Below, piece by piece: positions 1 to 64,000 of a stretch of DNA of 64,000 bases (the stretch's first letter is position 1; each line of letters opens with the position of its first letter). The DNA comes from Blepharisma japonicum (lineage: Eukaryota; Ciliophora; Heterotrichea; Heterotrichida; Blepharismidae), in contig CATKHK010000086.1 in assembly GCA_949751835.1 (NCBI GenBank), positions 62,001 to 126,000 of the forward strand, in the 5' to 3' direction. The translations under genes were made by a program, and so were the position numbers. A model generated the notes under the pieces. The model searched no databases, was not told the origin of the DNA, and was given only the letters and a program-made list of their open reading frames with translations.

Positions 1-330
1 ATACCAGGAGACGGAGCATATAGTCATGCAGAGGAAATCTTGCTTAATGTTGACAGTAACAATGATGGATTTATTGAATTTACTGAATATTTAAGAGCAA
101 CAATAGACAAAAAGATTTTGCTATCAAATGAAAATCTTTTGGCTGCTTTTGCAATTTTGGACAAAAATAATTCAGGGAAGATATCTGTGGCGGATTTTAT
201 GAATGTTCTTGCGGATCGAGAAGAATATGATTTGAATTTGTGGACTGAGCTTGTAAGAGAAGCAAATCCTGATGGAAAAGGAGTTTTTGACATGGAAGAG
301 TTCACAAAGCTTTTGATGGATAAAATTTAA
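1..330 (+). CDS. EF-hand protein, C-terminal part (CDPK-like), 5' truncated by window edge
   Basis: The reading frame is open from base 1 and ends at TAA 328-330, so only the last 109 residues are present. At least three EF-hand loops are visible: DSNNDGFIEFTE (fully canonical), DKNNSGKISVAD (Asp instead of Glu at position 12) and NPDGKGVFDMEE (first ligand Asn). This arrangement, ending in FTKLLMDKI, is typical of the C-terminal calmodulin-like regulatory domain of Ca2+-dependent protein kinases, which are abundant in ciliates. The kinase domain itself would lie upstream of the window and is not seen, so a centrin- or calmodulin-like protein is possible. It converges on the minus-strand cyclase gene, with an 86-bp gap between stops. 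Confidence 0.75.
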   Translation: MPGDGAYSHAEEILLNVDSNNDGFIEFTEYLRATIDKKILLSNENLLAAFAILDKNNSGKISVADFMNVLADREEYDLNLWTELVREANPDGKGVFDMEEFTKLLMDKI

Positions 331-416
331 ATTTGTAATTAATATTCAAATTTGTTTTTCTGAGACTCATTGTGTAAAGAATCTATTTAATTATACGATA
401 AATTTACATTTATTTT

Positions 417-3400
417 TTACTTTAGGTTGATAAAATATGATTTAACAGTTCTTTTGATTGTGTCTACTTCAACTTCTTTATTAAAAGTAAAATTAAACAT
501 ACCTGGCTTATAGTTCTCAATGATTTCCTTAGTTACTTCGCTGACGTTTATCGACCCAGCTACTCCGTTGCTTTCCATTTTATTAGCAACTAGCACATCA
601 TCTCCATAAATATCATACCTGACAATATTAGTTCCTGCAATCCCACCAATTATTTTCCCAGTGTGTATTCCTATTCTCATCCCAAGTGTTAAAAATAACT
701 CATCATTGACGATACCTATGATTTCTTGTAAAGACTGTGCGAAATTTATCATATTCAAACATTCATTAGCTGGATCTCGGTTGTCATTTCCCATAAGCCC
801 AATTGCGACGTAGCAATCTCCGATTGTGTGAACTTTGTAAACGTTATTTTCAACGCATTTTTTATCGAACCTGGAGTACATTTCTGAAAGCATTCCAACC
901 ACTTCAGAAGCGTTATGGCTAGAAGATCATGCAGTAAATCCTACAATATCAGCGTATAAAATAGTAACATCAGTAAACGTATCAGTATTTGCGACTTCTT
1001 CTTTTAAATTATGATATACATGCGGAGGCATCATTTGTGTCAGCAAATCCTCTGTCTTTCTGAGCTCATTATTCGCATACTCTTCTAACGTATAAAAAAT
1101 CCTTAAATCTTTCTCTCTTGAATAAGTTGTGCATATAATAATTGTCACAAATGATATAGAAAATAATGCATGATGCCGAAGATAATTCACGTCAATTGCG
1201 ATAAGAGAAATCACATAAAACAATGACAAAACGATGGAAAAAAGGAAGGTGCTTTTGAAGAACATAAAAGAGCATTGGCTTGAAATTAAAAGCATGAAAA
1301 GGATATAGATTTCTTTAATTATTTCTGAAGAAGGCTCATTTAAAGCAATATTTGTAACTATGCTTCAAATTAATGAAAGAATATAGCAAATCTCAAGAGT
1401 CCATGCATAAATTTTGCTATTATGAAATTTATGTAAAAACGCTAGCAGAGAACCATATACAAAAGCCTCAACAAGGTAAAAAGCAAGATCAAGATGAGCT
1501 CTCATCCCAGCATTTCCAAATCATGCTAAATGAATAATTTCAATGATAGCCATGAACGCATTGCATATAACAAAGCATAGAAGCCCATAAAATAAAATAG
1601 AATGGTTGCTTTCAATCATATGCTCTCGAATTTCTTTTTCTTTCTCATCTTCATAGAACATAGTGCTAAATATTTTTATAGGCTCAATTACTTTGGTTTC
1701 AGTCCTAACAAAAAGATCGGTTGCATCCATAGCTTCGATAAATTCAGGCATTACTGATGATTGTTTTCTGGCTGCGCTCAATGGGGTAAAGCATTTAAAC
1801 TCGCTAGAGCTTCTCTTAATGATGCATGCACTTGACCCTGCATTGCTAAGCTTTTTTACAGGAATTGTCAAGTTATTTCTAGCTCTGCTTCTTGGTCTAG
1901 AACTAACTGCTTCTCCAAGCTTTACATGAAAAGTCTTCATATCTCCTTTGCCCTTGGCTTTTACAGTTTGTTTGCTGAATTGCAGGCCATTCCTTTCATC
2001 TAGGTGCTTATATGTAGCTTTAGAAATTTGTACAGTGTCAGGCACTGTTATGGTTGAGGCCATCCTACTTGCAGTATTTACTGTATCTCCTACCAAAGAA
2101 AATTGAGGCTTATGGAAGCCTACAACACCAGCGACAACAGGTCCTGTATGGATTCCTATCTTAACTTGTAGCTGCTTTTCTTTTCTTAGTCTGACTTTTT
2201 TTGCAGCACTAATAAGGCCTAATCCCATTTCAATTGCTCTCCTTGAATGTGAGACTTCTCTAAACACAGGCGAAATTTCTGCCTCGCTGTCATTTAGCCC
2301 TCCACAGGCCATGTATACTTTTCCAACTGTCTCAATTTTAGTCATACCTGTCGACTCACATACAGCGTCAAATTTCTTAAAAATATCATCAATAAAATAC
2401 GATAGTTCCGTATGTGGGTAGTCAGAAACAATCTGTTCGAAATCACAGATCTCGCAGAATAAAACTGTCACAACTCCTTGATCTTCGGCTATATACCTGC
2501 ATCCATCCTTCACCCTTTTCCTTACAAAAGCTGGCAAAACCACATTGAGAACTTGCAAAGATTTGTCAACTTCAATTTCTACCTTTTTCAACAAAACATA
2601 ACGTTTTCTGTTCCAGTTTTCTATTGAGTGGCCTATCAAGGAAGATACTATGATAAGGGAAATATATAAAATGATAAATTCCAAGCAGCAAACCACAGCG
2701 TCAGAATAATCTAATTTGTCAAAAAATTCATAAGAAACAAGAATTGTTATAATTATTGATGAAAGAATAGTAGAAGTTACCATCTCAAACCATAAAAGAC
2801 TGGTCCCAATAAGAAATAAAGGAGCTCAGTTGGTAAATATTATCACATCAAAAACACCGTATACAGTTTTTGCAATAATTATAATGATGATGTTAAAAAG
2901 CCTTGTAAAAACAATAATGGATTTTAAATAAATCTGGAAATAATCAGTAAAAAGAACCATTATCAAGATAAAATAGATAATCACACAGCTTATCATAAAT
3001 GGGAGATAGTCTTGAGGATTGTCTGCATCGAAATAAGAATCAATTAGAAAATCAATGAGTAGCAGGTATAAAGAAGCCATCATAAGTCTGTAAGCTTTTA
3101 TGTTGTTAGCCTTGATTTCATCCATATATTGAGCTTCTCGGCTCACAGACGTGAATTTTAAAGTTATTCCGTTGATCCCAAAGCTTGTCCGGTTTTCTCG
3201 ATAATTTTTTGTCTTTTTATAGATAGCTTGCAGGTTGTTTTGGAAGGTTTCAATTTTCGACTTTACTTTGACTATCAAATTATTTTCAGTGGCGTTTACA
3301 TAATCTGCCAAACTTGGGAGGAATAGCATCGACCAAGCTTTAATACCATAAGAAATTGCAGAAATCCCAAGCTGCCCCATAATAATATACAGTACAAGTA

Positions 3401-6400
3401 GCCCTGACTCATTAAGCTCATCTATCGTCCCATACCTACTATCTTTTTCATTAATTGATGATACATTAACCACAAAAGCCAAAAATCCAATAGATAGGAA
3501 TTGAGATGCAAAGGTTCATATAGTGAAAGAAGAAGTTTCTATTAAAGTCGTCACGAGTGTTGTTGAAGTCATTGCTATATATATTGTCCATTCTAAACCA
3601 TAAAGACTTAATATAAATCCATCTCCATTAACTATTTCTACTGTATAAATGGGTAAAAAAATAATCAGAGAATGGATCAGTGATAAGCCAAAAATAGATA
3701 AAAACTGCCATTTGGAAAGCAGAGTATTCTGAAGAAGAGTGGAGTATACTTGTGGGTATTTAAAAATTTGTTCTTTATTTAAGTCCTTGTCTCACATACC
3801 TACCGTAATTTTTGGAATTAAGGTAAATACAAAAAGATAGCAACCTATTAGGCCTTCTCCAAATAGCATATAGGAGGACGAATGTCCCGTTATTGTATAC
3901 CAAAACAGAATTCAAACAAGCAGAAAATTAGTGAAATACATCATCAATACCATTTTTGCTGCTCGAATATAAAACCAATGACCATGACAAAGCAGTAATT
4001 CTTTTAGTAGCGCAAAACTTTCTATTGAGATATGCCCAGAATATGCAGTTCTTGTCCCTTTTATCCCAACACCAACGTGCGCTTTTTGTATCATTCCAAC
4101 ATCACATTGACTGTCTCCAATTGCCAAAAAAATAGGATTGTAAGAAAAATTCAACCTCAAAAATTTTGCAATTTTTGCTTTATCGCTTGGTAAAAATGAA
4201 TAAAAGCACACACTTTGCGCTGCACATAATAAAGCCGCAAAGTATTTTCTGTTTTCTTCAGATCTTAAGCCAAATTCTAGTCCACTTCTATCTATACACA
4301 GTGTAAAATTTGTAATGTCATAAATAGGGAGACTAAAAATAGGAGTTTCTAAGTTTTCTGGGGCAATTTGAGCAACAATTGGCACTCGATGCTTCCTTTC
4401 ACAAGGAAGTGTTGACATCTGAGTTAGATGGGTACTTCTTTTAGAGTTCATTTTATCATATTTATCATATGATAAGCTTGCAAAGCTATCTTCAGGAGAA
4501 ACTTGGCAATGGTCAGTCTTCAAGTGCATATGCTCATCTGTTTGAGAAGTCAGAAAATTTTTCCTGATTTGGGTTATCATTTCTAATTTGCAGTCTAATT
4601 CTGTAGAAAAATCAGATAATCGGACTATTTTGGAATCAGGATCAAACATCTTTGCAGCAACTCCTGCACAAAAAGAATTATCTTCACCGTCACCACTGAC
4701 CATCCAAAATTTTATTCCTGCATTTGTGAGTGCTGTGACTGTTTCTTTTGTTTCGTCAAGAACTTTGTCTTCAAGACCTAAGATTCCTAAGAAAACTAGT
4801 CCACTTTCTAAATTGAAAAATATATCTTCAATTTTGCCTTCACTATTTACTGGAGAAATTTTAGCTATGTTGTATTCGTATTTAAATTCTTCAAGCTCAG
4901 GATCACTTAAAATTCGATATCCAAGAAATACTGTTTTTTTCCCAGATAGCTGAGATTCATATCCATTGCTCTCTATATAATGTTTAAATTTAGCTGAAAC
5001 ATTAAATGATCGTAGCATTTCTGCTTTTGTGCCTTTAACATACAAGATGGTTTCACCTTTAAAATTATCTTTAACAATGATCCTGGATTTTTGCATTTTT
5101 TCAGAGTATCCTTTTAAAGTAATGATATCAAGCAAAATTTCTTGGTTAAAAAGCGTTAGAGTCGCCTTTTCTTTTGTTGCTCCAATTATTTCTAATCCTA
5201 AGCTACTACTTGTGTCAACCATAGTTTTGTCTTCCATCGATCAAGTATTGCAGCACATCTGCCCAGTTGTTCATGATTGGTGGCATACGCCCATGCACAT
5301 AACAAAATAATAAGCAAGTGGGTATTCATCTTTATATGATAAGAGCTCACTTCTAAGGTCAAAAAAACTTTTGTAATCATATATATCGGCCATCATTTCT
5401 CTTTCAGTCTCTAGGTGAGGAGTAGGCTCGGTGTCAAGCATTGGTTTATCCCTAATATAAGTTTCCCCGTCCATGATGCAAATTGGTAGCTCCACTTCAT
5501 TCGAGGTTAATGTACCTGTTTTATCTGTAAGAATATACTCAACTTGGCCTAATTCTTCGCTAACTTTTAATGAGTTAAATTTAATCCCTGGATTATTCTT
5601 AGAGACACCGTGCGTGAAGAAAAATTGAATAAGTTTCATAGAGATAAGCAGGGATGGAGGAGTTAGCCTACGAAATAATAAGATTGTGTTTATTAGCAAG
5701 TTTCAAGTATTATCACCATATTTCAAGCCAAAATCAAAAATATTTACCATCACTGCTATAAATGTAAGTAAAATTGTAAGAATCAATATATAGAAGACAA
5801 TTTTGTTGATTTTTTTTTCTAAAAGAGATAAATGCGCATATCTTCTCTTGAATTTTTTAATTTCTCTATTTGTGTACACTACAACCCCAATAATCCAGTC
5901 AATCTCCAACAATTTTGAGCCACTTTTAATATAATTAATTTCATTAAGAGAGGTTGGCTTGGGGCTTGTTTTCAGTCTAATTGAGCCCCAAAATTTAAAG
6001 CTTGGGTTTTCAGGAACTTTAATTACAACATTCAATTTATTTAATTCCGTAATATTTTCACTTAAATCATGGGATTTTATCACGATTTTTGTTTCTTTTA
6101 CAGGCTTTTTGATATCATATTGAACTTCTCCTATTATATCAGTGACGTCTACATAGAATTTTGTTTTGTTTTCCCATGTACATATGACAATCATATCAGC
6201 TGGAGCTTTTTGGTCCTTGTGAAGAATAACAACATCGCCCACACAGATATGCTTGTTTAGTTTAATTATATCGCCATCATTTGTCAATATTTGGTATTCT
6301 CGATTATTTATTTCACTGTCGAACTTGTGTCTTCTTAAGTCATGAATTCCATCTGCAATAATTCGAATTAGAAGGATTATGCAAAATGGAAGTACATCTG

Positions 6401-6641
6401 TGAGAGCACCTTCTAAAGAATTCAAATTAGATAAGTCAATAATCATTACAACCAAAAACCACGAGTACCAAAGTTGATGAAATTGCTCAAAAACATTTTT
6501 CGGTATGAAATTTCAAAAATTATAGCGAGCAGTTGTTATTTCATTATTGCGCGATCAGTGTGTAGAAAAATTGCAATTTAGCAAGTGGATTGTTCTAAAT
6601 TCTTTTGGCTTATCCTTGGCATTGCTGTTTTGGCTAGGCAT
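417..6641 (-). CDS. Guanylyl cyclase with N-terminal P4-ATPase-like domain, copy 1
   Basis: Single frame of 2074 residues when TGA is read as Trp. The start ATG (6639-6641) is followed by the P4-ATPase N-terminal signature (ITTARYNFWNFIPKNVFEQF). The flippase-like half carries the phosphorylation motif DKTGTLT (Asp about residue 373) and paired membrane segments. Other ATPase motifs are eroded: DGET-equivalent IGEV, KGAD-equivalent KGTK, TGDK-equivalent SGDG, GDGxND changed to GDSQCD. Two cyclase domains follow, each after a membrane block: C1 (about 1385-1580; FCEICDFE, KIETVGKVYM, GDTVNTASRM) and C2 (about 1885-2074; YADIVGFT, HTIGDCY). C2 holds both metal-binding Asp. C1 holds the purine-selecting Glu/Ser and the Asn/Arg transition-state residues. 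This is the inverted mammalian adenylyl cyclase topology known for ciliate and apicomplexan guanylyl cyclases. It makes cGMP at a membrane. It lies 343 bp downstream of copy 2. Confidence 0.93.
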
Positions 6642-6984
6642 ATTTATAAATAGGCATTTAAAATTCTTAATTAAAGCTAATAAATAAGATCTGGATAAAA
6701 TCGAAAAATAATATATTTTCAATGACTAATAAGGCTATATCTTTATTAAGTGGATATTTGATAAAATTAAAATGAAACAGTTCTGGCCACATATGATAAA
6801 ATTTAATCGAGAAAAGATTTTAAATAAAACTTAGAGATTTTTAACTATTTAATCCATCAAGATTAGATTTTACCATAATCAATACCATATTCATAAACAT
6901 TTATTTTAAAATACCTTATAAAAATTTATCGATATAAATTTACATTGATTTCTCCAATATTGAAAGCAAAAATGATTCAAAACT
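6642..6984. other. Spacer between tandem cyclase genes
   Basis: This 343-bp AT-rich spacer separates the stop of cyclase copy 2 from the start of copy 1. It must hold the 3' end of copy 2 and the promoter of copy 1. I see no ORF, RNA gene or repeat in it. Confidence 0.6.
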
Positions 6985-9900
6985 CTAAATTATGAGAAAC
7001 GGCTTAACTGATCGTTTTATTGCATCAATCTCGACCTCTTCACGAGGTTCAAACTTAAACATTCCTGGCTTATAGTTTTCAATTAAGTTTTTTGTTGTTT
7101 CGCTAACATTAATCCAGCCAGGAATTCCGTTGCTTTCCATTTTATTCGCGATAACCACGTCATCTCCATATATATCATACCTAACTATATTAGTCCCAGC
7201 AATTCCTCCAATAATATTTCCTGTATGGACTCCAATTCTCATTGATAAATTTAAAAATAATTCTTTGTTCACATCATCAATAATCGTATTTAATGATTGT
7301 GCAAAATTTATTATATTTAAGCATTCTCTTGCAGGATCTCTATTATCATTCCCCACAAATCCTATCGCCACATAGCAATCTCCAATTGTATGGACCTTAT
7401 ATACATTATTTTCTAAACATTTTTTATCAAATCTTGTATACACCTCAGAAAGCATGCCAATTACCTCACTAGCATTATGATCAGAAGACCAAGCGGTAAA
7501 CCCAGCAATATCAGCATATAAAATAGTGACATCCATTATGGTGTCAGTATTTGCCACTTCTTCTTTTAAATTACGATACACATGAGGTGGCATCATCTGT
7601 GTAAGCAGATTTTCAGTCTTTTTCAGCTCTTTATTGGCATATTGTTCTAATGCGAAAGAAGTCCGCAAATCGTCTTCTCTATGATAAGATGTAAATAATG
7701 AAACAGCTACGAAAAATATTGTAAATGGGATGTGGTGGCGTAGGTAATTATAGTCAATTACAATTAAGGTAATTATATGAAGGATAGATACTAGGATTGT
7801 TGCAAGAAAAGTGTTCTTAAAAAAACTGCAGGAGCATTGATTCATTGCGAGGATCATAAAAAGGGCATATGCTTCACTAACAATTTCATCATAAATATTT
7901 TTTGACCTAATATTTAAAAGTACATTCCATACAATAGCTATCAAATAAAAAAGCTGTAAAAGCCATGCAAAAAAGTATTTTTTATAATTTCGTTTCAGAA
8001 AAAATAAAATTCCAGAGAAAGTAAGACATTGAACTAAATAAAAAGTAGTATCAAGATAAAAATCTTCTTCATCTGTATCAAATATTGCATAAAATAAACT
8101 AAAGAATGCCAATAGAGCATTGCATACAGCAATGATTAAAATTCCTCCTGCTAAAATTGGGTAACTACTCTCTGTCATCTGAAGCCTTAGTGTTTTTTCT
8201 TTTTCATTTTCAAAAAATCTTCATGATAGTAACCGTACTGGCTCAATAACACTTGATTCTTTTCTTTCAAAAAGTTCAGTAGGGTCTTCTAAGTCCAGTT
8301 CAGAAAATACCACTGACTGTCTTTTCATTGCTGATATCCCAGTGTGAGGAGTTTCAGTAACTTTTTTAGGTGAATGAGTTACGCCTAATTCCGGCATTGA
8401 AAAATAATAATTAGGGGGATGGTGATTTATAATGACTTCTTGGAATGCGCTAGGCTTTACATAGTGAGTTTTCATAAAGCCTTTTCCTTTGACTTGTATA
8501 GTTTGGGTTTTGAATTTCAAGCTGGTTTTGTCTGTAAGATGTCGGTAAGTTTCTTCAGAAATTTGGATTTTGTCTGGCTTCAGAATGGTGGATGCCATGC
8601 GACTTGCAGTATTTACAGTATCCCCAACAAGTGAAAATTGAGGTTTATGAAATCCAACTACACCAGCTACCACAGTTCCAGTATGGATGCCAACTTTGAC
8701 TTGCAAACCTTTTCCTTTGCGTAGTCTAATCTTTTTGGCAGCACTTATAAGTCCTAAGCCCATTTCAATTGCCCTCCTTGTGTGGGAGACTGCTCGCATT
8801 GATGCGCAAATTTCTTGCTCACTGTCATTTAGCCCTGCACAAGCCATATAAACTTTACCAACGGTTTCGATTTTGGTGACTCCAGTCGATTCGCATACAA
8901 TATCAAATTTTTTATAAATGTCATCTATAAAATATGAAATTTCTGTTATAGGATATGTAGAAATTATTTCTTCAAAATCACAAACTTCACAAAATATCAC
9001 TGTTACCATGCCTTGATCTTCTGCAATATACCGACATCCATCTCTCACCCTTTTTCTTACAAATGCAGGCAAGACGACATTTAGAACGTGTTGGGATTTT
9101 TCAACCTCTATTTCGACCTTTTTCATCAGCATGTATCGCCTTCTGTTGGATCTTTCTGCAAAGTATGCTATAAAAGCAGCAAAAAGTGTCAATGATATGA
9201 AAAGGACAGAAAATTGTAAAGATAGAATCAAACTCTTGTGGTAAGGGACATTTTTTGTTAAATAAACGATTTCTAAGGCAATATATACAGGAGTAACTAT
9301 AGCAGAAATGGAAACCATTTCGATTCAAAAAATGCTGGTGCCGATAATAAAGAGTGGTGGCCAGCTAAAAAATACTATGTTATCAGTCACATTGTAAATA
9401 AATCCTGCTAATGATAATAATGCCATGCAATAAACACGCAGCGAAATAATAATAATTTTTTGATTGCTATGAAAATATCTTGTAAAAGTAATAATTGTCA
9501 GAAAAACATATACCGAAATATTTATAACCATAAAGGTCAAATAGCTATGCTTATCACTGGCATCAAAATAAGAATCAATTAAAAAAATCACTATTAAAGT
9601 ATCCAGCAAAAGTATTAAAAGCTTATAATTTTTTGTGTGGCTTCCTCTATTTTCATCAACATATTGTGCTTCTCTCATTTCTGAAATGAATTTCATAGTA
9701 ATTTTATTTAAGTCAAAAGAATCGCTCAACATGCTAATGTTTTTTGTTTTCTTATAAATCGCTTCTAAATTTTTTTGAAAAATTTCAAATTTTGATCTAA
9801 TCTTTACAGATAATTGAAAATTTTTCATAGCTTTGATGAAATCGACAAGGGTTGGGAGAAATAAAATTACACTTATTTTTCATGCATAAATAACTAAAAA

Positions 9901-12900
9901 GCATAGACTTAAGGTCAGTAAAATATAGAGGAAAAATAAATAGGAATTTTTAGCCATTTCTAGAGCTCCTGAGATATCATTATTGCTGAAATAAGAGGTT
10001 AGAGTAGAATAGAGGATTAAGAGTCCAATAGAAATCAAGTGAGAACTTATAGTCCATCGATTGTAAGTCTGAGTTTCATTAAGGATAAATAATAAAGATG
10101 CCCCTGTGATAGAAAAATAAATTAGCCACTCCATCATTGCCAAACTGATTGTTGTGCCATATTCATCAATGATAGTAAAATATAAAATAGGGACATAAAT
10201 TATCCCTGCTTGGATAAAAGAAATAATAAGGAGAAATAAAATTTGCCATAATGATAGCAGCGTATTTTTCATATAAATGCTATAAACTTGAGGGTATTTA
10301 GTCAATTGCTCTCTATCTAAATCCTCATCAAAAATCCCAACAATCAGTTTTGGAAGTAAAATAAAGACCACAAGGAAAATTGCAATCATTTCATCCCCAA
10401 ATAGCTCAAAGCCATATGATCTTCCTACAACACAATGCAAAAACATTATAAATATCAATACAAAGTTGTTGTAAAAGGTTATAAGGACCATATTGGACAT
10501 CCTTATATAATTTCAATGCCCTTCAAATAGTAGTAATTCTCTCAACTGAGAAAACCTAGATATTGATAAAAGCCCTGCATAGGCTATAGAAGAATTAGCC
10601 ATCCCAATTCCTATATGGGCTTCTTGAATCATTCCAAAGTCGCTTTTTCCTTCTCCAATAGCAAGAAATGTTGGGTTATAAGAAAAATTATTTCTTAAAA
10701 ATTTCGCGATTTTTGTCTTATCTTCAGGTAAAAGAGAGTAAAAGCACACACTTTTAGCAGCAGCCAGTAGAATAGCGAAATATTTCCGATTTTCTTCAGA
10801 ACTTAATGCAAAATTTAATGCACTTCTATCTACAGAGAGAGTAAAGTCTATTAGTTCATGGATAGAAGGCTTGAAGGAAGGAATTTTTATTTGTGATTTA
10901 GCGAGCTGAGATACAATTCTTGGGACTCTATGCAAGCGATGGGTTTTTATTTCACTTTTCGCGGTGGAATTGCTGCTGTTGTGCTTGGAATCTTCATCAG
11001 ATGAAACACTTACTAAGCTTTCTTCTAAGTTATGATAGACTTGATTAATGTCCATGCTTTGGTCTTTGACTGAAATATCTAGGTTGATAAAGGTTGATTT
11101 TATTTGGTTAATCATTTCAAGCATGCAGTCAAGCTCTGAAGTAATTTCTGAAAGCTTTACGATTTTAGCATCTTGTTCAATTAATTTAGCAGAAATGCCT
11201 GCGCAAATTGAATTTTCTTCTGAATCTCCACTAAGCATCCAAAATTTTATTCCAGCGCTTGAGAGAATAGAAACAGTTTCTTTCGTGTCTTCATAGACTT
11301 TATCTTCAAGTCCGATTATTCCTAAAAAGTTTAAATCAGCTTCTAAATTAATAAAGGTGTCTTCGATTTTCCCATCACTATTTAAAGGTGATAATTTAGC
11401 GATTCTGTATTTATAGTCAAATTCTTCAATTTCTTCCTCATTTAGAATTTTATATCCTAAATAAAATAGCTTTTTGCCATTCAGCTTGCTTTCATAAGCA
11501 TTATTTTCTAAGTAGTGTCTAAGATTTGGAGCCAGTACAAGTGATTTCAGCATTTCAGCTTTTGTTCCTTTCACATACAAAATAATTTCATTTTTAAAAG
11601 AATCCTTAACAATAATTCTGGATTTATGTGTTTTTTCGGAGTAGCTTTTCGAATTAATAACATTTAGTGAAATTTCTGTTTCAAAACAGCTTAAATTGAT
11701 GGTTTTATTTTCTCTGGAATTTATGCTGAGTCCTAAGTCCTCACTTGCTTCTATCATAGCTTCATCTTCTATTGACAAAACATTTCAGTCCATTTCTTCA
11801 GTCGTATTTGATTGATTGCAGATAGCCATACACATAACAAAATAGTAAGGTAGCGAAAATTCCTCTTTTTTTGATCTTTGAAGTTCATCTTTTAAGTCAA
11901 TAAATGCACTGAAATTTGAAATATCTAATAGCGATTTGCTAGCTTCGTTATTCTTTTTAGTACTGAGAGAGTCCCTTAGATAAGTCACTCCATCTAATAC
12001 AAAAATCGATATATGCACATCATTTGTTGTAATTGTTCCTGTTTTGTCAGTTAAAATATACTCAATTTGTCCTAATTCCTCGCAAAAATCTAAGCTATTG
12101 AACTGAATTCCAGGATTATTTTTTGAAATTTTAATGATAAAACTAATTTGAATTAATTTGATGCAGATCAAGAGAACAGGAGGTACAAGCCCATGGAAAA
12201 GAATAATAGCGTTAATTGTAAAGCCTTGGGAAGTATCACCAAAATAAATCCCAAATCCATAAATGCAGATCATGTTACTTAAGAATACCAATAAAAAAGA
12301 CAAAATCATCATATAAAAAATCACTTTATTGATACTTTTTTCAAATAAAGATAAAGAGTATGAAGGATGCTGATTTTGCTTTAGCTCGCCATTTGTGTAT
12401 ATAACTAGTCCATAAATTCATGCAATCCCTAAAATTTTTGATCCGCTACTTATATAATTTATTTCCCTCAATTCCACTGACTTTGGGTTTGTTTTCAGTT
12501 TAATTGATGCTCAAAAATCGCAGCTGGAATCCTCAGGTACTTTTATTGTTGCTGAACATTTTGAAAGTTCATTAATGGTCTCAAAAATATCATTTGAATT
12601 AGATGCATATCTAGTTTCTTTTACAGGTTTTTTTACATCAAATTGGGCTTCTCCAGTTATATCAGTCATATCTACATGGAATTTTTGTTTATAATTGCTC
12701 GTACACAGCACTATTAAATCTGCAGGAGCTATATCATTTCTTTTAAGTAGCACTAGATCTCCCACACATATTTCTTTGCTTTTCTTATTTATTGTGTCAT
12801 CTATCGTTAATATTTTATATTCTCGATTATTTAGCTCATTATCGAACTTATGCCTCCTTATATCGAAGTATCCGTCTGACAAGAGCCTTAATATGAGTAA

Positions 12901-13173
12901 AATGCAAAATGGAATCAAAACTAAAAGAGAATTCTCTATGCGCCCGTAATAAGATAATTCAAGAATCAAAATAAACAAAAACCAAACGTATCATAACTGG
13001 TGGAATTGTTCAAAAATATTTTTTGGGATAAAATTTCAAGCTGTATAGTGGGCTGTTATTATGGAATTGCTATGAGATAAATGTTCTGTGTTTTGGTTGT
13101 ATAATAAGTGGATTGCGCGGATTTCCATAGATTTTTCCAGTTGTAAGCTGTCTTCATTATTGTCATTGATCAT
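6985..13173 (-). CDS. Guanylyl cyclase with N-terminal P4-ATPase-like domain, copy 2
   Basis: One frame of 2062 residues with TGA as Trp, ending at TAG 6985-6987. The start ATG is 13171-13173, upstream of the P4-ATPase N-terminal signature (TAWNFIPKNIFEQFHQLW). The domain order equals copy 1: ATPase-like half with DKTGTIT (Asp about 376), membrane block, C1 (about 1385-1580; FCEVCDFE, KIETVGKVYM, GDTVNTASRM), membrane block, C2 (about 1880-2062; YADIAGFT, HTIGDCY, YDIYGDDV). ATPase motifs are eroded: TGEA in the actuator, KGTK, SGDSEEN, and GEGKSD where GDGxND is expected. Both metal Asp of C2 are intact, so cGMP synthesis is expected while ion or lipid pumping is doubtful. It is very close to copy 1, its head-to-tail neighbour, indicating tandem duplication. 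A 16-nt GT..AG string near the end could skip the stop, but its donor is GTT and not GTA, so I kept the TAG. Confidence 0.93.
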
Positions 13174-13829
13174 AGGTATTTTGTTTAATAAAGAAAATAG
13201 ATATGAAAGTGTGGAAACTTAATTTTGGAGTCACAATTTGGATATTGAGAAATAAGAATTTATATTTAACTTTCTCTATATATTTTTTAATCCAAATTAA
13301 GTAATAAGTATATAAACTTTAAGCTGAAGAAGGAGTAGATATAAAAAGATCAGTAGCATTGAAAAATAACTTTTGGGATTTGAAAGTTTATATCACCTTA
13401 TTTTAAAATTATTTAATTATACTTTATTCAGCAATGCGATTACCCAAATTTAAGACTTATGCAATTTGTCATTAGCTTCAAGATTGAAAATCGTGATGAC
13501 TTATAAAACAATGATGGCTATTGAGTTTTCAAAAGAAATTTAATGTATTTATTAGATTTTATTATACCCTTGATATTTTTCTTTATAATTTAAAAGATTC
13601 AAAATATCTAATTATTTATTGAATAAATAAATCAATAATAAAACACATTATTCCTTACTTCATTTTTCATCATCATATAATCAATTGCATTGAAAAATTA
13701 GGTTCTGGAGCATGAAGAGCTTTAAAAAATTCAAATCATCTTTGAATCTGAAATTAGTCGAAGTTTATTCGTATTGGATAATTATTTTTTATATTACTGA
13801 TACTAAAAAACTAAAATAAGTTTATTGCG
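13174..13829. other. Intergenic region, AT-rich
   Basis: This 656-bp stretch lies between the start of cyclase copy 2 and the stop of the first C2-domain gene. It is very AT-rich with stops in all frames. It should contain the copy 2 promoter. I see no repeat or RNA gene. Confidence 0.6.
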
Positions 13830-14339
13830 CTACTTAATAAAGCTCTGCTGATGTGTATCTATTAATTTTGAGTCATGAGAAGAATTCTCAGGATTCTTTA
13901 TATTTTTCACTTCAAATCCAGTGCTATTTTTAGCTTTTTCTTTTAAAGTCGAAGACACTAATTCATTAAGTGGACAAAATTCTAGCTTAAGTAGCAGCTG
14001 CCCTGCAATTTCACCTTTATAATAAATATAGACAATTTCTTCAATGCATTGCTCTGAAAAAATGCCTAGGAATGATAATTCTCTGCTTCCAATTTCTTCT
14101 TCAGGTAAAAGTATTCCATTATTATATACTCCGATTCTTGCTTTATTTTCTCCCAATATTATAAAATCAAGTTTATCATTCCATTGTGGTTCTCTCCCAC
14201 TTTTCATAGAAATTCTTGTTTTAGACCTTTGATTCCCTACTGAAATAACACAAAATGGACTCATTTTGCCGATAATCGCCACATCTCTATTTAGCTTGGC
14301 TTTTATTGGTCAGATGCTCAATTTCCCAGAAAAACTCAT
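13830..14339 (-). CDS. C2-domain protein, divergent (C2 array gene 1)
   Basis: 169 residues. I placed the start at ATG 14337-14339, because with TGA as Trp the frame extends upstream through MSFSGKLSIWPIKAKLNRDV, which matches the N-terminal strand of the neighbouring C2 proteins. Residues about 5-125 form a single C2 domain (PFCVISVG, EPQWNDKLDF, EEIGS). The acidic Ca2+ ligands are largely gone: the usual MDPYC is MSPFC and the second loop reads VYNNGILLPEEEIG. Ca2+-independent lipid or protein binding is therefore more likely. A short polar tail follows. It is the last of five same-strand C2 genes. Confidence 0.85.
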
Positions 14340-14454
14340 TTTATTATCCGATCAGATTTATAATTTATCTTATAGTATCAGAAAATCTCTAGATATAAAT
14401 ATCTTTCTTCAACTATTAAATTCTAATAAAGATCTCTTGGAAACATAAATATTC

Positions 14455-14898
14455 TTATAAATTAACTGGATCACTTATTACGTCTTGCAGCTCTTGACGT
14501 TCCATTTCTTTTTCATTTGCTGTATCTCTTGGTATAAACGATATATGGAGTCTGAGATGCCCTGCGAGTTCTCCATTATGCATTATTTCAATTCAATCCT
14601 CAGCCATTCTTGTGTTGAAAATATTAGATAGCGGGACAGTCACTGACCCTACTTCGTCGTCTTTTTTCATAAGTCGCTTATCCATAACTTTTATTGTGAC
14701 AGTGTCTTCATTATTTATTGTAAAGGTATGTGGATCATCCCAATGAGGATTTTTTCCACCTTCAATACAAATATTTGAGGTAAGCTCTTGACTTCCTACT
14801 GAAATTATGCAATATGGGTCCATAGTTCCAATTACTTCAACATCCCGAATTAGCTTAGCATTCATAGGGTGTACGATTAATTTGCCTGGATGAGCCAT
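14455..14898 (-). CDS. C2-domain protein (C2 array gene 2)
   Basis: 147 residues. The frame crosses an in-frame TGA (14593-14595) that encodes the Trp of EDWIEIMHNGE, the same position as EDWVEL/EDWIDL in its neighbours. The true stop is TAA 14455-14457. A complete C2 domain occupies almost the whole protein: MDPYCIISVG, KNPHWDD and VMDKRLMKKDDEVGS keep Asp at several canonical Ca2+-ligand positions. There is no signal peptide or membrane segment. It is probably a soluble protein that binds phospholipid in response to Ca2+. The gap to the next gene is 150 bp. Confidence 0.88.
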
Positions 14899-15048
14899 TT
14901 TTATTATTTATGGCCATTAAAAAGGACGAAAATTGACATAAATTTCTGTCATTAATTTATATATTTTTAAAATCATAATTCAGAATCCTAGAACAATTAA
15001 ATTTTCAAATATAACTGCTATTTTGAATAAAAATTAATTAATTAAGAG

Positions 15049-17985
15049 TTAAAGAATTTTCTGCTCATGAGAAGCCGTTTGGTGTTGCTTGGATTTTTCT
15101 TTCTTGGAATGCTGATGAATTTCTTTTCCCTGATGCTTTTGTTTTAAGCCAGTGTATTGCTCACCTACAGCTCCTTCTTTAACTGGTCCTTGCTGTTCTC
15201 TAAACACTCCTTCTTCTATATCTTTCTTAAGTCCTGCAGACTGTTTACCTTCAATTACATCTTTTTTGACCTCTCCAGTTTGTTGGCCTGGCATTTCTTT
15301 TGTCGCAGAGGATTCTTTTATTGATTCAGGCTTTTCATTAGGATAAAACATCATATTTATTTTTATATGGCCAGATGATTGTCCTTCATATTTGAGCTCT
15401 ATCCAGTCTTCTACCAATTTATCGGCATAGAGTTTAAATAATGGTAAAGCTGCACTACCAATGATTTTATCTTTTTGCAGCGCTTTTCTATCTTTCAAGG
15501 TAATTGTCAAATAAAAGTCTCCTGGTCCAACAAAGAAAGGTAATTGCTCATTCCAAATTGGGTTTTTATCTCCTGACTTACATTCTTCTGAGACTCTTTC
15601 AATGTCACTAATACGAAAAACGCAGTAAGGGTCCATTAGCTCAGCTGCTACGTCTCGAGTGATTTTGGCGTTGAGAGGGCGGATATAAATCATCCCATAT
15701 TGGAAATAAAGAGGCTGATGAGCTTCTTCTCTAGATACTTCTTGGGGTTTTTGCTCATGAATCATCTCTTCTTTTCCTGAAAAGCTTGGCTGAGATTCTT
15801 GAGGTTTGTATGATTCTTTAGGCTGCTCTCGGTATCTCATACCTTCTTTGGGCACAGCTTCTTTAGGGATAAATGATTCTTTGGGGTGCTCCTTGAACTC
15901 CATTCCTTTTCGATGGCCTGCTTCTTGAGGTTGAAATGCTTCTCTGGGCTGCTTACTGTATTCCATTTCTTGTCCTGGCTGCGCTTCATGAGATTTAAAA
16001 GCTACTTTGGGCTGATGCTCTTGAAACTCCATTCCTTCTTTTGGCTGTACTTCATGGGATTTAAATGCTACCTTTGGCTGATGTTCTTGGAATTCCAATC
16101 TTTCCCTCTCTTCGGGCAGTTTTTCATGGTGAACTGGCTTATGAATTTCTTCTTTAGGTAATTTAATATGACCCTTTTTTTCTTTTTCTTCTTTTGGAAG
16201 CTTTTTCTCTTTATGCAATTTTTCTCCTTTATGTAACTTTTCTTCTTTTGGAACTTTTTCTTTATATAATTCTTCTTCTCTGGGGACATTTTCTCCTTTG
16301 TGTATGATCTCTTCTTTTGGCATTTTTTCTCCTTTGTGTAATTTCTCTCCTTTGTGTAATTTCTCTCCTTTGGGTAATTTTTCGCCTTTGGGTAATTTTT
16401 CGCCTTTGGGTAACTTTTCTTTATGCTTCTTTTCTTTTTTTATTGGCTTCTCTTCAGGCATTTTTTCTTGATAAATAGGCTGTGCTGATCCTTGTGCAGG
16501 CATTTGCTCATGCTGAAAAGCTGGAAGTTTTGCTTCATGCACTGGCTTTTGTTCATACAGCTTTTCTTGCTGAACTCCTGGCTGTTGCACTTGTTCTTTT
16601 GATGGTTTTTGCTCATGCACTTTTTCATGTTGAATTAGAGGTTTTCGACCTTCTTCTATAGGTGATTTTGAGAATATATATGTTTCCTTCTCGATTGTAT
16701 GCTTCAATATTTCAGGCTTATTTGCTTCTTTAGGAAATTCTTTGAGCTCTCCTTTTTGTGCAATCCCTTCTTGCTGTGGTAGATGCTCTTCAGGTTTTTC
16801 TCCATAAGCCCTTTCATATGGAGCCTTTTCTTTTAAAAATCTTTCTTCTTCTACTACTGGCTGCCTTCTTTCTTCTCCTTTTTCATAGTGCATTTTTGGC
16901 TTTTCCAACTCTTCATGTTTTCCAGTTTTTTCAAGTGGCTCTTCTTTATATAATTTTTTTTCTTGCTGAGGAACTCCTTGTTGGGGATATTGCTGAGACA
17001 TATACTCAGATCCAGGTTCAACGCTATAAACTTTTCTTTCTTGTGTAGGAAAATCTTCTTTTTGGAGATGCTGCTGAGATTCTTCTTGTTGGTGCTTTTT
17101 TGCATGCCCAAGTTCTTCGGTATGTCCTTTTCTTTCATGTATAGGGATTTCTTGCTTTTGCTGGTACTGGGGTAGTTTTTCATGACTAAGTTCTTCTGTG
17201 TGCCCTTTTCTTTCATGGATTGGAATTTCTTGCCCTTGCTGGAATTCTTGAGGGTATTGCATTTTGTGTTGAAGTTCTTCAGAATATCCTTTTCTTTCGT
17301 GTATAGGTATTTCTTGTTTTTGCTGGTACTGTGACTCCTGAGGATATTGCTTTTGGTATTCAGAGCCAGGCTCCACGCTAAAAACTTTTTTTTCTTGAGG
17401 AAACTCTTCTTGACGATAAAGTTCTGGCTGTACTTCTTTTCTTTGCATCCCACTTTCTTCATAAACTGGACATTCTTGCATTCTTTGGCCTGCTATTTCA
17501 GGTTGAAATTGTTCTTGCCCTTGCCCTCTTTCATAAGGAACTTGCTCCTTTTGCAGTCCTGCTTTCTCTTCTAGTCTTTCTCCTTCCCCCAATCTTTCTT
17601 CTTCTCCTTCAGGCAGAAAAGTCATATGAAGTCTTATATGTCCAGCGCTCATTCCTTCAAACATTAACTCAACCCAATCTTCTATAAATCTGTTAGAAAA
17701 AAGCTCAAATAATGGAAAATTGGCAGATCCTATTTTTCTGTCCTTTGCAAGTGTATTTTTATCCCAAACTGTTATTTGTAGTACATCATCTCCAGGCAAG
17801 ACTTTAAAAATGAATTCTTCTTTCCACGAAGGAAGCTTGTCAGCTCCTCTATGCTCAACTGTTTGCTGCTCAACACTTCCTAACTTCAAAACACAATATG
17901 GGTCCATTCTTATAGTCGCTGTGTCTCTTGTAAGCTTAGCACTTATAGGTCGGATGCGAATTGTACCGGGATTGAAATTAGCCAT
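15049..17985 (-). CDS. Large two-C2-domain protein with repetitive charged linker (C2 array gene 3)
   Basis: 978 residues. C2A is at about 1-125 (RMDPYCVLKLG, LPSWKEEF, VWDKNTLAKDRKIGS). C2B is at about 760-885 (LMDPYCVFRISD, KNPIWNEQ, LKDRKALQKDKIIGS). Both keep Asp at several Ca2+-ligand positions. Between them lie about 630 residues rich in Glu, Lys, Gln and Pro, made of imperfect repeats: QEIPIHERKG(H/Y)(T/S)EEL three times, HQPKVAFKSHE twice, and a KGEKL(P/H) run encoded by 18-bp units. The linker has no predicted globular fold and several coiled or disordered stretches, suggesting a flexible tether or scaffold between two membrane-binding ends. Function is unknown. No known family of this architecture comes to mind beyond generic C2 proteins. 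Confidence 0.85.
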   Translation of the reverse strand: MANFNPGTIRIRPISAKLTRDTATIRMDPYCVLKLGSVEQQTVEHRGADKLPSWKEEFIFKVLPGDDVLQITVWDKNTLAKDRKIGSANFPLFELFSNRFIEDWVELMFEGMSAGHIRLHMTFLPEGEEERLGEGERLEEKAGLQKEQVPYERGQGQEQFQPEIAGQRMQECPVYEESGMQRKEVQPELYRQEEFPQEKKVFSVEPGSEYQKQYPQESQYQQKQEIPIHERKGYSEELQHKMQYPQEFQQGQEIPIHERKGHTEELSHEKLPQYQQKQEIPIHERKGHTEELGHAKKHQQEESQQHLQKEDFPTQERKVYSVEPGSEYMSQQYPQQGVPQQEKKLYKEEPLEKTGKHEELEKPKMHYEKGEERRQPVVEEERFLKEKAPYERAYGEKPEEHLPQQEGIAQKGELKEFPKEANKPEILKHTIEKETYIFSKSPIEEGRKPLIQHEKVHEQKPSKEQVQQPGVQQEKLYEQKPVHEAKLPAFQHEQMPAQGSAQPIYQEKMPEEKPIKKEKKHKEKLPKGEKLPKGEKLPKGEKLHKGEKLHKGEKMPKEEIIHKGENVPREEELYKEKVPKEEKLHKGEKLHKEKKLPKEEKEKKGHIKLPKEEIHKPVHHEKLPEERERLEFQEHQPKVAFKSHEVQPKEGMEFQEHQPKVAFKSHEAQPGQEMEYSKQPREAFQPQEAGHRKGMEFKEHPKESFIPKEAVPKEGMRYREQPKESYKPQESQPSFSGKEEMIHEQKPQEVSREEAHQPLYFQYGMIYIRPLNAKITRDVAAELMDPYCVFRISDIERVSEECKSGDKNPIWNEQLPFFVGPGDFYLTITLKDRKALQKDKIIGSAALPLFKLYADKLVEDWIELKYEGQSSGHIKINMMFYPNEKPESIKESSATKEMPGQQTGEVKKDVIEGKQSAGLKKDIEEGVFREQQGPVKEGAVGEQYTGLKQKHQGKEIHQHSKKEKSKQHQTASHEQKIL
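16328..16417 (-). repeat. 18-bp tandem repeat inside the C2 linker
   Basis: Five adjacent 18-bp units differ by only a few bases and encode the hexapeptide repeat KGEKL(P/H) on the minus strand. The last units are almost identical, indicating recent unit expansion. The length may vary between strains. Confidence 0.85.
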
Positions 17986-18256
17986 TAAATATGTATATTA
18001 CGGACATAATAGCCACAAAAATGGGAAATTTTTTTGTTAAACAAACTAGCATTCTGATCAGAGGATTAATGTGATCCATTTTTTCAATTTGAGAACAAGA
18101 ATGATAATCAAGAAATATATGGGCTAAAGAATTATTATATTAAAAACTAGCTTTATATTGTTTTAGCTTGAATTCAGATAAGTTAACTGTATACAAAGGA
18201 CTTCGACGGAGATTTTAAATTATATAAGAAATTAATTATTGTATATAATTCTATCT

Positions 18257-18739
18257 TTAATAGTCAATATTAAACTTGCAATTGTGAGCCTCAAAAGTCA
18301 TATCAGTTTGGATCTCTTTTTCTTTTTGAGATTCAGTTTGATTTTTCTGTTTTTCTTCTTCATCAAGTTCAATTTTTATTTGAATTCTCCCAAAAACATT
18401 TGTTTCTACTTTGAGATTAAACCAATTTTCAATGCTTTGATTCAATATGTGGAGCTCCGATAAATCGATAGTTGCCTTACCAATAATTTCTTCGGACAAT
18501 TCAAGGGAATGCTCCCATAGCTCAATGAGCAATGATTTATCATTTTCACTTATAAAGATTTCAATTTTATCATCCCACTTAGGTTTTCGACCACAACCTT
18601 TGCAGATTCCTGTGCGGTAAAAGTGATTTCCAAGGATAATTTTGCAAAAGCAGTCACTTTCAGCTGAAAAATCGTTTTTTGTAATTTCTGCTATTAAAGG
18701 GCAGACTTTTAAAGTACCAGAACATGGAAGATTTGCCAT
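18257..18739 (-). CDS. C2-domain protein, divergent (C2 array gene 4)
   Basis: 160 residues. A single C2 domain (about 5-125) is recognisable from CFCKIILG, RKPKWDDKIEIF and EEIIGKATIDL, but the Ca2+ loops have drifted: ESDCFC replaces MDPYC and WEHSLELSEE replaces the D-rich loop. A Glu/Lys-rich tail (KQKNQTESQKEKEIQTD) follows. The start ATG lies only 18 bp downstream of the stop of the preceding C2 gene, so its promoter must sit in or overlap that gene. I infer Ca2+-independent binding. Confidence 0.8.
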   Translation of the reverse strand: MANLPCSGTLKVCPLIAEITKNDFSAESDCFCKIILGNHFYRTGICKGCGRKPKWDDKIEIFISENDKSLLIELWEHSLELSEEIIGKATIDLSELHILNQSIENWFNLKVETNVFGRIQIKIELDEEEKQKNQTESQKEKEIQTDMTFEAHNCKFNIDY

Positions 18740-18757
18740 TTTTATTGGTTATAATAA

Positions 18758-19345
18758 TTAATAGCCACTAGAAGGGTAGTTTTGCGATGTGCCTGAAGAA
18801 TAATTGTATTGGCCTTGCTGTGTCCCTAAGCCTTGGCCTTTCAACTCCCCAGTATATATTTCTTTTTCTCCTAACTTCCCAGTGCCTTGCCCTTCTGTAA
18901 ATCCTTGACCAGTTGACAACCCTTGTCCTTGAAAAGCTCCTTCTCCTTGTGACTGTCCAGCAGGTATGGTTGGTCTAAACTCCATATAAAGTCTTAAAGA
19001 TCCTGCTTTTTGGCCATTATAAAACAAGTCAATCCAGTCTTCATGATATTTAGAGTCAAATAATTTCGCCAGAGGGAAAATGCTGCTGCCAATTTCTGAA
19101 TCGGACATAAGAGTTCTCTTATCCCAAACTCCAATATAAGCTTGATCTTCTCCACTCAATACAAAATTAAGCTGATCTTCCCAGTTTGGGAGTCTCCCAC
19201 CATCAGCACAGACTCTGGATTTCATTTCTTGGTTTCCAATTTTTACGAATACATATGGATCCATTGTGGTTAAAGCTTCTATGTCTCTCTCTAGCTTTGC
19301 GCTTATTGGGCGAATGATAAGACTGCCAGATTTTTGATAAGCCAT
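18758..19345 (-). CDS. C2-domain protein with Gly/Gln-rich tail (C2 array gene 5)
   Basis: 195 residues. The C2 domain covers about 1-130 and has many canonical acidic positions: TTMDPYVFVKIG, RLPNWEDQ, VWDKRTLMSDSEIGS. Residues 135-195 are a low-complexity Gly/Gln/Ser/Tyr tail with repeated GQG and TGQG units, a composition often found in self-associating or adhesive segments. There is no membrane anchor. It is the most upstream gene of the C2 array and is divergent from the WDR90-like gene, with 442 bp between the starts. Confidence 0.88.
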   Translation of the reverse strand: MAYQKSGSLIIRPISAKLERDIEALTTMDPYVFVKIGNQEMKSRVCADGGRLPNWEDQLNFVLSGEDQAYIGVWDKRTLMSDSEIGSSIFPLAKLFDSKYHEDWIDLFYNGQKAGSLRLYMEFRPTIPAGQSQGEGAFQGQGLSTGQGFTEGQGTGKLGEKEIYTGELKGQGLGTQQGQYNYSSGTSQNYPSSGY

Positions 19346-19787
19346 TTTTTGTTTATAAATTAATAACCAACCATATCGGAAATATGGAAAATTTATCAGA
19401 CATTTAAAATTGAAAAGGGAAAACTGTTGAGTTGTAGAAGTTAAGTTAGATTGATATATTTATGATAATTAGATACTCAGATTCATATATATATCATGCA
19501 GAAAAATAGATATAAATCAATTGCTATTTATGGAACTTGAATATGTTTTTAAAACAGTTTAAAATATCTATGTGTTCATTTTATAATTATAATGCTTTAT
19601 TTAGCTTAAGTCTAATTAATTTTTAATATAAATTTTCCTCTAATTCCACGATAAATATCTTAAAATAAAGCTAATTTTTGAGTTGGCTTATAACTATAAA
19701 AGCATCTTTGCTTGATATATTTATTAAACCTACTTTAAATTTAAATAAAAAATCCTATTATTTATAAGCATTTTCAATAAATTTGAT
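19346..19787. other. Divergent intergenic (probable bidirectional promoter)
   Basis: This 442-bp AT-rich spacer separates the divergent C2 gene and WDR90-like gene. It should hold both promoters. I find no clear motif beyond AT-richness, and no RNA gene. Confidence 0.55.
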
Positions 19788-22700
19788 ATGAAGTCAAGCG
19801 AATTATGGCAGCATCCATTTGTCGATGTATTCAAGTTTACTAATATCAACGAATGGAAGAATACTCAAAAAGAAGGAGATGTCTCTGAAGTGTTAGATAG
19901 AATCACAGGAAAAAGAGTTTTCAGACTTTTTGGATCAATTTCAGCCGCCAACAATATTCAAATACCGAAACAAAGATCTCAGCTGAAAACTTTAGGACTT
20001 ACTGGCCGCTATATCTACGCCCAGCTGCAAGTGCCACCTAATAAGTTCTTTTCAATGCATTTTGAGCTTGTTCTAAGCAATTCGAAAACTAAAGCTGAAG
20101 AGCCATTTAGGATTTCAATTAGCAACATTTACAAAGAAAGCAAACTAACTTCATCAGGCTTACAGCTGACCTGCTTTCCTAATGAAAAATGATTTGTGGC
20201 TTGCATAGACACGAAAGTAATTTTTGATCAATATTTAGGCCCGTGGATTATTCGTCATGTTTTAAAAGCAATAAACTTGTGCTCAAATATGTTTGTAAGA
20301 GGAATTTACACTTCAGATATTTTATATAATCACAATACTTTGCCAAGAGAAATGATGCTAAAGCTTTCACGAGAAGAAAGGTGGGAAAATGTTTATGATT
20401 GAATTTCATTCCCAGATATTGAAGAAAGAGAAGAGTTTAAGAAAAATAAAAAAGAAGACAGCAAAGTTAATAGAAAAGAGAAAAAGCAAGTCAGTAAAGG
20501 TAAAAAAGAACCTAAAAATGCTGAAGAGAATAAGCAGCCAGTTGAATTTTCTGAGGAAATTCATGAAAATACATCTGAGAGCTCAAAAAAGATATCAGCA
20601 GAAGAAGAAAAGCGAGAGTCTTTAACTAGAGAAAGCATTAAAAGTGATTCATTCAATCAAAGAAGGATAAAAGAAGTAAGGATTGTAGAAGCTCCAGTAG
20701 TTAAAGATATAGAAAAACCTCTTTTGCCTGATCCAATAATGGGGTTAACTCATATTATTGGCTATTCAGGTGGGAAGCCAGAAAATGTCAAATGGACCCG
20801 CCCTCAAAGTGATTTTAGTGCTTATCCAGCAGAATTTACCCAAGGATCTTCCAAATATTTAATTTATTCTTCAGGATGTGCTCTTGTCCTCATGAACCCA
20901 GTTACCCAAAAGCAACAGTTTTTATTTGCCCACACATCACCAGTTGTATGTTTAGCTTTAAGCTCTGATGGTAGTTTAATTGCATCGGGCCAAGATAGTC
21001 CTAACCCGTTAATCTTGGTCTGGCAAATAAAAACCCGAAGACCTCCATCTTATATTTCCCTTGCAAAGCTAAACAATGTCAAAGCAATTGATATTAGCGC
21101 AGATTCCCGGTACCTGGTAACAGCAGGGACTGATAGTTTAATTAAAGATGAAATTTTAATATGGGATATTACCAACCCTGGAAAAGCTGAGTTACTTATA
21201 AAGCAAACCTCAAATTATCATATAAATACTATAAAATTTTCGCCTATAGACACTTCAAAGCTAATGTCATGCGGAAAAGAAAATATTAGATCATGGCGCA
21301 TCAATGGAGATCGGCTCTCAGGAGGAGCTGTAGTTCTTAACCATCATGCTAAATCAACTGAATTTTTAGACTTAAGCTTTGAAATTTTTACATCAAGTGC
21401 AAAATCTGAAATAATTGACGAGCATTTAAAGAGGGTTTTTGTTGTCAACAATCAAGGGCTGTTATTCCAAATTAACTACAGAACGTTGGAGCTTGAAGGT
21501 GTTTTGCAACTTCATGATGCAGGAATCTACTCAATCGTTGTAAGCGAAGGCTTTTGTGTCACAGGCAGCAAGGATTGCTATATGAGAGTATGGCCTCTCG
21601 ATTTTTCTGAATTCTATTTAGAAGCCCATCATGAAGACACAGTTACAGCAGTCGATATAAGTTCTGACGGATTGCATGTTGTCTGTGGCACTTCTAACTG
21701 TACAGTTGGAATTCTTGGAATGACCACAAATGCATATAAAACTTTATTAAGGTCGCATACATCGAATATAGTAGCACTAGATGTCCATCCAAAGTTCGGC
21801 AGTATTTTAACAGCTAGCGAAGATAGAACCATTCGTGTCTGGAGCCCTGAAACTTTTGAAGAGCTTTATGAGTTTACCTCAATAGAAGATGCCCCTATAA
21901 CACTTTCTTTTCATCCAGTACTTAATAACTTTGCTTGTGGCTTTGAAAGTGGAACAATAAGGATATTTGAAGTAGAAAACACAGCGGTAAAAAGCGAGTT
22001 TTTAAACCATGAAGGAAAAATTGTAAAAGTGACCCATTCTAAAGATGGAAAATACATGCTCAGCGTCAGTGATGATGGGATTGTCTGTTTTTATGAGGCT
22101 AGTAGAGGATACCAAGCCCTAAAAACGATCCCAGTTGAGAATAAAGGGGAGTTCATTGATATATGTTTTGCTCCAAACTCAGAACAGTTTGCAGTTCTCG
22201 GAAGTAATAAGACAAATGTAGCTTTTTGGGACTGTGCAAGTATGAAGAAGAAATTTATGATAAATTCTGCTATAAGTGTGAGACAGATTATGTATTCACC
22301 AAATGGAAAACAATTTTTATTGATCTGCTACAAATCAAATTATAAGGTCAAATATTATAATTTGAAAGAAAATGAAGCTGTTCCTGTGCGAGAGCTCGAA
22401 AATATTCATCCTAACTCAGAAATTTCCAAAATAATGGTCTCAGAAAATACAAAGTATTTAGTCACTGGAGGAAGTGACAAATTTTTAAGAGTGTGGGATT
22501 ATAGAATGAAGCCTAAAGAGGCAACTGGGCAAGCATTTATTGGCCATTCGAATAAAATTACAAGCTTAATGTGGTCTAATGACAGAAAATTAATAATTTC
22601 TTCTGCTCAAGGAAATGATGGGATTTTTATTTGGGAGTTTAAAGGGGACATAGAAGATGCTATTTATGAAGAAAATATTGAAGAAAACGAAATTTTAGCA

Positions 22701-24653
22701 GAACAGATGCCTGAAGAAGCTGAAATTAATGAAGATTTTATAGAAAACGAAGAGGTTTATGAAGAAAATCTTATAGAGCCTCAAATAAGCGAGTCTCCAA
22801 AACATGAATCCCCTTCTTTAAGCCATCAAGCCTATAAGCTAAAGCTCGACAGAGTAATCGGCTACAATGCAACAACAAGCAACAACTTAATTTGGGCTTC
22901 AGAACAAGGGTGGTTTGCATACCCTTCAGGCCAGAAAATAATCCAGACATTATTACGAGAAAATGGTATCCAAAAAATTTTCTTTTCATCAGGGTCAGAA
23001 CTCACCACACTAGCAATTTCTCCTGACTCCTCTTTAATTGTAGCTGGATCATCCTCAGGTGTAAGCTCACCAATTTTGGTTTGGGATTCTTCATCCCAAA
23101 AGCTCTTAAAGTCCTTGACTTTTCATGAAAAAGGGGTTTCTCATCTGTCTTTTTCTAGTGATGGTAAATATTTATTATCTCTAGGTATCCAAGAAGAGCC
23201 TATAGTTGTGATATGGGAAATTTCTTCTGGGAGAGTAATTTCAACAGCTTTGCTAGAAAGTCCTGCATGCACCTCTAAATGGAAGCTTGACTCTTATGAA
23301 TTTGTAACAGCTGGACAAGAAGTGATCCAATGGTGTCTGAATTCACAATTTGATTTGCAGTTCAGGAAGCTAAGCTCGATGACATATGATTATACATCAT
23401 TAGATATATATGGAGACTTAGTTTCAGTAGGAACTGGAGATGGAAAATTAATTGTGTGGGATCTGATTACTTGTAATCAAATTTCTACTCATTTTTTGTT
23501 AGGAAATGAAGTAAGCTCAATAGCAGTAGGCAGCGAAAGGACAACTATAGGTGGAAATTCTAATCATTTGATGAGCTGGAGACAGAACTCGAATTCGTTT
23601 GTAGGACAAGCTGAAGTGATTGTTATGGATGGGTATATAAAATCACTAAGTTTTGAGCCAGCAGGCCATGAAGGAATTGCTGCAACCACCTCAGGGACTA
23701 TTTGGTACATCAATTGAAAAGAAAAAGAATCAGCCCGAATTGTCAGTAGCCACCTATATGACAGCCAGTTGCAAGCAGTCGTTGCTGACTCCATGATTAT
23801 TTCTACAGCTTCTGACAATACAATCAGACTATGGGAAACTGAGACATTTTCCCAAATAACGCAATATGATATCAAACTACCCTGCTCCTCATTAGCTTTT
23901 AGCCCAAATAATGAAATCTTTGTTGCGGGCTTTTCTGATGGCTCATTGCAATTTTTCAGTACAAATTTGCTAAAAAGTGTAGGAAAAAGCCAGCCTTTCA
24001 AATGCAGAGTTACTGCTATATGCTGGAAAAATGAATCGAGGCTATTCGTAGCCTCTGAAACTGGGGTAGTTTTAATGCTAAGTTCGGAGAATTGGAATCG
24101 ATTAACATTAAACAGCGAAGAGGTAGGGATGGCTGGTGGAAAAACCTTATCACTTGACTGGAATGAAGGATTTTTGGCAGCTGCAGCTGATAGTGGAAAA
24201 ATTAGTGTATGGGACTATGAAAAAATTGTGGACATTTATAATGTTTTTGAAAATCCTCATGGACTGGATATTGATAACACTGAAGAGTCCTTAAATTCGA
24301 CATATAAACTTTATAAGCAGCTCAATCAAATACATAGTTCAGCTGTCTTTTTAGATGAAGAAAATGTGGCTTGTATAGTATCTACACTTCAATATATCCT
24401 TATAAGAAATTTCTTGATTCATCAAACCACAAGAAGAATTGTCCTCAGCCATTTCCCTATTTCATTAGATATCAATCAATCATTGGGCTGCCTGATCATT
24501 GGATGCTCCGATAATAAAGTGCTTCTTTATAACCAAAATACTGAGGAAACTCAAGAAGTATCAGGAAACAGTGGTCAGGTTACCAAAGTCGGATTTATGC
24601 CAAACGGCGCTTTTTCAGCAGCAAACAGCGAAATCTTAATATATAAATTCTAA
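19788..24653 (+). CDS. WDR90: WDR90/POC16-like centriolar WD40 protein
   Basis: 1621 residues in one frame with TGA as Trp. The N-terminal about 200 residues are a CFAP20/DUF667-type domain: LWQHPFVDVFKFTNINEWK, EGDVSEVLDR, LFGSISAANNIQIPK and LGLTGRYIYAQL match the N-terminus of WDR90 and Chlamydomonas POC16. A Lys/Glu-rich linker (about 205-310) follows. From about 315 to the end there are two blocks of WD40 repeats, each in EMAP-like style (for example LFAHTSPVVCLALS, ITSLMWSNDRKLIISS). WDR90 lies on the inner wall of centrioles/basal bodies and binds microtubule doublets, fitting a ciliate with thousands of basal bodies. The length is close to human WDR90. No intron was needed to read it. 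Confidence 0.9.
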
Positions 24654-24669
24654 GAAATTAATTTTATAA

Positions 24670-25698
24670 ATGGCAGACCCTCAAGCAATCCTTGATCGTG
24701 CCGTAGCAGAAAGAAATATAGTTAGGCTCAAAAAGATGTGCATCGATGAAGGGCTTAAAACAAATGAAAACCGCCAAAAAGTTTGGCCTCTTCTTTTAAA
24801 GATACATGATTCAACAAATTTTATGTCAAATTGGGGTGAAGGAGAAATAAAATCTAAAGACTCAGAAATTATTGGTTTAGATGTAAATCGGTCTTTATTT
24901 GGGCTAGATTTAACCGATGCTTATACAGAAGAAGAAAGAGCAGCAAAAAGAGTTGACCTATCCAAAGTAATTAATGCTGTCTTTAAGTTCAAGCCGGAAT
25001 TTCACTATTCTCAGGGCTTTCATTCTTTGTGCACTACCTTTTTGTTGGTAGGTGGCCAGGATTTAGGTTTTAAAATGAGCTATCAATGTGCCCAGCTCTT
25101 TGTTAGGGACTCTTTGAGGAAAAGTTTTGACGAAGCTCTAGTACCTTCACTGATGCTTTTCTATACCCTTCTTAGGAAATTAGACAGAGAACTGGCGGAG
25201 AAAATAGAAGGATATTACAGGTTTGAAGACGAATTAAGTGTCCCTATGTTCTGCCTGTCATGGGTTATAGCGTGGCTAGGACATGATATCAAAGAATATA
25301 GCAAGGTCTGCAGAGTCTATGATTTTTTCTTGAGCACCCATTCATTGGCACCTTTATATTTTGCAGTGAATATTGTTTTATCTCAGAAGAAGATTGTTAT
25401 GGAAACTAGTGAAATACATGAACTTCACCACCGCTGTGAAGAAATTGTAGATGGCTTAGACGTAGACAAAATTTGTACTCAAAGCTACAATTTATTGAAA
25501 AAATATCCACCAAGAGAGCTGATTAAGGAAGGCACAAAACCGATTCCAAAAGAGTAAATCTTATATAGTTCTCCAGCCGTGCTTTATAACAATGAAATAG
25601 AAGAAGTTTTCAGGCAGGATAAAAAAGACAAAGTCATAACTATAGGCCTTGGAGCGATTTTAGCATTTAGTGCTTTAAAAATAATTTATTCAGGCTAA
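24670..25698 (+). CDS. TBC1D20: TBC1D20-like Rab GTPase-activating protein with C-terminal anchor
   Basis: 337 residues after removal of a 15-nt intron (25554-25568). The TBC domain has the catalytic Arg finger in IGLDVNRS (IxxDxxR) and the Gln finger in YSQG. Without splicing, the protein would stop at a TAA that lies inside the intron. With splicing it gains a tail ending in VITIGLGAILAFSALKIIYS, a hydrophobic C-terminal anchor. TBC1D20 is an ER-anchored GAP for Rab1/Rab18 and has exactly this layout. The start ATG is 14 bp after the upstream gene's stop codon; it follows a TTTATAA context common here. Confidence 0.9.
25554..25568 (+). other. 15-nt intron (TBC1D20-like gene)
   Basis: GTAAATCTTATATAG interrupts an Asp codon (GA/T). 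It contains an in-frame TAA, and its removal joins the TBC domain to the C-terminal membrane anchor. The A sixth from the 3' end is the candidate branch point. Confidence 0.88.
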
Positions 25699-25709
25699 TT
25701 CATTTAATA

Positions 25710-26174
25710 ATGGCAGAAAGCCAGGTCGCAGAAGCAATCAGGCTTTGTTTTGACAACTGGACTGCTATGAATCTCGCTCTAGACCATGGCTGGGGGGATC
25801 CAAACAATAAAGATGCTTTTATGGCTCAGTTAACCGACACAATTGTTCATTACCAAGTCGAAGAAGAAGATATTGAAGACTTATTAGATGAATTTATGGA
25901 AGAAAAATTTTCAGTGATTTTAGAAGATGACAGCGCAAGGGAGCTTGCAAGAATTTTTTTGACTGTTTATAACCAGTCGAGATCTGGGGATTCAGCTGAG
26001 TTAGACAGACTGAGGAGGCTTAAAAAATCAAGTGTGGAGGAATGCAAGAAAATAAATGAGGTTGAAGAAGTCACACATATGATGCAGAATACTGAAATTG
26101 AGCCACCTGAATTGGTGCCAACGGTTGATGAGGACGGATTCGAGCTTGTGCAGTCTAGAAGAAAGAAAAAATAA
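25710..26174 (+). CDS. TSR2: TSR2-like pre-rRNA processing protein (eS26 escortin)
   Basis: 154 residues. The N-terminal helical domain (AIRLCFDNWTAMNLALDHGW, EDIEDLLDEFMEEKFSVILE) matches TSR2, the chaperone that delivers ribosomal protein eS26 to the pre-40S subunit. The C-terminal acidic stretch followed by DEDGFELVQSRRKKK matches the typical DGWxxV-R-(R)KK ending of the family. It would act in nucleus/nucleolus and cytoplasm. It begins 11 bp after the stop of the TBC gene. Confidence 0.88.
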   Translation: MAESQVAEAIRLCFDNWTAMNLALDHGWGDPNNKDAFMAQLTDTIVHYQVEEEDIEDLLDEFMEEKFSVILEDDSARELARIFLTVYNQSRSGDSAELDRLRRLKKSSVEECKKINEVEEVTHMMQNTEIEPPELVPTVDEDGFELVQSRRKKK

Positions 26175-26333
26175 TTAAGATGATCAATTTTTATGAATCT
26201 AGTTAAAGAAATACCAAAGATAATTTTTTGGATTCAAATAAATGTGAATTTCTATAACTCATTTGAGGAGAAAATTGAGCTAAGATTTATTGCAATTTAA
26301 CTGAAATTTAAAATTCCCACAAAATAATAAACA

Positions 26334-27878
26334 ATGGAAAATGATTTAATCGAAATATCCTCTAGCGAGTCCTTAGAAGGCACTTCCTTAAGTGAAGAAG
26401 AAATAATGGAAACTAATTATTACAATGAAATTTATGAAGATGGAAACGATTGGATTGAAATTGCTGAGTATGGCAGAGAAGATACTATTCCACCTATGGA
26501 TCCATCTCCAAATATTTCTCAATTTACTACAATTTCTCCAATAGACATTTTTAGGGGCTTTTTCGAAGACAATATTATCAACGAAATCATAAAAAATTCT
26601 AACTTTTTCGCAGAGAGATTGCGTGCCAAGCCAAATCCATGATACAAAATCAAAGATTTAACCCCATTAACAAAGCTTGAGTTTGAAAATTGGTTAGCAG
26701 TTGTCATAATGACAGGCCTAGTAAGCACTCCAAAAGAAACAGACTATTGATCCAGAGATCCACTCTTTCGCAATCCAGCGATTTCTCGCATAATGAGTTC
26801 TTCAAGGTATAAAAGCATTCAACTTATGCTTCGATTATCTCCAGTGCATTATAAAGATGGGGTAAACAAACTAGAGCCCGTATATACCATTTTTCGTGAA
26901 AATTGTAAAAAAAATTATTTTTTAGGAAAATTCATATCAATAAAAGAATCCGCTGTAAAATACAAAGATAAGCATCATCCGGCTAAATACACTCCAAACC
27001 AGCCTATAAAATGGGATTTTAAAGTTTATGGTTTATATGATTCTGCTACAGGATATATGTGAAATTTCGAAATTTATCCTTATAAGAAAAAAGGAGTTTG
27101 GAAAAATCTTTCTACAATAGCCCCAGTTAGTTTGCTGGAATCTTTGAAGGTGAACGCTAATAAATATTATTTAGTATTTGATAAATTATGCCCAAATCTT
27201 GACTTGCTTAATGTTTTATCAGATTTAGGGTTTTCTACAACTGGAACTATTAAGAAAAACATAAAAGAGGTCCCGAGAGCTGAGATAAGTAAGAAAAACT
27301 CAGTTCAGTTCTTTTTAAAAGGAAGTTTATTATTTTGTGCTTTATATGAAAAACAGCCATATTACTTCTTCTCAAATATAGAAGGAACTCAGCATAAGCT
27401 TGTGAAACGATTTAACAAAGTGGGTACCAAATTTATGACTGAAAAGCCTGTCCTTTGCATAAAGCATGCGCTGGGAATGGGAGGCTCAGAGTATTTCAAT
27501 AAGCTTACCAAGCCATATTCAACAGCCAGAAAGTCTAAAAGATGGTGAAAGGCAAGCTTTATCTATATGCTAGAAATCGCTATTGCAAATTCTTTTATTA
27601 TTTACAAATACTATGCAGAAAGAGGTTTTGCTGTGCATATGACTTTTGTGGTGTTTCAAAGAACATTAGCAAGCCAGCTCATTAATATAATAGAAAAAAA
27701 GCCAGAAGCAACACCTAAAGAAATGGCAAAACAAACTAATTTCGAGAAAATAAAACCACAGGCTTGCAGTTATTGTAGAGAAATGGGAAACCATGATACG
27801 ACAGCTTTTAATTGCTGTGCGAAGTGCAAGAAGCCGATACATATAAGATGCTATGAATTTCATATTTGTTTAGCTTAA
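26334..27878 (+). CDS. Domesticated PiggyBac transposase-like protein (PgmL type), catalytic triad lost
   Basis: 514 residues with TGA as Trp. An acidic N-terminus is followed by the PiggyBac DDE_Tnp_1_7 domain: FRGFFEDNIINEII, LTKLEFENWLAVVIMTGL, DYWSRDPLF and FISIKESAVKYK are typical of the family. The catalytic Asp are mostly lost: first Asp replaced by Lys204 (ISIDE to ISIKE), second kept (VFDKL, Asp283), third replaced by Glu386 (MGGVD to MGGSE). The C-terminus is a Cys/His-rich domain (CSYCREMG, CCAKCKKPIHIRC), as in other PiggyBac proteins. No terminal repeats or TTAA-flanked element surround it and the frame is intact, so it is a host gene. Ciliate PiggyMac proteins cut DNA during macronuclear development, and Pgm-like paralogues with dead triads assist them. 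I infer such a role here. Confidence 0.88.
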
Positions 27879-27909
27879 CTTATGAATTTCATATTTGTTT
27901 AGCTTAACT
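27852..27909. repeat. Perfect 29-bp tandem duplication at convergent gene ends
   Basis: Units 27852-27880 and 27881-27909 are identical. The first encodes the last residues and stop of the PiggyBac-like gene on the plus strand. The second contains the stop of the minus-strand coiled-coil gene. Each unit contains a TTAA that provides a stop codon in either direction. See the finding. Confidence 0.95.
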
Positions 27910-29631
27910 TATATTTTTCTTTAATATTTCAATTTCTGCTTGAAGTTCTCCGTTTTTTTGGCATTGGATTTTTAATTCATTTGAAATTTCTTTATATTTG
28001 GATTCAGTCTGAGAAAGTTGGGTTTCAAGCTTATGAACTGATTTGTAGTGGTCTCCAGATAAGCATAGGCAAAGCTGGTCATTTTCTTTCCTGAGCCTAT
28101 CTAAAGCTTCATTTTTGCCTTGGATTAGCTTTTTCAGCTCATCTCTTTCCAAAGTGGTTTTTCTCAAAGCTTCGCCTTGAGCTCGACTTTCATGTTTGAG
28201 CTTGTTAAGTTGCCTTGTCAAGTTAACCACTTCAATAGCGAATTGGTTTTCTTGCTCCCCAAGTGGTCTGTCCATATCAATACTTTTTTTGGTTGTTGCT
28301 TTTTTCTGGACAGCTCCTTTTGGTTTTGGCTTCAGTTTATTTATTTCTTCTTGCATACTGTTAATTTGATCATATGCAGATAAACTTAGCTCTTCGAGCT
28401 CTCCACATTTTTTCTTATATTCTTCAAGTTCAGCTTTTATGGTTTCTAATTCTGAGCAAGCTTCGCATTCTTCTTTGATTGGATTTAATTTTTTTTCATC
28501 TTTGTTTTGGAGATCATTTATTTGCTTTTGAGCAGATTCTAAAAGTCGATAAGCTCTCAAGCATTCTTCTTCAGTTCTTTTTTTGTCTTCTATGCATGAA
28601 ATAAGCTCTTTATTGATTTTTTCAATTTCTGATTGTTGCTTTATTAGCTGGTTTTTAAGCAGTTTTGACTCTTCAAGGGTTTCTTTTTCAACATTTTTTA
28701 GCTTGGATTCCCAAGACTTTTGGTGCTCAAGCATATCCAAAAGACTATTCAACTCTTCATTTTTAGACTCTAAAAGAGCGGCAAGTTCTTCTTTTTCAAA
28801 TTCAGCTTTTTCTTTGGCTTCTTTAGCTTGGAATATTTGTTCAGTTAATTCTATATATCTATCTGTTTGCTTCAAAAAGAAAGCTGGGCTAGATAATGCA
28901 GTCCATGATAGTTTTTTATTAAGAATTTGCTTCTTTTCAAGGAAAGTGATGAGCCTTGTAAATCCATTTGCAAAAGATTTAAGTCTAAATTCTACAGGAA
29001 GGAGGGAAAAGTCTTTTGGGAGACCTTCAATGCTTTTATTTGTGCCAAAATTTGGTAGTTTTGAGCCGGATTTTGTGTCATTTGAAGCATTGTCTAGAAA
29101 TTTTTGTGCAAAAATTGAGAAATGCTTGGAAAATAAGCTGTGAAGAATTGAGCAAGCAATATATTGTCTAGAAAAAGAATTTACTTTGTTGACCATCATA
29201 AGTGCTGAATTTATTTGGGTTTGGGAGGTCAATTTTATTGAATTCATGTGCCATTCATTATAAAAGTGCTTTAAACTTTTTCGCTTTGACTTTATAATGA
29301 TTTTCTTTAATAATTTTTCTTTCGGCTCCAATATTACAGGGGTATAGTTTTTTAGGTTTTTAAATGTAGCCTTAACTTTTCGCTGAAAATAAGACTGTAG
29401 CAAGTTCAAGCCAAACTGATATTTTCGCTTATTTTCTCTTATAGTTGCTTCTGAAAGTTTCTCTTTGCCATTAAAAGAGAAACTAAATGGATTTTCATCA
29501 GAATTTGCAATTGAAATTTCTTTAGATTTAAACCTTCCAGCTGGGGATTCACAATCAGTTGCTGGCGATTCTAGCTTATCAAGGTAAGATTCAAGCATTT
29601 TTCGATTAGGCTTATAAGGGTAATCCTCCAT
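27904..29631 (-). CDS. Coiled-coil protein, unknown
   Basis: 575 residues, ATG 29629-29631, stop TAA inside the second 29-bp repeat. Residues 1-240 are basic and mixed (LLQSYFQRKVKATFKNLKN; SLKHFYNEWHMNSIK, reminiscent of Sfi1/centrin-binding W-containing repeats but not convincing). From about 245 to the end there is a long coiled coil rich in Glu, Lys and Leu, broken at about 440-460. It has no signal peptide or membrane segment. A cytoskeletal or basal-body role is a guess from composition only. It is convergent with the PiggyBac-like gene (25 bp between stops). Confidence 0.8.
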   Translation of the reverse strand: MEDYPYKPNRKMLESYLDKLESPATDCESPAGRFKSKEISIANSDENPFSFSFNGKEKLSEATIRENKRKYQFGLNLLQSYFQRKVKATFKNLKNYTPVILEPKEKLLKKIIIKSKRKSLKHFYNEWHMNSIKLTSQTQINSALMMVNKVNSFSRQYIACSILHSLFSKHFSIFAQKFLDNASNDTKSGSKLPNFGTNKSIEGLPKDFSLLPVEFRLKSFANGFTRLITFLEKKQILNKKLSWTALSSPAFFLKQTDRYIELTEQIFQAKEAKEKAEFEKEELAALLESKNEELNSLLDMLEHQKSWESKLKNVEKETLEESKLLKNQLIKQQSEIEKINKELISCIEDKKRTEEECLRAYRLLESAQKQINDLQNKDEKKLNPIKEECEACSELETIKAELEEYKKKCGELEELSLSAYDQINSMQEEINKLKPKPKGAVQKKATTKKSIDMDRPLGEQENQFAIEVVNLTRQLNKLKHESRAQGEALRKTTLERDELKKLIQGKNEALDRLRKENDQLCLCLSGDHYKSVHKLETQLSQTESKYKEISNELKIQCQKNGELQAEIEILKKNIS

Positions 29632-29698
29632 ATTTTAAAAATGCCTCGAAAATTCTTTGAAATGAATATTAATGTAAAAATTGGATTAAAATTAAAGT

Positions 29699-29929
29699 TT
29701 AATTTTGAATAGGAGAAATTTTTGTTGCAGATGGATCAAGATGATTGGCTGTGTGTTTTGACTCAATACTGTGCTGGTAGATTTTTTTATTAAATGAAAA
29801 ATTATTTAAACATCTCTTTGCTTGCAGTCTAGTGATAAATAAGGAATTTTTTTTTGGATGATCAAGCTCAATATATCGATTTCTTGGAAGTGTGTTGTTG
29901 CTGACTTGCGCACTTAATAGGCAACCCAT
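29699..29929 (-). CDS. Small acylation-motif (MGC) protein, copy A
   Basis: 76 residues starting MGCLLSAQVS. Gly2 followed by Cys3 is the classical signal for N-myristoylation plus palmitoylation, so membrane attachment is expected. The middle (RYIELDHPKKNSLFITRLQ, then KRCLNN) aligns with the small protein encoded 411 bp upstream (YIKLSPVTQNKLYHSRIK, then KCLND). The remainder is basic and polar with no known domain. The shared N-terminus and core between two adjacent short ORFs is the main evidence that this is a real gene. Function unknown. Confidence 0.65.
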   Translation of the reverse strand: MGCLLSAQVSNNTLPRNRYIELDHPKKNSLFITRLQAKRCLNNFSFNKKIYQHSIESKHTANHLDPSATKISPIQN

Positions 29930-30340
29930 TATTAATTTTATGTAATGGATAACTATTCTTTTGAAAGGAATTATTAATTTTGTTTGAAATAGACAATTAT
30001 TTATTAAGAAAAATAATCAAAAATAATAATTTAAGTGTAAGTATATTTTATTCTATTTTAAGAAAGATTTTTATAATGCCTAGACTCAATTATTTATATT
30101 CCATGAGGGAAATAAGATTCAAGTTAAATAATCAATTATTTTATAAATATCTCCTCATAAAAAGCTTGAAATATTAATAATTTAATTCCTAATCAATAAA
30201 ACTTATAACATTATAAAAGGCCTAATTCCGACAAATTCATTTTTATTTGATCTAGTTTTAAATAAAAAATATTTTAATTTTAAATCATTTAGAAGGAGAC
30301 TTTTTTGCATTATTTTTTAACTAAAATCTCAATTATTTAA
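29930..30340. other. Intergenic, AT-rich
   Basis: These 411 bp lie between the two small MGC genes. An open frame at 29980-30177 (plus) lacks an ATG start and looks like random AT-rich sequence. It must contain the promoter of copy A. Nothing else is seen. Confidence 0.55.
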
Positions 30341-30523
30341 CTAATTTAAAACAACATTCTCTGTAATTTCTGTTTTACCATCATTTAAACATTTTTCTAT
30401 TTTTCTTTTGATCCTAGAGTGATATAGCTTATTTTGTGTAACAGGACTAAGCTTGATATATTGATTAGTCTTTTTTTGCTGGATACTTTGGATTTGTAAA
30501 GTGGTACTCACAGTGCAGCCCAT
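30341..30523 (-). CDS. Small acylation-motif (MGC) protein, copy B
   Basis: 60 residues starting MGCTVSTTLQ, again with the Gly2/Cys3 dual-acylation signal. The central block NQYIKLSPVTQNKL and the KCLND end pair with the same blocks of copy A, supporting a small tandem family. The stop TAG lies at the end of a 15-nt GTT..TAG string, but donors here are always GTA, so I did not treat that as an intron. There is no known domain. A membrane-peripheral signalling adaptor is possible but unproven. Confidence 0.6.
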   Translation of the reverse strand: MGCTVSTTLQIQSIQQKKTNQYIKLSPVTQNKLYHSRIKRKIEKCLNDGKTEITENVVLN

Positions 30524-30587
30524 TTTTTATTTAATTTAATTTTAATTTAAGCAGCTACATTTGATAATAAACCTTTTCTATTAACCC

Positions 30588-30989
30588 TTAAATATCTTGT
30601 GGGGTTATATAAGTTGAGCCTCCAAACCCTTTATAATCCTTCATACCTTTCCATGCTCCAAACCTTTCTGGGAAATATTTCTTGGTTTCATGGAACCATT
30701 GATGGTTTTTCACACAATTGCTGAAAGATTCTAAAATTCTATTGCAATCTGCATGCTTTTTGTTAAACATATCAGTGATAAGCTCAGCTCCAAACGTATT
30801 AATGCATTGCCTATACATACGATCATACTTTGTGCAGGCCAAATACATGCTTGACATTGTTTCTTTGATGCCTTTGGTAGCGGAATAGCCACTATAGTTG
30901 GTCAGTGTTTCTTTTCTGATAATATAGAAAGGAGTTTCAAAGTCAAGCTGCCACTCACGTTCGTCGAAGTATTCACCTAGTAAATGCAT
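30588..30989 (-). CDS. Twin CX9C (CHCH-like) protein, probably mitochondrial
   Basis: 133 residues. Two CX9C motifs are present, CTKYDRMYRQC and CNRILESFSNC, about 27 residues apart and predicted helical, as in coiled-coil-helix-coiled-coil-helix proteins oxidised by the Mia40 pathway in the mitochondrial intermembrane space. Flanks are rich in aromatic residues (FETPFYIIRKETLTNYSGYS; WFHETKKYFPERFGAW), which suggests a respiratory-complex subunit or assembly factor. I cannot assign a specific family member. There is no N-terminal presequence, as expected for a Mia40 substrate. The gap to the V-ATPase gene is 70 bp. Confidence 0.75.
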   Translation of the reverse strand: MHLLGEYFDEREWQLDFETPFYIIRKETLTNYSGYSATKGIKETMSSMYLACTKYDRMYRQCINTFGAELITDMFNKKHADCNRILESFSNCVKNHQWFHETKKYFPERFGAWKGMKDYKGFGGSTYITPQDI

Positions 30990-31059
30990 AAATGGATTAT
31001 TGGTAAATAAAAATCTTAAATTTTATAATGAAGATTTTGGTTTAATTTTGAATTATGAT

Positions 31060-32583
31060 TTAATCACCTTTTACTCTTTTCTTCAAGTCCTCAGCTTCTT
31101 GGCGAACTCTTTCAAAGTGATGCTCTCTTGAATAATACTTGTTTCTCATTTCTTCGTTTGTGATCTTCTTTAAGCTGTTGATAGGGAAAATTCTTAATAA
31201 GCTCCATGCAATGTCTAAGCTGTCCTCAATGTGTCTGTTTTCATTGATAGACTGAGTCAAGAATCTGCCTTCGAATTTTTCTAAGAATTCTAAATAAAGT
31301 AAATCTTCACTTGTCAGAGCTTCCTCACCTACGACTGCTTTCATTGCTTGAATATCTTTTCCAATAGCATAATTTGCATAAAGTTGATTTGAGACATCAG
31401 GATGGTCTTCTCTTGTCATCCCTTTTCCAATAGCACTTTTCATTAAACGTGAAAGACTAGGCAACACATTAATTGGAGGATAAATTTGCCTATTATTCAG
31501 CTGTCTATCAATGAAAATCTGTCCTTCTGTAATATAACCTGTCAAATCAGGGATAGGATGTGTGATATCATCATTAGGCATAGTCAAAATAGGGAACTGG
31601 GTAATTGAACCATTTTTGCCTTCTACTCTTCCTGCTCTTTCATAAATAGTGGAAAGATCAGTGTACATGTACCCAGGATATCCTCTTCTACCAGGCACTT
31701 CTTCTCTGGCAGCTGAAATTTCTCTTAAGGCATCAGCATAAGAACTCATATCAGTCATAATGACCAACACATGGAGCTCTCTTTCATAGGCTAGGTACTC
31801 TGCAGTTGTTAAGGCAAGCCTAGGAGTGATAATTCTTTCAATTGTAGGATCATAAGCGTGATTCATAAACAAAGCAACTCTTTCCATAGACCCATTTTCT
31901 TCGAAATCAGTTCTGAAAAATCTAGCAGTTTCTGTGTTTACACCCATAGCTGCGAAAACAATACAAAAGTTTTCTTTGGAGTGATCTTGGGTGTCTTTGC
32001 CTTTTACTAAAGAAGCTTGACGACAAATCTGGGCACCAATTTCATTGTGAGGTAAACCAGCTGCTGAAAAGAGAGGGATTTTTTGACCTCTTGCAATAGA
32101 GTTCATAACGTCGATAGCTGAAATCCCTGTCTGGATCATTTCTTTAGGGTAAGTTCTCATATAAGGGTTGATAGGCTGGCCTTGGATATTGATCATTTCT
32201 TCTGCTAACACTCTTGGACCTTTATCAATAGGGTTTCCTGAGCCGTTGAATGCTCTTCCAAGCATCTCTTCACTTATAGGCATTCTCATAGTATCGCCAG
32301 TGAACTCACATTTAGTATTGACGGTGTCAATTCCTGAGGTGCCTTCAAAAATCTGCACAACAGCACGCTTTCCTGCGATTTCCAAGACTTGGCCACGCCT
32401 AGTTGAGCCATCACCAAGGTGAACGTTGACGATTTCTGCGTATTTTGGGAACTTTACATTGTCGAGAATGACTAGAGGACCTTCAACACCGATGACAGTG
32501 CGATAATCAATAACAGGCTCTACTAAGTAGTTTCTTAAGGCTGCTTGGGCATTGATAGCAGCTGCTGTCTTTACGTCTACCAT
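31060..32583 (-). CDS. ATP6V1B: V-type proton ATPase subunit B
   Basis: 507 residues, full length for the family. Highly conserved: [64 protein letters not shown] (the degenerate P-loop of the non-catalytic nucleotide-binding subunit) and [20 protein letters not shown]. Subunit B forms the A3B3 hexamer of the V1 sector that acidifies vacuoles, including the contractile vacuole system in ciliates. The start is preceded by ATATAA, the A-rich context common in this window. Confidence 0.98.
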
Positions 32584-32666
32584 TTATATCAATCAATGGT
32601 GTATTACTTTGGAGTCTTTTAATAAAATATTGAATTTACATAGTAAAGTGTTTAGGATTTACATTA

Positions 32667-33068
32667 TTAATCTGAAAGCTCGTCATCTGACAGTTCATAG
32701 GCTGGCTCTTCTGGTAACCGAGCGTTTCTTTTTTGTGCCATAAAGGTTTGGAATTCTGGGTTTGAGTAAAGCTCATTTAGCTTTTCTTTAGTGTATTCTG
32801 AGGCTTGGTTCTGATATTCTTGAGGGTTAATACGCTGCGCATAGACTTTAGAAGAGCGTTTGGAATGAGGCTTAGAAATGAAAGAATAGATAAAGAAGAT
32901 GCAGAGAGATACTAAAAAGATCCCTAAAAATGTGCGAATTGTGGGGGATTTTTGAATGGCTTGTACTGTTGAGTAGCTGGTTGAAAGCGTTGAGGAAATA
33001 TCGAAACTGTAGATTAGCGCTAAAAGACAGAAAAGAAGTGCGCCAAGATATATCGTTAGATTTCCCAT
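32667..33068 (-). CDS. Small two-pass membrane protein, unknown
   Basis: 133 residues. Two hydrophobic segments (about 3-23, LTIYLGALLFCLLALIYSF, and about 46-64, FLGIFLVSLCIFFIYSFI) are followed by a basic, Gln/Glu-rich cytosolic tail (RSSKVYAQRINPQEYQNQ) and an acidic end (ELSDDELSD). It could be an ER or organelle membrane protein; I recognise no family. It lies 83 bp from the V-ATPase B gene on the same strand. Confidence 0.7.
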   Translation of the reverse strand: MGNLTIYLGALLFCLLALIYSFDISSTLSTSYSTVQAIQKSPTIRTFLGIFLVSLCIFFIYSFISKPHSKRSSKVYAQRINPQEYQNQASEYTKEKLNELYSNPEFQTFMAQKRNARLPEEPAYELSDDELSD

Positions 33069-33209
33069 TTATTAGGCCAAAATTATGAGTTTTTCCAAGC
33101 TTAAAATTAAGATAAATCTAAGAAGGCTTTCTTATGGAGTGTGGAAAAAGGAATCATTATTTTGACAGCAAAATAAAGTATTAAATATTAAACAGAATCT
33201 TTAAAAGAA

Positions 33210-34274
33210 TTATTTATAAGCCTGCCACAAAAATTCTTTTTTCTTTATAAGCCGCTTCGGGATTTCTTTTGGCACAAATTCTGCTCCATAATTGGTTATA
33301 AACCTTGAAGCTGAAGAAACAACCGAAATATTATCTTGAGAATTCGCCTTGACATGTGTAGCATAATTATGCTTTTTAGTTGGCTTATAGTCTCTCATGC
33401 ATGTAGTTTCACCTAAAAATACTTTGCTTGAGGTAACAGGATTGAAATTATTCGCAGTTTTTATTGAAGAAATTGTAGAATCTGTAGCTGTATTATTTGC
33501 ATTTTCTTGTGGTTTTTTGCAAAATGCTTCAGAATATGTTGTTATATTGGAGAGCTTAGTAGAGCTTTCTTCATATGGAGAATAGATTTTTTTCATATGA
33601 ATAAATTCTACTGCTCCCCAGTTAGGGAATTCATTGGCATATGATGTACTGGCCACAAATTTTACTGGCTTGGTTAGATCTTTATCAGATCTTGATCCTT
33701 TAATGATGTTACGATGAAAAGGCTTATAATCCTGTCTATTTATAGTCAAAAAATCAATTTTTCCTGACCTAGCCATATAGTTTGACATGTTGTATAGAGG
33801 GTACGACTTTGGAGCAAATTTTTTTATATAGTCTTGCTTATAAATTGATGAATACATAGAAGACACAGCTGTACCACGCCTATAATCCCCTGGACATATA
33901 TGCTTTTTGCAGGTACAATAGTGGCAATAGCAATTTCCTAGTTTGTGATCTGCCTCTGAAATAATTGGGATATCGTCTTCAGATAATCGGCATTTAACTG
34001 ACTTAGGACTTTGTTCATCAGCTAGTGGTAATGAAGAAGCACGATGCTGATATGAAGAAATAGGGCGGCTTTGTGGCACAATATGGGATTCTTGAGGATT
34101 AGCCTTAAGATTAAGGGATGGGATTTCTTGTTTTGATGAAATTTTTGCAGTCTTTGGCCGGATGTTTATCATACTTCGACTTTTTGAGTGTCTTGATAAA
34201 GTTATTCGAGAAGATTTCACCTCTTTAGGCTTGCTTGGGCCGCTTTCGGTTATTATTTCACTTTGCTCTGACAT
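33210..34274 (-). CDS. SAXO-like microtubule-associated protein
   Basis: 354 residues. Residues 115-128 carry CYCHYCTCKKHICP, which matches the CxCxxCxCxxHxCP signature of SAXO/FAM154 proteins (stabilisers of axonemal microtubules, found as microtubule inner proteins). The C-terminal half has spaced aromatic-basic motifs such as INRQDYKPF, MRDYKPTKKHNY, RFITNYGAEFVPKE and WGAVEFIHMKK, resembling the Mn repeats that bind the tubulin lattice. The N-terminal 100 residues are Ser/Lys-rich and probably disordered. In SAXO the Cys motif is usually at the extreme N-terminus, so the assignment is probable rather than certain. Confidence 0.7.
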   Translation of the reverse strand: MSEQSEIITESGPSKPKEVKSSRITLSRHSKSRSMINIRPKTAKISSKQEIPSLNLKANPQESHIVPQSRPISSYQHRASSLPLADEQSPKSVKCRLSEDDIPIISEADHKLGNCYCHYCTCKKHICPGDYRRGTAVSSMYSSIYKQDYIKKFAPKSYPLYNMSNYMARSGKIDFLTINRQDYKPFHRNIIKGSRSDKDLTKPVKFVASTSYANEFPNWGAVEFIHMKKIYSPYEESSTKLSNITTYSEAFCKKPQENANNTATDSTISSIKTANNFNPVTSSKVFLGETTCMRDYKPTKKHNYATHVKANSQDNISVVSSASRFITNYGAEFVPKEIPKRLIKKKEFLWQAYK

Positions 34275-34863
34275 TATAAACTCATAAAATACTTATCATT
34301 TTACTTGACTAAAATAAATTTACCATATAAATAATGACGATTATAAAAAAGACATGAATTTATTAGAAATCCAGCAGAATAGACTTATTTAACTATTAAT
34401 TCGCTAAAAAATAATTCAAGTATATAAATATCAGCCAACTTTCAAGGAAAAGTTAATAAGGCCAAGACATTCTGGATACTAATAGTAGGGCTGTTTTCGC
34501 TTCATCAATATTCCCAGTAGAGATCTATGAAAGGGTTATGGACTATAAAATAGATTCTTTGTAGCAGAGAACTCTGAAGCAATTATGAGAGAATCTATAG
34601 CTTGTTAGAAGTCGTATTGATGAATAGAAATAAGGTAAAATAGTAATTAATTGTCTCCGCAATCTATTATTCTTACATATCGTAATGATTACTAGTAAAT
34701 TACATCAGTTTTATACTTGCTTTTTAGTCATTGATATTTTTTATCCATCATCATTTCAACCGAAATTTAACTAATTTCTATGTGAATTAATTTCCCTCTA
34801 TTTACCATTGTCCCCAGACGATCACAAACCCCTAAATGCTTTTCATATAATTAGTTTGATAAT
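34275..34863. other. Divergent intergenic
   Basis: These 589 bp lie between divergent starts (SAXO-like, minus; exportin-T, plus). They are slightly less AT-rich at 34490-34640, where I looked for a tRNA or snRNA but saw no cloverleaf or box motifs. They should contain both promoters. Confidence 0.55.
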
Positions 34864-37683
34864 ATGTCAAATCTTGAGCAGGCCATTTTGACCTTATATG
34901 ATCCGAGCTTGCCTCAGCATCTCAAGCAGCAAGCTCTCAATTTAACAGAATCCACAAAAGCTGACCCTTCATTTTACCAATATGCTTTACAGATGGTTTT
35001 AGATATCAATCTTGATCATCCCAATTCCTTAACTTTAATTTTCTGATATTTACAGGCTATAGAAGACATGTTTAGGAAAAACTACAGTTCTTACGACCAA
35101 ACTAGCCGTGGTGCTATTCACAGGTTCTTCGTTATGGTTATCGATAACAAGCCTAGCCTCCTTGAGCTTCATTATAGTATCCTTAATAAATTTGCCTTGC
35201 TTTATGTAAGAGCAGTCCAAAACGATTTCCCTTATATTTGGCAAGACGCTTTTAGTATTTTGATTGAAAGAGCTCCCAGGAGGGATTCTTATATGAAGCT
35301 TTTATTCACAGTCTTAAAATTATTCAATGAAGAATTCGCTGAGGAATTAGGATATTTAACACAAGAGCAGCTCAGAAGATCTAACGAGCTTAAAGATGCT
35401 ATGAGAGAGAGCGTCCTTAGCCCAGCAGCTACCTTATGGCTGCAAACCTTACAGTCAGAAAACCTCCAATTAATAGCAGCTACTTTCCAAGTGATTTCTC
35501 CATATATTGACTGGATTCCTATAGAGATCACATTTACATTTATACCATTCATGATAAAATATGTTTCCAATGAACAATGCCAAATTCCAGCTATCAACTG
35601 TTTAGAGAGTGTAGTAGCCAAACGAATGGATCCAAAAAAGAAGTTGGAGATAATTGATCAAATAGGTTTAATTCCATTTCTACAAGGCATAAATTTGGAT
35701 AGTTTTGATATGCTTTCTGATGTCCCAAAAGCAGTTTCGAGTCTAATTGATACACTAGGCTCCAATCTAATTGACGCAGAAGTTCTAGGTCACATCCAAA
35801 TTGTGCTTGAAATGGCTTTAAAATGCCTAGACTCTGCAGATACAAATATTTCAAAAATTGTGATTGGGTTCATAAGCAAATATATTCACTACTTAAAAAG
35901 TAAAGAATATCAGCAACCACCTGTGCTTTTAACTGACCAAGAAAAAAATAATATTAGCTTAATCTGTATGACTCTTATCAAGAGATGCCAATTTCCTTCA
36001 GATTTTGAACATGTAGGTCCTGACAATTCAGATGAAGAAGACCAGTTTTATAAATACAGAAAAGAATTAGCTGATTTATTTAAAAAACTTTTGCAAGTTG
36101 AGTCCACAAAAGAACCAGTTGTGGACTATTTGATATCTTCATTTAATGACATTTTGGGGAATATCCAAAATTTCACAGTAGAGCAGCTAGAAGTTCCTTT
36201 GTTTTTGTTTTTCCATTTAGGAGAAAGTTTGACAGAATTAAGCACGCTGTTGACGACTGATACAAAATATTCATTTTTAATGAGAGCAATTTTGCAGTCA
36301 AACTTAAAAGCATCTAACCATAAAATCATATTGAGGCAATATTTTGAGATTGGAGTCAGATATGGGACATTTTTCAGCAGAAATGAGCATAAGCAGCTTA
36401 TTGAAAATCTTTTGGAGCCAATGATTAGAAATATGTCAAACCAAGACGTTGACGTCTCTAAACATGCAATTTACATGTTCTCAAGACTTGCTTTGAAAAT
36501 CCCAGCAGCAATTGTCCCTTATTCAAGACCAGTATTAGAAGTAATATTGAACAGAATTAAGCAAGGAAATATCGATGGAGAATCTGAAAAAAATCTTTAC
36601 AAAGCTATTGGGTTAATTATTGGCTGCAGATCTAATGATTTAGCTACACAAGAATCATGCTTGGAATCAGTTCTAAATCTTCTTGGCCAACAAATAACTC
36701 CGAATGCTTTACTTTATATAGGAGAAGTCTTGTCAGGATTTGGTCGCAAAGTCCCAGTAGAAGTCCAAATAAAAATTTCTCAGTTAGCCCAAAGAGTAGT
36801 TGGGTCTATGCTTTCTACACAATTATCCCCAGAGCTCCACAAATCTCTCGTATATTTTTCCCAAAAGCTCGTGGAAACGATGGAAGATGACTCAAGTCCT
36901 TATATAAAAGAACTTATCAGCTATTTGATATCCAATTCTACATTAGATAATATTGAAAGTGTCTTCAATGTAATTTTTATTTAGCTTATCACTCAAGTCT
37001 GCCAGAAATACAAAATCAATGCAAATTCCACGATTTCTCCGTCCATCACTTTTTCCATTGTAAAAATGATGATCACACAAGTGCCTAAGCCAGTAGAAAC
37101 TATTAGTGATATCTCTCAGCAAGCTATTTCTATTAGAAGGTCATTTGTAAAAATGATTGAAATTTTTATCAGTAAAGATGTGGAGTTTCTCAATGCAGAA
37201 GACTTTGGGGATTTCATAAGGTATATAGGGGAAATTGGTTGCAATATTATAGAAGGAAGCACTGTGAAGGTAGCAATTATGATTCTCTCAAAACTCATAG
37301 AAAAGCTAGGCCCTGGTCATGCTTATTCAAATGATATTATTTCGGTAGGATATCAAGTCAGCTGCTCACTTTTAAGAAGTAACCTAAATGTGAAAAGCCC
37401 TGAAACGTCACAAATTTCTGGTGAAATTGCAAAATTGCATTTAGTTATCATGAATTTTATGAAAGCTACACAAAAAGAAGAGCTCTTCATTCAAAATTTG
37501 AGAACAACAATAAATCAATTAAGATCAGACGAGTATATTGAGCTTCTAAATAACTGCTACATCCTACAAAATTCACAAGAAAACGAAAGGAAAACAGCTT
37601 TTAACCAAAGCCAGCAGTCTATGAAAATGATCATTACTGGGGAAATAGAAACAAATCAAATCTTAGCGAAATCAAGTAGTTAA
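34864..37683 (+). CDS. XPOT: Exportin-T (tRNA exporter, importin-beta family)
   Basis: 934 residues after removing one 15-nt intron (36970-36984) and reading TGA 35044-35046 as Trp. The N-terminal HEAT-rich region (LEQAILTLYDPSLPQHLKQQ; ILNKFALLYVRAVQNDFPYI) matches the Los1/XPOT N-terminus, where RanGTP binds. The helical repeats continue to the end. The size agrees with human XPOT (about 960). The protein carries mature tRNA out of the nucleus. Other importin-beta exportins (CRM1, XPO5) are longer, and their signature regions are absent. Confidence 0.85.
36970..36984 (+). other. 15-nt intron (exportin-T gene)
   Basis: GTAATTTTTATTTAG lies between whole codons (phase 0) and ends in an in-frame TAG. 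Removal joins SVFN to LITQVCQKYKI and extends the HEAT-repeat protein by over 230 residues. Candidate branch-point A is sixth from the 3' end. Confidence 0.9.
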
Positions 37684-37746
37684 TTAAACTTAAGTAAATA
37701 GGCAAAATGGGGATCCTTTATAATATTTAAATTTTGAGTTCACGTG

Positions 37747-38532
37747 ATGGACTTTGACTACCAATATTGGACTAATGGATATAAAGGGCTTGGCTTCGAT
37801 GAAAATAGCATAATTAGTGCATTTAAACTTAGAAACCCGCCTGAAGCTTTGCTATTTTTGCTTAAAGGGCCTGAAAATTTAAAAAATTACTTTCTTAGTG
37901 TAGGTCATGGAGAAGCAGAAATAAAAATTCTTAGCCAGGATTACGTAGAGCAGAAAGTTAAGTATATCCCTGATATTTTTACCTTAAATGAAGAGGAGTG
38001 CCTAAAATCTCAATTTTTCCTTAAAGAAAAAGTATTCAAAAAATATCGGGAAAGTTTTATAAAAGATATAAAAATCAAATTTGTTCAAAGAAAGCTTGAT
38101 GGAATCTATAAAAATCAAAAATTTAGTACATTTAGACTCCAAAAAAAGCCAGAAAATAGCATGCAAGTACCTTCATTAATTGAAATCCCTGCTAAGAGGT
38201 CAATTAATTTAGACCATGAAGACATTGATGAATCAATCTCTAAAATTCCTAAAGCATGTGATATTGATATAAAAGAAGGAATAATAAGACATAAGACAAT
38301 CTATGAAGAAGAAATGGAAGCTAAAAACAGCTCACTTATAAACGAAAATTGCATTTTGAAGCATGGCGTGGCAAGACTTCAAAAAATAGTTTCGAAGCTT
38401 TTTGGTTCAGATGTGCAAGCTAAAAAATTATTAGATGAAAATAAAGCGCTGAAACTAAAACTAGCTGAAGCTGAAGAAGAAAAAAAAGCAATGAGGGCTC
38501 AGATTGAGGAATTGATCAAAAGAAAAAAATAA
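37747..38532 (+). CDS. Unknown protein with C-terminal coiled coil
   Basis: 261 residues. I chose the ATG at 37747. The N-terminal third is aromatic-rich (MDFDYQYWTNGYKGLGFDEN; PPEALLFLLKGPENL) and probably folded; the C-terminal 60 residues (ENKALKLKLAEAEEEKKAMR, ending RKKK) form a coiled coil. There are no membrane segments or known motif. It follows exportin-T on the same strand after 63 bp. Function unknown. Confidence 0.75.
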   Translation: MDFDYQYWTNGYKGLGFDENSIISAFKLRNPPEALLFLLKGPENLKNYFLSVGHGEAEIKILSQDYVEQKVKYIPDIFTLNEEECLKSQFFLKEKVFKKYRESFIKDIKIKFVQRKLDGIYKNQKFSTFRLQKKPENSMQVPSLIEIPAKRSINLDHEDIDESISKIPKACDIDIKEGIIRHKTIYEEEMEAKNSSLINENCILKHGVARLQKIVSKLFGSDVQAKKLLDENKALKLKLAEAEEEKKAMRAQIEELIKRKK

Positions 38533-38676
38533 AACGCTCTTATAAAATTTTATCTTAAATTATTTAAAGCATTTGCTGTGAAAATATCATCACCTAAATA
38601 GTTTATCAAGCTAAATTATGTGAATATTCAATCATTAATAGCATAATGATTTAATTATATCACTTATTGCAAAGCA

Positions 38677-40857
38677 TTATAGCCTTAGATATTGGCTTAA
38701 CACTCTGCATATTGTATCTATGGAAGCAGGTTTTGCAATATAAGACACCATTCCAGATTCGTAACACATTATAACATCTTTGTCTGAGGTATATGCAGTA
38801 TATCCAACAATAGCTGGCATCAAGCTTAATTTGCCTTCTTCATGAAGTTGTTTGATTCTTCTAGTTGACTCTCACCCATCCATTACTGGCATGCTGCAAT
38901 CCATAAAGACAAGTTTAAAAGGATTCATTTTAGCATCTTGCTTCATCACTAGTTTGAGTGCTTTTTTACCATTCACGGCTTCTAAGTAATGTATTTTTAA
39001 TTTATTTAAAACTGCAGCTAATATTTGTCTGTTTCAATCTGTGTCATCTACTATCAAAACCTGTGGGTACTCATATGATTCACAACTAATAAAGCTTTTT
39101 AGTCTCATTATAGGCTCAAGTATTTCATCTGAACAGTCAATAGCAGAAAAGCTCTGTCTTGTATCTGCTGTATAGTTAACTTTAAAGGAAAACACAGTGC
39201 CTCTTCCTTGTACTGAGTGAAGATAAATATCGCCTCCTCCAAGTTCTCGGACTAGAAGACTTGACAAATGCAGTCCCAGCCCGCTGCCATGACTGGCCAT
39301 CCCATCAGTATCATAGCTGTTAAAAAGCTTAAAAATCTGGTTAAATCTTTCTTCTGGTATTCCAATGCCTGTGTCACTTATGCTAAATTTCAGCCTATCA
39401 TCTTCTGATAAAGACACGCATAGCTCGATGCGCCCCTTGTTTGTAAATCTGCATAAAGGTTACTTGGTGGCGTTACTTAAAAAATTGATTAAAACTTGGC
39501 ATATTCTCTCAGGATCATTGTAAATAATTTCAGGAATTTGAGGGTCTATTCGAGTTTTCAGCTCAATACCTTTACGCAATGCAGTTAATTCAAATAAATC
39601 GCAACACTCATTAATTTTGTCTCGTATAATGAATTCTTGCTTTCTAAGACTGAACATTCCTTTCATTAATTGCATATAGTCTAATATATCATTAATAAAA
39701 TACATCAGAATTCGTGCAGAAATTCTTATATGCTGAACATTTGCTCTTACTTGTGAAAATTCATTAGTCTGCTCGTAAATTTGATTTGCAAAAGAAATAA
39801 TAGCAGCAATAGGAGTTCTAAGCTCATGAGAAATAGTCCTCAGCATAAATTTTTTTACTTTGTCCTCTGTTTCTCTTTGCTCAAGCTCTATCAACTGACC
39901 TGAATTCGAGGCAGTGACAAGAATAATTTCTTCATCTTCGACCATAATTCTTTTTATTTTTCATTGTAAGCTGAGCTCTCTTTCTTTAACAATCCCCAAT
40001 ATCATTTCTTCTCTAAGATTCAAATTATTATATGATTTAAGATCTTCAATTAAACTGTCAGAGTCTGGATTAATATTTTGAAACTTCTTATTTTTCATAT
40101 ACCTCAGCCCAATCAATTTTTCAATAAAATTTTCTTTATCACAATTTAAATAAGTCTTCATTTTTTCGTTAATTAATTCTGGAGCAAGCTGTGAGCTAAA
40201 AATTGCTAAGCCATCAGGAATCACATTTAATATAATTCCAAGCCGTTTTTCAGCCTTTTCTAGCTTTTTCCTATAAGAATATCGCCCATAGCTCACTCTC
40301 CTTACTAGATATTCTTTAGTGGTGTGGATAGTTAAGCAGCTCATAAAAGCAATTATTTGTGTAGGAGAGGTTATTCCATCGCTACCAAACAGGATCGCGA
40401 CTCCATATCACAGCACGATATGCTTTATTAGAGCTAGATTGACAAAGAATAGCGAATTTAAAAAAGAAGATTCAAATAAAACTGTAATTAGCGTTGACTC
40501 CATAAAAAGAATGCTTTTTGAATCTTTGTCGAATATATTCCCTACTATAAATAAAGCTGAGTTAAATAATTCAGTGGATATAATTGCGCAAAACACATCA
40601 AAGTTGTTGCACTTTATTTTTGTTTTATTGAGATGATAAGCTATTATAAAAGTGACAATTGTCATCAAAAAACTTGTATAGCTAAAAATAAAAGATTTAT
40701 CCATAATAAAAGCAGATATAAATTTCATTGAATTTCCAATGACTACTAAAAGTACTGCTATTTGTTTGTATTTTTCAATATTCTCTAAGAACTCTTCTTT
40801 CCACCACTCTTCGACTGATTCAGCCATATATATTTTATACCATTCTGGCAAGTGCAT
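38677..40857 (-). CDS. Hybrid sensor histidine kinase with receiver domain
   Basis: 721 residues after removing a 15-nt intron (39449-39463) inside the ATPase domain. Order: short N-terminus, about six hydrophobic membrane segments (30-200), a PAS-like stretch (EKRLGIILNVIPDGLAIFSS), HisKA dimerisation helix with phospho-acceptor His344 (MLRTISHELRTPIAAIIS), HATPase_c (N box QVLINFLSNATKFTNKG, G1 SDTGIGIPEE, G2 GSGLGLHLSS) and a C-terminal receiver (VLIVDDTDWNRQ; MDCSMPVMDG with phospho-acceptor Asp648; AKPAS lysine). All catalytic residues are present. It passes phosphate from His to Asp within one protein. Splicing is needed: the unspliced frame stops at a TAA inside the intron. Confidence 0.93.
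39449..39463 (-). other. 15-nt intron (histidine kinase gene)
   Basis: GTAACCTTTATGCAG on the minus strand splits a Lys codon (AA/A) in the N box. Removing it restores NATKFTNKGRIEL, the conserved histidine kinase sequence. Confidence 0.93.
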
Positions 40858-41803
40858 TATACTTAATATTGAAGAGCTGAAATTACTGGTTATACTAAGA
40901 CAATTTTATATCATTTTAACTTTATGTTTTAATACTAGAAGCCTTATCAATTTAAATTATAAGTTGCTCAAGCTTTTCCTATTTTATTGCTCAAAGCAGA
41001 TAAAGCAATAATATAGAACTTTATAGTAAATTTTTATTTTAAGCTGATTCTAAAATGTAAACTAATCAATTGATTGAACTAGATCTGAAAAAATAATAAT
41101 TCGCACAATAATTCTTTTTCAAGAATAAAAATGAGGCTGAGAAGCCGATTTAGTGCAAACTTTTAGAAGAATTTGTGTCAGCACTAAAGAAATAATATAG
41201 CTTTTAGCTGATTTGATGCATCTAAATGGGATGAAGCTATGCATTAATTTTTACTTCATCTCCTCATAATTTTTGATCTTATTATTTCATTTATAAGCTA
41301 AATAGACGATTTTTCATTGGACATTTTTATGCACTGATAAAGCTGTAAGGATATTTCTGATTTTATTATAGACCTTTTAGAATGATGCCCTTAATCATTT
41401 GACAATTTATCCGACACTTAAATATTAATCTATTGGTATTATCTCTTAATTTATTTATTCAAGTTTAAGCAAAATTATATATTTTAGTACATCAACTAAG
41501 GCTTATTGAGTGAGATAATTGATTCTATTCTCAATTAGAAAAAGAATTTAAAAAATTATGAAATTATATGATTAACAATTTCCTCATCATTTATTTTAAT
41601 ATAAAATAAATTACAAAATCATTAAAATTGTTTCTAAGATTATTTCAATCATTAGCTTATTACCTCATATGAAGCTTTTACCTGAAAAATGGTTAATTCA
41701 ACTTATAATCCAAACATGAGCAAAACACTAATTAGAGAAAGATTTTATTGTAAAATATATTTTATTTAAATTATTCAACAAATTCCTTAGCACTTCATAT
41801 AAT
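40858..41803. other. Intergenic, AT-rich, 946 bp
   Basis: This is the longest gene-free stretch, between divergent starts of the histidine kinase and the Cys-rich secreted protein. It has many stops in every frame. I see no RNA gene, repeat or remnant ORF. Confidence 0.55.
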
Positions 41804-42916
41804 ATGGTACTCCTTTTTCTTCTACCATGCTTGGTAGCAGGTCAAATTTTTTACCCAGCCACAGATTCTCCAAGCACAGCTTCAATAGTCTGCAATAAGT
41901 ACCAATGCGACCCTGATCCATCCCGCACATCAATCCTATTTTCTTATTGTATAACCTACAATAAAACAACTACAACTTTCCTTGTTAACCCTTGTGATCA
42001 TTCAGATATATACGGCAACTATTGTGAACCCACTGACATCCCAGCTAATACTCCAGTTAAATGCTCAGTCCCTCAGACGGAATGAACCAACCTATATCCA
42101 GGAGAATATCCTTGCTCTGGGAATTCCAGCTGTATAAGCAATTATTGTAATAATGAAATCTGTGTCGGCTCAGGATATGCTGAAACCTGCCAACGAAATG
42201 AAGATTGCGAGCCTGGATTAGGCTGCAGCGTTAACACTTGTGTACAACTGATAAGACCTGGCGAATCTGGCTGTAAAAATGACACTGACTGTGTAACCAC
42301 ATGCGGATGCGACTATAATCCAGCTTCAGGAAATCCAGGAATCTGCAAGCCTTATTTTTCAGTAGCAGTTGGTCAACCTTTGCAATTTTGTGAAAATTCT
42401 GTCTCCTTATTATGCGCAAGTGCTCAATGCAACACTACAAGCAATGGTAAGAGTCAATGCATTCCTGGAATTGTATCAAATAATAATCTTCCTCATAAAT
42501 GTGTTTCTGACGCAGATTGCTGGGGGACGAGCAATGGAAATGTTGCTAATACAAAATGCTCTTGTGGATACAATGGCCAAGGACAAGGATATTGTGTTCC
42601 TTTCCCTGGGGACAAACCTGGGATAAATTTATTAAACCAGCTTAAAAATTGGCAAGAAAGTTTATTAGTTGTGGCTTGCAATACTGAAGCTAGATGGAGC
42701 TTTTCATGCATGAAAAACGTGAATTATAAGCTTTATGATGCAGTTAAGTATTGGTATTATGCATATGTGATGCATCCTTATTTACAAAATAACGATCAAT
42801 GTGTGCAGAATGTTTATACTTCTTTGTATTGGGATGCCAAGAGTGACTATCAATTGGACAATGGAGGATTTTCTGTTATTTTGCCAGCTTTAGTAATAGC
42901 TTTAGCTTTTAACTAA
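41804..42916 (+). CDS. Secreted or GPI-anchored Cys-rich protein
   Basis: 370 residues with TGA as Trp. The first 13 residues (MVLLFLLPCLVAG) are a signal peptide. About 30 Cys follow in small disulphide modules, for example SCISNYCNNEICVGSG, CQRNEDCEPGLGC and CVSDADCWGTSNG, a spacing similar to Dickkopf-like or EB-type Cys-rich modules. The C-terminus ends in a hydrophobic stretch without a basic tail (FSVILPALVIALAFN), typical of a GPI-attachment signal. It is likely a surface protein. Such families are common in heterotrichs; the ligand is unknown. The function cannot be read from sequence. Confidence 0.8.
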
Positions 42917-43568
42917 TAATATTGACTACTCTAATTAATTGCTTTAAAAAAATTCTATTAAGAATTCAAAGAAGTAAAATAATATATATGATCTTCTCAA
43001 TCATAGAAATATGCATTTCCTTATTTTAATTATTTAATCAGATATAAGGTCTCTTTAAAGTGGAAATTATAAATCTAAAAATTATAAAAACGCTATTAAT
43101 GTGCTTTTTGATTCTTGCAAATAGTTTAATTACATAAATTATAATGACTTGATTATTATAAAAAAATTGCTGAAGTTAAGCTTAAATTTATATTTAAAAG
43201 GTAGGACCCCAATATCAAAAAAATTTGGTCAGAAGAAGGTTTATGAAATTCCACATTGAATGGTGTGATAACCATAATTGCTGAAGATTCTAGAATTTCA
43301 TTATATCCTTGATTAAGAAATTCCGATTATTAATTAAAAATTTTCTGATATCCATTTAAATGTCTATCCAATGATCTTTTTAAATAAATAATATGATGAA
43401 TCATAAGAAAAATAAACAAATTCAGCTAATAAAACTTCATTTTTTGTTGCGAATTCGGATAAAATTAATTTTTGTCAGATAAATAGAAAAACAAGCAGAA
43501 ATGAGATATTTCTATTCGGTCGTTAAATAAAATATGCCATTGATTTTGTCTGGCTGTAATAAAAATAA
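42917..43568. other. Intergenic, AT-rich
   Basis: These 652 bp lie between two plus-strand genes. There is no convincing ORF or RNA gene. It should contain the CCCH gene promoter. Confidence 0.55.
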
Positions 43569-43913
43569 ATGTTGATATCCTCAATTAAACGTCTAGATAA
43601 TGACTTTGACAAAGAAAGCAGGAATCTAGCGAAAACGAATGGTCAGTCTGACTTTCAAGTAAAGTATAAGACAGAAATCTGTAAAAACTGGGTTAATGGG
43701 CACTGCCAGTTTGGAGACGGCTGCGCATTCGCCCATGGAAAGGATGAACTGAGAGGCAAGAACACTCAGAAAATAAAAGAATGCAAACATTTTACAGAAA
43801 GTGGATTTTGTGCTTATGGAGAGAGATGCCAATTTAAACATGTCGTGGCATCAGCGAAACCTAGATTGCCAATCTTTATTAAAATTTCTCTAAAAGGCCA
43901 AATGGAATCATAA
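43569..43913 (+). CDS. Tandem CCCH zinc-finger protein (TIS11/ZFP36-like)
   Basis: 114 residues. Two CCCH fingers are separated by a linker of 17 residues: first CKNWVNGHCQFGDGCAFAH (CX7CX5CX3H) preceded by YKTEIC, and second CKHFTESGFCAYGERCQFKH (CX8CX5CX3H). The lead-in YKTEIC and linker resemble the tristetraprolin family, which binds AU-rich 3' UTRs and promotes mRNA decay. The first finger is one residue shorter than the usual CX8. It is much shorter than animal homologues, with almost nothing outside the fingers. Confidence 0.85.
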   Translation: MLISSIKRLDNDFDKESRNLAKTNGQSDFQVKYKTEICKNWVNGHCQFGDGCAFAHGKDELRGKNTQKIKECKHFTESGFCAYGERCQFKHVVASAKPRLPIFIKISLKGQMES

Positions 43914-43960
43914 GTTTAAAATTTAATTAACCTACTTCTTTTAATCACTAAGCCTTTATA

Positions 43961-44425
43961 TTAAAGATTAGCTGATGCATTTGAGACTTCATCTCTAAGC
44001 TGGAGGCCAACTTTTTTCAAAAAATCAATATCTGCTCCTGTTTCTCCAATTGGCTCATTAGCAAAAACATCACTCTTCTTTAAAGCATCCCAATCCAAGT
44101 CTCCTTTTTCAAAAGCTTCAAAGAGGGCAATATCAACTGAATTGTCAGTGTTTTTCTGAAGGATGCCTCCAACATGAACTATTTTCTTGCTTTGGCCAGC
44201 TTTGAAGTGAACTTCAATAAGCCCAGGGAGAAGGGTGGTCTGATATGTCATGTGTTGGGCATTCATGACTCCTTTGCCACCATCTAATGTTTCAAAGTAG
44301 ATTGATTCGATATCAGTAGCACCGTTGAAGAGGCTGGCTGTAGGGGTGTACATTTTGACGACCATATGATCAGTTTTGACGACTTCTGCGAAGAATCTAC
44401 GAGCTACTCTGGAGAGATGCAACAT
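43961..44425 (-). CDS. ATP16: Mitochondrial ATP synthase delta subunit (bacterial epsilon homologue)
   Basis: 154 residues. The N-terminus ([15 protein letters not shown]) is a basic amphipathic mitochondrial presequence. The body [33 protein letters not shown] and [14 protein letters not shown] matches the beta-sandwich of F1 delta/epsilon, and the helical C-terminus follows ([17 protein letters not shown]). It is part of the central stalk of F1Fo. It converges on the CCCH gene with a 47-bp gap. Confidence 0.87.
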
Positions 44426-44626
44426 TTATTTATATAAAGCCATGAAAAATTATCACTAAGAACTAAATTCAATGGCTAAATTGCTTAATTTTATATAAAC
44501 TTAGTGGTATTTTTACAGATTGCTTGGAAACTACATATTATAAATTTTCTTTGCATTATTCTTGACAAAAATTCTTTTCTATGAATTTTAGATCTACACT
44601 AATTATTGTTTTCAGAATTTCTAAAT

Positions 44627-45616
44627 ATGACTCATCATTTTACTATAATAAAAAATATGATCTCTTCCAGCCACAACTCCGCCTTACGATTAAAATATAC
44701 TTTGGAAGTTAGCATCCATTCTATCAAAATCAAGCTCGAAGAAGCTGAGCAAATCCAAGTAATCATCAAGAGGAAAAATTCAGAAATCATAGCAGAACCA
44801 AAAGAATACAACAATTTGACTTGAGAGACATCAATAGAGGAAGTGCTAACTTTTGATATCTCTATGTTTTTCGAGGAAGATAAGTATTATCAAAAAACCT
44901 TGGATTTTTATATTATTGTAATAAACGGAAATACTAAATTTAAAATTGGACACGCTATATTGGAAATATCTGATATAGCAGTTTCAGGAAATCAAATAGA
45001 AAAAAAGAATGTTCCGATAGAAAATATTTCTGATGGTGAAGCTTTTCTGTGTGTAAGCGTTGCAATGAGTGAAATAAATGAAAATAAATCAAATGGCTCA
45101 CATATTGATTTACGATGCCGAGCAGAAGAAGGTCATCTATTATCAGCGATAAAAGAATTCAATAGGAAATTTGAATTTCTTCAAAGCATAAAGATGACGT
45201 CATCAATGAGTAATTTGCTAATTCATGAAAGTGCCTTTGAAAATTCCTCAAATTCATCAAGGTTGACCATGAGCACTCTGGAGTCTGATGAATTTAAATA
45301 TGTAGAAAATCAGCATTTAAATAATTTTAAAGTTGATAAAGAAAATCAAGCACTTAACTCTTCCGAGTTAGCTGACAACGCGCATCGAAAGAGATTTTAT
45401 TCAGCTGAAGAATTTTATCACCTATCAGAAAGCTCTAGCTCTGATGAAGAGCCTGAGATAAAATATGAAGTATTGGATTCTAAGCTTCCGAAACGGACAA
45501 TGTCAGAAGTATATCCAAACATGCAGTCAAAACTAGAAGTAATTCGCCAAAAAGAAAGGAATTCAAGAGTGTCAAGTAAACGCGCTGGAACTTGCTCTAG
45601 ATGCATTACATTTTAA
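44627..45616 (+). CDS. NT-C2 domain protein (EEIG1/EHBP1-type)
   Basis: 329 residues. I took ATG 44627-44629; the frame is open slightly upstream but without an ATG. One TGA codes Trp (NNLTWETSIEE). Residues 15-155 look like an N-terminal C2 fold (RLKYTLEVSIHSIKIKLEEA; HAILEISDIAVSG), as in proteins that link membranes to actin or Rab traffic. The C-terminal half is Ser/Glu-rich and disordered (SESSSSDEEPEIKYE), ending in CSRCITF. The NT-C2 call is based on pattern only and is moderate. Confidence 0.65.
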
Positions 45617-45875
45617 AAGTTGTTTCTATAATTCTATGGACAATTAAATCAATAAATTATTTGTATTCTCATTTGTGCCTATATTAAATCATGAGTTTAA
45701 AAGTTATGCATTTATTAATTGTGACATTAAAAGCGTATAACCTCAAATAAATTACTACTTTTATATTTTTCTTAAAATAAATTGATTAATAACATTAATA
45801 ACATTTTAAATGAATAAATTTTCTCATTTGTATTTTTAAATGGCTAAAGGTATCGATTTATAGAATATTATTTTA

Positions 45876-46796
45876 TTATCTTTTTGTACTTTGAAATATC
45901 ATGTCCCAACATCTTTCTGCATTTATTTTATTGATGAGCCTGATATTATTCGTCATATCACTATGCTGTCACTTATTCCTATATACAATGACCATCCCTC
46001 TTGTTATTCCATTTTCAATGCAAACTTCTGCTGGCTGATCCTCATACTCCATTATTAGAGTTTGATCAATTGCAACAGCCATAGCAATAGCATCACAAAT
46101 ACCTGTTTTTTCATGTCTTTTCAGCACCCAAGATGTGATATCTCTTATAAATTCTCCTTTTTTAGTCTCAGAATACCAAAGTTCGCCTTTTTCTTTATCT
46201 ACCTTCAATTCTTCCATAAATGTAAGCTCCCATGTCACTAAAGTTGTAAAAGGGTATCTTTTCAGTACAATTTGGGCTGCTTCTGGATCAGCATAAAAAT
46301 TGAATTCAGCCAATTGAGTGATGTTGCCTATACAATTAGAATTTCCACCCATTACAATGACTTGAGAGAATCTTATAGACGGGTCTATAAGTAATGCAGT
46401 AGCAAAATTTGTTAATGGCCCAAGGCATAATAAACTTAAATCGCTATGCTCTCTTGATAACCTGACAATTACTTGAGATGCAGTTTCAAGATTTTTTTGA
46501 GGAAATGATGGCCTTTCATGTCTTGACCAATATTCTCCTAAGCCATCAATCCCATGAAAATAGCTTGCAAAAACGTTGGTTCTAAGTATTGGAGATTGCG
46601 CACCACGATAGATTGGTATGTCTTCTCTGTCACAAACTCTTAAAACTTCACAAGTGTTATAGAAGACATCTTCTTCTTTTGTGTTTCCGGTAACTGTTGT
46701 TATTGCAATAACATCAAATCCTGGTGTGGAAAGTCCTAAAATCAATGCTTGGGCATCATCAATGCCTGCATCGGTGTCAATAATCCACTTTACCAT
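45876..46796 (-). CDS. Inosine-uridine preferring nucleoside hydrolase
   Basis: 306 residues with TGA (45969-45971) as Trp. The Ca2+-binding signature DTDAGIDDAQA is at the N-terminus, followed by VTGNTKEEDV, YRGAQSPIL, HGIDGLG and ICDAIAMAVAI, all typical of IU-nucleoside hydrolases. The conventional code would truncate the C-terminal helix; with UGA=Trp it continues to NIRLINKINAERCWDMIFQ. The enzyme cleaves nucleosides to base and ribose in purine salvage, which protists depend on. Confidence 0.92.
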
Positions 46797-46850
46797 TTAT
46801 ATTCGTATAAAAATCCTAAATTAAATTATTAATTTAAAATATTTCTTGAT

Positions 46851-47411
46851 TTACATCACCAAACATTTGCTAGAACATTTCTTTTGCTGTTTAGGCGCTT
46901 CTTCTCTTTCAGGCACAATCAAAGTGCTTGATTTATATTTCTTTGAAAGCTCATCTACCTCTTCAAGAACCTTTTTTCCTGATCCTTCAACTGTGTTTCC
47001 TCTAGAAATTCTATTTAAAGTAAGTGCAATTTCTTGGACGTCTGCAATTTGATTCGCAATTTCGACGCCAGTTTTCTTTTTCCCTGATTTTTGGTATCCT
47101 TCACGAATTAGTTCATAAATACTTCAAAATTCCTCAGTTCATGTATCTTGATAATCAGAGCCATATTCATTGAATTTCTCCGCACAAGCTGTTATTTGCT
47201 GCTGAACTGAAGGATCTTCTGCAGTTTTTGCAAGAGCTTGCAAGCCTAGTAAAATAGAATCTTCAAGAATGATATATTGATTAAGCAATACTTCAAGCTG
47301 TGCTCGTGTAATAAATGCAGCTTTCATTTGTTCTACCACACTTTCCATAACACTTAATCTGTCTTCAAGGTCATCTGCATCACCTATTTGTGTTTCTAAT
47401 GACTCTGCCAT
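46851..47411 (-). CDS. Coiled-coil protein with C-terminal CaaX box
   Basis: 186 residues; the frame crosses a TGA (Trp) at 47139-47141. Residues 1-90 form a helical or coiled-coil region (DLEDRLSVMESVVEQMKAAF). The end KQQKKCSSKCLVM combines a polybasic stretch, a palmitoylatable Cys and CLVM, a CaaX prenylation motif (Met favours farnesylation). So it is probably tethered to a membrane by lipid. A 15-nt GTG..AG string covers the stop, but it lacks the GTA donor seen in all real introns, so I kept the CaaX end. No family recognised. Confidence 0.72.
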
Positions 47412-47649
47412 TTATAATAGCATTTCTCTTATAATTGAGAGATTTATTCACCGAAAATGTTTAAATAAAAATAACTGATAAAGTGATAAATCTCATAGCG
47501 AGACACTTAATATTTTATATTTAATTTTTTAATTGTATTAGTTTTATAAAATTTCCAGTATTATCTGTAGTAAAATAAGGCTTAAATATAATAAAAATGT
47601 TTAGATTATTTCCAAACTAAGCATTTCTTAATTTCTTTTTATAAACGTC

Positions 47650-48056
47650 TTAGTCATACCCCCATCTCTCTATTTTATTTGTTTCGTTTTCTTTAATACC
47701 CAATTGCTTAGCTCTATTTTCTTTAGCATAACGACGAACTCTTTTTGTTCTTCAAGTACTGATTTCCAATTCATTAAATTTGAAGATCATGGGAGCTGCT
47801 CAGGAGGGATTTCCTTATGATCAAATTTAAATATTTTTATTGGCTTTGTAGTAATGCTATGATTTAGTTTATTTTCATCAAAAGCATCAGTCATTTTTTT
47901 AAGCTCTTCAAAATTGTTTAGATATTTAGGTCTTCTGCCAGGTGTTAGTGATATAGGAGGAAGCTTGTGGTCGAACTTGCCAGAGTTTAGAAGCAGAAGT
48001 CTTTTTGGATTCATCCTAGGAGATAATGAGTGAGGAATTTGGGATTGATTTTTCAT
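47650..48056 (-). pseudogene. Unknown small protein, apparent -1 frameshift near 47797
   Basis: The first 89 residues are in one frame (MKNQSQIPHSLSPRMNPKR to HKEIPPEQLP). That frame could run on to a TAG at 47670-47672, giving 128 residues, but the continuation is weakly protein-like. The alternative frame picks up at MIFKFNELEISTWRTKRV and ends RAKQLGIKENETN...ERWGYD at TAA 47650-47652, with better composition and codon use. No 15-, 16- or 17-nt GT..AG intron can join them, since the relevant stretch has no GT dinucleotide in sense. One extra base at the GGG run near 47791-47793 would join them. It may be a sequencing indel, a real frameshift mutation or programmed shifting. It is listed as disrupted, but the gene may be intact in the organism. 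Confidence 0.5.
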
Positions 48057-48241
48057 ATTGGTATGTTAATAAAATGCATTATGAATCGGAGGTTAAGAAT
48101 TTTCAAGAAATATTGGGAGAAAATTTTAAATGCAAATAAATTTCTCATGAGTTAGGTTTGAAATGGAAATATTTTGTCGAATTACTATTATTTATTTATT
48201 TATTTAATTGTGTTAGCATAAGATGCAGTATAAAAAACAAT

Positions 48242-48979
48242 ATGAATCATAATATAGGAATGAAAACAAAAAAGAATATTAAAATCCAGCAAGAACTATC
48301 ACTTTCAAAAGAAAAATTTCCCAACAAATTGCACAATTTCAATATAGATGAAGAAAAGAAGCCATCAAACCTTACTATTACATTTAGAAATAATTCATTT
48401 AATAATCAAATTTCAAGCATAGATCCAGAATTAAATGATAAACAGTCTCTTAACCTTGAAGAAATTAGTAGCTTAGCAGTGCATATTATGATAACTTCAA
48501 CTGTTAATAGTTTGCTCTGCTTTATCTTTGTATTTAGTGATATATGACCACTGGTAATCATTGCTTTTTTTCCAACTTTAGGCTATCTTGCAGCTTTAAG
48601 ACTTAGCAAAAAGCTATTATTCACGTATATGCTAATAATGGCAATTATCAGCGTTTTAAGAGTAGCTTTAATTTTTCACATTAAAAGATATGACTATGCT
48701 GGATTTGCGTTATTTTCAACTCTTCTTTCATTAATTTTTATGATTTGGATTATTCGATTTTACAAGTTATTAGGAACTTTTAGTTCTTTTAAAAACGAAG
48801 AAATAGCTGAGCTTTTATGAAATTCAAGCGATTTGAGAAATATTGAAATTTCAATAGTAAATAATGTGCAGTCTTCGAGATCAAATCTAAAAAGCTCTTC
48901 TTCTGATGAATTAACTAAAATTAAGCAAAGCAGCACAGTACTGAAATTTTCACCTTCATGGAATCCTTTAACTCCCTAA
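48242..48979 (+). CDS. Multi-pass membrane protein, unknown; start uncertain
   Basis: 245 residues from the first in-frame ATG (48242). The frame is open back to 48140, and the part from 48158 (KWKYFVELLLFIYLFNCVSI) reads like a signal peptide, yet no in-frame ATG precedes it and no mini-intron can supply one. After a polar Asn/Lys-rich domain there are about four hydrophobic helices (residues about 85-210, for example VHIMITSTVNSLLCFIFVF), then a Ser-rich tail. Two TGA codons serve as Trp. No family recognised. It converges on the coilin-like gene with 20 bp between stops. Confidence 0.65.
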
Positions 48980-48999
48980 TGAAAATAATGAAATCTATT

Positions 49000-50076
49000 T
49001 TAACTTACCTTATTATTTTTCTTGATTTTTACATCAATTAGTCATTTCTTTTCTATTGTCATCTGAAATTTTTCCATGAGTAAATCGTCAACAATATCCA
49101 ATTCTCCAATTTTTTTATTTTCCTCTTCATCAATTTCCCTCATCAATACAATAGTTACTTTTCCATCTTCTAAGTTAGTAATTTTTCCTCTTTTTACTTC
49201 AGACATTGCAGGTGTCAATGTCTCCTCATTTAATTCCAAAGTTTTAAATAAAATTTCATCGCCTTCTTTTATTTGGTCTAAGCATGCGATCTCATAATCG
49301 TTTTCATCAAATTCATAGACCTCACGGATTTCTAACTCTGGATTAATTTCACCAAATCTCTTAATGAATTGTTTAGGAGCTCCGTCAGTGTTTAAAATTG
49401 ATTGGGTAGCGACATTAAATTTTGGCTTCCTTTTAGGAATTGGCTTTATTTTTCAAGAAGCTTTTTTTTCTTCAAATTCTTCTGCTGGAGTCTTGATATT
49501 AATTTCAGGCGATATTTTTGGGCTATAAATTTTAGATCCTGATTCATTAAATTTTATGTGTGTACCTGAATAGGCTTCGATTTTTGGATTGGTTTTTTGA
49601 ATGCGCTTGAGTTGCTTATCACTTTTCTTTTTATTTAAACTAACTTTTGCGCCTATATTATTTGCCTCTTTGTCTTCAATACTGATTTTCTGGACTTTTT
49701 CAATGCTGTGCTTTCTCTTTTTCTTTATAGGCAAGTCATCATCAGAAGATAATGATTCTTCACAAGAAGATTCAGATTTTTCACTTGAAGACTCAGAGCT
49801 GGATATCTTTTTTACAGCTTTTTTCTCTATCTTTACTTTTTCTTTTAGTTTTATATTTAAGACTTCATCTTCTTTAATGAGATCGTTAATATCCATGAGA
49901 TCTGGTATTTCAAATCCATCCATCTCTACTATACATTTTCTATTTCCTTTAATAAAAAATGTTTTTAATAAATATCTTCGGAGATCTTCAGTTTTTTCAA
50001 TATCTTTCGGTATGGCACACCAAACTTTATGATATCTTTCACTAAGTCCATCTTGAAATACAACCTTTATTCTCAT
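49000..50076 (-). CDS. COIL: Coilin-like Cajal body protein
   Basis: 358 residues with two TGA codons as Trp. The N-terminus (MRIKVVFQDGLSERYHKVWC) and following 80 residues match the coilin self-association domain. The middle is Ser/acidic with a basic nuclear-localisation cluster (PIKKKRKHS). The C-terminal domain (IKEGDEILFKTLELNEETL; VKRGKITNLEDGKVTIVLM) resembles the atypical Tudor fold of coilin. Coilin scaffolds Cajal bodies where snRNPs mature, fitting an organism with spliceosomal mini-introns. The assignment rests on architecture; short motif conservation is modest. Confidence 0.72.
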
Positions 50077-50392
50077 ATTATTATTTGAGATTTTATACTT
50101 TTTCTAATAATTATTATAATGGGGTTAAAACTTTATCTTATATTTTTGTCTTTTAAAACTTCTAATGCAATGATTCATCCTAGCATTTTGGATCCCAAAT
50201 GCTATGATTTATTTTTAATTGTGATTAAAATATAGCTGCTAAGATATTTCTATACAAACACCTGCTCAATTGCATGACTAGTCATTATTGTTTAAAAGGA
50301 AGCTTTAAAATGCGTAAATTTAGTATTACATAAAATAAAGAACATTATCAATTAATTGGTGAATTTAATTTTAAAAAAATCAAGATTTTTAA
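50077..50392. other. Intergenic
   Basis: This 316-bp AT-rich spacer lies between the coilin-like gene start and the coiled-coil gene stop. Nothing else is seen. Confidence 0.5.
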
Positions 50393-51944
50393 CTAAAATG
50401 TTTCTCTCAATGCTTTAATCTCGCTTCTTTTCATAGGACTGTTAGAAGTAGCAGCATTGCGAAGTATATTGACTTCTAAATTGCTTCTTCTCTTAAGGGC
50501 TGATAAATTTTGCCTATGGGTCTTTATGTCTTCAGCTAAGCGAGAAAGTCTAAAATGCTTTTGCATTACTTTATCCTTAAACCTTTCATAATCTTCACAG
50601 CATTTTTCATAATTAGTCGTTTGGATATGCTTAACATCAGAATTTTTCTGAATTTTTTCTTTTAAGATTTTTTTTTCTTGCTTAACAAATCCATTAAAAA
50701 ATTTCGTTTTTTTCTCATCTTTTTCTTCAATTTCGTGCAGTTTTTTACTAAATTCAGATTTTACTTCCTTCACCCCTTGTTCTTTTCGATCAAATTTTTT
50801 TTCTAACACAATTTTTACTTTTTCTGAATTCAAATGAGCAAGATCTTCTTTTTTGCCAAGCATATTTTCTATCTTTCTTGATTTTTCAACTATTTGCTTT
50901 AATTTTTCTTCTTTTCTTTTCATTTCGTCGATTTGGCTTTGGCTCATAACTTTATCAACTTTTTCAGAGTGCTCTTTTGCTGTCTGGACTCTTTGCTTTA
51001 CATTATTTTCGTATTGTACAACTCTCCTTTCTATTTTATCTTCAATTTCTCTCATCATTCTTAACATAGATTTTTTATCAGTGTTTTCCTTTACTTCTTC
51101 ATGCACAATCTTGGAATAGTCAGCTTTTATTTTATTTAAAATTTCTGCGTGCTTTTTCTCTAATTTATTTCTCAGCTGCACTTTATTTTCTTCGCTCAAC
51201 TTTTCCATCCTTTCTTCCAAATCAATTTCATGTTTTCTGCACTGTCTTCTAAACTCCGCTTCGATTTTAGCTTTTTTCTCAAGCCTCTGTTTTCTAATTT
51301 CATTCATATTCGCAGTAAATTTTTCATGCTCTTCTGCACGTTTTTGCATTTCTTCTTTTAATTTCCTTTCTCTCTCTTCAAATTTTCTCATCTTTTCTTG
51401 TTTTCTTTTATTTTCTTGATTCCTTAATTGAGTTTGCCTATCAATGATCATTAAGCTTCTATTAAATTTTTCCTTTTCTTTTTTATAGTTATAATTGATT
51501 ACATCTTGAGGCTTGGAAAATTGGCTTGTGTAACTAGGTAAAGATTCATAATTAAGTGAAGAGTTTAAATATTTTTTGCCTGATTTTTTTGTTTCAGTTA
51601 TATTGAGTGATTTCAATAAGTTATCGAATGAAGGAGTTCCTGATTATTTTTTACTTTCTATGACGTTAATCATCTCTGATGCTAATTTCATGATTTTTGC
51701 CATTCTTCTTTCTTCATGATGGATATGCCTAATTTTCCCAAGATCTGAAGGAGTACCTCGTTCTTTTTGCTCTGCGGATTTTCTAAATAACTTCATACAC
51801 TTGATTAAGCTCGTCTAAAGAATAGCCCAAAGATTGGCAAGTAGTTTCAGTTTCTGCTTTATAGCGAGCTGTTAAATAGTTGAAAACTTTTTCAGCATTT
51901 TCTCTTGCCATGCTATGTCTTCTACTTAGAGGCGATGAGTCCAT
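50393..51944 (-). CDS. Long coiled-coil protein, two mini-introns
   Basis: 506 residues after removing introns 51783-51798 (16 nt) and 51640-51654 (15 nt). In the unspliced sequence the first exons look like a separate short ORF and the main frame lacks an ATG; splicing both joins them: MDSSPLSRRHSMARENAEKV to LNQVKSAEQKERG, then SEMINVIERTPSFDNLLKS. From about residue 140 to 440 it is nearly all Lys/Glu/Arg helices (KRKQEKMRKFEERERKLKEE; KRKEEKLKQIVEK), a highly charged coiled coil typical of axonemal or basal-body structural proteins. No specific family is recognised. The start lies 37 bp after the RPL26 stop. Confidence 0.83.
51640..51654 (-). other. 15-nt intron (coiled-coil gene, second)
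   Basis: GTAAAAAATAATCAG contains the in-frame TAA that otherwise splits the gene. Removal joins MINVIE to RTPSFDNL through a shared Arg codon. Confidence 0.83.
51783..51798 (-). other. 16-nt intron (coiled-coil gene, first)
   Basis: GTATGAAGTTATTTAG ends in TAG. At 16 nt, its removal also corrects the frame, which only fits if it is spliced. The putative branch A is again sixth from the 3' end. Confidence 0.87.
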
Positions 51945-51981
51945 ATTAATATTAATAAGAATTTGACTAAGAAATTTAGGA

Positions 51982-52404
51982 TTAATCGACTGAAGAAATG
52001 TCTTTCTTGGCCCACTTTCCTTTGCTCTTGTTGTGAGCGGCCTTTCTTTCAATGAGGTTCTTTCTATCTCTGTCAATTTTTAGTTTGGTGATGTAAACAT
52101 TGCTAGGGTGGATTGGGATATGAACAGTTTGACCATTGCTTTTTTCTTTTGTAAGTCTTTCGATGTGGACTCTGAATTTTCTTCTGTAAACAGTGATTAC
52201 TTTGCCAGCATGGGTCTTGTTGAGACCTCTAACCACGATTACTTCATCGCCTTTGCGAATAGGCATTGATCTTACTCCATGTTTGTCGCGTAACTCTTTA
52301 GATAAGTGAGAGCTCATGAGCTTTCTTCGAATATTTGAAGGAGCTGCGAAATGGGCTTGTCTGGATTTTCTTCTTGAGCTACTTACAGAAGGATTCTGCT
52401 TCAT
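51982..52404 (-). CDS. RPL26: Large-subunit ribosomal protein uL24 (RPL26)
   Basis: 140 residues, full length. [34 protein letters not shown] (the KOW motif) and [20 protein letters not shown] are diagnostic. It binds 28S rRNA near the exit tunnel. The C-terminus [13 protein letters not shown] is typical of ciliate-type L26. A single exon. It is co-oriented with the coiled-coil gene below it, with only 37 bp between them. Confidence 0.97.
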
Positions 52405-52651
52405 CCAAATAATAAAATGGCGTATAAAGCCAGAGAATTCGTGAGTTTATAAATTAAATCATCAATAAACAATTTTTTACTCAACAACGAGAGACTTTTG
52501 GCTGAATTTTTTCACAAAAATTACTATAATGGCTGAATTAATTTTCTTTACGAAATCAACTTATAAAAAGGTATAAACTTAACACAAAATTGAGTGATTT
52601 GCATTGAAATAATAATTTTTATTCAATTTCACTGGATTATTTATTTGTATT

Positions 52652-53077
52652 TTAGGCTTTCCTTCCTTCAACGAGTACAATGTGCCATCCTTCACTAAAT
52701 AGAGATTACCCTGTTTTAAAAGGCTCACTCATTGTTCCAGGCTCAAGATTAAAAGCTACCTCTTGGAAAGGACCAACCATGCGGCCTCTTGGAAACCATC
52801 CTAAGTCACCTCCTCTTCTGGCTGAGGAGCATTCTGAGTACTGCTCAGCAATTCTTCCAAACTCAGCAGGTGATGGTCTATTTCCTGACGATTCTTTAAG
52901 TATATTAAATGCTTCTAGTAGTTTTCCTTGTTTTTCACATAAGATATGTCTTGCTTTGACATGACTTAATAAAGTTTACTTGCATGTTTTTAGTTTAGCA
53001 GGACCTTTTTTCTCTTCTTCATCGACGGGCTGTTTTCCAGATTTTCCAGCTGCTTTTTTGCCTTTTGGTGGTGACAT
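52652..53077 (-). CDS. PIN4: Parvulin-type peptidyl-prolyl isomerase (PIN4/Par14)
   Basis: 131 residues after removing two 15-nt introns (52965-52979 and 52695-52709), the same length as human Par14. The basic N-terminus [15 protein letters not shown] binds nucleic acid in the family. The PPIase domain has [43 protein letters not shown] and [14 protein letters not shown], matching the Par14 active-site fold. Par14 works in ribosome biogenesis and chromatin. Unspliced, both introns contain TAA or TAG in frame and would truncate the protein. Confidence 0.95.
52695..52709 (-). other. 15-nt intron (PIN4 gene, second)
   Basis: GTAATCTCTATTTAG splits a Gly codon. Removal gives [14 protein letters not shown], conserved in Par14. 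Confidence 0.95.
52965..52979 (-). other. 15-nt intron (PIN4 gene, first)
   Basis: GTAAACTTTATTAAG splits an Asn codon. Removal gives [16 protein letters not shown], matching the CNxVKxRHILCEK of Par14. Confidence 0.95.
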
Positions 53078-53134
53078 AATAATTACTATAAAATTATTTA
53101 TTTGCAAATAATGATATCGAAAATTTATATTTAC

Positions 53135-54994
53135 TTAGGCATTTGATGGCCCTACACATAGCTCAATGTTATATAGCAATCTTGAGATTTCGTCATGATA
53201 CATCTGCCTATTTATAAAAGCTTGGTTCAGTAATCCACAGTCATCTTGAGTTCCCAAGCTTATTAGAAGCATTATGTCTAGCGCATCTTGCATCATTACT
53301 TCTTTATGTGACATCAGCATTGCATTAGCTTTAGCCAACTTTATTGTACTTTCAAGTAGTCTAATAGAAAGCCCACTTGATTTATTCCCATCAGAAAATT
53401 TCAAGTTATAAGTGATCATATACGCAATGAACCTCTCCAGCAGTGACTGAATTTTTGGATTTTTTATATCTATTCCTTCAAGCGGTCTCACAATTGATAG
53501 CAAATATGTTCTAATTGTGTCAACATCTCATATATTTGAAGATTCTTCCATGGAACTATCGCTCAGTTTTCTTGTACAAAATTCTGAATCATGCGTATAG
53601 TTTGCTACTTTAAGAATAAGGTCAAATCTGTCCATTTCTGGGGTAAGCTTTATGCCTTTATTTATACTAGGATCAAACTGATTTTTATGATTAGAATTTT
53701 CATTATTTTCACAAGTCATTACAAAAGCTATGACACTTCTTGATTCCATGGCTTTATAGACTAGCGGCTTATCTTTAAGTAAATGGAAATCATCAATGCA
53801 CAATAAGCTTTCCGATTGCATAAGGCCAGCTTCAAGACTTCCCGTTGAAGAATTTTTTAAAAATGATTTATTGAGACAAGACTTATAGGTCAAAGCACCA
53901 TTCAGAATTTTGATGTTTCCTTGTAATAATCTTTGAAGGGATGATACAAAGGTAGATTTTCCTGTACCTGACTCGCCCATAATGAGAATATTGCTGCAAG
54001 CTTTTCCAAAATAAGCTAAGCAATTAAGCAAAATTCCAAATTTCACATAGTAGTTTCCGTAGGATTGTGAAAAAGCACTTCTCAGTATAGTTTCTCTGAC
54101 TGAGAATTCGCCAGTGCCTAAAAAAGAATCCTTCAAAAAGGTGATACCGCTTTTAGGGATTTGACATATAGGTCTCACCTTTTTAATGTCAAAAATTAAA
54201 AGAACATATTCAGCATCACAAATTTGTCCTGATATAAACTCTTTTAGCCACCTCTGAGTTAAAATGCACGTGACTTCTACAGAATCTCCTGGCTTTATTT
54301 GATGGCAGAGTGCTCCTTCCATTATTGCTGGAATTTCTTGTTTACCATCACTAATGATAGCTTCTTGATAATCGCTATACTTATTAGTCCCTTCTAAATT
54401 ATCAAAACAAGATCCTGGGCACTTTTCATTATCTTGGTCAATCATCATAGTATTTTCTATAACTTTTGTCTTCGGTAAAGCTTTTAAATCATTTGGCATT
54501 ATTTTTTGGACTCTGCAACTATAAGGATACTCAATAGTATTTGCATACGTTAAATCAGCAAAAACAGAGAAACTATCCACACAAGATCTACAAAAATACT
54601 CAGAAGAATTTATGATGGTTTTAGCTGAGGATAATGATTTTATATATAAAAAAGTAGCATTTACCATCTTTTTAGGGTGCAAGAAAATATCGCTCAGTCT
54701 GGATACGCAGATTGGGGAAGACTGGATGTTAAGAGAAAAAGAAGTTGTGACAGTGCCATTTTGAATAAAGCTCCTTTCAATAGAGATTATGCAGTTTTTT
54801 AAGTCTGAAAGCACGTCTAAAGGATTTTGGAGAAGCTTGATTCCCCAGAATGGGGAAGTGTCAATAAACTCCATCAAACTGAATAAAGCTTACTCTAGCA
54901 TAAACATTGGTGTTTTATCACGAGAAGTTAGAAGCTGTGTGATTTCTGCTGAATACTGGGTAGATAGCACTGAGATTAAGTCTGAAAAGCTCAT
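53135..54994 (-). CDS. MCM9: MCM-family helicase, MCM9-like
   Basis: 614 residues after removing a 15-nt intron (54879-54893). The N-terminal domain has a zinc-binding pair (CRSC, CPGSC) and NKYSDYQEAIISD, which together with GDSVEVTCILTQRWLKEFIS resembles MCM9 (and MCM8). The AAA+ part has Walker A GESGTGKS (about 335), Walker B LLCIDDF (Asp-Asp instead of Asp-Glu) and the MCM motif MDRFDLIL. Replicative MCM2-7 have longer N-termini and IDEF, so it is not one of those. MCM8/9 act in homologous recombination and fork repair. The conservative Glu to Asp change in Walker B could weaken ATP hydrolysis. Confidence 0.7.
54879..54893 (-). other. 15-nt intron (MCM9-like gene)
   Basis: GTAAGCTTTATTCAG splits an Asp codon. 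Removal joins the 33-residue first exon to LMEFIDTSPFWG. Without it the start codon would be missing from the main frame. Confidence 0.85.
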
Positions 54995-55027
54995 ATTGAA
55001 TTATTAATTTTAAGATGGGATGATAAA

Positions 55028-55940
55028 TTAAGCTAATGTATCTCTGCCTAAGCTTCTCCAAGCTTCTATAATCCTGTATTTGTAATCTTCTTTTAAGGTT
55101 ACAATAGCTCCGAACTGGTTTTTCTTGTCTGCTTCCTTATTAAATGGAAGATCTCTTCCATTATAATCGACTACAAATCCATTAAACGCCCTCATAAATG
55201 CAGCAGAAGGGCACATATCCCATTTATAAGTTTTGGTGGTGCATGTGAAATAAGAAGATGCAATCCCTCTGACAACTTGCAATGATTTATTTCCACATCC
55301 ATCAGCCTCAATAATTCTATCAGGTCTCAAAATACTGTTCATTTCTTCGTTCAAAGGAGTTTTATGTAGCCTTGTCCCAGTTATTGTAAAATCTTCGCAC
55401 TGCACTGGATGGAACGGTCTAATCCCTTCTTGATCCTTATAAAAAGTTCCAAACTCTATCCCTCCAAAATAGGATGGAGCCCCATCTCCAAAAACTTGAT
55501 GAATTATCCCAAAAATTGGAGTCTCTTCATAAGCAATTCCTATTAGTGTGGTCACTCCTTCTAAAGCTCCAATTACAAAGCTAGAGGTCCCATCTAGCGG
55601 ATCAACCCAAACAGTCAATTTTTGGATTTCCAACTCTCTATTATAACTTGCAAATGGATCAATGCTGTTGGCATCTAAATTTATTGCACTAATTAATTCC
55701 TTACTCTTTGCCTTCAACTGAGACATCTTCTTCACCAATTATGCATAAATTAGGGAAATAATGAAGCAAAGTTGCAGATATGAGCTTCTGAGCTCCTAAA
55801 TCTGCAGCAGTGCAAGGATCATTAGCTCCTTTTTCAAATGCATTTAAATTTTGACTATTTCATACATTTCTGATAAAGGCTCCTGCGTGTTCGCTGAGCT
55901 GCAAACATTTGAAAAATAAATCTGCTGCTTGCAATGACAT
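55028..55940 (-). CDS. BPNT1: 3'(2'),5'-bisphosphate nucleotidase (BPNT1-like)
   Basis: 298 residues after removing a 16-nt intron (55689-55704); one TGA is Trp. The Li+-sensitive phosphatase signature is complete: NDPCTAADLGAQK, IIGEED (metal), VDPLDGTSSF (DPLDGT metal and catalytic loop) and KWDMCPSAAFM. The size equals human BPNT1. It removes the 3' phosphate from PAP produced by sulphation reactions. Inositol monophosphatase is a related alternative, but the overall spacing and the GEED/DPLDGT separation favour BPNT1. Confidence 0.88.
55689..55704 (-). other. 16-nt intron (BPNT1-like gene)
   Basis: GTAAGGAATTAATTAG splits an Asp codon. It is one nt longer than most, so removal changes frame and joins DVSVEGK to AINLDANS, linking GEED to the DPLDGT region. 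Confidence 0.9.
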
Positions 55941-56493
55941 TTATGATTAAATGAGTAATTAAAATAAATTTTATTTTTTATTAAATTTAAAGTGTGAAAA
56001 CTATCATGCATGAACTTAATATCCTAATATAAATAATCAATATTTACAAGTATAATAAATTAATTGGTAAGCTTTGACATTTAATTAAATGATGATCGAA
56101 ATTTGTTTAAAATATTATTTTTTGGTTTTTAGTTATGATATATATCTAAACTTATCAAAAACATCTAGCTGAAATCTAACAGCTTAAGTAAATGTTAAGA
56201 ATAAATATAAAAATAGTATTAGCTGAATAATTTAAGTAAGATGTTCAGAATTAAAGTTAAAATAAGATACTAGGACAATTATTTTATTATGATAAGCTGA
56301 TCAGAATCTGCATTCTAATAATTTAATAAAGTATAACAGCTATAATTGGATAATTTAAAATAAATTTTAGTAATTTCAAAATTAATTAAGCTTAATTAGT
56401 GGAATTAATTAGTTATCCTAAGGCTTAAAATAAAACACCAATATTTGAAATAATTATGGCTTTTTCTTTAAGTCATAAATAATAGCATTCGAA
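55941..56493. other. Divergent intergenic
   Basis: These 553 bp separate divergent starts of BPNT1-like and cyclase copy 3. They are very AT-rich with stop-dense frames. No element is recognised. Confidence 0.5.
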
Positions 56494-59400
56494 ATGGATG
56501 ATACTTCAGATGATAAAAACAGATACAAACTTCGACAAACAACATTGCAATATGACTCTTCCAAAGCAGTAGCCCGTGAAATCGAAATATTTCGAGGCCA
56601 AGGCTACCGAAATAACCTTTACCCAGACAACTCAATAAACACAAATTTGTATTCATATTTCATTCTTATCCCATACATTTTATTCTCCCAATTTAAAAGA
56701 TTAGGCTATATTTGATATCTAATTATCACAATCCTACAATACATCCCATATGATCTTTCTCCTATGCAAAGTGAGTCAACAACAACTATTTTTGCGATTT
56801 CTTTATTTTTGAATTTGGTGCATGATATATTTGCTAATTACTTTAAACGAAAGAGCGATACTTGTGTAAATTCAAGAGACTCTCTTGTTTGAAGTGAAAG
56901 CAGTAAACAGTTTATACATAAAAAATGAGAAGACATAAGGGTGGGATATGTGATTGTAGTTAAAAACAATGAAGAAGTTCCAGCAGATTTAATTTTGATA
57001 GCAACAAGTGACTCAGAAGGCTCTTGTTTCTTTGAGACTTTTAATTTAGATGGATCTACAAGACTGAGCATGAGAAAACCTGTCTCAGATTTTGCAAATA
57101 TTTTTGAAAGCAAAAATTATGAAAAAGCAATTCATAGGATTTTTAAGTTGGATAATGCAATTCTAAAAATTGATCATCCAAATGACAATTATCATACAGT
57201 ATATGGTAGCATAAAACTGGTGAAATACCCTAAAGCGATTCCTCTTTCTATTGAAAATTTTGTATTACGAGGCTCGAAGCTGAAAAATACTGAGTGAATA
57301 ATGGGGATTGTAGTTTATACAGGCCCAGACACAAAAATCATGATAAACTCCCAAGAATTATGGCATAGGAGTAAGGATGTTGAAAAAGTAATGAATAAAT
57401 ACATTTTCTTAGTCCTTATGATACTTTCTGTTATGATATTCATTTTATGAATTCTTTCTATCACTCACTCATACAAATATGAGAAGGCTTACAAATATTT
57501 TACAGGCTCAGACCCTTCATCATCTTGAATGGACATATTAAGCTTTATCATATTATTTAGTTATTTAATCCCAATCAATTATTATGGTATCATTGATTTA
57601 ATTGGTTTAATACAATTCTGATTTATAAGACAAGATTTATACTTTTATGATAATAAAAAAAATGAGACAATTATAAGCAGCAGTCTGCGACTAAATGAAG
57701 ATTTAGGAAAGGTTAAATATATTTTTACAGATAAAACTGGGACTCTTACTGAGAATAAAATGGAATTAAAATATTTTGTAATTAAAGGCAAAAGTTATGA
57801 TATTCAAGAAATGCCTATCCTATTTAGTAGCAAATTATATGATACCACATTAGATTTATTAAAAGTTTTAGCAATATGCCATACTGTTAGTCCGTTGTCG
57901 ACAAATGAAGATATTAAATATAAAGGTGAATCCCTTGATGAAGAAGCATTAATAATGGCAGCTTTTACGTCTGGTGTTGAATATAAAAATACAAAAGAAA
58001 ATATCATAGAGCTAAAAATCTTTGGCACAACAAAATTTTATAAAATGTATGGACTTAACAAATTCGATCCTGAAAGAAAAATCATGTCAATAGTAGTAAA
58101 AGAACTTAATTGTGATAAATATCCAGTTTTACTCTGCAAAGGAGCCGATGATGTATTATGCACAAAATCATTAAACTCAGAAAAATATATAAAGAAATTA
58201 ACAAAAGAAATCGAAAACCATACCAAAAATGGGCTAAGAGTGCTTGCAATTGCTAGGAAAACGTTAACTGAAGAAGAGGCTAATAAATTTGAGGATCAAT
58301 GAATAGCTGCAAAAAATGCAATGACAAATAGTGAATTGAGACTAAAAGAAGTAGCAAGTTTATATGAAAAAGATCTGTATATTATTGGAGCTGTTGCGAT
58401 TGAGGATAAAATTCAAGATGGTGTCTCAAATACTGTAAGCACTCTTCGTAAAGCAGGGATCAAAATATGAATGATGACAGGCGATAGACGTGAAACTTCT
58501 ATAAGCACAGCATACGCTTCTAAACTATTCGACAGCGAAACTGAAATTATACAATTATCTTATTCTCATGAAAAATTCTTATTCGATATTCTTGAAAAGG
58601 AGTATAACAATAGGTTTCTACCACAAGAGTCAGGTAGTTTTATACAGAAATCTGATTCTGCTAGCATAAAAGAATCAGAATCAAAAACTAGTATTGAGCT
58701 AGAACAAGACTGCATATTTATAAAAAGTAATGAATCGTATAATTATGGAATAGCTATAGAAGGGCTATCACTTGATGCTATTATGAGAAATGTCACACAT
58801 TTGCAATATTTTTTAACCCTTGGCTGTGCCGCTAAAGCTGTTATTATATATAGAACAACTCCAGCTCAAAAAGCAAGGGTTATTAAGATATTTAAAGAAA
58901 ATATTTTATCTCACCCAATAACGCTGGCAGTTGGTGATGGAGCAAATGATTGCGCTATGATTAATGAAGCAAATATAGGCATTGGGATCTTAGGAAAAGA
59001 AGGATGCCAAGCAACAAAATGCAGTGACTTTGCAATTGCAAATTTCAAATACCTAGTTCCTTTGCTGCAGGTTTATGGCCACTGAAACTGTATAAGGATG
59101 TCAGAAATTAATCAAATTGTAATTTACACTAGTTCTTTATTGACATTCTTATTATTTTATTACTCATTTGCCAACATGTATTCGGGTGGCTTTTTATATG
59201 AATCATGAATGATTACTTTTTTTTATAGCGCACTTATCTTTATCCCAATTATATGACTTGGAGTATTCGATAAAGACTATGAAAAAGAAAAATTAATTAA
59301 AAAACCTGAACTCTATAATAGGGGGGATTTTATGTCTAAGAAAAGTTTATCATATATAGTGCTTGGAGCTTTTCAGGCACTTTTAATATTTTTATTAGCA

Positions 59401-62400
59401 GTGTTTTTTACTACAGAGAATTTTGATTTTTATGGTCATTCTGAAGACTATTTCACAACTGGTTCTATTTGCTTCTTAATAATTCTTCAAGTAATCCTAC
59501 TTGAGTTGTGAGTTATAGCTAAATCATGAAGCCTCCTGTACTTCATTGCTTCTATTTCTGTTTTATTATTTGCATTTTCCATTGTATTTTTACTGGACTA
59601 CGGATCTGCCAATAATTATTATATGCAAGGGACTTCAACTAAAATTTTTTCAAATCCTATCAATTTAGTAATTATATTTACTGTCCCTTTAATTTGTTTG
59701 GTATTTAGGCTTTCATTTCATTATTTAGCTAGCCTTAAGCAACGCCAAAATTCTTTGAGAAATAAAAAAATATTTAAAAGCACAGCACTTATCAGCTCAG
59801 ATAATATTCAAGAAGATTTTAAACACTTATTTGATTTTAAAAATTATGACACTACATGAGATAAGAAAGCAGTTATACTTAACTATAAAATGAAGCCAGT
59901 TACAATGCGATTTAGCAATCCATACTTAGAAAATGAATTTCAGGCTGATTCAGTAAAAGAACACAAATCTTCCAGAAAAATATATGTTCTTGTCAGCCTA
60001 ATTGTATTCTTTATAATATTCATTCTTAGCAGTTTTTTTACAAATAATGGCAATGAGCACATCATTTTAAGAGCTTTAGAAATTATCACGTTAATATTGA
60101 TTTTTTTAATTTATATTTGTTTATGGCTCCAGCAATTCGAAAAATATCATTCTTATCTGATAATATCCTGGATTGGGCTATCTTTGTTATTTAAAATATT
60201 TATTGATTATGGAATAGGCTATGATATGACACTATCAAGTGTTCTTGTGTCATTTTATACCTTTATCGTGACGAAAAATTACTCTTATTGCATTTTTTTA
60301 TTAAATATTGCAAATTTCATAGTTTATGCTGTATGAATGTTTAAAATAGAAATCAAGATGTTTCCATTGGTTGATGGGATATTGAATGGCTTTGTTTATT
60401 TGTTTTTGGGATCTGGAATGGTATTTCTAAACGCAATGATAAGCTATGCATATGAAAGAGATAAAAAACTTCAGTATCTTTTTATTGAGACCGTAAAATT
60501 TCAATACAACAAAGGCGTAGAAATATTATCAAATTTATTTCCACATTTTATCAAAGACAAAGTTAAAAATGGAGAAAGATCAATTGTGTTAGACCAACCT
60601 GATGTCACGGTGATGTTTTGTGATATTTATCAATTTGATAGCATCTGTGCAACGCATTCTCCTAGCGAGTTAATAGATCTTCTTGATGCCTATTTTGCTT
60701 TGTTAGATAAACTATGCGATGATTTTGGTGTAGCGAAGATAGAGACAGTAAATAAAACATTCATGACATGTGCAGGGATAGCACAAGATGAGGTATTGCG
60801 CCCAAAAACAAAGCTGACCAAAAATCATGGGATGAGAACAGTAGAACTTGCCTTAGCAATTCTAGATAAACTCCAGCATGTCTATCTGAAAACTGGTGAA
60901 AAACTAAGGGTAAAGATAGGAATAAACTCAGGTCCAGTAATAGCAGGTGTTGTAGGGCTTCATAAACCTCAGTTTTCTCTAGTTGGAGATACTGTAAACA
61001 CTGCTAGTAGGATGATGAGCACACTTAAAGAGCCTGATTCTATACAAATTTCTAAGTCAACATATGAATTAGTCAGAGACGGCGCTTTTGATTTTATTTG
61101 GAATAAAATTGAAGCTAAAGGTAAAGGGATTCTTGAAACTTATCTAGTACAAAAGCAAACAGTGCTAAGCCAATTACGTGAGAGAGTAGATTCTCATAAT
61201 AATGGCTCAACCGCTGATCAAGATAATTCCTGAATCGTTAAGAGAGAAGCCACTAAAACTGAAGGCTTTATTGCAAGGAAAAACAACAGATTTTATAGTG
61301 TAAGAGGAGGTGAAAAATTCAAAAAAACTATTAATATGACATCAATATTAAACGAAATGATAGAACGATCTGGGCTATCTAAGCAAGAGCTTGGATTTGT
61401 AGAAGGAATAAAGCTCACTCGATTTCGCTATAAAACTGAAGAAGAAATCGAATTAAGGCTAAGAGTTATCGACAAGTTAGAGTTGGCAATAAAATATAAA
61501 ATCTGAGGAGAAGTGATATTGATTTTACTTGCTACAATTGTGCATCTATTTAGGTATATTTTTACAGATGAAGAAGACATAATTTTTGGAGTTGTTTCAA
61601 TAAAAATATTGATTTTGCTATCGCTTATAGGTGTTTTAGCAAAATATAAAAGACTTCATATAAAGATTTTCTTTTCATGAATTTTATTTGCTGGATTTTT
61701 ATCTTTGGGAATTTTGAATGTGATTGCTTTTTATAGCTCACCAAAAAATTGCTGTACTTTAATTACACTAGAAATTCTATTTGAATTGCAACTAATTGGA
61801 AGTGCTTGCTTTCTTCCTTTTGCAAACTTGCTATTCTCCACTTTGCTCCTTACAATCCCCACAATTCTTATTATTTCCTTTAATTTTGACAAAGAAGAAG
61901 CCCTAGAAACAATTATTCCTTTTCTTCTCTATTGCCTCTTAAACATGCTTGCATTGTATAGCAAAGAAAAACAGTCACGAATTACTTTCAATCTCCACAA
62001 GCTCATGAAAAGTGAAATTTCTAAAACCAAAAGGCTACTAAACCAATTAATCCCGCCTCATGCTGTCAGAAATATGATGAATGATCTTGCTACAACTGAC
62101 CGCTTTAATGAAGTTACCATGATTTTCGCTGATATCTGTGGCTTCACTGATTTTTCTTCTACAAGAAACCCAGAAGACGTTGTTTCTATGTTGTCTGGGT
62201 TTTTCACTATTTTTGATAATCTATGCTTAGACCATAATGTATTCAAAGTTCATACAATTGGTGACTGCTACGTCATCATGAGTTTTAGAGATGCACAAAG
62301 CAGAAAAATAGAGAGGAATTTGTTTGAGGAATGTGAAAATATGCTGAATATGGCTTTTGATATGGTAAAAGCTATTAAAGAGATTAATGAAAAAAATATG

Positions 62401-62682
62401 ACAAATCTAAATATGAGAATTGGGATGCATACAGGAGATTTGATAGGAGGGATTACAGGGAATGATATAGTGAGGTATGATATTTATGGACCTGATGTGG
62501 ACATTGCTAATAAAATGGAAAGCAATGGAATGCCTGGAAAGGTGAATGTGAGCGAAGTTACGAAAAAGCTGCTCGAAGAAGGATTTCCTGGGAAATATGG
62601 GTTTGAGTTTAATAAAACCATTATACATAAGCCAGTCAATAGAGCTTTCGAGTCGTATTATGCAAGCTACAACAATTCTTAA
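56494..62682 (+). CDS. Guanylyl cyclase with N-terminal P4-ATPase-like domain, copy 3
   Basis: 2062 residues in one frame with TGA as Trp. The N-terminus is more divergent than in copies 1 and 2 (EIEIFRGQGYRNNLYPDNSI). Its flippase-like half is the least decayed at the hinge: DKTGTLT (Asp about 413), KGADDV, MTGDRRETS and VGDGANDCAM are all near canonical, but the actuator DGET reads LDGST, losing the catalytic Glu that hydrolyses the phosphoenzyme in P4-ATPases. Cyclase C1 (about 1365-1560; FCDIYQFD, KIETVNKTFM, GDTVNTASRM) and C2 (about 1865-2062; FADICGFT, HTIGDCY, YDIYGPDV) have the same inverted topology, with Glu/Ser for guanine selection. Both metal Asp are in C2. It lies far from copies 1 and 2 and on the other strand. 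Confidence 0.92.
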
Positions 62683-63020
62683 CCAAATTGTAAATCGATG
62701 ATTTAATTTCTAATTAACATAAATAAAATATGATATATGATTTGAGTTTAACTTATGCATAAATACCTTTCTTATCTCTAAAATAAATTTATTCAACTAT
62801 TGCAAGAAAGGGAAGTATCAATTCAACCCAATGAAGTTTATGTTCTCTTATTCCAATAGCTACATGTCAAAAAGTCTCTTATAGCTCAGCTAAATAATTT
62901 CTCAATTAAATCCCTTTTAATATCCAATTGTATAAATAAAAACATATCAATTTAAGACCTTTTAAAGTTTTAAATAGATGAGCCATTTCGGGATGTTTAA
63001 ATTGAGTATATATTATTTAA
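62683..63020. other. Intergenic
   Basis: This 338-bp AT-rich spacer lies between cyclase copy 3 and the RING gene. No feature is recognised. Confidence 0.5.
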
Positions 63021-63911
63021 ATGGAAGAAGGGGGCTTTTCAGATCAAAATTCAGACGAAAATTCGTCAATTTTATGCCCTATTTGCAAAACTGAGTTTAA
63101 TTCTCTTTTTATCCCTTATGTTCTCAGCTGTGGTCATACCTTCTGCTTTGCGTGTCTCAATCAGAGAGCCCCAAGCTATGTTTGCTATATTTGCAAAGAG
63201 CCAAGTGGGAAAATCAGCCAAAATCATATTTTACTCAAAATTTTGTCAAAAAATGTTTCTCCGCCAAGCTTGACTTGTGGGAAAACTCATTTATCAGAAA
63301 TAATCGCTTATTGCTCAGTAGATGAAAAATTGCTTTGCCAAAACTGTTTGACAAGCCACATAACCCATGACTTCAGCTCTCTAAAAAGTTCAAGAACCTT
63401 AGAAGTTATAAAATACAAAGAACAAATTTTCATTGAAAATGAACAAAAAGTATCCAAGCTTATTACCTCAGTTCAAAATTCTCTAAATGATATAGCTGAG
63501 ATAAAAAGAGAAAATGAGCATATAAATAAAGCCTTATATAAATTAAATGAAGCAAAGGACATGCTCATTGCAGATATTATAAAAAATACTTCAGCTTGTA
63601 TTGATGAAATAGGGGTAAGTGGGAGCTTAAAGGACCTGGAAACTACAGAAAATTCATTAAGAGTTTTCTTGTGTGAACTTTTATCAATGCAACCAGAAAT
63701 AAGCGATAACAGGACAAAATTTTTGGCTGCAGATGATTTAGGAAAATTAGCATGAAAAAATAAGGAAATTTTATTTAACTTTGTAGAGCCCAAGCCAATT
63801 GAAATTGACAAAACAAAGTTTCCAGCACCACTGTTAGGATCAATTAGTTACATTGAATCGATATTCAATGGACATTTATGCTTTAAAAAGAAACGGAAGA
63901 AAATAGAATAA
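63021..63911 (+). CDS. RING finger/B-box protein (TRIM-like)
   Basis: 296 residues, one TGA as Trp (LAWKNKE). The RING finger has C3HC4 spacing: CPICKTEF, LSCGHTFCFACL, CYICKEPSG. It is followed by a B-box: CGKTHLSEII, YCSVDEKLLCQNC, SHITH. A helical segment (VIKYKEQIFIENEQ; EIKRENEHINKALYKLN) then acts as the coiled coil of the TRIM tripartite motif. The C-terminal 70 residues show no known substrate domain and end basic (KKKRKKIE). It is a probable E3 ubiquitin ligase. The gene appears complete within the window. Confidence 0.88.
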
Positions 63912-64000
63912 ACAAATAATGTAAACTAATTTACTTTAGCTGGGTTAAAAATTGGATAAATTTAAAATTTTCAAAAAAAAATATTTTCACACATTAATTT

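Follow-up and report, generated by a model that had tools for sequence, protein, structure and literature searches.

The window analysed here is a 64,000-nucleotide stretch of a Blepharisma japonicum contig (C86:62001-126000), in an assembly of 45.2 Mb and 224 contigs. A PiggyBac-derived gene lies on its forward strand at positions 26334-27878. The frame runs from ATG to TAA and encodes 514 residues, uninterrupted and with no need of an intron, if TGA is read as Trp. Specifically, four in-frame TGA codons correspond to W103, W139, W243, and W405, and the bacterial code splits the same frame into pieces. Other long frames of the window also contain TGA codons. The gene is flanked by ordinary cellular genes, including TSR2 and a gene for a TBC protein.

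The genome resembles a Blepharisma somatic (MAC) genome, with CCCTAACA telomeres, a 15-bp intron, and TGA as Trp. Three units of CCCTAACA in a row match the assembly 168 times (overlapping matches counted), while the reversed control gives 0 matches. Among the 100 matches listed, many lie close to where a contig starts (within about 400 bases) or at the known end of C5 or C6; the outermost 120 bases at both ends of C86 contain no telomere repeat. The 15-bp intron, GTAACCTTTATGCAG, is located at about 39446-39465 on the reverse strand, in a histidine-kinase gene, and its removal rejoins the frames by eye. The published account of the genus gives CCCTAACA as the telomere unit and 15-16 bp as the intron length (PMC9942806).

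Three genes of about 2060 aa are also present in the window, at 417-6641 (-), 6985-13173 (-), and 56494-62682 (+). In a domain scan, those at 417-6641 and 56494-62682 contain a phospholipid-flippase-type P-ATPase joined to two guanylate cyclase domains. Judged by eye, the gene at 6985-13173 appears similar to the other two.

Domain, catalytic triad, and DNA-contact positions

The Pfam profile DDE_Tnp_1_7 (PF13843) matches residues 68-421 of the window protein (26535-27596; C86:88535-89596 in the genome search) over its whole length, 1-349 of 349, with 188.1 bits and E 3.6e-55, far above the curated cut-off of 22.4 bits. With E limited to 10, a search of solved structures gave six distinct sequences, two of which are credible relatives: the Myotis piggyBat transposase (9c0f, E 1.1e-23) and the Trichoplusia ni (moth) piggyBac transposase (6x67, E 3.4e-17). 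A viral_contigs scan for outside relatives and an NCBIfam profile search gave no match. Residues 478-512 (27765-27869) form a C-terminal Cys/His-rich domain, in which C478, C481, C495, C498, H503, C506, and H510 are invariant across the three intact PiggyBac copies of the genome. The original prediction of an intact frame, a full PiggyBac fold, and a Cys-rich C-terminus was thus borne out, for the fold at the level of the profile match.

The catalytic triad is incomplete. Alignment to moth piggyBac places Lys204 (codon AAA, 26943-26945) at the first catalytic Asp, D268; Asp283 (GAT, 27180-27182) at the second, D346; and Glu386 (GAG, 27489-27491) at the third, D447. Alignment to bat piggyBat pairs D243, D315, and D419 with the same three residues, and the residues and numbering predicted for the triad proved exact in both alignments. 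Glu205 does not stand in for the lost first Asp, because moth piggyBac already has a Glu at this position, E269, beside its D268. Judged from the sequence, the window protein has very probably lost DNA cutting. With Asp283 kept and a D-to-E change at 386, residual metal binding is possible.

In moth piggyBac, residues of the omega-loop touch the transposon end, a Gly pair turns along the minor groove, and three insertion-domain residues contact target DNA (PMC7351741). Several of these positions are kept in the window protein. Specifically, omega-loop residues Y283 and K290 are identical (Y219 and K226), and R275 is replaced by a residue of like charge, K211. The Gly pair G444/G445 is kept as G383/G384. 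Of the target contacts, R372 and R376 correspond to residues of like charge, K307 and K311, while K375 is lost (I310). The neighbours of the second Asp, N347 and W348, are lost too (K284 and L285), and so is D450 after the third catalytic position (N389). Separately from these role-assigned positions, moth R460, K461, and W465 are identical in the window protein. As judged by alignment, the catalytic positions are gone, and the DNA-facing positions checked are mostly, not all, kept or alike.

The PiggyBac family: copies, divergence, and flanks

In Blepharisma stoltei, eight somatic PF13843 homologs are described, one with a complete triad (BPgm) and the others designated BPgm-likes, BPgmL1-7 (Singh et al. 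2023, PMC9942806). The assembly studied here has three intact full-length PiggyBac genes, with D-D-D, K-D-E, and K-G-I at the catalytic positions, all with the Cys-rich domain. The D-D-D copy, likely BPgm, lies at C6:283152-284708, and the K-D-E copy is the window gene. The K-G-I copy, hereinafter the second dead copy, has a Glu one place on and lies at C86:176300-177886, about 88 kb along the same contig from the window gene. The C6 copy shares 47% identity with the window protein, and the second dead copy 28%. At the DNA level, the window gene as query recovered its own locus and two partial matches on C6 (64 and 68%).

Eleven further places, on C112, C214, C9, C3, C23, C24, C68, C123, and (three) C5, are hit by PF13843 (E up to 0.001) or by any of the intact proteins (E up to 0.01), among the best candidates scored in the genome search. 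In-frame TAA or TAG is present in at least one matched piece of all 11; several of these matches are weak and cover little sequence (E exceeds 1e-4 for C24 and C68), and tiny introns could account for a few of the stops. Some broken copies retain catalytic residues. A broken C5 copy keeps Asp at all three catalytic columns despite its stops, and the broken C214 copy has Asp at the first and third, the readable ones. In separate tblastn pieces, the first two catalytic places of C9 are Asp, as is the third of C112. At the first place, Asp is found in the C6 copy, in the broken C5 and C214 copies, and in one frame of C9; C112 has Asn; and both intact dead copies have Lys (K204, and the K of VKEV in the second dead copy).

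A tree of five sequences, with moth piggyBac and bat piggyBat as outgroups and the three intact copies as its only ciliate proteins, groups the intact copies together with bootstrap 99 and the window gene with the C6 copy with bootstrap 71. The AU test favours a pairing of the window gene and C6 (0.733) and rejects that of C6 and the second dead copy (0.014). A pairing of the two dead copies, which would bear on shared ancestry of their Lys, is neither preferred nor rejected (0.295). Therefore, one shared loss of the first Asp to Lys and two separate losses both stand. When four broken copies are added, the nine-sequence tree places the window gene near two broken copies with support 38. The C112 and C9 rows of this alignment mix reading frames, because the higher-scoring of overlapping tblastn pieces was kept; their catalytic-column residues there are therefore unreliable, and the placement of both was left unused.

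The window gene differs from the C6 copy at 42.6% of nucleotides and has 0 stops in 514 codons. When the C6 coding sequence was randomly mutated to 10%, 20%, 21%, or 42.6%, stop-free sequences numbered 0/500 in each case, with a mean of 7.8 stops at 10% and 23.3 at 42.6%. The intact frame of the window gene therefore exceeds chance. Differences from C6 at the three codon positions are 0.394, 0.323, and 0.562, the third being highest, with pN of 0.349 and pS of 0.734. The dN/dS is 0.164 for the window gene versus C6 and 0.338 for C6 versus the second dead copy, and dS between the two dead copies is infinite; the value of 0.164 was set aside as proof of selection, because synonymous sites are near saturation.

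Relative-rate tests of the window gene versus C6 with three outgroups (44 v 36, 36 v 28, and 35 v 20) show that the window gene has not changed significantly more than the D-D-D copy (p 0.43, 0.38, and 0.058). The maximum-likelihood branch is longer for the window gene (0.65) than for C6 (0.26), in the direction opposite to the relative-rate null. With part borders set by us, identity to C6 is 27/62 in the N-terminal tail, 63/131 in the first DNA-binding region, 46/101 and 30/54 in the catalytic parts, 37/71 in the insertion, 14/40 in the linker, and 15/35 in the Cys-rich tail. Because identity is distributed across every part, faster decay of the catalytic part is not indicated. At the sequence level, the constraint on the window gene shows a function, without specifying that of a partner in DNA elimination.

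The flanks were compared for element ends. Within 300 bp on each side of the window gene, the best TTAA-bounded inverted match pairs 26203-26223 with 27904-27924, with 12/17 bases matching inside TTAA. This level is reached in 16/3000 random-place controls, 7/2000 controls matched for TTAA number, and 33/2000 Markov-resampled flanks. The second dead copy also scores 12, with unrelated letters and with 44 TTAA pairs versus 12, and the best match of the D-D-D copy is 9. We draw no conclusion from this match: it was chosen after the fact, one arm lies inside the coding region of the neighbour, and the other intact copies lack the same match. The absence of terminal repeats stated in the original prediction holds only in part: the ends are not convincing, yet a match uncommon in controls is present and may be a relic transposon end.

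A perfect 29-bp tandem duplication (27852-27880 and 27881-27909) runs across the stop codon of the PiggyBac gene as far as the stop of a convergent neighbour (27904-29631, -). For units of 20-79 bp, no other perfect adjacent duplication was found within the window. In our reading, the stop codons of the two genes would overlap if the duplication were absent.

Role of the protein and comparison with known systems

The window gene probably encodes a domesticated PiggyBac transposase of the BPgm-like kind, which would take part in DNA elimination alongside BPgm without cutting, as argued from Paramecium experiments together with the constraint described above. Its incomplete triad (K-D-E) occurs beside a complete paralog (D-D-D, on C6) in one genome, as in the BPgm-likes, and the match to the published B. 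stoltei set suggests that it is therefore a BPgm-like protein or an ortholog of one. In Paramecium, PgmLs without a complete triad are reported to form complexes with Pgm and to help its nuclear retention, and knock-down of each PgmL group hinders excision of internal eliminated sequences (IESs) and leads to IES retention (PMC6143343). By analogy, the window protein would assemble with the D-D-D paralog on IES ends while the new macronucleus develops. BPgm would cut, and the window protein would supply DNA binding, geometry of the complex, or nuclear retention, as between PgmL and Pgm. The original prediction had named a Pgm-like protein with a broken triad, and the one D-D-D and two broken-triad intact copies, a pattern like that reported for B. 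stoltei (PMC9942806), support it. A further proposal, that Lys at the first position is an adaptation in which a positive charge replaces the metal ion, so that the IES end is gripped uncut by one holding subunit beside one cutting subunit, is in our view decidedly unlikely.

By analogy, the protein most likely serves the excision complex as a subunit that does not cut. The main rival reading is a DNA-binding regulator: the dead transposase would by itself bind the same or related ends and limit cutting by BPgm, or act at other genomic sites. Consistent with this, the triad is lost while the Cys-rich domain and several of the DNA-contact positions are kept. DNA binding in competition with the active excisase is offered as an alternative role for the incomplete homologs of B. 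stoltei (PMC9942806), and retained DNA binding is reported for PGBD3 (PMC6143343). Action at other genomic sites has been proposed for proteins of the PGBD3 type. Nevertheless, every PgmL group of Paramecium is described as positively required (PMC6143343), which argues against a purely limiting role. Moreover, the Cys-rich domains of Pgm and PgmL are reported to have no detectable DNA binding in vitro, that of Pgm interacting weakly with the histone H3 tail (PMC8086355); the tail of the window protein therefore need not bind DNA. We regard a regulator as unlikely.

It is very unlikely that the gene is a relic, namely a recently inactivated copy heading to a pseudogene with its frame still undecayed. 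The absence of stops at 42.6% divergence, where neutral simulations leave no frame open even at 10%, argues against this, as do the excess of differences at third codon positions, the non-significant relative-rate excess, and the invariant Cys-rich ligands. On the other side are the in-frame stops at 11 further PiggyBac-like places, the position near two broken copies in the nine-sequence tree (support 38, with mixed-frame rows), the branch longer than that of C6, and the weak TTAA-bounded inverted match. An active transposase with an unusual K-D-E site, or with another acidic first ligand such as Glu205, is barely conceivable. The second Asp is kept and the third is Glu, a residue that functions in other DDE enzymes. 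However, Glu205 has its counterpart in moth E269 and hence is not a replacement, and a single triad mutation abolishes the activity of moth piggyBac in vitro (cited in PMC6143343).

The relatives of solved structure, moth piggyBac and bat piggyBat, resemble the window protein in the full-length domain match and in several kept DNA-contact positions. Unlike the window gene, which is K-D-E and has no convincing element ends, they are D-D-D transposases of mobile elements. PgmL1-5 of Paramecium tetraurelia (Bischerour et al. 2018, PMC6143343) are likewise domesticated PiggyBac paralogs with an incomplete triad beside a complete Pgm. They differ in the residues retained: according to that report, PgmL1, 2, 3, and 5 have no conserved Asp and PgmL4 has the first and third, whereas the window protein has the second only. 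The PgmLs were also tested by knock-down. Among the titles listed in a literature search, none reports an interaction or knock-down test of any Blepharisma BPgmL. Of the copies found in this genome, the two intact full-length dead ones are worth a knock-down. Ciliates keep multiple dead PiggyBac proteins alongside a single live excisase, and Paramecium and Blepharisma are only distant relatives.

The closest likeness is to the BPgm-likes of B. stoltei, which share with the window gene a somatic genome, TGA as Trp, PF13843, and an incomplete triad. The published report describes terminal repeats in none of the somatic homologs, dN/dS of 0.0076-0.1351 for incomplete-triad homologs versus BPgm, and short copies with mostly low expression, 'suggestive of pseudogenization', and it includes the BPgmLs in an expression heat map (Fig. 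5B; PMC9942806). The assemblies differ, with 41 Mb in 64 contigs published for B. stoltei against 45.2 Mb in 224 contigs here. A Cys-rich domain is reported for three somatic copies of B. stoltei (PMC9942806) and is likewise present in all three intact copies of this assembly, and the family pattern is the same: three intact copies with the tail, one complete triad, and the rest broken. The window gene is of a type already described within the genus Blepharisma and represents no new kind of system.
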